Source of the DNA: Pirellulales bacterium
GTDB taxonomy: Bacteria; Planctomycetota; Planctomycetia; Pirellulales; Thermoguttaceae
Length of the DNA stretch: 44,808 bases
Direction: 5' to 3'
NCBI GenBank assembly: GCA_016931995.1
Contig: JAFGDS010000001.1
Span: forward strand, 1-44,808
Shown here piece by piece: positions 1-44,808 of this stretch. Both the position numbers and the translations under genes were made by a program. The notes under the pieces are model-generated. The model had not been told where the DNA came from. It searched no databases and saw nothing but the letters and a program-made list of their open reading frames with translations. Each line of letters starts with the position of its first letter. The first letter of the stretch is position 1.

Positions 1-133
1 AATTCCATCAACGTAACACCACCAGACAGCCCTACAACTCACTAACTCGCCAACACAAGAATTCCATTTCACGCTGAACCAGGACAGAAACGCCTGGGCT
101 GGAGAAAAGGCATGCGACTTTTCGGACAGGCTT

Positions 134-1420
<1,287 letters not shown>

Positions 1421-1694
1421 ACCCAATCCTTTCGGCAATTTCCGCCGCGCCTACGCATCCCCGCCTGGGCGCCGCCGGAAGACAAATCCTGGGTGTCGCT
1501 CGAGGGGCCGGAAGGACATCCTCGCCTTCGGCCGTGGGGCCATCCGTGTCCGCATTCGCATCGAGCCGTTTCGCAACGCAGTTTTTTCTACGTGCCGTCG
1601 TGGGGCACGGTTCCAAAGGCTCCGTCAGGAGGACCAAGGCCGGTCGCGGGGACCGGAAGGGTCGGCGGGCTTGAGCCGGCTTGCGTCCGTCGTG

Positions 1695-1970
1695 CTAACC
1701 CGTGTGCCCGTCACCCTTTAACTCGTCATGGAGCCGCTCGACCAAACTCGTCTTAATTTCTCGGAATTCCGCGTCGCTTAGCTCACCTCGCGTGTGGGCT
1801 TCCCGGAATTTTGAGAGCATTTCGCTGGCGGCGGGTTCACGTTGTAGCGACTCGGCGCGGATTTTCCTGATGACCCAGACGCACGCCGCCGCGAAAGCCG
1901 CCAGCACGGCCAATCGGGCCAACAACCCCAGGAGGAATTGTACACCGCCTTGATCCAGGAAACGTTCCAT
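1695..1970 (-). CDS. small membrane protein with SHOCT-like C-terminus
   Basis: The product has 91 residues: an N-terminal transmembrane helix (about 13-35, FLLGLLARLAVLAAFAAACV) followed by a charged helix pair ending in a short GELSDAEFREIK segment. That segment is the pattern of SHOCT (short C-terminal) domains, thought to mediate oligomerisation. The ATG at 1970 is chosen because the upstream extension of the frame (to 2219) is arginine-rich and looks like non-coding high-GC sequence; the ribosome site is weak. It sits 274 bp upstream of clpX on the same strand and is not clearly in an operon with it. Function is unknown; similar small TM+SHOCT proteins are common in planctomycetes. Confidence 0.7.
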   Translation of the reverse strand: MERFLDQGGVQFLLGLLARLAVLAAFAAACVWVIRKIRAESLQREPAASEMLSKFREAHTRGELSDAEFREIKTSLVERLHDELKGDGHTG

Positions 1971-2246
1971 TACCCGCTTGCCACCGCCAGGGCCACTCTT
2001 GTTTATAGCCGTTACATCCGCCGAAGTCGCGGCGCGGCGCGCAAAGCCGTCCCGAGTAGCCCCGCATCTGAAGTCTATCCCAGAATGCGGGCGCCGCCGC
2101 CGCACTGGGCGAGGCGAGACGTCGCAAGTCATTTGCCGCAAACGAGATCCTTTGTTGCGCCGACAACGACGCGGCGACCAGAACGCCACTTCACGCGGGA
2201 GACAGCGAGACGGCGCCACCTACGTCTTGATGGGGGCACGTGCACG

Positions 2247-5200
2247 CTATTGCAGGGCGATTTTGAGGCGTCGGTAGGCATGGCGTTCGCTGGGCGTGAG
2301 GTGCTCTTCGGCCAAGCCCATCTCGTGGGCTTTGCGCCAGGCGTCCAGAGCCGGCTTTTTCTTGCCGAGTTCGTGAAACGCCTGGGCCTGGTGGAAGTAG
2401 CGAACGGGATTGGGTTCGTTCTGGAGTGCCCGATTCAGGTCGTTCATGGCCGCTTCCGCGTTTCCCAAGGCAAGCTGAACGATGGCGCGCGAATCGAGGA
2501 CGAGGGGGCTTGGGCCGATCTCCTCGATGGCGCGGTCGATCAGGCGGCTTGCCTCGTCCAACTTGACGCCGCGCAGGGCCAACAGAACGGCCAGGGCGTT
2601 GAGGGCCGTCGGATTGTTGGGATCCTGTTTCAGGACGTCCCGGTAGATCCGTTCGGCGTCCTCGAACCGGTCCTGGTAGTCGCGGACGATGGCCTGGACG
2701 ATTTGGAGGGGGATGGCGTTATCGTACCTATCGAGGGCCTGGCGCAGGATTTTGTCCAGGCGGACAATCTGTTCGGCCGAGGCGTTCGTGCCTTGGAGCA
2801 CGGCGAAGCAGGTCTTGCCGATTTCGCGGGGAGAGTAGTCGGGCCATTCTTTCTCCAGCACGTCGAGGGCTTCATCGAGACGTCCCTGGCCCGCCAGGAA
2901 CTCGGCCAGGAGCAACTTGCGGCCGGGTTTCCGGTCGACGAATTCCCGGTACACGGCGAGCGATTCGCGGGTCAGAAGGTCGGCGACGGCATCCCGCGCG
3001 GTTTTTCGTAGCCGCGCGGCGAACGTCTCCAACAACGCCGCCCCCAATTGCAGCCGTTCTTCGCGCGCCGGGCCGGCCGCGGCGTCGCTGTCGACCCATT
3101 GCCGCGCGAGCGTCACGACGAATTCGAATTGACGTTGGCGGAAAGCCAGTTCCGCCCGCAGCTTCAAGGTGGGGAAGGCATCCGGCGCGAGATCGGAGAG
3201 CTTTTTGACCCAAACGGCCGCCTCGTCGAGCTCGTTGTGCGCCATGAGCATTTCGGCGAAGTGCGCCACGTATTCCGGCACGTTGTCTTGGTCGCGAAGG
3301 AGCGACCGCATGATCGACCGGTATTGGCTCCAACGATCCTCGGCCAGACACAGGTTGGCCAGGAGGAACTGGATTTCCGGACGGGGATTCCGGCTCGCGG
3401 CGACGAAATCCTCCAACGTCTTGATTGCTTCCTGCCGTCGTTCGCCTCCGGCTTCGGAGGCCAGGATCACGGCCTTGGCGTACTGGTCCTCGACCGAGTC
3501 CGGCCGGAGGGCCAGATTCTCCTCCACGTAGGCAAGCGCCGCCTTGCGCTGTTGCGCGTCGCCGCGAGCGAACAGACCGAACGCCAGGAACCGCCGTGCC
3601 CAGGCCTTCTGCAAGTCGTTGGCCTCGACGTCGCCGTCGATAATGCGGTGGAGCAGGGCGTCGGCCTTGTCCGGTTTGTTGACGCGGGCAAAGAAGACGG
3701 CTGCCCGGCGAGCCAACGCGGCGTCCTTCGGCGTCGCGCGCAGGGCGAGTTCATACTGTTCGGCGGCCTCGTCGTTCTGGCCGAGGGCTTCGTAACACTG
3801 CGCCAACGCGCCCACGGCTTTGTCCGCCGGCAGTTTGCGCGCAGCCTGCGCGATGGCCGCTTCCGCCTCGTCGCGCCGATCCATCTGGTTGAAGAAATGG
3901 ATCAAGGCGACCCACGTCTGCGGTTCGTCCATTTTGCGTTGGACCGCTTCCTTGAACGCGGCTTCGGCTTCGGCCAGCAGCGTGGCGGCCTCGTCGGCGC
4001 GTCCCGCGTTGGCGGTTTGTTTCCCGACGACCGTGAGCAGTTGTCCGAGCCAGACGTAGTCTTCAAAGGCGGTTGATTCCTTAGCCACGCCGCGCGCCAC
4101 GGCCAGCGCCTGCTCGAATTCGCCCAACTTGGCCTTGACGGAGCTGACCTGGCGTCCGGTTTCGTCGGACAGATCGCCTTGCGTCTCGCCGAGAAGGCGG
4201 AACATCCGATCCGCCTCGCGGAATCGCTCTTGTTGGGCGAGGAGGCGGGCAACGTGCTGGATGATCTCCGGCGCGTGGACGCCGGCGTCCACGGCCGCCA
4301 GATACTCGTCCACGGCCGCGTCGCGATCGCCCAATCGCTCGTGCACCTGGGCCGCCAGCAGGTGGATCGGCCCCGGGTTGGCCGGTTGCAGCCGGAGCGC
4401 CTGAACGAGCGACTTTTGCGCCTCGCGCAAGAGATCCTTGTCCTTACGGGCGACGGCCAACTGATTCAGCCGCGCGGCTTCTCCGTAATACCAGAACGCG
4501 CTGGGCGTCTTCTCCGTTCGCTTCACGTCGTCCAGCACGCGCTGCATGGCCGCGACGTCCTTGTCGCGCGCCGCGACCTCAAACTGCAGCTTGAAGACGG
4601 CCAGGTTTCCCGGTTCCGCCTCGAGAATGCGGCGGCAGAGCGTCTCGACTTGTTCATTGTCATTGACGCGGTAGGACAACACGGCCAGGGAGTACCAAAG
4701 CGACTGACGTTGGCGGGGTGAGAAGCCTTGCGCGTTCTCGGCCAGTTCCCGGAGCTGGGGCGCGGCGTCCTTGCCAAACCGGCCGACGAGGTATTGTCCG
4801 CGGGTTTGGCGGATCGCCGGCGTGTCGCCGCCGTCCTTCTGGGCCGCGTCGAGCAGCTTTTCGACCTCCGGCCAGTCGCCGTTCTGCTGGGCGCGAACCA
4901 CGAGGACGTGCCAGATCGCCGCCAGCCCGCGCCGCTTCAGGCGGATTTGCGACTCGATCTGCGCCGCCTCGGCGAGTTTCTTCGTTTTTTCGTCCCCGGC
5001 GAGCCGCTCGGCGGCGGCCAGCAGACCCTGCCGCTTTGCCTCGTCCGCTTCGAGGTCTTGTTTGAGTTGATCGCGAGCCGCGTTCAGAAGCGCGATTGCC
5101 TCCGCCGGTTTTTCCTGGGCCAGGAGCATTTCCGCGCGGAGGACGACCACGTCGACGGCGCCCGGCGCCGCCTCCTCCACCTGGCGGAGGACCTCCTCGA

Positions 5201-7148
5201 ACTCGCGCCACGTGCGATCGGCCTTGGGCTGCCTCAAGTTCCAAATAAGAAGCAATCTGGCGAGGTCGATCCAGCCGCCGGGTGGGGCCTGGTCGAGTTT
5301 CATGATGAGGCGGTAGTCTTCGATGGCCTCGTCGAGCCGACCCGCGTCGGCTTTCGAGCGGGCCAATCCGATCAAACCCGGCAGCCAGGTCCGATCGGGA
5401 GAAGACGCCCGCGAATACGCGTCCAGTTGGTCTTTTGTGCGGCCCAACTGGCCGTAGCAATCGGCCAACATGAGGTTGACCTGCCGAGCCTGGTAGGGCC
5501 ACTCGGCCAGGTCCGGCAGCACCTCTTCGAAACCTTTGGACGCCGCCAGCCAATTCCCTTCGCCGTAGTCGATCTCGGCCTTCAATTCGATGATGAAAAG
5601 CTTGGAGGCCCCGCCCGCCTCGAGCTCCTTGGCGATGGTCGCCGCCTCGTCGAGCTCGTCGGCCTGAACGAGGCTGTCCGCAAGGCGCCACAGGATCCGC
5701 TCATCTGCCCGGGTTTTGTCGCGTCCCCGGCGGAGCCAGGCGAGGGCTTCGTCCGGTCGCCCGGCCCTCTGTTCGAGGGTACCCCGGGCAAGGTAGGTCA
5801 GCGCGTGCTCCGGGAATAGTTCCGCGACGACGTCGGTGATTTCGCGGGCCTTGGACAGGAACTCCGCCTCTTTCTGCTTGTCGGCCATTGCCAACTCGAC
5901 GGCGGATTGCGCCGCCAGGATAAGGCCATCGCGGATCCCGTCGATCTGTTCGTCGATTTTGGGCACGGACGCTCGAAGCGCACTGGCGGCGCGGGACGCT
6001 TCCAACAGGGCGCGGTGGTACTCGGCCGACGGCGCGGCGCCCGGCTCGCGGGGCGCCGCGGCCGACACCCGGGTGAACGCGTCCTTCAGCGCCTGGGTCG
6101 CCGGGTTGGACGGAGACGCGGCGTCCGCCTTTTCGAGGATTTGCTGTTGCGCCTTGCGAACGGATTCCAGGGCGTCCTCCAGGGCTCCGCGCGCCAACGA
6201 CTCGACGGGCTCGGGATCGCCGGCCAGGATCCGGTGGAGGCGGTACACTCCGCGCACGCGGCGAGCGTGGAAGGAATCGGGATTGGCCAGAAGCATCTCC
6301 GTCATCCAGTATTCGGCGTCGGCCGAGCGCTCCCGCGAGTTCAGCAGCCGCGCCAGGCGCTCGTACGCCTCCAGCCTGCCCGGCGCCAAGGTGACGGCCC
6401 TTTCCAGCGGTTTCTCCGCCAGTTCGGGGCGGTTCAGCGCGATCTGGCATTGTGCGCAGATGGTCAAAAGGTCGGCGTCGTCCAGAAGCCGCCAGAAGTC
6501 GTTGCCCAAGAACACCAGGAGCTTCTCCCGGTCGACCGTGCGGTTGTCCGACTCCAACAGCGGGGCCAGGCGGGGCGATCCGCTGGGCGCGCCGCGCGCT
6601 TCATCAAGCCGATCCCAGAGACCTTCCCGGTCGAAGAACTTCTTCAGGGCCTCGACGCCGTCGGGTTGCTGACAGAGGAACTTCGCGTGCGACAACGTGT
6701 CGGACCATCGCCGCAACGAAAAGAGGATTTCGACCAGGCGCCGGCGAAGGTTCTTTCGATCCGGGTCGTCGCGCAGGACCGCTTCGAGCCTTTTCAGCCC
6801 CTGCCCAAACATGGTCGCGGCGTCCTTGGTCATGCCGGCCTGGTAGAGCGTCTTGCCGAAGTCGGCCAACATCAACGCGGTCTCGCCCTGGGCATCGAGA
6901 TCGTCGGGCATGAGACTCGTGTAGCGGTCGTAGTTTTGCCAGGCCGCTTGAAGTTGCGCGATTTGTTCGGCTGGAGTGTCTTCGGCGGTGATGCGTTCGC
7001 GGGCGGCCCGGGCCTGCTCGAGAAAGAAGCTGGCGTGGCGGTCCAACTGGCGCCGGTGGAGGAAGTAGACGCCCACCGCGGCCGCTCCGGCCAGCAGAAG
7101 CAAGAACGCCATGAGCTGCACGTTCAGCGAGAAACGCCTGCTTCGCAT
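2247..7148 (-). CDS. giant TPR-repeat protein anchored by an N-terminal membrane helix
   Basis: The product has 1633 residues. Residues about 12-30 form one transmembrane helix (LMAFLLLLAGAAAVGVYFL), after which nearly the whole length is helical tetratricopeptide-type repeats. Recognisable TPR cores include ALTYLARGTLEQRAGRPDEA, NPTALNALAVLLALRG and PVRYFHQAQAFHELGKKKPA. No enzymatic domain is visible. The topology suggests a short cytoplasmic N-terminus and a periplasmic superhelical scaffold. ATG 7148 is preferred over TTG 7151 because AGGGTGA lies 4 bases upstream of the ATG. Large TPR scaffolds of this sort often accompany PEP-CTERM/exosortase systems (the PEP-CTERM system TPR protein PrsT is one example), and a PEP-CTERM gene follows divergently, but a direct link is inference. 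Confidence 0.88.
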   Translation of the reverse strand: MRSRRFSLNVQLMAFLLLLAGAAAVGVYFLHRRQLDRHASFFLEQARAARERITAEDTPAEQIAQLQAAWQNYDRYTSLMPDDLDAQGETALMLADFGKTLYQAGMTKDAATMFGQGLKRLEAVLRDDPDRKNLRRRLVEILFSLRRWSDTLSHAKFLCQQPDGVEALKKFFDREGLWDRLDEARGAPSGSPRLAPLLESDNRTVDREKLLVFLGNDFWRLLDDADLLTICAQCQIALNRPELAEKPLERAVTLAPGRLEAYERLARLLNSRERSADAEYWMTEMLLANPDSFHARRVRGVYRLHRILAGDPEPVESLARGALEDALESVRKAQQQILEKADAASPSNPATQALKDAFTRVSAAAPREPGAAPSAEYHRALLEASRAASALRASVPKIDEQIDGIRDGLILAAQSAVELAMADKQKEAEFLSKAREITDVVAELFPEHALTYLARGTLEQRAGRPDEALAWLRRGRDKTRADERILWRLADSLVQADELDEAATIAKELEAGGASKLFIIELKAEIDYGEGNWLAASKGFEEVLPDLAEWPYQARQVNLMLADCYGQLGRTKDQLDAYSRASSPDRTWLPGLIGLARSKADAGRLDEAIEDYRLIMKLDQAPPGGWIDLARLLLIWNLRQPKADRTWREFEEVLRQVEEAAPGAVDVVVLRAEMLLAQEKPAEAIALLNAARDQLKQDLEADEAKRQGLLAAAERLAGDEKTKKLAEAAQIESQIRLKRRGLAAIWHVLVVRAQQNGDWPEVEKLLDAAQKDGGDTPAIRQTRGQYLVGRFGKDAAPQLRELAENAQGFSPRQRQSLWYSLAVLSYRVNDNEQVETLCRRILEAEPGNLAVFKLQFEVAARDKDVAAMQRVLDDVKRTEKTPSAFWYYGEAARLNQLAVARKDKDLLREAQKSLVQALRLQPANPGPIHLLAAQVHERLGDRDAAVDEYLAAVDAGVHAPEIIQHVARLLAQQERFREADRMFRLLGETQGDLSDETGRQVSSVKAKLGEFEQALAVARGVAKESTAFEDYVWLGQLLTVVGKQTANAGRADEAATLLAEAEAAFKEAVQRKMDEPQTWVALIHFFNQMDRRDEAEAAIAQAARKLPADKAVGALAQCYEALGQNDEAAEQYELALRATPKDAALARRAAVFFARVNKPDKADALLHRIIDGDVEANDLQKAWARRFLAFGLFARGDAQQRKAALAYVEENLALRPDSVEDQYAKAVILASEAGGERRQEAIKTLEDFVAASRNPRPEIQFLLANLCLAEDRWSQYRSIMRSLLRDQDNVPEYVAHFAEMLMAHNELDEAAVWVKKLSDLAPDAFPTLKLRAELAFRQRQFEFVVTLARQWVDSDAAAGPAREERLQLGAALLETFAARLRKTARDAVADLLTRESLAVYREFVDRKPGRKLLLAEFLAGQGRLDEALDVLEKEWPDYSPREIGKTCFAVLQGTNASAEQIVRLDKILRQALDRYDNAIPLQIVQAIVRDYQDRFEDAERIYRDVLKQDPNNPTALNALAVLLALRGVKLDEASRLIDRAIEEIGPSPLVLDSRAIVQLALGNAEAAMNDLNRALQNEPNPVRYFHQAQAFHELGKKKPALDAWRKAHEMGLAEEHLTPSERHAYRRLKIALQ

Positions 7149-7151
7149 CAA

Positions 7152-7807
7152 ATCACCCTAACATCCGTGGATCGGGGCCGAGGAGAGGTTCCCGCCGCGC
7201 GCCGCAAGGCCCACGGCCGATACCGCGGCGCAACGCCCCGCTGCGACCTGCTGAAGACGAGAACTCCCACCTCCAACGTCCCTGTCGAGGCACCGCCTCG
7301 AATGGTCGGCCGCGACGTGTCCTCGGGTGTGACTCCATGTTCCCGAAACGACGGAGGACACGCCCGCAACGCGGGTTGCCCGAAAGCCTCGACTCCGCGC
7401 ACAAAACTGCGGTGCATTATGACACGGTCATCCCACTTTGCCAAGATACTACATCCGGCCGCGCGACCGGGCCGCACCCGCTCCACTGGACGGCCTTTTC
7501 GCAGGGCCGCATCCCCGTCAGCAAGGCCGCCTCGCCGACTCGCCCATGGACGCGCCTCCGCCAGCAGGCGGATGGCGTCGGACGCAACGAACGCATCCCC
7601 CCACAGAGTTATTTGGTACCCTGACAAATCGCTTGACATGGACGCGAAGTCGGCTGATAGTAGAGGTTACGCCACTCACCTCTGCCCTGGTTCTCTATTT
7701 TATCGCCGATCGGTCGGCCTGGGGTGGATGACAGGCGGGCGTTTTGCGTCCGATCCATAGGCCGGTCCTGGCGCGTGAGCGTGCGCGGGCGGATACAGGA
7801 GAAGAAG
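7152..7807. other. 656-bp divergent intergenic region
   Basis: This lies between the divergent TPR and PEP-CTERM genes. Open frames on both strands (for example 7148-7639 on the minus strand) show no recognisable protein features. The only supported element is the putative promoter at 7633-7661 described separately. No dispersed repeat of the kinds found after 14 kb was seen here. The size would allow a regulatory RNA or upstream activator sites, but none could be recognised. Confidence 0.5.
7633..7661 (+). promoter_or_regulatory. putative sigma-70-type promoter for the FG-GAP/PEP-CTERM gene
   Basis: TTGACA at 7633-7638 is a perfect -35 hexamer. It is followed after exactly 17 bases by GATAGT at 7656-7661 (4 of 6 to TATAAT). 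Transcription would start near 7668, giving a leader of about 140 nt before the ATG at 7808. This is a sequence match only. Confidence 0.45.
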
Positions 7808-9277
7808 ATGAAGGCAATCGGGCCCAGGGCAAGGATTCTGCTGATTTCGACGGCGATGGCGTGCTTTTCCGGGTGGCTTGTCCCGACGGCCCAGGCCATC
7901 GAAGACTGGTACGGCATTCAAGGCGCTATCAGCGGTCATACGGCGGTCGTTGGACAACGATCGGGCACGAGCGGTTTTGGCGACGCCGTCGTCCACGTCT
8001 GGAGCGGCGGCGCCGACCCGGGCGACTGGCCCGAGCAGCAGCGGCTGGCGAGCCTCGTGGCGGGTCAGGTCGCCGAGGGCGCCGAATTCGGCGCGGGCGC
8101 GCTGGCCATCGACGGCGACACAATTCTCGTCGGGGCCTACCGCGACAGCGACATGTTCCAGGAGGAAGCGGGCACGGCGTTTGTCTTCACGCGGTCCGGC
8201 TCGGTTTGGACGAGGCAGGCGCGGCTGACCGCCCCGGGGCCCGCGACGGCCAACGCCCAGTTTGGCGCGGCAGGCGATTTGAGCGGCAATCGCGCGTTGG
8301 TGACGGCGGCGGGGACCAACGAGGCGTTCCTCTTCACCCGAACGGGCACGACGTGGAACAACGGCGTTGCCCTGACCGGCGGCACGATTAACGGGCCCTT
8401 TGCCGCCGCGATCGACGGCGACGTGGCCGTGGTGGGATCGATCACCGGCGACGCACACGCGGACATCTGGCGATACAGCTCGGGAGTCTGGAACTTCGAG
8501 GCGACCCTTGCCAACCCCGGCAATGTCGATAATCTCTTCGCTTCGTCGCTCTCGCTTTCCGGCGATACGCTGGTGATTGGCGCCCGCGAGCAGAACATGC
8601 AGGTGCCCGACCCGCCGGGGCCACCCACCGACGTGCTTTCGGCCGGCGCCGCGTACGTGTATCGGTACACGGGTTCCTCGTGGACGCTGGAGCAGACGAT
8701 TCTGAATCCCGACCCGGTCGCGGGCGATTGGTTTGGCTACGAAGTCGCCATCGATGGCGATCAATTGCTCATCGGCGCGCCCCGCGACGACGGCCTGGGG
8801 GACGACGCGGGCAGGGCCTACCTTTACGAGTGGACCGGTTCGGCATGGCAGTCCGCGGGCCCGGCCTTGACGGACAACAACCCGGCGGCCGGCAAGTGGT
8901 ACGGCGAAATCGTCGCCCTGGACGACGAGAACTGGCTGGCGGGTGGTCCGGGGCGAGGTCTCGATCCGGCCGGTCAAGGCGACGTGGATTTCCAGGCGGC
9001 GGGAACGCCGGTCTGGCCACCGGGCGACGCGAACAAGGACGGCGTGGTGGACGAGAAAGACGCCGCGATTCTGGCCGCCCACTGGCTGACCTCCGGCGGC
9101 GTCGCGTGGGGCGACGGCGACTTCAACGCCGACGACCACGTCGATGATCTGGACCTGGCCATTCTGGCGGCGAACTGGTCGCCCGGCGGCGGCGCGGCCG
9201 TTCCCGAGCCCTCGACGCTGGCCGGCGTGGTGGCTCTTGCCTTGGCCGTCGCGGCCTGGCGCCGGCGGACGGGGTGA
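7808..9277 (+). CDS. secreted FG-GAP repeat protein with dockerin pair and PEP-CTERM sorting signal
   Basis: The product has 489 residues. A signal peptide covers about 1-31 (ends PTAQA). Five or six FG-GAP-like blades follow (FGAGALAIDGDTILVGA, FASSLSLSGDTLVIGA, FGYEVAIDGDQLLIGAPRDD), so a beta-propeller is expected. Near the C-terminus two EF-hand-like dockerin type I segments occur (DANKDGVVDEKDAAILAAHW and DFNADDHVDDLDLAILAANW). The end is VPEPSTLAG, a hydrophobic helix and RRRTG, the PEP-CTERM signal processed by exosortases. The start at 7808 has AGGAG 7 bases upstream; the 28 codons before it are arginine-rich and unlikely to be translated. It is probably exported and surface-anchored. 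No exosortase or cohesin gene is in the window. Confidence 0.9.
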   Translation: MKAIGPRARILLISTAMACFSGWLVPTAQAIEDWYGIQGAISGHTAVVGQRSGTSGFGDAVVHVWSGGADPGDWPEQQRLASLVAGQVAEGAEFGAGALAIDGDTILVGAYRDSDMFQEEAGTAFVFTRSGSVWTRQARLTAPGPATANAQFGAAGDLSGNRALVTAAGTNEAFLFTRTGTTWNNGVALTGGTINGPFAAAIDGDVAVVGSITGDAHADIWRYSSGVWNFEATLANPGNVDNLFASSLSLSGDTLVIGAREQNMQVPDPPGPPTDVLSAGAAYVYRYTGSSWTLEQTILNPDPVAGDWFGYEVAIDGDQLLIGAPRDDGLGDDAGRAYLYEWTGSAWQSAGPALTDNNPAAGKWYGEIVALDDENWLAGGPGRGLDPAGQGDVDFQAAGTPVWPPGDANKDGVVDEKDAAILAAHWLTSGGVAWGDGDFNADDHVDDLDLAILAANWSPGGGAAVPEPSTLAGVVALALAVAAWRRRTG

Positions 9278-9327
9278 CGCGCGGGCGGAGCCAGCGGCCA
9301 CGTACGGCGGGTGTTTCCGGGGCGAGG

Positions 9328-10350
9328 CTACCGCGGCTCGCCCATCAGTTCGTCGCCCTGCCGCGTGCTCATCGCCCGCAGGGTCGCCAGCGGCAGCGAA
9401 TCGCTCACGAAGCGCGCGGAACCGTCGCAAAAGGCGAAATTCGCGCCGGCGGGATGGTTGCTGCCAAAGGCGCAGACGCGCAGATCCACGTAGTACTTGA
9501 AGTCGGCCGCGCTGCCGGCCGGAGGATTGGCCTCCTGGCGGTGGTCCCAGTCGAACGGCAACTGGTAGTTGATCGGTGCGTAACTGCCGAGCGTCACGTG
9601 GCCGACGCCCGAAGCGCTGGTCGCCGCCGTGTTGCCGTAGTAGCGAAATTCCCAATCCCAGCCCTGCGCGGCGAAGGAGTCGTAGTTCGGATCCGTCCGA
9701 TTTCGCTCGCCGAAGAAGAGGGTTTGGCTCGTGCCGTCGGTGATTTCGTCGATTCGGACGGGGACCTGATTGGGCAGCGGCAGCGAGCCGGGGCCCGCCA
9801 TGAAGAAGACACCGTCGGTCATCAGGCAGCCGGAGTCGGGATGGTACGACCGCGTGCCCGCGTTGCCGCCGTAGCTGGTCACGCGAATGTCCCGGTTCTC
9901 CGCCGAGCCCGTCAGCCGGGCGGAATAGCGCAGGGGGTTTTCGCTCGCGGACTCGGAGGGGCAAAGCAGGTTGGGGCCCATCGCGGCGCGCGACGCCATG
10001 GCGCCTTCGAAATTCTTGTTGGGATCGGAGAAGTCCCACTGGTCGTGCAAGGCGCCCTGCTCGTAGAACGGCAACAACAGAACAAACAGGCAGGCGCCGC
10101 GATGGAACTTCTTCGAGGCGTTATATTGCGACATCATCATGGCCGGCGGAAAGGAGCCCGCGGCGTTGTGATACTGATGCGCCGCCAAGGCGACCTGCCG
10201 GAGCGTGTTGAGGCAATGCATCCGCCGCGCGGCCTCGCGGGCGGCCTGCACCGCCGGGAGCAGAAGCGCGATCAGCACGCCGATGACGGCGATGACCACG
10301 AGCAGCTCGATCAGCGTGAACCCGGTGGGCCGGGGTAAGCGGCGGCGCAT
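9328..10350 (-). CDS. DUF1559 prepilin-like protein (type IV pilin N-terminus, H-X9-DG C-terminus)
   Basis: The 340-residue product starts with a class III signal sequence, TGFTLIELLVVIAVIGVLIA, with prepilin peptidase cleavage expected between G and F. The LLPAVQAAREAARR helix that follows is typical of DUF1559 (SBP_bac_10) proteins, which are hugely expanded in planctomycetes. The C-terminus carries H-X9-DG: His of NHPAGANF is followed nine residues later by DG, then SARF. GGAG lies 9 bases before the ATG. These proteins are thought to form pseudopilus-like or surface structures, with unknown exact function. It is convergent with the FG-GAP gene and divergent from padR. Confidence 0.93.
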   Translation of the reverse strand: MRRRLPRPTGFTLIELLVVIAVIGVLIALLLPAVQAAREAARRMHCLNTLRQVALAAHQYHNAAGSFPPAMMMSQYNASKKFHRGACLFVLLLPFYEQGALHDQWDFSDPNKNFEGAMASRAAMGPNLLCPSESASENPLRYSARLTGSAENRDIRVTSYGGNAGTRSYHPDSGCLMTDGVFFMAGPGSLPLPNQVPVRIDEITDGTSQTLFFGERNRTDPNYDSFAAQGWDWEFRYYGNTAATSASGVGHVTLGSYAPINYQLPFDWDHRQEANPPAGSAADFKYYVDLRVCAFGSNHPAGANFAFCDGSARFVSDSLPLATLRAMSTRQGDELMGEPR

Positions 10351-10407
10351 GGGAGGGTTCTCCAGGGCGCGGCGGCAACGAGCCGAGACCTACGGTGGGA
10401 GGATCGG

Positions 10408-10426
10408 TATATGTGGTTATCATATA
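10408..10426. promoter_or_regulatory. inverted repeat, possible PadR operator
   Basis: TATATG at 10408-10413 and CATATA at 10421-10426 form a perfect 6-bp inverted repeat with a 7-base centre. It lies in the 186-bp divergent gap between the DUF1559 gene and padR. PadR regulators bind short AT-rich inverted repeats (the classical one is ATGT-N8-ACAT) and often control their own divergent promoter. The location fits such a role; binding is inferred. Confidence 0.4.
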
Positions 10427-10536
10427 GCAGTGAACCACCAGTATTGGCCCTGGCTCCATCCTCGTCAAGCCGCCACGGCTCCCGGAGCCGGAAGCGAGCC
10501 CGCCGGTCTTGACCGTTCGCACACATCGGAGCAAAC

Positions 10537-10950
10537 TTGAAGCCAGGTATTGCAGGCACACCCATGGCGACCACGCGAAAGAAAAACCCGCCCGCCTGCC
10601 CCTGTTTGGGGGGCACGCTCGATAAACTGCTGCACCCGGCCATTCTCGTCGTGCTGAGCCGGGGGCCGCTTCACGGCTACCGGATTGCCCAGGAGATCGG
10701 CGGAATGCCCCTGTTGGGCGGGCATGCGCCCGATGTCTCCGGTATCTATCGCTTTCTGAAGCACATGGAGCAGGAGGACTTCGTCGTATCGACGTGGGAC
10801 ACCTCGACGTGCGGACCGGCGAAGAAAGCCTACGAGATCACGCCCGAGGGCCGGCGCTGCCTGCGGCAGTGGATCGACACGCTCGCGGGCTACCGCGACG
10901 GGATCTCGCATCTGCTCCGCTCCGCGCGGAAGGCCGCCGAGCGGGCCTGA
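10537..10950 (+). CDS. PadR-family transcriptional regulator
   Basis: PadR winged-helix repressors sense small molecules and usually regulate neighbouring genes. The N-terminal winged helix is clear: LLHPAILVVLSRGPLHGYRI for the first helices, VSGIYRFLKHMEQEDFV for the recognition helix, then wing residues and YEITPEGRRCLRQWI. With 137 residues it has a short single-helix C-terminus, as in small PadR proteins. TTG at 10537 is used because GGAG lies 5 bases upstream; ATG at 10564 (128 residues) is an equally possible start. Likely targets are itself, the divergent DUF1559 gene and perhaps the PEP-CTERM gene downstream. The CPCLGG stretch before the HTH carries two cysteines (CPC), which could be redox or metal sensitive. 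Confidence 0.88.
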   Translation: MKPGIAGTPMATTRKKNPPACPCLGGTLDKLLHPAILVVLSRGPLHGYRIAQEIGGMPLLGGHAPDVSGIYRFLKHMEQEDFVVSTWDTSTCGPAKKAYEITPEGRRCLRQWIDTLAGYRDGISHLLRSARKAAERA

Positions 10951-11038
10951 GACGCGCCGCGAAACCGGCCGGCGCCCTGGCAGCCGGCGCGGTGTGAAAA
11001 AAATGCGCGGTGGCGATGGAGCCCCCCGCGCGTTTTGG

Positions 11039-11067
11039 TTGACGTGTCCGACGGTCGGGTCGAGAAT
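11039..11067 (+). promoter_or_regulatory. putative promoter for the second PEP-CTERM gene
   Basis: TTGACG at 11039-11044 and GAGAAT at 11062-11067 are separated by 17 bases, matching the sigma-70 consensus at 5 of 6 and 4 of 6 positions. The predicted leader to the ATG at 11147 is about 75 nt. Confidence 0.35.
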
Positions 11068-11146
11068 ATCCGTAGCCTTTGCGCCGGAGATCGTCCGGCG
11101 TTCTTGCGCGGCTTGTCCTTCTCCTCCTCCAACACGGAGTGGCGAC

Positions 11147-11947
11147 ATGAGAAATCGAATCACGACATTGTGGCTATCGGCCGGAATCGCGTTGGCCGTG
11201 GGGTGCTTGGCGATCGGTCCGGCGTTCGGCGGCTTCGTGCTGGTTGAAGATTTCGAGGACTTGAACCTGGGCAGCATCAAGAACCAGGACGGATGGTACG
11301 CCAGCAGTCCGACGAGTCAGGTCGTGACGATGCCGGGCGAGGGCGACAATCAATCCCTTCAGGTGGTGGCCGAGCCGGCGACGCTGCACAGGAGCGCGGT
11401 CATCCCCCAAGGCGAAACGCGCATGCTGTTTCTGCGGTTCCGTTTCGAGGGCCAGCACAACTACTCGTTCGGCATGTCGCACCTCGCGTCGCCGGTCGAG
11501 TTCAGCGACTTCGGCCCCGAACTGCGAAAACGAGCCGCCCTCAACCGTTTCGACGTTCACGACGGCAATAACTACACGGAGCTGACCGAGTTGGAGCAGG
11601 CCACGTGGTACAACCTTTGGGTGTTGGTGAACAACGACGCGGACAACGCACAAATATGGCTGCACGACCGACCCGGCGAGGCCGCCCTTCCCTCGGATCA
11701 GCTTGACGCCGAGGGCCAGACCGCGTTCGGATTCCGCACGGGCGGGCTGTCCGATCTGATCAACTTCTATATCAAGGCCGCCGACGGCGGCAGCGGCAAC
11801 GATCCGCTCTGGATCGACGACATCCACCTCGAGACGACCGGCGCGGTGAATCTGGCGAACCCCGTGCCCGAGCCCGGCACATGGGTTGTCTTGTCGTCGG
11901 CCTTGGCCGCGCTCGTCGCCATCCGGGCGCGCCGACGCCGCGCGTAG
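11147..11947 (+). CDS. PEP-CTERM sorting-domain protein, lectin-like fold suspected
   Basis: The product has 266 residues. A signal peptide (about 1-25, ends GPAFG) precedes VLVEDFEDLNLGSIKNQDGW. This 'FE..' opening and the following beta-rich stretch (RMLFLRFRFEGQ) are typical of LamG/concanavalin-like secreted planctomycete proteins. The end is VPEPGTW, a hydrophobic helix and RARRRRA, the PEP-CTERM signal for exosortase processing. The start at 11147 has GGAG 9 bases upstream; the long upstream extension of the frame is not protein-like. No catalytic residue set is seen, so a binding or structural role is inferred. Confidence 0.86.
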   Translation: MRNRITTLWLSAGIALAVGCLAIGPAFGGFVLVEDFEDLNLGSIKNQDGWYASSPTSQVVTMPGEGDNQSLQVVAEPATLHRSAVIPQGETRMLFLRFRFEGQHNYSFGMSHLASPVEFSDFGPELRKRAALNRFDVHDGNNYTELTELEQATWYNLWVLVNNDADNAQIWLHDRPGEAALPSDQLDAEGQTAFGFRTGGLSDLINFYIKAADGGSGNDPLWIDDIHLETTGAVNLANPVPEPGTWVVLSSALAALVAIRARRRRA

Positions 11948-12348
11948 ACCGGCTTGCCGCCCCCCGCTTGCTCTATTGCGCCACGGCGCGGCCGGGGGCT
12001 CGAACCGCCATTGGAGTCTCGCCTCGACGGCCGCTGGGCAGGAAGCTCGCCCTCCCGGAAGCCCCGCGTTTCCACCTCCCGAATCCCGGCACGGCCGCCG
12101 TTATCTCCTTTCCGCCAAAAAGGTTGTGGTGAGTCGCCTGGCGGGGCATGGCGGGATCGACGAGGCCGCCGGCCCGACGCGGCGTGAGGAAGGACCTGCG
12201 TTTTCCGCGACAGATTTCCCGCCCGGGCGCAAAGGTCTTGGTGGCGGGGTCATGCCCGCCGTGGTATCGTCGGCTCGGGGCGGCGTGCGAGCGGGCCGGG
12301 TTGCCACGCTGTCGTTCATTCCCCTCTTGCGATAAGGACGTCCCTGCG
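11948..12348. other. 401-bp intergenic gap, nothing recognised
   Basis: This GC-rich stretch lies between the second PEP-CTERM gene and the PEGA gene. No repeat family, RNA fold with a known signature, or credible small gene was found. Frames that are open through it lack a ribosome site and look like shadow coding. Confidence 0.5.
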
Positions 12349-14007
12349 ATGAACGCGGTATTGACGTGCCTGGCGGTGTTGTCGGCGGCGGTGACGGCCC
12401 AGGTGGAATCGACCGAGACGCCGGCCAGCCGCATCTACGTGCGGACCGTGCCCCAGGGGGCGCAGATCGTCGTGGACGGCCAGAAGCTGGGCGCCTCCGA
12501 CGGTTTGTTTCTCGTTCCGGCGGGCGTTCGCAAACTCACGATCGAGATGGACGGCTACGATCCCCAGACCCGGCGCGTCGACGTCCGCGACGGCTGGATC
12601 ACGCGGGTTGTGGTCGAACTGAAGAAGAAGCCCGGCGAGACGGACGCCAGCAAGAAGCCCGACGATATCGAATACACGGCGTGCAAACCCGAATGGGAAC
12701 AGGTGTTGTCCCACGGCGATGCATCCGCGGAAGGGTATCGCAGCCTGGGTGGGTCGGGCCACGCCGTGAAATTCGAGCGGACCAAGATGCTCGATTACGA
12801 CACCGTGGTGGGCGTGGATATCTTCGCCAGCCGCTACGGCGACCCCGAGCCGCCGCGCGAGGATTTCCACGTTTACGTGCTCGACGAGCAGGGCGGCGTC
12901 CTCCGCGACGCGCCGCACCCGTACTCGAAGATCAAACGGGGCGGCGATATGCAATGGTACAGGCTCAACGTGCCGCCTACGCGGGTGGGCGAGCGGTTCA
13001 CGGTGGCACTGTCGTTCAACCCCCACCGGACCAAGGGCATCTACCTCGGCTACGATTCGGACATCGCGCAGTCGCATTCGTACACGGGGCTGCCCGATCG
13101 AGGCTTCTCGGCCGTGCCGGACAAGTACGATTGGATGGTCCGCGTGCATCTGAAACGTTCGGCCGGCGCGCCGGCGGCGCCGCCGGACAGGGCGACCGCG
13201 GCGCCGTCCGCGGACCCGCCGTCGGGCGACGATCCCTTTGCCGGCCCGCCGCGCGATCCGAAGGAGCAGGCCGTCTTCGACGAGCGGCAAACCCGCGGGC
13301 GTGAAGTGATGCAGAAGATGATCGAGCGGAACCTCTGCTGGCTCATCGGTCCGCCGGATTCGGTGAAGAGTTACACGTTCCGCTACACGTTGGGCGCCGA
13401 TCCGCCAAAGGAGTACGCCGTACCAGACGCGGCCAAGGCGCGGAGCGGCCTGCTGATGGCGACGACGTACTACAGCCCCTTGCACGCCTTGGTGGACAGC
13501 CCCGAGGACGCCACGTTTGACAGGGTTGAGGTCGGCCCGGAGATGATCACGCTGGAGTACACGCTGGCCGAGCCGATCGACGCCGCGTACGGCAACGGCA
13601 TCGAGGGTTTTTGGCGGGGGTACTTCCAGCGCCCGATCGGCCGCGGCACGCTCGTTTTGGACGGCAAGACGCTCGCGCCGCAAGTCCACCGCCTCGGCGA
13701 GGTCACGGAGACCTTCTCGGATTTCGCGAAGATCGACGAGAACGCCCGCGTGCCGCTGCGGATCCAGATCGACAGCGAGGCGCTCGATTACGATTGGCGA
13801 TTCGCGGTGTACGAGCCAGGTCTGTGGATTCTCAAGGAGGGCTTCGTGCGCACGGACGACGAGGCGATGAAAAGCATTGCCAAAGTCGAGATTCTCGACG
13901 TGAACCACTCCGCCCCGCGGGTGCGTTGGCCGGCGCCGGCGCCGGACGCAACGAGTAGTTGGCCAACAATAAGTGAAGGGTGGGATCCGCAGCTCTTCGA
14001 GCAATGA
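12349..14007 (+). CDS. secreted PEGA-domain protein with a module shared with the next gene
   Basis: The product has 552 residues. After a signal peptide (1-18, ends VTAQV) comes a PEGA beta-sandwich (about 27-94: IYVRTVPQGAQIVVDG, GVRKLTIEMDGYDP). Residues about 115-270 form a beta-rich module with ASRYGDPEPPREDFHVYVLD, PYSKI and RTKGIYLGYDSD, which is clearly homologous to the C-terminal half of the next protein. A low-complexity Pro/Ala linker (about 271-305) leads to a C-terminal domain of roughly 240 residues that I do not recognise. The ATG at 12349 has AAGGA 10 bases upstream and begins the signal peptide. It is likely periplasmic or surface-bound; its function is unknown. Confidence 0.85.
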   Translation: MNAVLTCLAVLSAAVTAQVESTETPASRIYVRTVPQGAQIVVDGQKLGASDGLFLVPAGVRKLTIEMDGYDPQTRRVDVRDGWITRVVVELKKKPGETDASKKPDDIEYTACKPEWEQVLSHGDASAEGYRSLGGSGHAVKFERTKMLDYDTVVGVDIFASRYGDPEPPREDFHVYVLDEQGGVLRDAPHPYSKIKRGGDMQWYRLNVPPTRVGERFTVALSFNPHRTKGIYLGYDSDIAQSHSYTGLPDRGFSAVPDKYDWMVRVHLKRSAGAPAAPPDRATAAPSADPPSGDDPFAGPPRDPKEQAVFDERQTRGREVMQKMIERNLCWLIGPPDSVKSYTFRYTLGADPPKEYAVPDAAKARSGLLMATTYYSPLHALVDSPEDATFDRVEVGPEMITLEYTLAEPIDAAYGNGIEGFWRGYFQRPIGRGTLVLDGKTLAPQVHRLGEVTETFSDFAKIDENARVPLRIQIDSEALDYDWRFAVYEPGLWILKEGFVRTDDEAMKSIAKVEILDVNHSAPRVRWPAPAPDATSSWPTISEGWDPQLFEQ

Positions 14008-14048
14008 AACTCCGCGTACCACTGCCTCCACCGGTGCGTGCCATGTGC

Positions 14049-14201
14049 CACTGGCTTTGCCATTGCGGGCCGCGTGCCACTGGCTTTGCCAGTGCGTGCC
14101 GTGTGCCACTGGCTTTGCCAGTGCGTAAGACGAAGGGAAGTGGGACATGGCTGCGTCAGTCCGTGGATCCCGAGCGAGACGCGGCACTGGCAAAGCCAGT
14201 G
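14049..14201. repeat. cluster of four CACTGGC palindromic repeats (family A)
   Basis: Four copies of a 17-bp hairpin unit, CACTGGCTTTGCCAGTG (7-bp arms, 3-base loop), lie at 14049-14065 (one mismatch), 14078-14094, 14107-14123 and, in the opposite orientation with AAA in the loop, 14185-14201. They are spaced at 29 bp for the first three. Most of the gap between the PEGA and SNase genes is made of them. Further copies occur at 25105, 28994, 29033, 32390, 32430, 42192 and 42227. Confidence 0.9.
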
Positions 14202-14299
14202 GCACACTACGGTCAGCACACTACGGTAAACACGACGCCGCACGTTAACGCTCTGAAATGCGATTGTCACGACGGTCAACTGTAAACGCGAGGTGGGCG

Positions 14300-15259
14300 A
14301 TGAAAACCGCGACGGTGATTTGGGGCATGGTTGTAGTATTTGCGTCGGGGCTGGCGTCCGCCGCCGAGACGCGGACGGGCAAGGTGGTCCGCGTGCCCCG
14401 AGGCGACGCGCTGGTGGTCCTGGTCGATGGTCGCCAACAGCCCATCGCCCTGGCTGGCGTCGCCGCGCCGAGCAAGAACGAGGATCTCGCCCGGCAGTCG
14501 AAGGAAAACCTGGCCGCCAAGGTGGCCGACCACGAGGTCGTCGTGCAAGTGCTTTCCAAGGACGAGAAGCGCGGCGCCGTGGCGGCCGTGTGGCTCGACC
14601 AGCGGTCGATCAACGCCGAGATGATCCGCGAGGGCTGGGCGTGGTACGATCGGCGCGAGGGCGAGTTCAAGACCCTGGCCGACGCCGAGACGGAAGCCAA
14701 GACCGCCAATCGCGGCGTTTGGGCCCAATCGGCCGAGAAGCCGCCCTGGGAGGACGCGGCCGCGGACGACGCGACGTCGGCCGATGCGCCCGCCGCGGCG
14801 AAGCCGGAGCCAAAAGAGTTGGCCGTCGACGACGGCACGCCGGCCGGCAAACGCAGCCTGCCGCAGGGCTTCGCCGTGCGGTTCGAGACGCCGGAGGGGA
14901 AATGGATGTTGACGTCGGTCCGCATCCACGGGTCCCGTTACGGCCATCCCACGCCGCCCCGCGAGAAGTTCCACGTGACGATCTGCGACACGGAGTTCAA
15001 GCCGCTGGCGGACTTCCCCTATCCCTACTCGAACTTCCGCCGGACCGCGGAGCAGAATTGGGTCGCGCTGAAGATGAAGCCCACGGAGCTTCCCCGCGAG
15101 TTCATCCTCTGCGTCGATTTCAACGCCGAGGCGACCAAGGGCGTCTACGTCAGCCACGACGCCGAGGGGGAAGCCCTGGTCGGAAAGCCCAACCGATCGG
15201 CCGGCGTCTTCAACGCCGGTGACTGGCTTATCCGCGCGGTGGTGACGCCGGCACCATAA
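14300..15259 (+). CDS. secreted SNase-fold protein, catalytic residues lost, with C-terminal shared module
   Basis: The product has 319 residues. A signal peptide (1-21, ends ASAAE) is followed by a staphylococcal-nuclease OB fold (about 22-135). In active SNases the core reads R-L-x-G-x-D-x-P-E; here it is IALAGVAAPS, so the positions of Arg35, Asp40 and Glu43 (S. aureus numbering) are Ala, Ala and Ser. The Arg87 equivalent (KRG) and the Asp21 equivalent (RGDA) remain. Residues about 170-319 repeat the module of the preceding PEGA protein (GSRYGHPTPPREKFHVTICD, TKGVYVSHDAE). AGGTGG lies 3 bases before the ATG. A binding rather than nuclease role is inferred. The gene is separated from its neighbour by the family A repeats. 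Confidence 0.85.
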   Translation: MKTATVIWGMVVVFASGLASAAETRTGKVVRVPRGDALVVLVDGRQQPIALAGVAAPSKNEDLARQSKENLAAKVADHEVVVQVLSKDEKRGAVAAVWLDQRSINAEMIREGWAWYDRREGEFKTLADAETEAKTANRGVWAQSAEKPPWEDAAADDATSADAPAAAKPEPKELAVDDGTPAGKRSLPQGFAVRFETPEGKWMLTSVRIHGSRYGHPTPPREKFHVTICDTEFKPLADFPYPYSNFRRTAEQNWVALKMKPTELPREFILCVDFNAEATKGVYVSHDAEGEALVGKPNRSAGVFNAGDWLIRAVVTPAP

Positions 15260-15288
15260 AGCGCGTCCCGGCAAGTCATGGTGGGTGG

Positions 15289-15358
15289 CATGGCCACGTT
15301 GGCGTGGCCATGGACGGCGTTGCTCGCGAAGGACATGCCCACGACGCGCGTGGGCATG
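15289..15358. repeat. double-hairpin repeat (family B), copy 1
   Basis: Two adjacent hairpins: CATGGCCACG/CGTGGCCATG (15289-15298 and 15303-15312, loop TTGG), then CATGCCCACG/CGTGGGCATG (15334-15343 and 15349-15358, loop of 5). The same two hairpins in the same order are found at 29071-29133. The element lies just after the SNase gene, in a 389-bp gap otherwise empty up to the BMC promoter at 15574. Confidence 0.88.
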
Positions 15359-15573
15359 GCGTCCAGCCTTCTCCCGACCGGCTCTTCGGTCGATCCCTCG
15401 CCCGTCCTAGCCGTTTGCCACCGCCCAGGGGCCCCGGATTCGGCTCCCCGTCGCCCGGCGGTAAGCTACGTTTGCGCAACACGTTAGCGGCCGCTGGACC
15501 GCGCGCCGACCGGACATTTGGGACGGGCGGAGGCGCAAATGACAGAAAACGGCCAAAGACCGACGGAATGTGA

Positions 15574-15602
15574 TTGAATTCAGTCGTTATATGTCGCATA
15601 AT
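15574..15602 (+). promoter_or_regulatory. putative promoter of the deoR-BMC operon
   Basis: TTGAAT at 15574-15579 and CATAAT at 15597-15602 (5 of 6 to consensus) are separated by 17 bases. The expected start point near 15609 leaves a 40-nt leader to the deoR ATG at 15649. It also rules out the in-frame ATG at 15574 as a translation start. The AT-rich stretch 15565-15625 stands out from the GC-rich surroundings and is where a DeoR operator would be expected. Confidence 0.5.
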
Positions 15603-15648
15603 TGAAAGAAACCATTCGTGTTTGTGTCGGCGACCTGCGATACCCCCC

Positions 15649-16428
15649 ATGTTAGCTAGCGAGCGGCGAAACCGATTGCTGGAGCTGGTCCGCGTCAAGC
15701 GGTTTGCTTCCTTGCCGGAGCTGATTGAGGAGCTCCAGGTCTCGGAGTCCACCGTGCGACGGGATCTCGAGCACCTCGAGCAGCAGGGCTCCGCGCGGCG
15801 GATCCACGGCGGGGTGCTCTACGCCGGCACGTCGCCAAAGCTGCCGCATTTCGACGAGCAGGAGCCCGGCGCCTGGGCCAAAAAACGGGCGATCGCCCGA
15901 CGGGCGGCCGCGCTGGTCGAGGACGGCGACACGATCCTGTTGGACGGCGGGAGCACGACCTACGAGCTGGCGCGGCTCTTGGTGGGCCGGCCGATCCACG
16001 TGGTCACGACATCACTGCCGGTGGCGAACCTCTTCGCCGCGGACCCGGCCAGCGACCTGATCCTCGTGGGCGGCAACATCTGCCCTCGCTCCGGCGTTGC
16101 CCAGGGCCCGTTGGCGGGCGCGATGATCGCCTCGCTGCGAGTGCGCAAGACCATTTTCAGCGTGGCGGGGATCAACGACGAGGGTTTTTTCAATAACAAC
16201 CTGCTTTTGGTCGAGACGGAGCGGGCGATGATGCGGGCGGCCGACGAGGTGGTCGTCGTGGCCGACAGCTCGAAGCTGGGCCGGCGGAGCCTGACGCACC
16301 TGTGCGGACTCGACGAAGTGCAGCATCTGGTTGTGGACGACGGGATTCCGCAAGCGTGGCAAGAGAAGATCGCCGCGGCGGGCGTCGCGCTGGTGGTGGC
16401 CCCGTCCGCAAACGATCCCGAGGCGTGA
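15649..16428 (+). CDS. DeoR/GlpR-family transcriptional regulator of the BMC locus
   Basis: DeoR-type repressors bind DNA by an N-terminal HTH and sense phosphorylated sugars with a C-terminal domain of the ribose-5-phosphate isomerase-like fold. The HTH signature is clear at 17-53: [20 protein letters not shown] then [12 protein letters not shown]. The sensor domain includes [34 protein letters not shown] and [12 protein letters not shown]. The product has 259 residues, a normal length. ATG 15649 begins the family-typical [13 protein letters not shown]; no strong ribosome site precedes it. The pduL start lies only 10 bp after its stop, so it is the first gene of the BMC operon. The expected effector is a sugar phosphate of the fucose/rhamnose route; this is inferred from context. 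Confidence 0.93.
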
Positions 16429-16438
16429 GGAACGCGAC

Positions 16439-17098
16439 ATGAGCATGGTGGCCCCCTTGGATCGCGGCGTGGTCGAGCAGATCGTGCGGGAGATCGTGCT
16501 TGCGCAGTTGGGCGGTCCGCCGGGCAAACCGAACTTGGTGGTAAGTATCTCCGCCCGGCACGTCCACCTGACGGACGAGCACGTCGAGACGCTGTTTGGC
16601 CCGGGCAAGACGCTCACGCTGGCGAAAGACCTGTATCAGGACGGCTATTTCGCCGCCGAGGAGACGGTGATGGTGGTCGGCCCCCGGCGGCGGATGCTGC
16701 CCAGCGTGCGGATCCTCGGGCCGACGCGGCCGGAGAGCCAGGTGGAGCTGGCCTTTACGGACTGCATTTCGCTGGGGATCGACGCGCCGGTGCGGCTTAG
16801 CGGAAACATCGAGGGCACGCCGGGCTGCGTGCTGGTGGGCCCGGCTGGCGTGGTCGATTTGAAGCGGGGCGTGATCCGCGCCCAGCGGCACGTGCACATG
16901 AGCCCCGCCGACGCGGAATTCTACGGCGTGAAGAAGGACGACCGGATGTCGCTTCGGGTGAATTCGCCCTGCCCGACGGTTTTCGAGGGTCTGGTCGTGC
17001 GGCCGGGCGAGGGGATCAAGCTCGAAGTGCATTTGGACACCGACGAAGGAAACGCCGCGGATCTGGATCACGCGAAACACGTGGAGTTGCTCAAGTAA
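16439..17098 (+). CDS. pduL: PduL-type phosphate acyltransferase, BMC cargo
   Basis: PduL swaps CoA for phosphate on an acyl-CoA; in PVM-type BMCs this converts lactyl-CoA or acetyl-CoA to the acyl-phosphate and recycles CoA inside the shell. The two metal-binding histidine motifs of the PTAC family are visible: SARHVHL (about 39-45) and QRHVHM (about 144-149). The N-terminal amphipathic helix [19 protein letters not shown] is an encapsulation peptide, followed by a GPPGKP linker. The 219-residue length is normal. The ATG at 16439 follows GTGAGG 6-8 bases upstream. It works between the aldehyde dehydrogenase (19531) and the acetate kinase (17898). Confidence 0.96.
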
Positions 17099-17105
17099 CG
17101 AGGGC

Positions 17106-17123
17106 TGCGAAGCCGCAAGCGGC
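17106..17123 (+). repeat. TGCGAAGCCGCAAGCGGC palindrome (family C core), copy 1
   Basis: This 18-bp unit with a GCCGC-AA-GCGGC hairpin lies between pduL and the first BMC-H gene. Other copies are at 19427, 22345 (inverted), 24238 (inverted) and 44724. It is followed by TACTGC-ATACCGTC-TACCGCC, a short imperfect TACCG repeat. Confidence 0.8.
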
Positions 17124-17180
17124 TTGGAATACTGCATACCGTCTACCGCCTACTACCTTCTGTCACAGGAGATTGTCATT

Positions 17181-17495
17181 ATGGCAAAGAAGCTGGAAGC
17201 GCTCGGCATGATCGAGACCAAGGGTTTCGTAACCCTGGTCGAAGCCAGCGACGCGATGATCAAGGCGGCCAACGTCGAGTTCCTCGGTTGGGACAAGGTG
17301 GGCAGCGGCATGGTCAGCGCGTTTGTCACGGGCGACGTGGCGGCCGTGAAGGCGGCCACGGACGCGGGCGCCCAGGCCGGCGGTCGGCTGGGCGAGGTGA
17401 TCAGCGTGCAGGTCATTCCGCGCCCGCACGACGACCTGCACACCTGCCTGAAGTTCCTCGGCGGCACGCCCGCCAAGGCCCGCAAGGCGGATTGA
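17181..17495 (+). CDS. pvmD: BMC-H shell protein (hexamer-forming)
   Basis: A single BMC domain (Pfam00936) of 104 residues: [20 protein letters not shown], then [18 protein letters not shown] and [12 protein letters not shown]. Six subunits form the hexagonal facet tile of the shell; the pore loop sequence is KVGSGM. Compared with the second BMC-H it has a 12-residue C-terminal tail ([11 protein letters not shown]). GGAG lies 9 bases before the ATG. It is the first of two tandem BMC-H genes, as in the pvm locus of Planctopirus limnophila; the symbol follows gene order there as I recall it. Confidence 0.96.
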
Positions 17496-17549
17496 CCGCC
17501 CTCGGGCCCAACCATCCAAACACTTCCGAAGAAAGGGATACAAGCAACC

Positions 17550-17819
17550 ATGCAAGACGCCATTGGACTTTTGGAGACCAAGGGCCTCGTGGCCCTGGTC
17601 GAGGCGACCGACGCGATGGCCAAGGCCGCCAACGTGCGGATCATCAAGCGGGTGGACATCGGCGGCGGGCTGGTGACGACGATCGTCCGGGGCGACGTGG
17701 GCAGCGTCCGCGCGGCCGTCGAGGCGGGAGCGAACGCGGCCGGCCAGGTCGGCGAGCTCGTGGCCAGCCACATCATCCCCCGGCCCGCCGAGGGCGTGGT
17801 CGACGCGTACCTGAGCTAG
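17550..17819 (+). CDS. pvmE: BMC-H shell protein (second hexamer gene)
   Basis: A minimal BMC domain of 89 residues: [38 protein letters not shown] and [13 protein letters not shown]. The pore loop reads DIGGGL, differing from the KVGSGM of the first copy, so the two hexamers should have different pores. AAAGGG lies 11 bases upstream of the ATG. A hairpin-forming repeat follows 17 bp after the stop and separates it from the acetate kinase gene. The symbol is by gene order and homology. Confidence 0.96.
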
Positions 17820-17822
17820 AAG

Positions 17823-17863
17823 CCCTCACCCCCGACCCCTCTCCCGCAAGCGGGCGAGGGGAG
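17823..17863. repeat. CCCTCACCCCCGACC hairpin repeat (family E), copy 1
   Basis: A hairpin with arms CCCCTC-t-CCCGC and GCGGG-c-GAGGGG and an AA loop covers 17836-17861, preceded by CCCTCACCCCCGA. It lies between the second BMC-H gene and ackA, ending about 22 bases before the ackA ribosome site. An inverted copy lies at 23284-23323. There is no T-run, so it is not a canonical terminator. Confidence 0.82.
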
Positions 17864-17897
17864 ATGGCGGTGGTCGGCGAGCAAGGAGATGGACGCC

Positions 17898-19103
17898 ATG
17901 AAGGTGCTTGTGGCGAATTTGGGCTCGACGAGCTTCAAGTATCGCTTGTTCGACATGGACAGCCGGCGGCAGTTGGCCCGCGGCGGGATCGAGCGGATTG
18001 GCTCGCCGGAGAGCCTGGCGGTCGTCGAGATCGGCTCGAACCGGCGCGAGCGGACGCTGCGCGTGCCCGACCACGCCGAGGCGGTCCGCCAGTGCCTGGC
18101 GCAGTTGACGGATCCGGTCCACGGCTGCCTGGGCGACGCGTCCGAGGTGGCGGCGATCGGGTTCAAGGCGGTCCATGGCGGTCGCTGCCGCGGGGTGCAG
18201 CGGGTCAGGAGCGAGTTGCTCGATGAGATGGATCGGCTCAACCATCTGGCGCCGGCGCACAACCCGGCCTACGTGGCGGCCATGCGCCAGCTCAACGAGC
18301 GGCTGCCGGACATCCCGCTGGTGGCGGCGTTCGAGACCGGCTTCCACGAGACGATCCCCGATCGGCGCCGGTACTACGCCGTGCCGTACGACTGGGCAGA
18401 AACGATGCTCGTGCGGCGTTGGGGATTCCACGGGGCAAGCCACCGCTACATCGCCGAGCGAACCGCCGAACTGTTGGGGCGCAATGATCTTCGGATCATC
18501 TCGTGCCACCTGGGCGGGTCGAGTTCCGTCTGCGCGATCCGCGACGGCAAGAGCGTGGCCAACAGTTTTGGCATGAGCCCGCAGAGCGGACTGCCGCACA
18601 ACAACCGCGTGGGCGAGTTCGACCCGTTCGCCTTGCCGGGCATCATGGCCCAGACGGACAAGTCGCTCGACGAGGTACTGTCCGCGCTCGCCCGCGAGGG
18701 CGGACTGCTGGGCCTGAGTGGCACGAGCGGCGACGCGAGGGATCTCTCGGCGGCGGCCGCCGCGGGCGACCGGCGGGCGCAGCTCGCCCTGGATGCGTTC
18801 GCCACGAGCGTGCGCGATTACCTGGGCGCGTATCTGGTCGAGCTGGGCGGGGCCGACGTCATCGTGATGACCGGCGGCATCGGCGAGCACTGCGGCGAGT
18901 TTCGGGCCATGGTCCTGCGCGATCTCGAGGCGCTGGGCATCCGGCTCGATCCGGCCGCCAACGCCCAGGCCGACGGCGAGGCCCGCATCAGCGCGGCGGA
19001 CAGCCGCGTGCAGATTTGGGTCGTGCCGACCAACGAGGAGTGGATCGTCGCTCGGCAAACCAAGGAATATCTGGAGAACGAGCCATGTTCGTCGGCAAAG
19101 TAA
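17898..19103 (+). CDS. ackA: acetate/propionate-type kinase (probable lactyl- or acetyl-phosphate kinase of the BMC)
   Basis: This ASKHA-fold enzyme makes ATP from an acyl-phosphate, here the PduL product. Motifs: [13 protein letters not shown] (N-terminal phosphate loop), [48 protein letters not shown] and [12 protein letters not shown]. The usual MGTRSGDIDP signature is changed to [12 protein letters not shown], keeping the Arg and Asp; this may reflect a different acyl substrate. The length, 401, is normal. ATG 17898 is preferred over 17889 because AAGGAG is 9 bases from the former and directly abuts the latter. The 3' end overlaps the following BMC-P gene by 19 bases. Confidence 0.95.
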
Positions 19104-19408
19104 CCGGCCAGGTGATCGCGACGAAAAAGACGGACGTGATGACCGGCCGCAAGCTGCTGTTGGTGGAGCCGTACGTGCTGGGACGCGAGAACCGCGAAAC
19201 GCTCAAGACCACCGGCCGCACGTTCGTGGCCGTGGACACGGTCGGCGCGGGCGAGGGCGAGTTCGTCCTCGTGGTTCAGGGCTCGAGCGCCCGGCTCACG
19301 CCCGAAACAAAGCCCCTGCCGGTCGACTGCGCGATCGTCGGCATTGTCGATTCCGTTCGCGCGGAGAACCGGTGCGTGTATTCCAAGGATGGAGTCGCGG
19401 ACGAGTAG
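19085..19408 (+). CDS. pvmH: BMC-P shell vertex protein (EutN/CcmL type), first copy
   Basis: A pentamer-forming vertex protein of 107 residues. Family landmarks: [46 protein letters not shown] and [16 protein letters not shown] precedes the ATG by 9 bases, inside the 3' end of ackA, so translation is probably coupled. PVM-type loci carry three distinct BMC-P genes; the other two are at 20968 and 21971. The symbol is by gene order. Confidence 0.95.
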
Positions 19409-19426
19409 GCGTCGTGTGCGATGAAA

Positions 19427-19525
19427 TGCGAAGCCGCAAGCGGCGGATTGGAAAAGCGAAAAGCCGAAAGCGGAAAGCCGTTTGACCTCCGAATTCCCCA
19501 ATCCCCCAACCCCCAACCCCCTATC
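19427..19525 (+). repeat. composite repeat: GCCGCAAGCGGC palindrome plus CCCCAAT array (family C), copy 2
   Basis: TGCGAAGCCGCAAGCGGC at 19427-19444, a purine-rich arm of AAAAGC/GAAAGC units, and a C-rich array (CCCCAATCCCCCAACCCCC) from about 19495 to 19522. The same three parts in inverted order and orientation make up 22254-22362; a third copy runs from 44724 to the window edge. It fills the gap before the aldehyde dehydrogenase and ends nine bases or fewer before its ATG. Confidence 0.85.
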
Positions 19526-19530
19526 CCGCC

Positions 19531-20967
19531 ATGCACGTTGACGAAGCCACCATTCGGACCGTCGTTCACGAGGTGCTCCATCGGCTGGGCGGCAATGGCG
19601 CGGCGCGGCCGGCCCAAGGGAGCCGCCGCGGGCGCTTCGGGCAATTCACCGACGCCGCCGAGGCCGTCCTGGCCGCCCGCGAGGCGTTCGACGAGCTTTC
19701 CGGAATCACGATCGAGGGCCGCAAGCGGATCATCGACCACATCCGGCGGATCTCGATCGACCAGGCCGTCGAACTGGGCACGATGGAGATGGAGGAGACG
19801 AAGATCGGGAAGCTGGAGCACAAGATCCTCAAACAGCGCGGCGTGGGCGAGACGACCCCCGGCGTCGAGTTCCTCCGCAGCGAGGTCTTCAGCGGGGATC
19901 ACGGACTGGCGGTGATCGAGCACGCCCCGTTCGGCGTCATCGCGGCCGTCTCGCCCGTGACGCACTCGCTGCCGACCATCACGTGCAACGCGATCAACAT
20001 GATTGCCTCGGGCAACACGGTGGTGTTCAATCCGCATCCCGGCGGAAAACGCGTCGCCGCCGAGGGCGTCCGCCGGTTCAACGAGGCCATCTACCGCGAC
20101 CTGGGCGTGGACAACCTGATCTGCGTGGTCACCGAGCCGACGCTGGAGACGGCCAACGTGCTGTTTACCCATCCCGAGGTGAGCCTGATTTGCGTCACGG
20201 GCGGCCCCGGCGTTGCCCGGGCGGCCATGCAGCAGTCGAAGCGTGCGATCGTGGCCGGTCCGGGCAATCCGCCGGTCGTTGTGGACGAGACCGCCGATCT
20301 GGACCGCGCCGCGCGCGAGATCATCCGCGGCGGGGCGTTCGATAACAACCTATTGTGCGTCGCCGAGAAGCAGGTGTTCGTCGTCACTCGGGTGTTCGAC
20401 GCGATGATGGCCGCCATGGAGCGGGCCGGCGCCGTCCGGTTGAACGGACGCGAGATCGACGCGCTCACCAAAGCCGCCATCACGACCGTTGGCGAAGGGA
20501 CCAAGGCGCACCAGGTGCCCATCAAGGAGTTCATCGGCCAGGACGCGGCCGTGTTGGCCCGGGCGGCGGGCAAGACCGTGCCGGCCGACGCGCCGATCCT
20601 ATTCGGCGAGACGGATTTCGAGAATCCGTTCGTTCCGGTCGAGCAGATGATGCCCTTCTTGCCCTTCGTCCGCGCCCGCGACGTGGATCACGCCATTGCC
20701 ATGGCCAAACAGAGCGAGCACGGCTTCCGCCACACGTCGATCATCCACTCGAACGACGTGCGGAACATGACGAAGATGGGCCGGATCATGGATACCACGT
20801 TGTTCGTGAAAAACGGGGCCAGCCTGGCCGCCCTGGGTAACGGCGGCGAGGGCTACGGATCGTACTCGATCGCCGGCCCAACGGGCGAAGGCGTGACCAC
20901 GCCGCTCACCTTCACCCGCGAGCGCCGCTGCACGCTGGCCGAGAGCTTGAGGATATTGGGGAAGTAG
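19531..20967 (+). CDS. CoA-acylating aldehyde dehydrogenase (PduP/EutE type), BMC cargo
   Basis: This enzyme oxidises L-lactaldehyde (or another short aldehyde) to the acyl-CoA using NAD+ and CoA in the BMC lumen. The 478-residue ALDH fold has the catalytic cysteine in GGAFDNNLLCVAEKQVF (about 260-276), GPGNPPVVVD for cofactor binding and FGVIAAVSPVTHSLPT. The N-terminal helix DEATIRTVVHEVLHRLGGNG is an encapsulation peptide with a linker of about 20 residues. The start codon comes directly after the C-rich repeat array and has no recognisable ribosome site. It is followed without a gap by the next BMC-P gene (stop TAG at 20965-20967, ATG at 20968). Confidence 0.95.
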   Translation: MHVDEATIRTVVHEVLHRLGGNGAARPAQGSRRGRFGQFTDAAEAVLAAREAFDELSGITIEGRKRIIDHIRRISIDQAVELGTMEMEETKIGKLEHKILKQRGVGETTPGVEFLRSEVFSGDHGLAVIEHAPFGVIAAVSPVTHSLPTITCNAINMIASGNTVVFNPHPGGKRVAAEGVRRFNEAIYRDLGVDNLICVVTEPTLETANVLFTHPEVSLICVTGGPGVARAAMQQSKRAIVAGPGNPPVVVDETADLDRAAREIIRGGAFDNNLLCVAEKQVFVVTRVFDAMMAAMERAGAVRLNGREIDALTKAAITTVGEGTKAHQVPIKEFIGQDAAVLARAAGKTVPADAPILFGETDFENPFVPVEQMMPFLPFVRARDVDHAIAMAKQSEHGFRHTSIIHSNDVRNMTKMGRIMDTTLFVKNGASLAALGNGGEGYGSYSIAGPTGEGVTTPLTFTRERRCTLAESLRILGK

Positions 20968-21228
20968 ATGCAAAACGCCCGGGTGATTGGAACGGCCACG
21001 GCCACGGTGAAACACCCTTCGATGCACGGGTGGAAGCTGCTGGTGGTTCAGCCGTTGGGACCGGACGGCCGGTCGGCCGATGGCGATCCGCTGTTGGCCG
21101 TGGACGCCCTGGGGGCGGGCGGCGACGACGTGGTGATTATTTCCAGCGACGGCCGGGGAGCGCGGGAGTTGATTGGGTGCGACAACACGCCGGTGCGTTG
21201 GACCGTATTGGGGATTGTGGATCGATGA
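20968..21228 (+). CDS. pvmK: BMC-P shell vertex protein, second copy
   Basis: A short EutN/CcmL-family protein of 86 residues: ARVIGTATATVKHPSMHGWK, LLVVQPLG, AVDALGAGGDDVVIISSDG and WTVLGIVDR. Its ATG directly follows the stop of the aldehyde dehydrogenase and its own stop overlaps the next start (ATGA at 21225). Tight coupling suggests co-translation in a fixed ratio. Symbol by order in the pvm locus. Confidence 0.94.
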   Translation: MQNARVIGTATATVKHPSMHGWKLLVVQPLGPDGRSADGDPLLAVDALGAGGDDVVIISSDGRGARELIGCDNTPVRWTVLGIVDR

Positions 21229-21956
21229 GCGCAACGCCGCGGGACGTGGACCAGATCGTTCGCGAGGTGCTCGCCCAGTTGGGCGCGGCGCCGGAGCCGG
21301 GGCGAACGCCGGCTCCGGCGACTGGTCCGGCGGATGCGGGTCCCGCCGGCGACGTTGCCGGCGAGCCGGGACACACGGTCCGCGCGACCGCCCGCGTGGT
21401 CACGTTGGCCGACGTCGGCCCGCGGCTTGGCAATGCCCGATGCTTGCTCGTTCCACCCGGCGCGGTCGTGACGCCGGCGGTGCGCGACGTGCTGCGCGAC
21501 CGCGGGATTTCGCTGTGTTTCGCCTCGGTGGAATCGCCGCCGGGGACGGCCGGCGGGACGCTCGCGATGGTCGTGGCGGTGAGCTCGTTCGATCCGGCGG
21601 CCGTGGTGGAGATTCTCCGCAAGAGCGGCCTGGTGGTCGAGCCGACGCGGTCGGCCTGCTTGATCGAGACGTGCGACCGCCTGGCCGAGGCGGCGAGTCG
21701 AGGGGGCCTGTTGGGCGTCGTGCTCACGCCGCACGTGGCCGCGGCGCTGTGCCTGGCGAATCGGCTCTCGGGCCTGCGGGCGGTCATGGCGGCGGATCCG
21801 GACCAGGCGGTCGAGGCGGCTCGGGCGGTCGGCGCCAACGTGCTGGTGGCTCGACCCGACGGATTCGCGCCCTATCGCCTGGGCCAGATGATCGCCCGAT
21901 TTGCCGCCGGCGCGCCGTACGCCTGCCCCGAGTCGCTTCGAGGACGATTGACATAG
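21225..21956 (+). CDS. BMC-associated protein with encapsulation peptide and degenerate RpiB/LacA-like domain
   Basis: The product has 243 residues. The N-terminal helix RDVDQIVREVLAQLGAAP matches the encapsulation peptides of PduL and the aldehyde dehydrogenase, followed by a Pro/Ala/Gly linker (about 21-48). A short segment with TPAVRDVLRDRGISL follows. Residues about 105-240 resemble ribose-5-phosphate isomerase B/LacA: GVVLTPHVAAALCLANRLSG and GLRAV..DPDQAVEAARAVG-ANVLV. At the position of the RpiB catalytic cysteine loop (CGTG) the sequence is TPHV, so isomerase chemistry by the standard mechanism is unlikely. The gene corresponds by position to an uncharacterised gene of the pvm locus. 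Its ATG overlaps the previous stop. A cargo or scaffold role is inferred. Confidence 0.82.
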   Translation: MSATPRDVDQIVREVLAQLGAAPEPGRTPAPATGPADAGPAGDVAGEPGHTVRATARVVTLADVGPRLGNARCLLVPPGAVVTPAVRDVLRDRGISLCFASVESPPGTAGGTLAMVVAVSSFDPAAVVEILRKSGLVVEPTRSACLIETCDRLAEAASRGGLLGVVLTPHVAAALCLANRLSGLRAVMAADPDQAVEAARAVGANVLVARPDGFAPYRLGQMIARFAAGAPYACPESLRGRLT

Positions 21957-21970
21957 GAAGGGAAACGGCC

Positions 21971-22276
21971 ATGCGCATCGCGGAAGTGATTGGCACGGTG
22001 ACGCTCAACCGGGCGCACCCGAGCCTATTGGGCGGGCGGTTCAAGCTGGCCGTGCCGTTGACGCTTGAGGATCTGCTCGGCCAGGGCGACCGCTCCGCGG
22101 AGATGATCGTTGTCTACGACGAGCTAGGCGCCGACGTCGGCTGCCGCATCGCCGTGAGCGAAGGCCGCGAAGCCGCCATGCCGTTCTACCCGGAGGACAA
22201 ACCGCTGGACGCCTACAACGCGGCGATCCTCGACGCGGTGTGCGCGCGGGGCAAGGGATTGGGGATTGGGGATTAG
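21971..22276 (+). CDS. pvmM: BMC-P shell vertex protein, third copy, with repeat-encoded tail
   Basis: An EutN/CcmL-family protein of 101 residues: MRIAEVIGTVTLNRAHPSLL, FKLAVPLTLEDLL, MIVVYDELGADVGCRIAVSE and a longer C-terminus with PFYPEDKPLDAYNAAILDAV. The last residues, GLGIGD, and the TAG stop are encoded inside the GGGGATT array of the adjacent repeat, so the original C-terminus has been altered by repeat insertion. GGAAGGGAAA lies 6 bases before the ATG. Confidence 0.93.
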   Translation: MRIAEVIGTVTLNRAHPSLLGGRFKLAVPLTLEDLLGQGDRSAEMIVVYDELGADVGCRIAVSEGREAAMPFYPEDKPLDAYNAAILDAVCARGKGLGIGD

Positions 22277-22362
22277 GGATTTGGGGATTTGGGGATTTGG
22301 GGTCGGGGGGTGGAATGAGTATCCGCTTTCCGCTTTTCCCATCCGCCGCTTGCGGCTTCGCA
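22254..22362 (-). repeat. composite repeat (family C), copy 3, inverted
   Basis: A GGGGATT/GGGGATTT array (about 22256-22310) is followed by CCGCTTTCCGCTTTTCCC and GCCGCTTGCGGCTTCGCA (22345-22362). It is the reverse complement in layout of the copy at 19427-19525. It overlaps the 3' end of the third BMC-P gene and fills the gap before the aldolase. G-runs of four or more, at least five in a row, could form a G-quadruplex on this strand. Confidence 0.85.
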
Positions 22363-22401
22363 AAACAAAACAAACACGCGTAAACGTCACGAGAACCACT
22401 C

Positions 22402-23271
22402 ATGGCCAACATCCACAAGATCAAGCAAGAGATCTGCGAAATCGGCGACCGGCTCTACAAGAAGGGCTTCGCCGCGGCCAACGACGGAAACATCAGCTAC
22501 CGCGTGGGCGACAACGAGGTCGTCTGCACGCCGACGATGATCTCCAAGGGCTTCATGAAGCCGGAGGACCTGTGCGTGGTGGACATGGAGGGCAAGCAGC
22601 TTTCGGGCCGGCGCAAGCGGACCAGCGAGATCCTGCTGCACCTGGCCATCATGAAGCGGCGACCCGAAGTCCGGTCGGTCGTGCATTGCCATCCGCCCCA
22701 CGCCACGGCCTTCGGCATCGCCCGCGAGCCCGTGCCGCAGTGCATCCTGCCCGAGGTGGAGATCTTCCTGGGCGAGGTGCCGATCGCGCGGTACGACATC
22801 CCGGGCAGCCAGCACTTCGCCGACACGATCCTGCCGTTCGTGGACAAGGCGAACGTGGTGATCCTGTCGAACCACGGCACGGTCAGTTGGGGGCAAACGG
22901 TGGAGCAGGCCTACTGGTGGACCGAGGTGCTCGACGCCTACTGCCGGATGCTCATGCTCGCCCGGGGACTGGGCCGTATCAACTACTTCAGCGAGCCGGA
23001 AGCCCGGGCCCTGCTGGAGTTGAAGGACAAGTGGGGCTTTTCGGATCCCCGCAACGAGATGAAGAACTGCGACATCTGCGCCAACGACGTCTTCCGCGAC
23101 AGTTGGCAGACGTGCGGGGTCCAGCAAAAAGCCTTCACGCCGCCGAGCTACCAAGGCAAGGACGCGCCGTCCAATGGCTCTGGGGCCACCGCCACGACCG
23201 CCGCCGATCGGGAAGCCCTGATTCAGACGATCACCGACCGCGTGATGGACGCGCTGACCCAGCGGACGTGA
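22402..23271 (+). CDS. pvmN: class II (zinc) aldolase of the fucose/rhamnose BMC
   Basis: This is the signature enzyme of PVM-type BMCs, cleaving L-fuculose/L-rhamnulose 1-phosphate to DHAP and L-lactaldehyde. AraD/FucA-fold motifs are visible: AANDGNISYRV, TPTMISKG, the zinc-site HCHPPHA and ILSNHGTVSWG. The C-terminal 20 residues, REALIQTITDRVMDALTQ, form an amphipathic encapsulation helix after a Ser/Gly/Thr linker, as known for PvmN. A Cys-rich stretch (KNCDICANDVF...TCG) lies before the linker. The product has 289 residues. Only GAGAA is present as a weak ribosome site. It is the last BMC gene; the convergent FAH gene follows. Confidence 0.95.
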   Translation: MANIHKIKQEICEIGDRLYKKGFAAANDGNISYRVGDNEVVCTPTMISKGFMKPEDLCVVDMEGKQLSGRRKRTSEILLHLAIMKRRPEVRSVVHCHPPHATAFGIAREPVPQCILPEVEIFLGEVPIARYDIPGSQHFADTILPFVDKANVVILSNHGTVSWGQTVEQAYWWTEVLDAYCRMLMLARGLGRINYFSEPEARALLELKDKWGFSDPRNEMKNCDICANDVFRDSWQTCGVQQKAFTPPSYQGKDAPSNGSGATATTAADREALIQTITDRVMDALTQRT

Positions 23272-23283
23272 CCTGCCGCGTCT

Positions 23284-23323
23284 CCCCTCGCCCGCCGTGC
23301 GGGAGAGGGGTCAGGGGTGAGGG
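23284..23323. repeat. family E hairpin repeat, copy 2, inverted
   Basis: Arms CCCCTC-g-CCCGC and GCGGG-a-GAGGGG (23284-23310) are followed by TCAGGGGTGAGGGG. It sits in the 96-bp gap between the convergent aldolase and FAH genes, where the stem could reduce read-through in both directions. It is the reverse complement of the element at 17823-17863. Confidence 0.82.
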
Positions 23324-23367
23324 GACTTTCCATTGCCAACCAGGACCATCCCGCCACCGCGCCGGCG

Positions 23368-24174
23368 TCACGCCGCTTCCTCGACGACCGGGTTGGTGAG
23401 CGTGCCAATGTCCTCGATCGTCACGTTGCACACGTCGCCGGGGACGAGCCAGCGGGGCGGCTTCTGGGCGAAGCCGACGCCGTGCGGCGTGCCGGTCAAA
23501 ATGACCGTGCCCGGCAGGAGCGTCGTGCTGCCGCTTAAAAACTCGACCAGCCACGGCACGTCGAAGATCATGTCGTCGGTGTTCCAGTCCTGCATGACCT
23601 GGCCGCCGATGTCCATTCTGATCGCAAGCGCGTTGGGGTTGGGGATCTCGTCGGTCGTGACCAGGCACGGGCCCATCGGGGCGAACGTGTCGAACGTCTT
23701 GCCGCGGCACCACTGGCTTCCGCCCCACTTGCCCTGCCAGTCGCGCGCCGAAACGTCGTTGGCGCACGTGTACCCGAGCACGTAATCCAGCGCCCGCTCG
23801 CGCGAGACGTTTTTGCAGGTCTTGCCAATCACCACGGCCAGCTCGCATTCGTAGTCCACCTCGTCGCTGCGGAGCCGCCGCGGCAGAACGATCGGATCGC
23901 CCGGATGCTGCGCGGCGGTCGTGGCCTTCATGAATACGACGGGAAACTCGGGGATGGGGCTCTTGCCCTCGGCCGCGTGACGCCGGTAGTTCAGCCCGAT
24001 GCAAAGCAGATTCGTCGGCGGCACGGGGGCCAGGCGTTTGACAACGTCCGCCGGCTTGGCCGTGACGGAGAACTCGCCGAGGACGTCGCCGGCGATCTCC
24101 CGGGCGGACCCGTCCGGCTCGAGGGCGGCGTACTTGGTTTGTTGGGTTGAATCGAGATAGCGGATGATTTTCAT
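23368..24174 (-). CDS. fumarylacetoacetate hydrolase (FAH) family protein, probable 2,4-diketo-3-deoxy-sugar acid hydrolase
   Basis: FAH-fold enzymes hydrolyse C-C bonds of diketo acids. The metal site is present: DYECELAVVIGK with the E-x-E pair (about 116-124) and NDVSARDWQ. The end VTIEDIGTLTNPVVEE is typical. At 268 residues it is the size of the L-2,4-diketo-3-deoxyrhamnonate/fuconate hydrolases, which yield pyruvate and L-lactate. The SDR next to it would supply the dehydrogenase step of the same route. That assignment comes from gene context; other acylpyruvase activities are possible. The start at 24174 gives the family-typical MKIIRYLD; the ribosome site is weak. Confidence 0.9.
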   Translation of the reverse strand: MKIIRYLDSTQQTKYAALEPDGSAREIAGDVLGEFSVTAKPADVVKRLAPVPPTNLLCIGLNYRRHAAEGKSPIPEFPVVFMKATTAAQHPGDPIVLPRRLRSDEVDYECELAVVIGKTCKNVSRERALDYVLGYTCANDVSARDWQGKWGGSQWCRGKTFDTFAPMGPCLVTTDEIPNPNALAIRMDIGGQVMQDWNTDDMIFDVPWLVEFLSGSTTLLPGTVILTGTPHGVGFAQKPPRWLVPGDVCNVTIEDIGTLTNPVVEEAA

Positions 24175-24237
24175 GGTGATGGTCCGTTGGTTGAAAAACA
24201 AAGAGATGTATGGATACGCATTGCCGGACGGCCACAA

Positions 24238-24255
24238 GCCGCTTGCGGCTTCGCA
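24238..24255 (-). repeat. family C core palindrome, copy 4
   Basis: GCCGCTTGCGGCTTCGCA, the reverse complement of the 18-bp unit at 17106, lies in the 117-bp gap between the SDR and FAH genes. No G-rich array accompanies it. Confidence 0.8.
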
Positions 24256-24291
24256 GCGAAGAACGCCGGCGCGAGTCTCCCGGAAGGCGTA

Positions 24292-25068
24292 TTAAAACTC
24301 CCGTGCGTAGCCGGCGGTCCAGCCGCCGTCGACGGTGAGGACGTGGCCGTTGGTGTAGCTGTTGTCCGGATCGGCGAGGAACAGAACGGCCACGGCGATT
24401 TCGGCGGGCGTTCCGGGGCGTCCCAGCGGGACGTGGTCGAGCATCTTTTGCACGGAATCGCGGAAGATGCCGCCCTCGCCGTAGAACAACTGCTTGGTGC
24501 CCTCGGTCATGATCGAGCCGGGGGCAATGCCGTTGACCAGGATGCCGCTGGGGCCAAGTTCGATGGCCATGGCCTTGGTCAGGTTCACGACGCCGGCCTT
24601 CGCGGCGGCGAACGCGCATTGGAGCCGCAACGGAACCAGCCCGACGATCGACGCAATGTTGATGATCCGCCCCGATTGTTGCCGCCGCATGACCCGCGCC
24701 ACCGCCTGGCTCACCTCGTAAAGGCCCGTCAGATCCACCGCCAGGATGCGGTCCCACTCCTCGCGGGGAAATTCGTCGATCGTGACGCGGTGCTTCATCG
24801 TGTTCACGCCGGCGTTGTTGACCAGGATGTCGAGCCGGCCGAACTCCCCAACCGCGCGGTCCACGGCGGCGTCGATCTCCGCGCGGTTCGTGACGTCCAT
24901 CCGCACGGCTAGGCCGCCCGGCGACTTGGCCGCCGCGGGCCCCGCGTCCAGGCAGTCGGCGTAGAGCACCCGCGAGCCGCTGGCCGCCAGGGCGTCGGCG
25001 ATGGCCTCGCCGATCCCCCGCGCCGCGCCGGTGACGAGACTGACCTTGCCGGAGAGATCGACTTTCAT
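24292..25068 (-). CDS. SDR-family oxidoreductase with the catalytic Tyr replaced by Phe
   Basis: A classical short-chain dehydrogenase fold of 258 residues: TGAARGIG (NAD-binding), NNAG and a normal C-terminus (LTVDGGWTAGY). In context the expected role is 2-keto-3-deoxy-L-rhamnonate/fuconate 4-dehydrogenase upstream of the FAH hydrolase. However, the Y-x-x-x-K catalytic motif reads F-A-A-A-K: Ser of NIASIVG is retained, and 13 residues later the codon is TTC (Phe). The Asn usually found in VNLTG is Asp (VDLTG). The protein may be inactive as a standard SDR or use another residue. The start at 25068 has AGGA 8 bases upstream. Confidence 0.9.
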   Translation of the reverse strand: MKVDLSGKVSLVTGAARGIGEAIADALAASGSRVLYADCLDAGPAAAKSPGGLAVRMDVTNRAEIDAAVDRAVGEFGRLDILVNNAGVNTMKHRVTIDEFPREEWDRILAVDLTGLYEVSQAVARVMRRQQSGRIINIASIVGLVPLRLQCAFAAAKAGVVNLTKAMAIELGPSGILVNGIAPGSIMTEGTKQLFYGEGGIFRDSVQKMLDHVPLGRPGTPAEIAVAVLFLADPDNSYTNGHVLTVDGGWTAGYAREF

Positions 25069-25104
25069 CGTGTGTATCCTCTGTCCTCGTGAGCGAACGT
25101 GTGC

Positions 25105-25121
25105 CACTGGCTTTGCCAGTG
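25105..25121. repeat. family A palindrome CACTGGCTTTGCCAGTG
   Basis: A perfect copy in the gap between the MBL hydrolase and SDR genes (minus strand operon). A half copy (AGCACTGGCC) follows at about 25142. Confidence 0.88.
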
Positions 25122-25179
25122 TCATGGTGTGTCGGGATTCAAGCACTGGCCGAACGCGTGGCACTCGGAGGTTGACGTG

Positions 25180-25959
25180 TTAGGACTCCTTCTCCGCGTG
25201 AACCAGAAACCGTTCGCCGGGACGAAGTAGCAGGGCGTTCACTTCCGGACAAAGCGACCGGCACGCGTTCAGGTATCCGGCCGGGTCGGCGGCGCCGTGC
25301 TGGGCGAACGTCCAGAAATGGCACGGAATGGCGCATCGCGGTTTGGCCGCTTGCGTGAGCATCGCGGCGTCCATGTGGCCCATGTTGCCAAAGACGCCGT
25401 TGATGCAGGGCAAGAGCACGTCGGGCCGGAGCGCGAAGAGCGGCCCCAGCAGCCCAGGGCGGAACGCCGTGTCGCCCGTGCAAACGACGCGAACGCCGCC
25501 GCAGTCCAGGGCCAGCGACAACGCGGAGTCGGACAGGTCGCCATGGTCGGCCTTCACGGCGTCGATGGCGACGTTGCCCAACTCGACGCGCCGATTCGGC
25601 TCGAGCAGAACCCTCGCATCGCTGCGAACACCCGCGGCGGCGAGTCCTTCGGCGCAGCCGGCCGGCGCGGCGAACCGGCACTTGGGGTTGTTCCTGGCGA
25701 CGACGGGAAGCGCGTCGGGGTCGAGATGGTCGGCGTGCTCGTGCGTGAGCACGACCAGATCCGTCCGCACGTCCTCGGCGGCGATGGGTGGCAAGGACAG
25801 CCGCTTGAACCCGAAGAGCCGCTCGGCCGCGTCGGAGAGGTAGGGATCGAGGTAGACGACTGTCCCGCCGGGCGTCTTGAACACGAAACCCGCCTGACCC
25901 AGCCACCAGATTCCCAGTGCCCCCTGGGGCACCGGCTCGTCGAATTGCCAAAGGCTCAT
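25180..25959 (-). CDS. metallo-beta-lactamase-fold hydrolase, UlaG-like (probable sugar lactonase)
   Basis: A 259-residue MBL-fold enzyme: WLGQAGFVFKTPGG, the metal motif THEHADHLD, then CTGDTAFRPG and PCHFWTFAQHG. The closest named group is UlaG, L-ascorbate-6-phosphate lactonase. A lactone-opening step would fit the sugar-acid enzymes around it. The ATG at 25959 has GGGAG 7 bases upstream and overlaps the stop of the mutarotase-like gene by four bases (ATGA), so the two are co-translated. Substrate unknown. Confidence 0.88.
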   Translation of the reverse strand: MSLWQFDEPVPQGALGIWWLGQAGFVFKTPGGTVVYLDPYLSDAAERLFGFKRLSLPPIAAEDVRTDLVVLTHEHADHLDPDALPVVARNNPKCRFAAPAGCAEGLAAAGVRSDARVLLEPNRRVELGNVAIDAVKADHGDLSDSALSLALDCGGVRVVCTGDTAFRPGLLGPLFALRPDVLLPCINGVFGNMGHMDAAMLTQAAKPRCAIPCHFWTFAQHGAADPAGYLNACRSLCPEVNALLLRPGERFLVHAEKES

Positions 25960-27002
25960 GGTCGTGCTCCCAATAGCGCTCGGGCGGTCGTGTCGATGGC
26001 CTCGCGTGGGCCGCGGAACGCCCAGACCTGCGAGACGTCCTCGCCGAGCCGCGGATCGGGCGGCGCGCCCAGGGCCGGGGCGTGATACTCCAACTCGCAG
26101 AAGCTGCCAAAGTCCGGCTCGTCCACGCGGCACATCTGGAAACAGTAGCCCTCGTCCTCCAGGTCCGGCCGCTGCACGTCCACGTACCGCCCTGAGGGAT
26201 TCACGAAGAAGTTGCGGATGACGAGCGACCACCGGTCGCGATCGCCATACACGTATCCCGCCCGGCCGCACAGCGCGGCCGCCTTGATCGCGATTTTATG
26301 CGACCCGCTGAAGTTGACCTTCACGCGCAACAGGCGATCGTCCACGACAAGACTGTCTGACGGCACGTCGCCGAAGCATTTTTGCGGCGCGCTGGGGGCA
26401 TAAAGCGGCACGAGCATCTCGCCGCCGGGCGGAAGCTGCACGAGGTTCCAGATGCCCACGGCCGGCGGCTCGGCGTCGAGCGACCGCAGCGCCACCCGCT
26501 GCGTGTAGCCGGCGTAGTCGAGCCGTGCGGCGACGTCGGACAACTCCCGCTGGCACCGCAGCGGATGGGTGGCCGGGCCAAACCACTTGGTCAGCTCCAA
26601 CCAAACGTCGGCGCCCGTCCGCGCCAGGTGCAGCGTCATTTGCCGGGAGAGCTGGCATCCGCCGCCGACGCGATCTACCCGGTAGTCGCTCATGTCGAGT
26701 TCGCGCGGCTGCCAGTATTGCGTGAACGTGGCGTCGCGATAGAACGTGTCCAGCTCGGGCGCGATCCACGTGCGATCGCCGCCCGTGTTGTGCCAACCGT
26801 CGCCGGCGAAGTACGCCTTGGCGGCTTCCGCGTTTTGCAGGGCGTTATTCGTCCAGAAGAAATTGCCCTCGTCGCTCGGCGCGAACAACCCCAGCACGCG
26901 GGCGCCGTAGGGCAGCAGGGCCAGACGCGTGCCGTCGGGCAGGGCAACGTTCTCGGTCGGCTTGCCGGCGGCGGCGAGAACTTGCGAAAGAGCGTCGGAC
27001 AT
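25956..27002 (-). CDS. galactose-mutarotase-like protein (DUF6786 type suspected)
   Basis: The product has 348 residues with a beta-rich pattern and repeated FFW, WIAPELD, LELTKWFGP and YAGYTQRV segments that resemble aldose-1-epimerase-fold proteins. I associate the opening LPDGTRLALLPYGARVLGLF and TGGDRTWIAPE with the domain family DUF6786, but I am not certain of the number. No signal peptide is present, so it is cytoplasmic. GGGAG lies 9 bases upstream of the ATG. It is coupled to the MBL hydrolase (ATGA overlap) and follows the KDPG-type aldolase by 21 bp; a sugar-anomer or sugar-acid handling role is inferred. Confidence 0.72.
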   Translation of the reverse strand: MSDALSQVLAAAGKPTENVALPDGTRLALLPYGARVLGLFAPSDEGNFFWTNNALQNAEAAKAYFAGDGWHNTGGDRTWIAPELDTFYRDATFTQYWQPRELDMSDYRVDRVGGGCQLSRQMTLHLARTGADVWLELTKWFGPATHPLRCQRELSDVAARLDYAGYTQRVALRSLDAEPPAVGIWNLVQLPPGGEMLVPLYAPSAPQKCFGDVPSDSLVVDDRLLRVKVNFSGSHKIAIKAAALCGRAGYVYGDRDRWSLVIRNFFVNPSGRYVDVQRPDLEDEGYCFQMCRVDEPDFGSFCELEYHAPALGAPPDPRLGEDVSQVWAFRGPREAIDTTARALLGARP

Positions 27003-27023
27003 GGAGCGTTCTCCCGTGTGTGT

Positions 27024-27674
27024 TCACCTTCTCGCCCGGGCGGCCCGCACGGCTTCGACCCACCGCGCGGCGGTCCGGGTGATGGTTTGGCAATCGCCGG
27101 CCGCGTAGGCCGCTGGCTCCAGCCCGTTGGCCAGGAACGTAACGACGTCGGCCCCGTGGGTGACGTAGTCGCCGACGTTCTCCAACGTCATACCACCGGC
27201 GGCCATCAGGCACAAGCCGGGCAGCGGCCCGAGCACGCTGGAAAAGAACGTCGGCCCCACGCAGTCGGCGGGGAAGATCTTGATCACGTCGGCGCCGAGC
27301 CTGACGGCTTCCATGATCTCGTTGGGCGTCATGGCGCCGACCACGCTGGCCAGCCCGTGGCGCTGGCAGGCTTCGATCATTTTCGCCTCGCAGCCCGGGC
27401 TGGCGATGAACTTGGCTCCGGCGCGAGCGGCCCTTTCGACCGTCTCGCCGTCGCGCGCCGTGCCCAGACCCAGCAACAGATCGCCGGGCAGGCTCTTTGC
27501 GCCTTGCTCGACGAGTCCCAGCGAATTCGGCATGGTCGTCGTGTACTCGACGCACGCGATGCCCGCGTCGTAAAACGCCTTCGTGGCCGGAAGAAGATGC
27601 CGTGCGTCGTCCGTGCGAAACACGGGCAGGATGCCCGAGGCGCACATGCGGTCGATCACGTCTTGCTTGTTCAT
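27024..27674 (-). CDS. eda: KDPG/KHG-type class I aldolase
   Basis: A TIM-barrel aldolase of 216 residues that splits 2-keto-3-deoxy-6-phosphogluconate (or the galactonate analogue) to pyruvate and glyceraldehyde 3-phosphate. The Schiff-base lysine is in DVIKIFPAD (about 136-144) and the catalytic Glu in CVEYTTTMP. FIASPGCEAKMIEAC and MAAGGMTLENV complete the phosphate-site pattern. The KdgK-like kinase at 32490 could make its substrate. The first gene of a run of three closely spaced minus-strand genes (aldolase, mutarotase-like, MBL hydrolase). AAGG is 11 bases upstream of the ATG. Confidence 0.93.
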   Translation of the reverse strand: MNKQDVIDRMCASGILPVFRTDDARHLLPATKAFYDAGIACVEYTTTMPNSLGLVEQGAKSLPGDLLLGLGTARDGETVERAARAGAKFIASPGCEAKMIEACQRHGLASVVGAMTPNEIMEAVRLGADVIKIFPADCVGPTFFSSVLGPLPGLCLMAAGGMTLENVGDYVTHGADVVTFLANGLEPAAYAAGDCQTITRTAARWVEAVRAARARR

Positions 27675-27718
27675 ACGTCAGTAAGCCTTGTCTTGCATGG
27701 AGAACCTAGGGCGATATC

Positions 27719-27791
27719 GTCATGCCGAGCGAAGCGAAGCATCTGGAGTGTGGCAAGGCCGACGAGATCCTTCGCTTCGCTCAGGCTGACA
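27719..27791 (+). repeat. GTCATGCCGAGCGAAGCGAAG repeat (family D), copy 1
   Basis: The element opens with CGTCATGCCGAGCGAAGCGA and ends with TTCGCTTCGCTCAGGCTGAC. The ends are imperfect inverted repeats of each other around a variable centre of about 20 bp. It fills most of the gap between the aldolase and the first URO-D gene. Further copies are at 33553-33626 and 34971-35044. Similar GAGCGAAGCGAAGGATCT elements are known from many bacterial genomes. Confidence 0.88.
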
Positions 27792-27809
27792 TAAAGTATG
27801 CATCGGATA

Positions 27810-28955
27810 CTATCGCAGATTATGAAGGGGATAGCGCCCCGCCTGGTCGATTTCGTCGCGCATGGCCAGGATGTTCTCGGGCGGCACGTCCGGCTGGATG
27901 CAATGGACGGCCGCGGCAATGTAGCCGCCGCCGGGCGCCAGGTCGCGGATCCGCCGGCGGACTTCCGCGCGGACCTCATCGGTCGTGCCGCGCGGCAACA
28001 CCCTTTGCGTGTCAATCCCGCCACAAAACGACAGCCGATCGCCGAACTCGCGTTTCAGCCGGGCCGTGTCGCCCATGACGCCGGCCGAGACCTGCACCGG
28101 ATTGACGATATCCACGCCGATCTCGGCCAGGTCGCCCAGCATCGGATAGATGTTGCCGCAGGAGTGGAGGAAGATCTTGGCCTTGGTTCCCCGCTTGATC
28201 GCCGCGTAGAGTTCCGCCTGATGGGGCTTGATTAGCCGACGATACAACGCGGGCGACATCAGGGGCCCTTGGGTCATGCCCAGGTCGTCGGCCACGACGA
28301 AAACGTCGGCCCAGGGGCCGGCCTCGCGGAGTAGGGCGTCGACAAAGGGAATCAACATTTCCTTGAGCTTCGTCAAGAGCGCCGTGAAGAACTCCTCGTT
28401 GGCGGCCATGTCCATGAGGAGCGTGTCGATGCGCCGCAGGCAACACGCCTGCTCGAAGAGCGAGATGCCGGTGAACAATACAGTGGCATAGCCGGCCTCC
28501 TGGACGGCCTTGGCCCGGTCGGCCAGCCCGTCGAATCGGCCCGGCGGCGTCAGATCCGGCCAGGCAAAGCGGTCCAGGTCGTCAACCGTCGAGTCCTGCA
28601 ACGGCGCCTTGGCCATCTCGAAGTAGAGGCTGCCCGGCGAGCGGGCCCACGTGATGCCCCAGTCGTCGATCATGGCATCTTCGGAGATCTCCTTGCGGAG
28701 CGACGAGGCGGCCGGTCCGGGGGCCACGGCGCGGGCGTCGCTGCCCAGACGTTCGAGGACCTTCTCGTCGGGCCAAACGTACTGGAACTGTTTGGAGAAC
28801 CACCGCGGCGGGGCGCGGCGCGCGCCGAGATGCCTCGCGAGCCGGTCGTAGCCCGGCCCGAGGATCGACGTCACGCCCGACGTGCCGAAGAAAAACGGCA
28901 CGCGGTCCGGCTCCTCGTGGTTTATCGCCATGAGCACGCGCTCGCGGGAAGTCAT
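27810..28955 (-). CDS. URO-D superfamily protein 1 (MtaA-like, zinc ligands retained)
   Basis: The product has 381 residues: RERVLMAINHEEPDRVPFFF is the standard opening of uroporphyrinogen-decarboxylase/methyltransferase-fold proteins. In MtaA-type corrinoid methyltransferases zinc is bound by H-x-C and a distant C; here LHSCGN and VHCIQPDVPPEN keep these residues. True HemE is unlikely in a sugar cluster and in this divergent form. A methyltransferase-like or unknown reaction on a sugar-derived substrate is possible. ATG 28955 has GGA 7 bases upstream; ATG 28961 (two residues longer) abuts it. It is paired with a second URO-D gene (29160). Confidence 0.85.
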   Translation of the reverse strand: MTSRERVLMAINHEEPDRVPFFFGTSGVTSILGPGYDRLARHLGARRAPPRWFSKQFQYVWPDEKVLERLGSDARAVAPGPAASSLRKEISEDAMIDDWGITWARSPGSLYFEMAKAPLQDSTVDDLDRFAWPDLTPPGRFDGLADRAKAVQEAGYATVLFTGISLFEQACCLRRIDTLLMDMAANEEFFTALLTKLKEMLIPFVDALLREAGPWADVFVVADDLGMTQGPLMSPALYRRLIKPHQAELYAAIKRGTKAKIFLHSCGNIYPMLGDLAEIGVDIVNPVQVSAGVMGDTARLKREFGDRLSFCGGIDTQRVLPRGTTDEVRAEVRRRIRDLAPGGGYIAAAVHCIQPDVPPENILAMRDEIDQAGRYPLHNLR

Positions 28956-28993
28956 TGTCATTTCCGTTTGTCCGAAATCCCATGCCCGAGTGC

Positions 28994-29049
28994 CACTGGC
29001 TCCGCCAGCGCCGTCGTCTCACGGCATGTTCGCACTGGCAGAGCCAGTG
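28994..29049. repeat. pair of family A palindromes
   Basis: CACTGGCTCCGCCAGCG at 28994-29010 (two base changes) and CACTGGCAGAGCCAGTG at 29033-29049. Being themselves palindromic and in opposite orientation, the two can also pair with each other to give one longer stem. They are in the gap between the two URO-D genes. Confidence 0.85.
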
Positions 29050-29070
29050 GCACGCCTTTGGGCCGGGTGC

Positions 29071-29133
29071 CATGGCCACGCTCGCGTGGCCATGTGACGT
29101 GGATACAACATGCCCACGACAAGCGTGGGCATG
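29071..29133. repeat. double-hairpin repeat (family B), copy 2
   Basis: CATGGCCACG/CGTGGCCATG at 29071-29080 and 29085-29094 (loop CTCG), and CATGCCCACG/CGTGGGCATG at 29109-29118 and 29124-29133. The same order and near-identical spacing are seen in the copy at 15289-15358. The outer flanks GGGTGC and GCACCC extend the symmetry to about 29065-29139. Confidence 0.88.
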
Positions 29134-29159
29134 GCACCCACCATCCTTTTATCATGAAG

Positions 29160-30278
29160 TTACCCGTACGTCCCCATGGCCAGGCCCGTCTCGACGAAAT
29201 GCTTGTACGTCGCGTAATCCACCTGAGGCGGCACGCTGTGGTCCACCTGCAAAACGTATCCGCCGCCAGCCATCGCCTGCGGGAGCCTGCCGGCCAGCTC
29301 GCGCTCGACCCGCGCGAGGTCGTTCGAGATCAGCTCGCGGGCGTCCATGCCGCCGATCAGGGCGATTTGTTCTCCGTGGAGCCGCTTGATCTTGACCAGA
29401 TCCATGCCGGCCTTGACCTCGAGCGGCTGGAGGCAATCGACGCCCGCTTCGATCAGGCTGGGCACGAGCGATTCGACGAGGCCGTCGGTGTGCAGGATCA
29501 CCGGCAGGCCGCGGCCGTGGGCGAAGTCGATCAATTGCTTGTGCGACGGGAAGATCATTTCGCGGTACATCGCCGGCGACATGAACGGGCGGTGCTTGAA
29601 CCCCAGATCGTCCCACAACCACATGCCGTCGGGCAGGCCCTCGCGCTCGAAAAGCAACGCCAGAAGGTCGATGGTCGCGCGGGTGTACACGTCGCCCATG
29701 TCGCGGACCCAGTCCGGGTCGGTCGCCATGGCCGTGAGAATGGTCTCGTGGCCGCACAGCTCGTTCAGCGTGTCGAACGCGGCCAGGACGCCGGCGGTGA
29801 AGAAGACGCCTTTCCGCTCGCAGTCCGCCCGCAGGGCGCGATAGTTTGCCAGATCGAGGCGGCGTTCATAAGCGTCCGTATTCGTCAAGCGGGGCCGAAT
29901 GTGTTCCCGCCAGGCCGCTCGCGACTTCACGAGATAATCGACGTGCTCGGGCGCGCCGGAGCCGTCTTTGCACCACCGCAAGAGCGCGCCGTTGCCGTTG
30001 CGCACGAGTCGGACGTCGTCCGTTTCCTCGACGATCTGGTCGCCGGCATCCAGATCGGCGATCAGGTTGACCAGTCGCCACGCCGCGGGCGTCATGGCCC
30101 CGCCGGTTCGCAAGAGGTCCAGGCCGAAGTGCTCGCCGACCGTCTCGGGCCGCTCGATATGTCCCTCCGCGGCCCAGCGATCCGCCGTTTCGCGCCAGAA
30201 GACCTCGAACAGCCCGATCCGGTCCACCGGCTCGCGCCGGAGGATGCGACCGATTCGTTCTTTGCCGGTAAGGGTCAT
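29160..30278 (-). CDS. URO-D superfamily protein 2 (zinc-ligand cysteines absent)
   Basis: The 372-residue product opens with LTGKERIGRILRREPVDRIG, typical of the URO-D/MtaA superfamily. Where protein 1 has HSCG this one has HTDG, and the second cysteine region reads VDHSVPPQVDYATY without Cys. The two neighbours are therefore not functional duplicates. DHSVPP endings are common in planctomycete URO-D paralogues of unknown function. The ATG follows the stop of the Ldh2 gene by 5 bp, with AAGGGG about 9 bases upstream inside that gene. It probably acts in the cytoplasm on an intermediate of this cluster; not known. Confidence 0.85.
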   Translation of the reverse strand: MTLTGKERIGRILRREPVDRIGLFEVFWRETADRWAAEGHIERPETVGEHFGLDLLRTGGAMTPAAWRLVNLIADLDAGDQIVEETDDVRLVRNGNGALLRWCKDGSGAPEHVDYLVKSRAAWREHIRPRLTNTDAYERRLDLANYRALRADCERKGVFFTAGVLAAFDTLNELCGHETILTAMATDPDWVRDMGDVYTRATIDLLALLFEREGLPDGMWLWDDLGFKHRPFMSPAMYREMIFPSHKQLIDFAHGRGLPVILHTDGLVESLVPSLIEAGVDCLQPLEVKAGMDLVKIKRLHGEQIALIGGMDARELISNDLARVERELAGRLPQAMAGGGYVLQVDHSVPPQVDYATYKHFVETGLAMGTYG

Positions 30279-30283
30279 GCGGG

Positions 30284-31357
30284 TCACCCCTTGCCCAACC
30301 ACGGCGCGGCGATATCGAGCAGCTCGGCCAGCTCGCGGAGGCTGGCGACGACGTCCTCCGGCAGGTCGATCCCCTGGGCCACGGCGCGGCGGTGCCGGTC
30401 CCACTCCATTTCGCCCGGCACGTAGAGGCGATCCACGCCGTCGGCCTTGGGTGTTTCGTGGATGTCGCGGATGAGCTGGTCCACGCGATCCTTGAACGCG
30501 TCGAGCGACGTGATGGCCGCGACGTTGAAGGCCAGAAAGGCCCCGCCGTGATGGGTGGCCAGCGACGGGTCGTGATCGACCCAGTTCACCAGGTCGTACA
30601 TCGCGCCCGTTCCGGTCAAAATGCCGGCGAGGTGCTCGATCATCATGGCCAGGCCGTAGCCCTTGTGGCCGGCGAAGGGCAGCAGAAACGCGGCGTGGGG
30701 ATACAGGAACGGATTGGTGGTGGGCACGCCGTTGGTATCGACCATCCACGTGTCGGGCACGGTCTCGCGGTGCATCTGGGCGATGCGCACTTTGCCGCCG
30801 GCCACGGTGCTCGAGGCGATGTCGAGGAAGATGGGCGGCTCCCTGCCGGCGGGCACGGCGTAGGCGAAGGGATTGGTGCCCAGCACGGCCTTGCGGGCGC
30901 CCAGCACGGCCATGCTCGGGTAGTCGTTGGCCATGGCCAGGCCGATCATGTCGGCCCTGGCGGCCATCAGGGCGTAGTAGCCGGCGGCGCCGAAATGGCA
31001 GCTATTGCGCGCCCCGGCGTAGCCCACGCCCGCGGTCTTGGCCTTTTCGATGGCCTTGTTCATGGCCAGCACGGACGTGACCATACCCAGACCCGACTGG
31101 CCGTCAAGGATAGCCCAGGCCGGTCCCTCGCGCTCGACCCTGGGGACGGCATCGGCGCGGATTCCGCCCGCCTGAAGCCGGCGGACGTAACCCCGCAGCA
31201 GCTTCGTGCCGTGGGTGAACACGCCAAAGGCGTCGGTCGTCACCAATACGTTGGCCGACAGCCGCGCGCCCGCCTCCTCGACGCCGCATTTGCGCAGCGC
31301 CGCGTGGCAGAAATCCTCCAGCTCGGTAACCGATACTTTCGTGGCGGTTTGCTCCAT
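30284..31357 (-). CDS. malate/lactate dehydrogenase family (Ldh2/AllD/YlbC type) oxidoreductase
   Basis: A 357-residue NAD(P)-dependent dehydrogenase of the Ldh_2 family: SANVLVTTDAFGVFTHG, NSCHFGAAGYYALMAA, GTNPFAYAVPAG and GHKGYGLAMMIE are all family signatures. Members oxidise 2-hydroxyacids such as L-malate, L-lactate, ureidoglycolate or 2,3-diketogulonate. Next to a BMC and FAH route that release lactate, oxidation of L-lactate to pyruvate, or regeneration of NAD+, is a reasonable role. ATG 31357 is preferred over 31360 since AGGAG is 6 bases from the former. It begins 9 bp after the stop of the D-2-hydroxyacid dehydrogenase. Confidence 0.93.
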   Translation of the reverse strand: MEQTATKVSVTELEDFCHAALRKCGVEEAGARLSANVLVTTDAFGVFTHGTKLLRGYVRRLQAGGIRADAVPRVEREGPAWAILDGQSGLGMVTSVLAMNKAIEKAKTAGVGYAGARNSCHFGAAGYYALMAARADMIGLAMANDYPSMAVLGARKAVLGTNPFAYAVPAGREPPIFLDIASSTVAGGKVRIAQMHRETVPDTWMVDTNGVPTTNPFLYPHAAFLLPFAGHKGYGLAMMIEHLAGILTGTGAMYDLVNWVDHDPSLATHHGGAFLAFNVAAITSLDAFKDRVDQLIRDIHETPKADGVDRLYVPGEMEWDRHRRAVAQGIDLPEDVVASLRELAELLDIAAPWLGKG

Positions 31358-31366
31358 CATGTGCTC

Positions 31367-32329
31367 CTACACGCCCACGCCGTTGACCACGTTGGGCAGC
31401 TTCTCTCCACGCAGGGCGATGGCGACGGTGGCCACGGCGCTCTCCTTCAGCTTGCAGACCGCCTGGGCGCTGCACGAGGCGACGTGCGAATTGATGACGA
31501 CGTTGTCCAGCGTCCGCAGCGGGTAGTCGGCGCCGGGCGGCTCGGGATCGGTCACGTCCAGCGCGGCGGCCGACACCTGGCCGCTGGCCAGCGCGGCGGC
31601 CAAATCCTCGGTCTTCACCAGCGTTCCGCGCGACGTATTGACGAGCATGACGCCCGGCTTCATCCTGGCCAGATTGTCGGCGTTGATGAGGTAACGCGTC
31701 TTGTCGTTGCTGGGGCAGTGGAGCGTGACCAGATCGCTCGATCGAAGCAGCTCCTCGAGCCCGACCGGCGCGGCGCCCGACGCGCGAATGGCTCCGGCAT
31801 CCACAACGGGGTCGAAAACGAGCACCTTGCACTTGAACGCTCCGAGGCGGGCGACCACCTCGCGGCCGATCCGCCCGAAGCCCACCACGCCCACCGTGAG
31901 ACTCTTCAGGGCGTACATCGCGCCGGACGGCACGGCCAGTCCCCAGCCGCCGGAGCGGACCTTCGCGGCGTTGGCGGTGATCTTGCGCGTCAGGTCGAGG
32001 ATCATGGCCATGGCGTGGTCGGCCACCTCGTCGATGCAGTAGTCGGGCACGTTGCAGACGGGAATCCCCCGCGCGGCCGCGGCGGCCAGATCAACGTTAT
32101 CGACGCCGATTCCGTAGCGGACGATCACCCGGTTCTTGGTCATCGCGCCGATCACGGCGGCGTTGACCGGCGCGAACTGGGTGATCACCGCGTCGGCGTC
32201 GCGGACCAGGGCGATCCGCTCCTCCTCGGATCCGGTCCGCATGGCCGCGAGCTCGCAGCCCGCGGCGTCGCAGAAGGCCTGCTCGATCGAGAGATCTTCA
32301 AAAGCGTAGTCGGTAATGGCAACTTTCAT
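31367..32329 (-). CDS. D-2-hydroxyacid dehydrogenase (CtBP/phosphoglycerate dehydrogenase type)
   Basis: A 320-residue NAD-dependent dehydrogenase: Rossmann motif VGVVGFGRIGREV (about 144-156), active-site Arg in LVNTSRGTLV, Glu in DVTDPEP and His in INSHVAS. The opening MKVAITDYAFEDLSIEQ and the N-terminal domain resemble the C-terminal-binding-protein subgroup. Substrates could be D-lactate, glyoxylate/hydroxypyruvate or 2-keto-3-deoxy acids. It is followed closely by the Ldh2 gene, so enzymes of both stereochemistries are encoded together, possibly to handle D- and L-hydroxyacids from the same sugars. Confidence 0.92.
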   Translation of the reverse strand: MKVAITDYAFEDLSIEQAFCDAAGCELAAMRTGSEEERIALVRDADAVITQFAPVNAAVIGAMTKNRVIVRYGIGVDNVDLAAAAARGIPVCNVPDYCIDEVADHAMAMILDLTRKITANAAKVRSGGWGLAVPSGAMYALKSLTVGVVGFGRIGREVVARLGAFKCKVLVFDPVVDAGAIRASGAAPVGLEELLRSSDLVTLHCPSNDKTRYLINADNLARMKPGVMLVNTSRGTLVKTEDLAAALASGQVSAAALDVTDPEPPGADYPLRTLDNVVINSHVASCSAQAVCKLKESAVATVAIALRGEKLPNVVNGVGV

Positions 32330-32389
32330 GGTTTTGGCTCAAACGTTCGTGTGTGGTGCTCAGCAACAACAAGGTATCGGCAAGTGTGC

Positions 32390-32446
32390 CACTGGCTCTG
32401 CCAGTGCATGATTCCCTGCATTGTTTCAGCACTGGCAAAGCCAGTG
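32390..32446. repeat. pair of family A palindromes
   Basis: CACTGGCTCTGCCAGTG at 32390-32406 and CACTGGCAAAGCCAGTG at 32430-32446, in opposite orientation and 23 bp apart, the same spacing as the pair at 28994-29049. They occupy the gap between the PfkB kinase and the D-2-hydroxyacid dehydrogenase. Confidence 0.88.
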
Positions 32447-32489
32447 GCACTCGGGTTGACCTTTCATTCAATGGCGTCAATTGGATAAA

Positions 32490-33521
32490 CTACCGTTGAA
32501 CGCGGCCGGAATCATTGCCCGCGAGGAGATGTTCGACTTCCTCTCGGGAGACGAGGTTGAAATCGCCGGGAATTGAATGTTTCAGACAGCCGGCCGCCGC
32601 GGCGAAGTCGATCGTCCGCCGCGGCTCGAAACCGGACAGAAGGCCGAAGATCAGCCCGGCCGCGAAGGCGTCGCCCCCGCCGACGCGATCGACAACGCGG
32701 ATCTCGTACTGCCGGCTGCGGCACAATCCGTCGCGGTGGCACAGCAGGGCCGACCAACGATTGATGGAAGCCGACGGGGCCTCGCGGAACGTCATGGCGA
32801 CGCCGTCGAGGTTGAATCGCCGGCGCGTCAATTCCGCCATGTGTTCATTGCGATCCTGGCCGGTGAGGTCTGGCCGCTCCGACTGGACTCCGAAGATCCG
32901 CTCCGGATCGTCCTTGCCGCAGATCAAGACGTTGACGCGATCCAACAGCGGCGCGAGCACGCGACCGGCCTCCTCCATGCTCCAAAGCTTGCTCCGGTAG
33001 TTGCAGTCGCAACTCACCGTGAGGCCCAACCGTCGGGCGGTCGCCAGTCCGGCGGAAAGCACCTCGACGACCGCGCCGCCCGCCGCCGGCGCCGTGCCCG
33101 AGAAGTGGAACCAGTCCTTGCCGGCGAGGACCGCGTCCCAGTCGAGATCGTCGGGCCGAAGCTGGCGGAAGCTGCTGGGCTGGCGGTCGTAGATCACCTT
33201 GGTGGGACGTTGCGACGCGCCGGCCTCCATGTACAGGAGGCCCAACCGGTCGCCGCCGCGGACTACGTGGTCGGTGTTCACGCCGAACCGCCGCAGGGCG
33301 TTGACGCATGCCTGGCCGATCTCGTGCTCCGGTACCTTCGAGACCACGTTCGCCTCGACGCCGAACTGCGCAAGCGACACGGCCGCATTCGCCTCCGCGC
33401 CGGTGTAGCGGGCGACAAACTCGTCGGCCTGCACCAGGCGGCGGTTTCCCGTTGCGCTAAGGCTCAAAAGCAATTCGCCAAAGGTCACGACTCGTTTCAT
33501 GGACGTCGGACGGTATTCCAT
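32490..33521 (-). CDS. PfkB-family sugar kinase, 2-keto-3-deoxygluconate kinase-like
   Basis: A ribokinase-fold kinase of 343 residues: VTFGELLLSLS, GAEANAAVSLAQFG, VSCDCNYRSKLW (typical of KdgK) and VDRVGGGDAFAAGL with the catalytic Asp; the usual GAGD loop is GGGD here. It would phosphorylate 2-keto-3-deoxy-gluconate or -galactonate for the KDPG-type aldolase at 27024. The start at 33521 has only AGG 7 bases upstream; ATG 33500 (MKRVVTFGE) is an alternative. Family A and D repeats bound it on both sides. Confidence 0.9.
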   Translation of the reverse strand: MEYRPTSMKRVVTFGELLLSLSATGNRRLVQADEFVARYTGAEANAAVSLAQFGVEANVVSKVPEHEIGQACVNALRRFGVNTDHVVRGGDRLGLLYMEAGASQRPTKVIYDRQPSSFRQLRPDDLDWDAVLAGKDWFHFSGTAPAAGGAVVEVLSAGLATARRLGLTVSCDCNYRSKLWSMEEAGRVLAPLLDRVNVLICGKDDPERIFGVQSERPDLTGQDRNEHMAELTRRRFNLDGVAMTFREAPSASINRWSALLCHRDGLCRSRQYEIRVVDRVGGGDAFAAGLIFGLLSGFEPRRTIDFAAAAGCLKHSIPGDFNLVSREEVEHLLAGNDSGRVQR

Positions 33522-33552
33522 CTTGAAGCCTATTGAAGAACTCGAACAACAC

Positions 33553-33626
33553 CGTCATGCCGAGCGAAGCGAAGCATCTGGACTCCTTTGACGCCACCGA
33601 GATCCTTCGCTGCGCTCAGGATGACG
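33553..33626 (+). repeat. family D repeat, copy 2
   Basis: It starts CGTCATGCCGAGCGAAGCGA and ends GAGATCCTTCGCTGCGCTCA then GGATGACG, with a variable centre. It has the same orientation as the copy at 27719 and lies between the RhaT and PfkB genes. Confidence 0.88.
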
Positions 33627-33650
33627 GGCGGTCCGGATGAGGATGGGTTC

Positions 33651-34892
33651 CTACTTGGGTATCGTGTTGGCGTAGGCCATGATCGCGGTGGCCATAAGGA
33701 GCAGGGCGATGGCGACGTACATCTGCCGCCGCGGAGCGCCGAAGACGCCTCGCCATTCGCCGCTTATGAAGCCGAGCCCTTGGCCGCCGACCATTTGCAT
33801 GGCCTGCTGGATGCCGGCCCCGACCGACGCGCCGAGCACGCCCAGGAGCAACATGCCCTTGCTGGCCAGGGCCACCGCGGCGCAAAACTGAAAACCGATC
33901 ATGGTGGCCAGGGCGCATTCCTTCCAGTTTTCGGCGAAGACGCCCCAGGTCCGGCGGCGGGTCAACAGAAAAACGGGGTAGAGGATGTTGATCAGGGCTC
34001 CGCCGAGCAGTCCCACCGCCTGGACGGGCAGAATCGCCAGGAGGTTGCGGGCGTCGACGGTCACTTTCGGGTCGGCCTCGGACTGCGCGATTCCGAGCCG
34101 TGAGGCGATCTCGTCGCCGGCGGCCTTGGCCGTCAGTCCGCCGAGGCGGATCGCGACCAAGGCTTCCTTGCCCCTCATCGCGATGACGCCTTCGTCGTTG
34201 ACGGCATACTCGCCGCTGGCTCGTTCGTCGCCGGCCACCGTGACCTTGATTGTGGTGTTGTTTTCGACCGTGCTGACCCGTTCGACGATCGGCCCTTGGC
34301 TGTAGACGAAGGCCAGCATCATCCCGGCCGAGGTCACGCCGGCGATGACGGTCATGACCAGGCCGACGAGGAAGCTGCCGGACGTTTTTTGGAGCTTCTT
34401 GAGTTGCCGGTCGCGTCCGAAGCCCGCCACCGACGCGAAGGCCACGGCGACGAGCATGACGCCGATTCCGCAGAGGATGGTCAATCCGGCGGGCGACGCG
34501 AGATCGGGGGCGTCCTGGAAGAGTCCCGACCCTTTGAAGACCAGCGGCGCGATCGAGGCCACCGAGACGCCCAGGCCGGTCAGGATGGCCGTGGTCAGGG
34601 CGACGCCGATCCGCACGAAGCACAACGCGCAAAGGACGTTGGCGATGCCCCAGCTCACCGAGCACGCGTTCGAGATCAAAAGGGCCGAAAGGGGCACGTC
34701 GCGGATCGCCTGGAAGAAGTTCGGAAAGGCCACAAGCGTGATCGTCCACGGCACGATGACCAATCCAAGCGACATGCCGATGAGCCACCAGTGCTCGAAC
34801 TGGAGGTTCTTGACGATTTTGATGGGCCAGATGCCCGTGCCCATCAAAAGCCCGCCCGCCGCCACGACGAGCACGCCCAGGATCATGTCCAT
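33651..34892 (-). CDS. rhaT: RhaT-type L-rhamnose/H+ symporter with an inserted Wza-like (Poly_export-like) domain
   Basis: RhaT imports L-rhamnose with protons across the inner membrane. Family features: TGIWPIKIVKNLQFEHWWLIG near the N-terminus, SNACSVSWGIANVLCALCFV, GGALINILYPVFLL and about ten hydrophobic helices. The protein has 413 residues, about 70 more than E. coli RhaT. The excess is one hydrophilic segment at about 203-286 between two helices: GEYAVNDEGVIAM, VAIRLGGLTAKAAGDEIASRL and ADPKVTVDA. This follows the pattern of the polysaccharide export (Wza N-terminal) domain. ATG 34892 has GGAGG 8 bases upstream; ATG 34898 is too close to it. It is flanked by family D repeats. The transporter call is secure; the insert identity is a pattern match. 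Confidence 0.9.
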   Translation of the reverse strand: MDMILGVLVVAAGGLLMGTGIWPIKIVKNLQFEHWWLIGMSLGLVIVPWTITLVAFPNFFQAIRDVPLSALLISNACSVSWGIANVLCALCFVRIGVALTTAILTGLGVSVASIAPLVFKGSGLFQDAPDLASPAGLTILCGIGVMLVAVAFASVAGFGRDRQLKKLQKTSGSFLVGLVMTVIAGVTSAGMMLAFVYSQGPIVERVSTVENNTTIKVTVAGDERASGEYAVNDEGVIAMRGKEALVAIRLGGLTAKAAGDEIASRLGIAQSEADPKVTVDARNLLAILPVQAVGLLGGALINILYPVFLLTRRRTWGVFAENWKECALATMIGFQFCAAVALASKGMLLLGVLGASVGAGIQQAMQMVGGQGLGFISGEWRGVFGAPRRQMYVAIALLLMATAIMAYANTIPK

Positions 34893-34970
34893 CGTCATGC
34901 CCTCCGGGTTATCCTTTGGTCAAAGAGTCGGCGTCCGAACCATCGTCCTATCTTGTGGCCACTTTGTCCT

Positions 34971-35044
34971 CGTCAGCCTGAGCGAAGCGAAGGATCTCCG
35001 TGGCGCGACGTGAATCGAGATGCTTCGCTTCGCTCGGCATGACG
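34971..35044 (-). repeat. family D repeat, copy 3, inverted
   Basis: It reads CGTCAGCCTGAGCGAAGCGA at the left and CTTCGCTTCGCTCGGCATGACG at the right, the reverse complement of the copies at 27719 and 33553. It fills the gap between the GH36 and RhaT genes, so RhaT is bracketed by two oppositely oriented copies. Confidence 0.87.
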
Positions 35045-35087
35045 GAGGCGTCTGCATTCTGGGATAGACTCCAAAAGGTCCCAACGC

Positions 35088-37124
35088 CTACGGACCGACT
35101 CGTTTGTACTTAATGAGCACCGCGCCCGGCTTGTCCGAAATCGCGATCGCCAGGCCGGCGTCCATCAATTCCTTGCCGGTCAGCTCGTGGGCGTCCTGGG
35201 CGTCCAGGTCCGTCACGGCGTAACGCGCCTCTGGGTCCAGACCGTGAAGCCTGTACTGGGCGGAGACGTAGGGGCTTCCGGCGCGGCGGAACGCCTGGAC
35301 GAATCCGTCGCCTTGCTCCGGCCTGTCGAACTGCCAAGCGATCCACGCGGCATCGTCCAGATTGTGCGGCGTGAGCGGGTAATAGTCGCCCAACATGCAG
35401 CCGGCCACGTCGCGCCATTGGCCGATCAGGCGACGGTAAAGGTCCCAATCCATCTCGTTCTTGCGGACGTCGGTGACGATCGCGAACGACGGACACATGT
35501 AGCTCCGCACGCAGTAGACGAAGCTGTTGGGCTGATAGTACACGCCCTGGCCGTAGAACGGGATCCACGACGACAGGCCGTACGTGTGGCCCTGGTTGCC
35601 GGGGGCGGTTTCCGCGCCGCCCCATTGGTAGTCGCTCCGCAGGAGCGGAACGGCGCGGCGCAGGGTTTCGATGTCGTTGCGTCGTCCGCCGCCCGAGCAA
35701 CTGTCGATGAGCATCCCGGGATGGCGCCGCAACAATTCGTCCCAATAGGCCAGATAGCCCTGGACGTGCAGGTTTTCGGTCACACCCTGCCGGTCGGGCG
35801 CGTCCGCCCCGCGCCAATACGGCAGCGGCGCGATGTTGAAGTCCTGCCGGTACAGGTCGATGCCCTGTTCGGTGATGAGCTTATCGACGTGGTTGACGAG
35901 CCAGTTCCAGGCGTCGCGGTTGCCCAGGTTCAGCAGTCCGCCGCCCGCGCCGCCGAGGATCCACTCGGGATGGTTTTTGGTCAGCCACGTGTCCGGCGCG
36001 GCCCGCTCGGGCTCGAACCAGACGATGAGCTTGGTGTCGCGGGCGTGGACGTAATCGCTCACGGCCCGCAGGCCGTTGGGATACCGCTCGGGATCGGGTT
36101 CCCAGGTGCCGGTATTCTGCCAGGCGTCCTTGCAGGGATACCAGCCGGCGTCGATCCACCAATAGTCCAGTTGGATTTGCTCCTGGCCCAGCTTGTCGAT
36201 GAAGAGCTTTTCGAGCGACTCGCTCGTCTTCAGCCCAGGCACCAGGCCGCCATCGCAGAAAGACAAGATCGGCGCAATGGCCTTCCCGCCTGGCCGGGGC
36301 AGATTGTGCGCGAGCATCCACCGCCGCCAGAGGTTTTGCGCGCGGACCGGATCGTCGCCCTTCCAGAACATCAGGGCCACCAGCGGCGCGCGGATTTCCT
36401 CGCCGGGCTTTAAAGTAAGATGCGTGAGTTCCTGCCCCGCGACAACGCGCAGCCCCGCGGCCGCGTCGCGGGCGAAGCGCGCCGCCCATTGGCCGGGCCA
36501 GCCGATCACGACGATCGTGCCCCCGCCGGGCACTTGGACGTTGTAGTAGGGGAAAACGCCGTCCGTGGGGCGCCCCACCGAGGGGGGCGCGAACGTCTTC
36601 GTCGCCCCAGGGTCGAGCGTCAGGGCGAAAGGCTGGTAGCTGTCGGGCGAGCAATTGTCGCCGCTCATGCCGCGCAGGAGATACTCCCCGCCCTCGCCCC
36701 GCGAGAGTCCCAGGTCGATCGCCTGGATGCCCTGCAGGATCGGCGTGTTGACGCTGCCCGCGTTGCGGAAGTAGACCGTCCATTCGACGACCGGGAAATC
36801 GCCGTACTCGACGCCGACGCAGCGGACCGCGAGGCCGGTCTTCGGATCGGTGTAGGTGGTTGCGTATTCGGTCCGCCGGTCGTCCAAACGGCGCGTGGTT
36901 CGTTTGGCTTCCCATGACGCGAGCAGCTCGGCCGACGGCTTGTCGTCGTAGGTGAAGGAGAAGGGCGGCTCGGCTTTCGGCGCGTCCGCGGCGCCCTCGA
37001 GCCGGGCGGCGGCCCAACGCCGGGCGGCGGCCATTTCGTCGGGCGTGGGGGCCACGGCCAACGCGAGAGAGGCAAACGCGGCCCAAAGGGCGGCCGCAAG
37101 CCCGAGCGGGATCGTCTTCCTCAT
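35088..37124 (-). CDS. secreted GH36/melibiase-type alpha-galactosidase
   Basis: A 678-residue glycoside hydrolase. A signal peptide (about 1-24, ends ASLALAVAP) exports it. An N-terminal beta-sandwich domain (to about 270) precedes the catalytic barrel: LDYWWIDAGWYP, KLIVWFEPERAAPDTW, the nucleophile Asp in IDLYRQDFN and the acid/base Asp in PLLRSDYQWGG. A C-terminal beta domain ends the protein. It would release galactose from plant or algal galactosides in the periplasm or outside. The ATG at 37124 overlaps the regulator stop (ATGA) and has AGGAA 8 bases upstream, so the two genes are co-translated. Confidence 0.92.
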   Translation of the reverse strand: MRKTIPLGLAAALWAAFASLALAVAPTPDEMAAARRWAAARLEGAADAPKAEPPFSFTYDDKPSAELLASWEAKRTTRRLDDRRTEYATTYTDPKTGLAVRCVGVEYGDFPVVEWTVYFRNAGSVNTPILQGIQAIDLGLSRGEGGEYLLRGMSGDNCSPDSYQPFALTLDPGATKTFAPPSVGRPTDGVFPYYNVQVPGGGTIVVIGWPGQWAARFARDAAAGLRVVAGQELTHLTLKPGEEIRAPLVALMFWKGDDPVRAQNLWRRWMLAHNLPRPGGKAIAPILSFCDGGLVPGLKTSESLEKLFIDKLGQEQIQLDYWWIDAGWYPCKDAWQNTGTWEPDPERYPNGLRAVSDYVHARDTKLIVWFEPERAAPDTWLTKNHPEWILGGAGGGLLNLGNRDAWNWLVNHVDKLITEQGIDLYRQDFNIAPLPYWRGADAPDRQGVTENLHVQGYLAYWDELLRRHPGMLIDSCSGGGRRNDIETLRRAVPLLRSDYQWGGAETAPGNQGHTYGLSSWIPFYGQGVYYQPNSFVYCVRSYMCPSFAIVTDVRKNEMDWDLYRRLIGQWRDVAGCMLGDYYPLTPHNLDDAAWIAWQFDRPEQGDGFVQAFRRAGSPYVSAQYRLHGLDPEARYAVTDLDAQDAHELTGKELMDAGLAIAISDKPGAVLIKYKRVGP

Positions 37125-37825
37125 CGGTCGTGTTCCTCGTACCAGCCCAGGTGGCGTCGCAACAGCGCGACGGCGTCGTCGAGTTTGCCCTCGTGCAGGG
37201 CTTCGACGATCTGGCAGTGCCCCTTCTTTCCGCCCCGAACGTCGCCGCAGACGGTGCGGTCGCGATACTCGCGAAAGAACGCTTGCAGAAGGTCGCAAAA
37301 GGACGCCAACGGCGTGATGTCGCTGGCCTCGACCAGACCGCGATGGAACGCGATGTCGTATTCGATCCAGCGATCGTCCAGGCGATCGGTGGGCGGCGCC
37401 GACTCGGCCAGCGCGCGCAACTGCCGGTAGACGGCCTCGTCGGCGCGCATGGTCTCCATGGTGTAGTAAAGCGAGCCCGTCTCGATCACCGCCCGGGCTT
37501 TCAGCAGCGACTCCCGGGGATAATCGCTCAGGGCAAAGTGGAAGCCGAAGTACTCGCTCACGCGGCTGAAATCGAAGTCGTCAATCACCATCCCGCGGCG
37601 CGGCGTGGCCCCGATCACGCCCAGAAAGTCCAGAGCCTTCGTGGCCTCGCGGACCACCGTGCGGCTGACGCCGAACCGCTCGACCATCTCCTGCTCGGTC
37701 AGCAGCGGGTCGCCGGGCTTGAGACCCTTTTCGATGATGTACTTGCGGAGCTGCGCCGTGAGCTCCTCGCCGAGCCTCTTGCGGCGGAGTGGACGCTTGG
37801 GCGGGCCGTTCATGGGCGTGTCCAT
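37121..37825 (-). CDS. FCD-domain GntR-family transcriptional regulator
   Basis: A 234-residue regulator: winged helix LGEELTAQLRKYIIEKGLKP, GDPLLTEQEMVERFGVSRTV, then VREATKALDFLGVIGATPRRG; the all-helical FCD ligand domain includes RAVIETGSLYYTM, YDIAFHRGLVEAS and HCQIVEALHEGKLDDAV, carrying the metal-site His/Asp residues. FCD regulators sense organic or sugar acids. It heads the minus-strand sugar operon (GH36 overlaps its stop) and is divergent from the dehydrogenase-complex genes. A 23-bp palindrome in the shared promoter region is the likely operator. ATG 37825 is used; 37813 is possible. No strong ribosome site. Confidence 0.93.
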   Translation of the reverse strand: MDTPMNGPPKRPLRRKRLGEELTAQLRKYIIEKGLKPGDPLLTEQEMVERFGVSRTVVREATKALDFLGVIGATPRRGMVIDDFDFSRVSEYFGFHFALSDYPRESLLKARAVIETGSLYYTMETMRADEAVYRQLRALAESAPPTDRLDDRWIEYDIAFHRGLVEASDITPLASFCDLLQAFFREYRDRTVCGDVRGGKKGHCQIVEALHEGKLDDAVALLRRHLGWYEEHDR

Positions 37826-37835
37826 GGGAAATAGC

Positions 37836-37864
37836 TTGACAGGCCGTATTTGTAGTATGATAAT
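37836..37864 (+). promoter_or_regulatory. sigma-70-type promoter of the dehydrogenase-complex operon
   Basis: TTGACA at 37836-37841 (perfect) and GATAAT at 37859-37864 (5 of 6) with a 17-base spacer. The start point would be near 37871, giving a leader of about 62 nt to the ATG at 37933. This is the best promoter match in the window. Confidence 0.6.
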
Positions 37865-37870
37865 GCAAAT
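37848..37870. promoter_or_regulatory. 23-bp palindromic operator for the FCD regulator
   Basis: The sequence from ATTTG (37848-37852) to CAAAT (37866-37870) is a palindrome centred on G37859, with 9 of 11 base pairs matching and an inner TAT-G-ATA. It covers the -10 of the plus-strand promoter and also that of the putative minus-strand promoter, so a bound dimer would block both. The regulator is inferred from adjacency. Confidence 0.6.
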
Positions 37871-37884
37871 CCCGTCCGCTGCAA
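37857..37884 (-). promoter_or_regulatory. putative divergent promoter of the FCD-regulator/GH36 operon
   Basis: On the minus strand TTGCAG (37884-37879) and TATCAT (37862-37857, 5 of 6) are spaced by 16 bases. The leader to the ATG at 37825 would be about 25 nt. The -35 is weak, so this is less certain than the plus-strand promoter that shares the operator. Confidence 0.35.
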
Positions 37885-37932
37885 TAGCCCCTGGCCCTGC
37901 CTCGGTTTGCGTTTTCCCTGGAGTTCCCCGAA

Positions 37933-40413
37933 ATGTCGTCGCCCGGCGCCGCCCGCGAACAAATGCCCAAAGAGGGGGGGCAAGTGCCATCCGCCTCGGA
38001 GCTGGTCCACCTCTACCGACGGATGCTGCTCATCCGACGCTTCGAGCAGACCGCCCAGCTCATGTACCGCAACGGCGAGTTGCCGGGCTTCATCCATCTT
38101 TATATTGGCGAGGAAGCCACGGGCGTGGGCGTCATGGCCCACCTTCGCGAGGACGACTGGATCACCAGCACCCACCGCGGACACGGCCACGCGTTGGCCA
38201 AGGGCGTGCCGCCGAGGATCGTCCTGGCCGAACTGGCCGGCAAGGCGACCGGCTGTTGCGGCGGACGCGGCGGCAGTATGCACCTTTATTCTCCGGCGCA
38301 CGGCCTGTTTGGCACCAACGGTGTCGTCACCGCCGGCATCCCGTCGGCCGTCGGACTGGCCCTCAGCGCGAAGACGCGGGGCACGGATCAAGTGGCCGTG
38401 GCCTTCTTTGGCGACGGGGCCACCAACCACGGGGCGTTCCACGAGGCGGTCAATTTCGGCAGCGTCCAGAACGCGCCGGTTGTGTTCGTCTGCGAAAACA
38501 ACCTCTACGCCACGGCCACGCCACTGGCAATGGCCACCCGCAACACGAATATCGCCAGCAAGGCCGCCGCCTACGGGATCCCCGGCGTGCGGGTGGATGG
38601 AAACGACGTGGTGGCCGTGTGGCAAGCCGCGGGCGAGGCGGTCGGCCGTGCCCGCTCGGGTCAGGGACCCACGCTGATCGAATCGCTCACGTACCGGCAG
38701 GTGGGCCACCAGGAAGGCGATCCGGTAATCGGATGGCGCCGCACGCAGGAGGAATGGGACTCCTGGGTGGAACGTTGTCCCGTGGCGACGTTCCGCCGCC
38801 GGCTCGTCGAGTCGGGCACCGCCGCCGAGGCCGACCTCGCGGCGATCGAGGCGGAGGTGGAGCGGGAGATCGAGGAGGCGATCGAGTTCGCCCGAAGCTC
38901 GCCGCGCCCCGATCCGGCGACCGCCACGGCGCACACGTGGGCGGAGCCGATCAACCCACCGCTTCGTTTCGCCGACCCCGACGTCGCGCCGGCCGACACG
39001 AAGACGCAGAGCTGGCTCGAGGCGGTCCGCGACGGCATCGCCGAGGAGATGCGCCGCGATCCGAACATCATCTATTTTGGCGAGGGCACCGGCGACCGCG
39101 GCGGGTCGTTGGGCCACACCAAAGGGCTCCACGCGGAGTTCGGCGAGAGCCGCCTGATCGACACGCCCATCTGCGAATTGGGCTTCACCGGCGCGTCGAT
39201 CGGCGCGTCGGCCACCGGTTGCCGCGCGGTGGCCGACTTGATGATGGGCGATTTCCTCTGGGAATCGGCCAGTCAGATCGTGCTCCAGGCGGCCAAGCTT
39301 CGCTACATGACCAACGGGCAGTTGTCCGTGCCCATGGTGGTTCGCGCGTTTCTGGGCGTGGTGAAGAACGCCGGCCCGCACCACAGCGGCTCGTATCATC
39401 CCGTTTGGGCCCACTGCCCGGGGCTCATCGTCGTCGTCCCCTCCAATCCCGCCGACGCGAAGGGGCTTTTCAAGACGGCCCTGCGGGCAAGCGATCCCGT
39501 GATATTCCTCGAGCACAAGTCGCTCGCGTCCAGCAAGGGCCCCGTGCCGACGGAGGAATACTACATTCCCTTTGGTCAAGCCAAGATCATCCGCGCCGGC
39601 AGCGACCTGACCATCGCGTCCTGCGGACTCATGGCGCACCGCTCGATGGCTGCGGCCGAACAACTCGCCGCGCAGGGCGTCTCCTGCGAAGTGATCGACC
39701 TGCGGACGATCGTCCCCTTGGATGTCGAGACGGTCGCGACAAGCGTGGCCAAGACGGGCAGGCTGCTGGTGGTGGACGAGGGCTATTCGATGTGCGGCAT
39801 CGGGGCCGAATTGGCCGCGGCCGTGATGGAGCAGGCCTTCGACGAGCTGGACGCCCCCGTGGGCCGGCTGCACGTCGAGCCGGTGTCGCACCCGTTCAGC
39901 CCGCCGTTGGAGGACGCGGTTTTGCCCAACGCGGAGCGAATCGCGGCGGCCGCGCGGTCGGTGATCGCCGGTCGCCCGCCCGTCCCGCGCCGCGCCATGG
40001 GTCTTCCGCGCAAGACCGCTTTGGTGTCCTCCGCCGGCGGCGACGGCCAGCCGCGTGCCGAAGACCGTCCGGATTTTCACGTTGGGGACTGTCCCGATTT
40101 TCGCGCCAGCGAAAAAGGGACTATCCCCCTCGATGCCGCTCTCGCCTCGCCGTCCTCTCCGCCCGCCGACCGCTCCCGCCGCGTGCCGATCCTCATGCCG
40201 AACATGGACCTCATCATTACCGAGGCCACGGTGGTGGCGTGGTCGAGGCAGGTAGGCGACCGGGTGACCAAGGGCGAGACGCTGCTGGAGATCGAGACCG
40301 ACAAGTCGGTTTGGGAGGTGGAATCGCCCGCCGACGGCGTCCTGGTGGAAATCTCCGCCGGCGATGGCACGGTGGTTCCGCTGGGGCAAACCATCGGATT
40401 CATCCAACCCTGA
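37933..40413 (+). CDS. 2-oxo acid (acetoin/pyruvate-type) dehydrogenase E1 alpha-beta fusion with C-terminal lipoyl domain
   Basis: The 826-residue fusion carries E1-alpha (about 22-320; TPP site GDGATNHGAFHEAVNFG...CENN), E1-beta (about 355-690; YFGEGTGDRGGSLGHTKGL, IDTPICELGFTGASIG, EHKSLASSKGPVP), a low-complexity linker and a lipoyl domain (about 748-826; VPILMPNMDLIITEATVV). The lipoylated lysine is K791 in ETDKSVW. E1 oxidatively decarboxylates a 2-oxo acid, or cleaves acetoin, and passes the acyl group to lipoate. In most complexes the lipoyl domain belongs to E2; the next gene's E2 lacks one. Residues about 712-733 are encoded by a dispersed repeat. GGAG lies 9 bases before the ATG. 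Substrate is not certain; E3 is not in the window. Confidence 0.93.
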   Translation: MSSPGAAREQMPKEGGQVPSASELVHLYRRMLLIRRFEQTAQLMYRNGELPGFIHLYIGEEATGVGVMAHLREDDWITSTHRGHGHALAKGVPPRIVLAELAGKATGCCGGRGGSMHLYSPAHGLFGTNGVVTAGIPSAVGLALSAKTRGTDQVAVAFFGDGATNHGAFHEAVNFGSVQNAPVVFVCENNLYATATPLAMATRNTNIASKAAAYGIPGVRVDGNDVVAVWQAAGEAVGRARSGQGPTLIESLTYRQVGHQEGDPVIGWRRTQEEWDSWVERCPVATFRRRLVESGTAAEADLAAIEAEVEREIEEAIEFARSSPRPDPATATAHTWAEPINPPLRFADPDVAPADTKTQSWLEAVRDGIAEEMRRDPNIIYFGEGTGDRGGSLGHTKGLHAEFGESRLIDTPICELGFTGASIGASATGCRAVADLMMGDFLWESASQIVLQAAKLRYMTNGQLSVPMVVRAFLGVVKNAGPHHSGSYHPVWAHCPGLIVVVPSNPADAKGLFKTALRASDPVIFLEHKSLASSKGPVPTEEYYIPFGQAKIIRAGSDLTIASCGLMAHRSMAAAEQLAAQGVSCEVIDLRTIVPLDVETVATSVAKTGRLLVVDEGYSMCGIGAELAAAVMEQAFDELDAPVGRLHVEPVSHPFSPPLEDAVLPNAERIAAAARSVIAGRPPVPRRAMGLPRKTALVSSAGGDGQPRAEDRPDFHVGDCPDFRASEKGTIPLDAALASPSSPPADRSRRVPILMPNMDLIITEATVVAWSRQVGDRVTKGETLLEIETDKSVWEVESPADGVLVEISAGDGTVVPLGQTIGFIQP
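40067..40131. repeat. hairpin repeat inserted in the E1-lipoyl linker coding sequence
   Basis: GTCCC-GA-TTTTCGC (40091-40104) pairs with GCGAAAA-A-GGGAC (40109-40121) around a GCCA loop; the flanks GGGGACTGTCCC and GGGACTATCCCC belong to a GGGACAGTCCC-type repeat that I know as widespread in planctomycete intergenic DNA. Here it lies inside a gene, in frame. Only one copy is in the window, so the repeat status rests on that prior knowledge. Confidence 0.6.
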
Positions 40414-40423
40414 CGACCGTTCC

Positions 40424-41296
40424 ATGAGAACACACCGCCGCACGCCCATTTCCCCCCGCGCCCGCCGCGCTTTGCGCGAGCGAGGTCTGGACGCGTCGTC
40501 GATCCGCGGCACGGGCCCGGACGGCCGCATCGTCGAGGCCGACGTGTTGCGTGCCGCGGCCCTGCCAAGGCCAACCGCGGCGCAAGCCCCGCCCGCCGGC
40601 TCGATCTCGTCCATGCGTCGAGCCGTCGCGGCCAAAGTGGCCGAGAGCTTCGCCACGGTGCCGCACTTCTACCTCCGCTCGGAGGCCGACGTCACCGCCC
40701 TGGTGCAGTTGCGGGCGTGGGTCGGCGAGGCCATCCAGCGGGCCTGCGGCCAGCGGCCCAGCCTGACCGACTTCATCCTCCGGGCCATGATCCTCGCCCT
40801 GGCCGATTGCCCCCAGGCCAACCGGATCTGGCGCAACGACGCGATCGTGGAGTTGCCCACCATCGACGTGGGGCTGGTGGTGCAATTGGACGACGGGCTT
40901 CTGGTGCCCATCCTGCGCGAAGCCGACCGGCTGGGCATGATCGAGCTGGTGCAGCGGCGCGCCGCGGCGGTCGAGGCCGTGCGCTCCGGCCGCGCGTCGG
41001 CCGACCTGTTCGCCGGCGGGGCCACGTCGCTGAGCAACCTGGGCAAGCGCCGCGTCGATCAGTTTTCGCCCATCATCTCGCCCCCGCAAAGCAGCATGTT
41101 GGCCACCGGCCGCGTGGCCGAGCGCCCGGCCGCCTACCAGGGCCGGCTCTGCCTGCGTCAGACGATCCACTTGACCCTCGCGGCGGATCACCGCGTGATG
41201 GACGGCGTTCCGGCCGCCGCGTTTCTCGATCGCGTCGTCGAGCTGTTGGAGGAACCCTCCTCGCTGCTGGGCGACGTGCCACCCCCGAGCGCATGA
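40424..41296 (+). CDS. 2-oxo acid dehydrogenase E2 acyltransferase lacking a lipoyl domain
   Basis: A 290-residue E2: a peripheral-subunit-binding domain at about 7-45 (ISPRARRALRERGLDAS, GTGPDGRIVEADVL) follows the start directly, then the CAT-fold catalytic domain (about 60-290) with the active-site motif AADHRVMDG. Standard E2 proteins carry one to three lipoyl domains ahead of the binding domain and have 400 or more residues. Here none is present and the lipoyl domain sits on the adjacent E1 fusion. The ATG is 11 bp after the E1 stop with no clear ribosome site. Stop and next start overlap at 41293-41296 if the first ATG of the SDR is used. Confidence 0.92.
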   Translation: MRTHRRTPISPRARRALRERGLDASSIRGTGPDGRIVEADVLRAAALPRPTAAQAPPAGSISSMRRAVAAKVAESFATVPHFYLRSEADVTALVQLRAWVGEAIQRACGQRPSLTDFILRAMILALADCPQANRIWRNDAIVELPTIDVGLVVQLDDGLLVPILREADRLGMIELVQRRAAAVEAVRSGRASADLFAGGATSLSNLGKRRVDQFSPIISPPQSSMLATGRVAERPAAYQGRLCLRQTIHLTLAADHRVMDGVPAAAFLDRVVELLEEPSSLLGDVPPPSA

Positions 41297-41304
41297 GGTG
41301 TTGC

Positions 41305-42138
41305 ATGACCGTCGGTCAACGCATGAAGGGCAAGCGCGTGCTCGTCACGGGCGCGGGCACGGGCATCGGCAAGGGCGTCGCCCTGGAGTTCTGCCGCGAG
41401 GGGGCCGACGTCGTGTTCCACTACTCCGGCAGCCGCGAGGGCGCTCTGGCCGCCGTGGAGCAAGCCAAGCGAGAGGGCGCGGCGCGGGCGACGGCGATTC
41501 AGGCCGACTTCCGCGCAAGCGGCGCGCCGACCGAGTTGGCGGCCAAGGCCGTCGAGTTCCTCGGCGGCATCGACGTCCTGGTGAACAACGCCAGCATCAC
41601 GATGAACGTGCCGTTCGAGCGGGTGACGGAAGAGCAGTTCGACACCCTGTTCGCCGTGAACATCAAGGCGATGTACTTCCTCGCCCAGGCCGTTGTCCGC
41701 ACGATGGGCCAGCAGGGCGCGGGCGCGATCGTCAACACGAGCTCGATCCACGCCATCGAGGCGTATCCGGAGCACACGGTCTACGCCGCCACGAAGGGGG
41801 CGATCATCGCATTCACCCGGGTGTTGGCGATCGAATTGGCCCCCAAGGGAATCCGCGTCAACGCCGTGGTGCCCGGCGCGGTGGAAGTCGAGGCCCACCA
41901 CAAGATTTTCCCCGACTACAACGCGGCGGAGGTGGGCAAGAGCATTCCGGCCGGGTTCGTGGGCCAGCCGGGCGACATTGCCAAGGTTGTGCTGTTTCTC
42001 GCGTCGGACGACGCGCGGTACATCGTGGGCCAGTCGCTGGTGGTCGACGGCGGCACGACCTCGTGGATGCCTTTTGGGGACGGTTTCCGGCAGCCGATGG
42101 GTGGGCAATTTGGCCGCGGGTACGTGCCGGGGTTGTGA
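41305..42138 (+). CDS. SDR-family oxidoreductase (active-site residues intact)
   Basis: A classical short-chain dehydrogenase of 277 residues: TGAGTGIGKG for NAD(P), NNAS, catalytic Ser in NTSSIHAIE and Tyr/Lys in VYAATKGAI, then the C-terminal SLVVDGGTTSWM. It resembles glucose-1-dehydrogenase/3-oxoacyl reductase-like sugar dehydrogenases. Unlike the SDR at 24292 the full tetrad is present. The ATG at 41305 has AGGTG 4 bases upstream; ATG 41293 overlaps the E2 stop and ATG 41323 is a third option. Third gene of the operon behind the FCD-controlled promoter. Substrate unknown, possibly a hydroxy-acid or diol feeding the E1 complex. Confidence 0.9.
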   Translation: MTVGQRMKGKRVLVTGAGTGIGKGVALEFCREGADVVFHYSGSREGALAAVEQAKREGAARATAIQADFRASGAPTELAAKAVEFLGGIDVLVNNASITMNVPFERVTEEQFDTLFAVNIKAMYFLAQAVVRTMGQQGAGAIVNTSSIHAIEAYPEHTVYAATKGAIIAFTRVLAIELAPKGIRVNAVVPGAVEVEAHHKIFPDYNAAEVGKSIPAGFVGQPGDIAKVVLFLASDDARYIVGQSLVVDGGTTSWMPFGDGFRQPMGGQFGRGYVPGL

Positions 42139-42191
42139 AAGGATGGTTTTGCCGTCGCGTCGTGGCGGCCGACGGCACGTCGTCCCCTCGG

Positions 42192-42243
42192 CACTGGCAA
42201 AGCCAGTGGCACTCCGCGCGCCTCGGCACTGGCAAAGCCAGTG
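42192..42243. repeat. tandem pair of family A palindromes
   Basis: CACTGGCAAAGCCAGTG at 42192-42208 and again at 42227-42243, here as direct repeats within a 35-bp unit that begins CTCGG. They fill the gap between the convergent SDR and fructokinase genes and end 15 bp before the kinase stop. Confidence 0.9.
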
Positions 42244-42257
42244 GTACTCAACGCCAA

Positions 42258-43133
42258 TCAACCTGGCCCGTCGCGGCGCGGCGCGGCTCCGGCGTGGGCG
42301 CAGACGTGGGCGGCGGTCTGGCAGGCGCTGCGGTTGATGGTGTCGAGGTCGCGCCCGCGGAGCAGCCCCAGCGTCATCGCCGCGGTGAAGGCGTCGCCCG
42401 CCCCGACCGTATCGACGACGTGGGTTGCCACGGCCGGCTGGTCGGAGACCTCGTCGTCCCGGATCAAGACGGCGCCGCGCGCGCCCCGCGTCAGGGCCAC
42501 CAACGAAATACCAAATCGCTCACGGAGTTGGGCCATCCGCTCGAGGTCCGTGCCGGCCAAGCCGCAGGCGGACGCCACCATGGGCAGTTCCTCGTCGTTG
42601 AGTTTCAACACGTTGGCCAGCCCCAGCGACCGGAGAATCGCGTCGTCGTCGAAAAACGGCGGGCGGAGGTTGATATCCAGGATCCGCAGCGCCGCCGGCC
42701 GGGTCGATTGGACAAATCGGGCGATCACGGCGCGCGATGCCTCGCCGCGCTGGCCCAGCGTGCCAAAACACACGGCGTTGGTCCGCGCGGCCAAGGCGGC
42801 AAGCTCGTCGGACCAGGCCAGATGATCCCACGCCACGCCCGTGGTGATCTCGTAGCGCGGCTGGCCCGTGCCCAGGTCCACGCGGACCGTGCCGGTCGGA
42901 AACTCCGCCGATCGGCCGACAGTGGCGGTATCGACGCGGTGATACCGAAGGGTTTCCAGGGCCTTCTCGCCCAATTCGTCGGCGCCGACGCAACTGACCA
43001 TATGCGCGGCGGCGCCCAGCGCGGCGGCGTGGCAGGCGAAATTGGCCGGCGCGCCGCCGAAGCGCGGCCCGTCGGGAAACACGTCCCAGAGCACCTCGCC
43101 AAGGCCGACGACAATTGGAGACGACGCGATCAT
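42258..43133 (-). CDS. PfkB-family carbohydrate kinase, fructokinase-like
   Basis: A 291-residue ribokinase-fold kinase: GLGEVLWDVFPDG, FGGAPANFACHAAALG (substrate-binding GGAPAN), ILDINLRPPFF, LNDEELPMV and VDTVGAGDAFTAAM with the catalytic Asp. This pattern is typical of fructokinases. It is coupled to the upstream sugar-porter gene (ATGA overlap at 43130-43133), which suggests import and phosphorylation of the same sugar. A role on rhamnulose or fuculose for the BMC pathway cannot be excluded, since no dedicated kinase for that step is present in the window. Confidence 0.92.
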   Translation of the reverse strand: MIASSPIVVGLGEVLWDVFPDGPRFGGAPANFACHAAALGAAAHMVSCVGADELGEKALETLRYHRVDTATVGRSAEFPTGTVRVDLGTGQPRYEITTGVAWDHLAWSDELAALAARTNAVCFGTLGQRGEASRAVIARFVQSTRPAALRILDINLRPPFFDDDAILRSLGLANVLKLNDEELPMVASACGLAGTDLERMAQLRERFGISLVALTRGARGAVLIRDDEVSDQPAVATHVVDTVGAGDAFTAAMTLGLLRGRDLDTINRSACQTAAHVCAHAGAAPRRDGPG

Positions 43134-44587
43134 TCGATCCCCAGTTCTCTTTGGATTTTCTCGAGGGGAACGCCCTTGGTTTCGGGCATGACGGTGAGCA
43201 CCCAGAGCAGTTGCAGGACCATCATGGCGCAGTAGAAGGCGAACGCGTGCCCGCCCGACCAGTCGGCGATCAACGGGAAGGTCCACGAGATGGCCGCGGC
43301 CATGACCCAATGCGTGAAGCTGCCCAGGGCCTGCCCCCGCGCTCGGACCTGATTCGGGAAGATCTCGCTGAGGAAAACCCAGATGACGGCGCCCTGGCCC
43401 ACCGCATGCGAGGCGATGAACACCAGCAGGCTCACGAGCACCACCGTGCCGCCGGCGCCCGCCGCGGCCACCGCCGCGCTCGAGGCGTCGAGGGCCGTCT
43501 GGATCGCCACCTGGTTGCCGGCCTCGCGGGCCTTGTCCAGAGCCTCGGCCGCGGCGGCCGCCGCGCGAAATTCCGCGGCGTTCGCGTAGAATGCCCAGGC
43601 GGTGGCGCCCAGGCTCAGGATGTAGCCGATCGAGCCGATGAGCATGAGCCGGCGCCGGCCGAAGTGGTCGATCACCGCCATGGCGGCCATGGTGAGCACG
43701 AGGTTCGTCCCGCCGACGGCCACGGTTTGGAGCAATGCCGAATCCTCGCCCGCCCCCGCCATGCGGAAGATGTGCGGCGCGTAATACATCAGGGCGTTGA
43801 TGCCCGAAAGCTGGTTGAACGCGGCGATGGCGATGGCCAGCAGGATCGGTTTGCGGTAGGCGCGGCGGAAGAAGGGCTCTTCCAGCGTGTGGTGCGCCGT
43901 CGCGACCGACGTCTGGATTTCGCGGATTTCCTGATCGACGCTGCCGGCGTCCGTGCCCAGCCGGTCGAGCACCCACCGGGCTTCGTCCAGACGGCCCTTG
44001 AGCACCAGCCACCGCGGGCTGCGCGGCGTGACAAAAAGCAGGAAGAAAAACGCCGCCGCGGGCACGGCCTCGACGCCGAACATCCATCGCCACTGGGCCG
44101 ATCCCGGATCGATCCGCGCGATCACGAAGTTCGAGAAGAACGCCAGCAGAATGCCCAGCACGATGTTGAACTGGGTGACCGCCACGAGCCGGCCGCGGAG
44201 CCGGGCGGGCGAAATCTCGGCAATGTACATGGGCGACACCACGCTCGCGCCGCCCACGCCAATGCCCCCGATGAACCGGAAGAAAAGGAACGAGTACCAG
44301 TCCCAGGCCAGAGCACTGCCCACCGCCGAGACGAAGTAGAGCACGGCGACGGCCACGAGGGTGGTGCGCCGGCCGTATTGATCGGCGGGCCGGCCCGCCA
44401 CGACCGCGCCGACGATCGTGCCGATCAGCGCGGCGGCGACCGTAAAGCCGAGCCAGAAGGGGCCAAGGGCGTAGACCTTTTTGAGCCAGTCGGTCGTGCC
44501 CGAGATGACTGCCGTGTCGAAACCAAACAGCAACCCGCCCAAAGCGGCGATAATCGTGCTGCGAACGAGGTAGCCCTTGCCGACCAT
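43130..44587 (-). CDS. sugar porter (MFS, XylE/GLUT type) with an Ala-rich inserted loop
   Basis: A twelve-helix sugar/H+ symporter of 485 residues. Signatures: GGLLFGFDTAVISG, GRPADQYGRRTT, MYIAEISPARLRGRLV, FNQLSGINALMYYAP, DHFGRRRLMLIGS and PETKGVPLEKI. Between helices 9 and 10 (about residues 330-378) is an extra hydrophilic alanine-rich helix-like stretch (EFRAAAAAAEALDKAREAGN and on), which lengthens the loop compared with XylE. The ATG at 44587 has GGGAGG 5-6 bases upstream; the frame before it is not protein-like. It is co-translated with the fructokinase-like gene. Confidence 0.94.
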   Translation of the reverse strand: MVGKGYLVRSTIIAALGGLLFGFDTAVISGTTDWLKKVYALGPFWLGFTVAAALIGTIVGAVVAGRPADQYGRRTTLVAVAVLYFVSAVGSALAWDWYSFLFFRFIGGIGVGGASVVSPMYIAEISPARLRGRLVAVTQFNIVLGILLAFFSNFVIARIDPGSAQWRWMFGVEAVPAAAFFFLLFVTPRSPRWLVLKGRLDEARWVLDRLGTDAGSVDQEIREIQTSVATAHHTLEEPFFRRAYRKPILLAIAIAAFNQLSGINALMYYAPHIFRMAGAGEDSALLQTVAVGGTNLVLTMAAMAVIDHFGRRRLMLIGSIGYILSLGATAWAFYANAAEFRAAAAAAEALDKAREAGNQVAIQTALDASSAAVAAAGAGGTVVLVSLLVFIASHAVGQGAVIWVFLSEIFPNQVRARGQALGSFTHWVMAAAISWTFPLIADWSGGHAFAFYCAMMVLQLLWVLTVMPETKGVPLEKIQRELGIE

Positions 44588-44723
44588 CGGAACCTCCCGC
44601 GATAGACGAGTCGCCGGGGTCTGCCGGAGTGGACTGCCCAGGCGCTTGATGATAACCCCTTGCGGGGCAAGGTGCAATGCGTTTAGCTTGGGGGAGGAGG
44701 GTGCTGCGGCGCGGCGACGGAAT

Positions 44724-44808
44724 TGCGAAGCCGCAAGCGGCGGGGCCAAGGTTGGAAGTTGGAATGCAGTTCTATCCCACGTTCCCCAATCCCCAATCCC
44801 CAATCCCC
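44724..44808 (+). repeat. composite repeat (family C), copy 5, cut by the window edge
   Basis: TGCGAAGCCGCAAGCGGC at 44724-44741, a short purine-rich arm and a CCCCAAT array (44782-44808) that runs off the end of the window. The layout equals the copy at 19427-19525. It lies upstream of the sugar-porter gene. Confidence 0.82.

Follow-up and report, generated by a model that had tools for sequence, protein, structure and literature searches.

The window, that is, the whole stretch of 44,808 nucleotides that was analyzed, encodes a RhaT-family transporter with a DMT-like fold and a Poly_export insert. The open reading frame extends over 33651-34898 on the minus strand, and the start at 34892 chosen in the preliminary description of this DNA gives a protein of 413 aa (33651..34892, stop codon included). 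All three parts of the gene are read from the minus strand. The N-terminal membrane part (residues 1-206, TM1-TM6; 34275..34892) was delimited by a PF06379 match and the helices of a structural model. The insert occupies the TM6-TM7 loop (residues about 207-283; 34044..34274). The C-terminal membrane part (residues 284-413, TM7-TM10; 33654..34043) contains the model helices 284-313, 323-349, 351-376, and 386-410 and aligns with insert-free relatives.

The order of genes around the transporter is GntR regulator, GH36-type glycosidase, transporter, PfkB kinase, 2-hydroxyacid dehydrogenase, and malate/lactate-type dehydrogenase; a DUF6786 gene, an SDR gene, an FAA hydrolase gene, and a lactamase-fold gene lie further on in the window. 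The GntR/FCD regulator gene (37121..37990, minus strand; PF00392 and PF07729) precedes the genes of the glycosidase and the transporter, and its stop codon is overlapped by the start codon of the GH36-type gene (35088..37124, minus strand; coordinates by counting). The product of the latter matched Melibiase (1e-22) and the GH36 C-terminal domain, and its N-terminus resembles a signal peptide by eye. The PfkB-type sugar kinase gene is downstream (32490..33521, minus strand; PF00294), and its scores with NCBIfam models of 2-keto-3-deoxygluconate-type kinases were below the cut-offs. The best NCBIfam model for the FAA hydrolase was 2,4-didehydro-3-deoxy-L-rhamnonate hydrolase, with 216 bits against a cut-off of 500. 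Unscanned neighbors were named by BLAST grouping or from the first residues of their proteins. It is plausible that this locus serves deoxysugar catabolism, and three genes at 17889-23271 add to this: those for acetate kinase, for an aldehyde dehydrogenase that matches the PRK15398 model, and for a class II aldolase. A fucose/rhamnose microcompartment type is described for planctomycetes in the accessible part of PMC4207490, and these three genes resemble it at the level of enzyme genes. REP-like palindromes with a GAGCGAAGCGAAG core were found at 33562-33617, 34980-35035, and 27727-27782, flanking the transporter gene on both sides. The REP-like regions on either side of the transporter are 79% complementary over 104 nt. 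Searching the genome for an 18-base pattern taken from the element gave 261 occurrences, versus 0 for the reversed pattern as a control.

The RhaT membrane fold proposed in the preliminary description was confirmed. PF06379 (RhaT) matched residues 5-208 of the window protein (E 1.1e-14; 54.9 bits against a cut-off of 27), with the match ending at profile position 204 of 344, and all eight further insert-bearing proteins (bearers) scanned also passed this cut-off. In tests with four NCBIfam RhaT equivalogs, the window protein was far under the cut-offs (126.2/369, 93.7/468, 56.3/523, and 50.8/509). Therefore, by that test, it is a member of the RhaT family, not an E. coli-type rhamnose symporter. 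The full-length AlphaFold model, which was built from a 19-row alignment, had a mean pLDDT of 85.2, and its helices were counted as ten. Between TM6 and TM7, residues 213-280 fold into a small domain with five strands and a single helix. In Foldseek, the whole model matched the DMT-type transporters Vrg4, CMP-sialic acid transporter, and LicB with a probability of 1.00; the best E was 1.5e-3 (Vrg4), LicB had a TM of 0.69 by target, and no match reached E≤0.001. WzaB appeared at rank 30 for the whole model, over 77 columns. We conclude that the window protein is a RhaT-family transporter with a ten-helix DMT-like fold. Sugar uptake is inferred from the family.

The insert was examined by sequence, profile, and fold. 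PF02563 (Poly_export) matched residues 214-280 of the window protein with E 7.1e-5 and 23.3 bits, under the cut-off of 28. The Pfam scan covered nine bearers, the window protein and eight others, and left out the tenth, G1027. PF02563 was found in seven of the eight others (best 1e-11); in total, eight of the nine matched, five of them over the cut-off, and the sole miss was L045, which had no PF02563 match at E≤1. In the reverse search, a profile of nine inserts matched at E≤0.001 in 116 of the 392 genomes of the phylum. Eleven domains retrieved in this manner were given to Pfam, and all 11 were Poly_export. A profile-profile comparison of the inserts with these 11 domains, which had been retrieved by the insert profile and each of which matches PF02563 independently, gave a probability of 99.1. 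When the nine-insert profile was searched against the PDB, the top match was 9n9a (WzaB, a polysaccharide export protein; E 1.5e-4), and Wza followed with E from 0.04 to 0.05. Between them ranked a chain of a zinc-ATPase (E 0.004), which was taken as chance. Profiles were required for these matches; no PDB match was obtained by sequence when only the window protein, or only one OPX domain, served as the query. A profile of the full family gave one PDB match, which was judged to be chance.

Modeled alone, the insert had a pLDDT of 82.5. The first-ranked Foldseek match of this model was WzaB, a class-3 OPX protein (probability 1.00; E 1.7e-3), and Wza was absent among the 50 matches listed. In VIA, the first nine ranks went to WzaB, with Z 10.4, and to eight Wza entries, which matched over about Wza residues 80-169 with Z between 8.1 and 6.4; an unrelated fold followed at rank 10 with Z 4.3. 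The isolated insert has a Poly_export-type fold, not an unrelated one. Residues about 207-283 are, thus, a Poly_export domain by sequence, profile, and fold, as the preliminary description had proposed, and the limits given there (203-286) were correct to within a few residues. The anatomy alone, namely, a RhaT-family transporter with a Poly_export domain in its TM6-TM7 loop, is in our opinion almost certain.

The preliminary description had also considered that this segment may be a normal loop of all RhaT homologs. This is ruled out by close relatives that have a short loop and no insert. One scan of the contigs of the genome collection retrieved 19 loci: eight bearers, ten insert-free relatives, of which L052 has an unrelated extension at the site, and L061, which ends before the site. 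The insert-free relatives with a short loop, from four phyla, are 45-59% identical to the window protein; L129, also insert-free, reaches 58-63% by segment. At the site of the insert, insert-free proteins typically read YSQGPIVEAMKARGAGEIPANFAVWA, with about 8 loop residues (about AMKARGAG), whereas bearers read about YSQxPIVANLS-(domain)-TGSIPANFGVWA. The graft comprises about 78 residues, and insert-free relatives align unbroken on both of its flanks. All ten bearers have the insert in frame in the same TM6-TM7 loop; the comparison of homologs for loop and side that had been suggested for this protein, thus, gave one loop, and the side, inferred from charge bias, is discussed below. Chance and mis-assembly are ruled out by ten bearers on different contigs and records. 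The genome of the window has two other RhaT genes (C89 and C46), neither of which is among its 12 listed Poly_export places.

In the samples searched, the ten distinct bearers (the window protein, L044-L050, L060, and G1027) all belong to Planctomycetota. When the window protein was the query, 13 of the 392 genomes of this phylum gave a match at E≤0.001, and only G000 and G290 matched through the insert; the G290 protein is the same as L048. Surveys of orders and of other phyla used a profile of nine bearers. The order of L045 (195 genomes) gave 57 matches, including two bearers, both known (L044 and L045). A continuous match in G541, of the same order, was a RhaT protein with an unrelated extension and not a bearer. 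In the order of L047 (114 genomes; E≤1e-30), the four matches were three bearers, with G1027 being new, and the close insert-free protein G1018. At the same threshold, no bearer was present among the two matches in 240 genomes of Verrucomicrobiota (the phylum of L056) or the nine matches in 151 genomes of Armatimonadota (the phylum of L057). Acidobacteriota were sampled only through the loci of the 19-locus contig scan. Carriage by viruses or plasmids was rejected: no relative was confirmed in viral contigs, and plasmids gave no match. L102 (1402-2904) and L052 (1372-2535) encode RhaT proteins with unrelated extensions in the same TM6-TM7 loop, that of L102 being helical-looking by eye; therefore, this loop seems to tolerate insertions.

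In a tree of only 75 domain columns, the ten inserts formed one clade (100/99) versus 34 ordinary Poly_export domains, six of which came from the genome of the window by PF02563 and 28 via the insert profile (11 Pfam-checked and 17 not). This points to one acquisition. Trees of the core columns varied with the rows included. The 19-row tree contained one insert change (support 89/87). The 34-row tree contained three changes, with AU p 0.06 against one clade and the long branch L125 placed among the bearers. The removal of five long-branch rows (L125, L018, L019, L119, and L052) left a 29-row tree with two changes, and a single clade passed the AU test (AU p 0.28). The two changes are due to the insert-free L129, which branches between the pair that includes the window protein and the remaining eight bearers; this pattern would be compatible with a gain plus a loss, and equally with poor resolution. 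The core trees allow a single origin, but do not establish it. Two separate acquisitions are not favored, given the single clade of the domain tree and the AU result with 29 rows. We propose that an inner-membrane RhaT-family sugar transporter acquired an OPX-type Poly_export domain, probably once, within Planctomycetota.

The side of the membrane was assessed from charge. Mean K+R values were 2.9, 1.0, 4.2, 2.8, and 2.8 for loops 1, 3, 5, 7, and 9, and 0.1, 1.8, and 0.1 for loops 2, 4, and 8. Loop 6 had a mean of 1.6 in rows without the insert. Loops 3 and 4 break the alternation, and the charge rule is imperfect because loop 4 exceeds loop 3. By this rule, the charge bias suggests that loop 6 with its insert faces the periplasm. 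The periplasm is the compartment in which Poly_export is at home. The topology of E. coli RhaT has reportedly been studied by experiment. Judged by title, none of the papers found on RhaT topology, or on RhaT with planctomycetes, was on point, so that charge bias is the basis for the periplasmic side.

Neighboring genes were compared among nine bearer loci. The GH36-type gene also adjoins the transporter in L044 (BLAST grouping). An SDR gene before the transporter and a follower gene of one ~350 aa family after it were found in five of the nine (L045, L046, L047, L049, and L060). The SDR gene adjoins the transporter in L048, and the layouts of the window, L044, and L050 differ. Among insert-free loci, L051, L055, and L056 also have the SDR-transporter-follower layout, whereas L053 and L058 have the follower alone. 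Since several bearer loci have the same layout as insert-free loci, the neighborhood gives no hint of a new function. The follower family recurs beside the transporter in several phyla (L045-L047, L049, L051, L053, L055, L056, L058, and L060). Within the window, the gene at 25956-27002 (minus strand) matched DUF6786 with 27.1 bits (cut-off 27) and was tied to the follower family by eye; the L051 copy of the follower had no Pfam match at E≤0.001, and DUF6786 was named in no paper found in a literature search. No OPX, porin, or other outer-membrane gene tracking the insert was recognized in the part of the flanking ORFs that was scanned.

Since the core keeps the transporter fold, it would presumably still import a (deoxy)sugar. 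The grafted domain would most likely serve in the periplasm as a docking or scaffold module, with another protein of the periplasm or the outer membrane as its partner. This role is proposed by analogy to Wza, in which the same domain touches Wzc, a protein of the inner membrane. The accessible part of PMC12881504 reports that the deletion of D1 from Wza abolishes Wza-Wzc colocalization, and that D99 and E102 are interface residues. If that source uses the numbering of entry 9r60, counting along the chain places both residues in the WDHPEL loop, which belongs to the Poly_export domain. In the columns of the domain alignment, the E102 position is acidic in six of the ten inserts (L044, L046, L047, L048, L049, and L128), although the assignment is uncertain for L046 and L128, where 4 additional residues occur. 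It is glycine in L045, deleted in L050 and L060, and arginine in the window protein; therefore, the Wza interface is not simply conserved. According to the accessible part of PMC9603273, SLBB is the part of OPX proteins that is predicted to contact the polymer. Together with the contact between Wza D1 and Wzc, this makes docking a better-founded guess than sugar binding. The statement as a whole, that a RhaT-family transporter carries a grafted Poly_export domain that was probably acquired once and acts as a docking or scaffold module, is tentative, and we would not yet call it probable. A more specific version, in which the domain would couple the inner-membrane transporter to a periplasmic glycosidase or outer-membrane protein in an envelope-spanning uptake unit, with a docking part of export being reused for import, is distinctly improbable at present.

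The domain may instead be a folded decoration under weak constraint that has no specific partner or ligand and is tolerated in a permissive TM6-TM7 loop. The unrelated extensions of L052 and L102 in this loop are consistent with such a passenger, as is the insert-free L129, the branching of which among the bearers makes loss possible. Evolutionary rates also point in this direction. The insert is the fastest-evolving part of the protein, with a mean pairwise identity among nine bearers of 34% versus 65% for the core. In three close pairs, omega was 0.47, 0.22, and 0.77 for the insert and 0.05, 0.13, and 0.17 for the core, and non-synonymous change in the insert was 2 to 7 times that in the core. 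Omega of the insert was significantly below 1 in only one pair, L050-L060 (0.22, p 3e-6), and not in the other two. However, selection in that pair speaks against a mere passenger, as do the reading frame, which is intact in all ten bearers, and the recognition of Poly_export in eight of the nine bearers scanned despite the low mean identity. So the domain is kept, with its sequence loosely held. A passenger has some chance of being the correct reading, but is on balance unlikely.

Oligomerization or gating is also conceivable. The insert domains may pack as the D1 domains of the Wza ring or cover the outward vestibule, thereby regulating substrate entry. The octamer of Wza is built in part from its D1 domains, and the insert is positioned directly between TM6 and TM7 on the inferred periplasmic side. 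However, the AlphaFold model came without an error matrix and does not give the orientation of the domain relative to the core, and we regard a role of this kind as unlikely. The carbohydrate-binding module put forward in the preliminary description would capture sugar oligomers in the periplasm and raise the local substrate supply, with or without handover from a partner in the outer membrane. The inferred compartment fits, and so does the GH36-type glycosidase with its signal-peptide-like start, which adjoins the gene in the window and L044. In contrast, SLBB, the predicted polymer-contacting part named above, is absent from the insert, and the only residues that are invariant across the aligned inserts are P, I, V, G, and A, none of them aromatic or charged. 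This putative function is very improbable. Docking to a partner remains our preferred reading.

Among known systems, the RhaT family (L-rhamnose/H+ symporters; PF06379; DMT superfamily) resembles the window protein in profile match and ten-helix DMT-like fold. However, the window protein differs from this family by the Poly_export domain in its TM6-TM7 loop and by its score with the nearest equivalog (126 bits versus 369). The insert-free relatives (L051, L053-L059, L062, and L129) have the same core, and several have the same neighbor genes, but an ~8-residue loop in place of the domain. We found no paper that joined RhaT with Poly_export, or PF02563 with PF06379, in a search outside of which most subscription journals lay. 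A literature search for a Poly_export domain with transporter and fusion listed only a paper on a Burkholderia exopolysaccharide cluster. This architecture may well be present in protein databases.

The insert resembles OPX proteins of classes 1-3 (Wza, KpsD, and WzaX/S/B) in Poly_export sequence and fold, and probably resides in the same compartment. However, the bearers lack SLBB and an outer-membrane part, have lost the PGD aspartate, and carry the domain inside a polytopic membrane protein. The window protein had no SLBB match at E≤10 and the eight further bearers had none at E≤1 in Pfam; in the model, membrane helices follow the insert directly. The ten bearers have 7-11 hydrophobic segments versus 0-3 in 39 Poly_export-protein loci, five of which repeat a protein. 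The PGD aspartate was present in none of the ten inserts, with L048 and L060 having an aspartate one column earlier, versus 29 of the 34 Poly_export domains, in which the five exceptions were from one related group. Four Poly_export proteins of the genome of the window have two in-frame Poly_export matches (L005/L010, L006/L007, L009/L014, and L011/L012), and the domain taken from each of them is without the PGD aspartate. We conclude that the bearers are not OPX proteins. In the accessible part of PMC9603273, the rule for OPX proteins is Poly_export followed by at least one SLBB domain, and Poly_export without SLBB inside a polytopic secondary transporter departs from this rule. Since close relatives with an empty site form a natural deletion series, what a periplasmic accessory domain does for a DMT-type transporter can be tested directly. 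If docking is true, planctomycetes have reused a part of the polysaccharide export machinery for sugar uptake.
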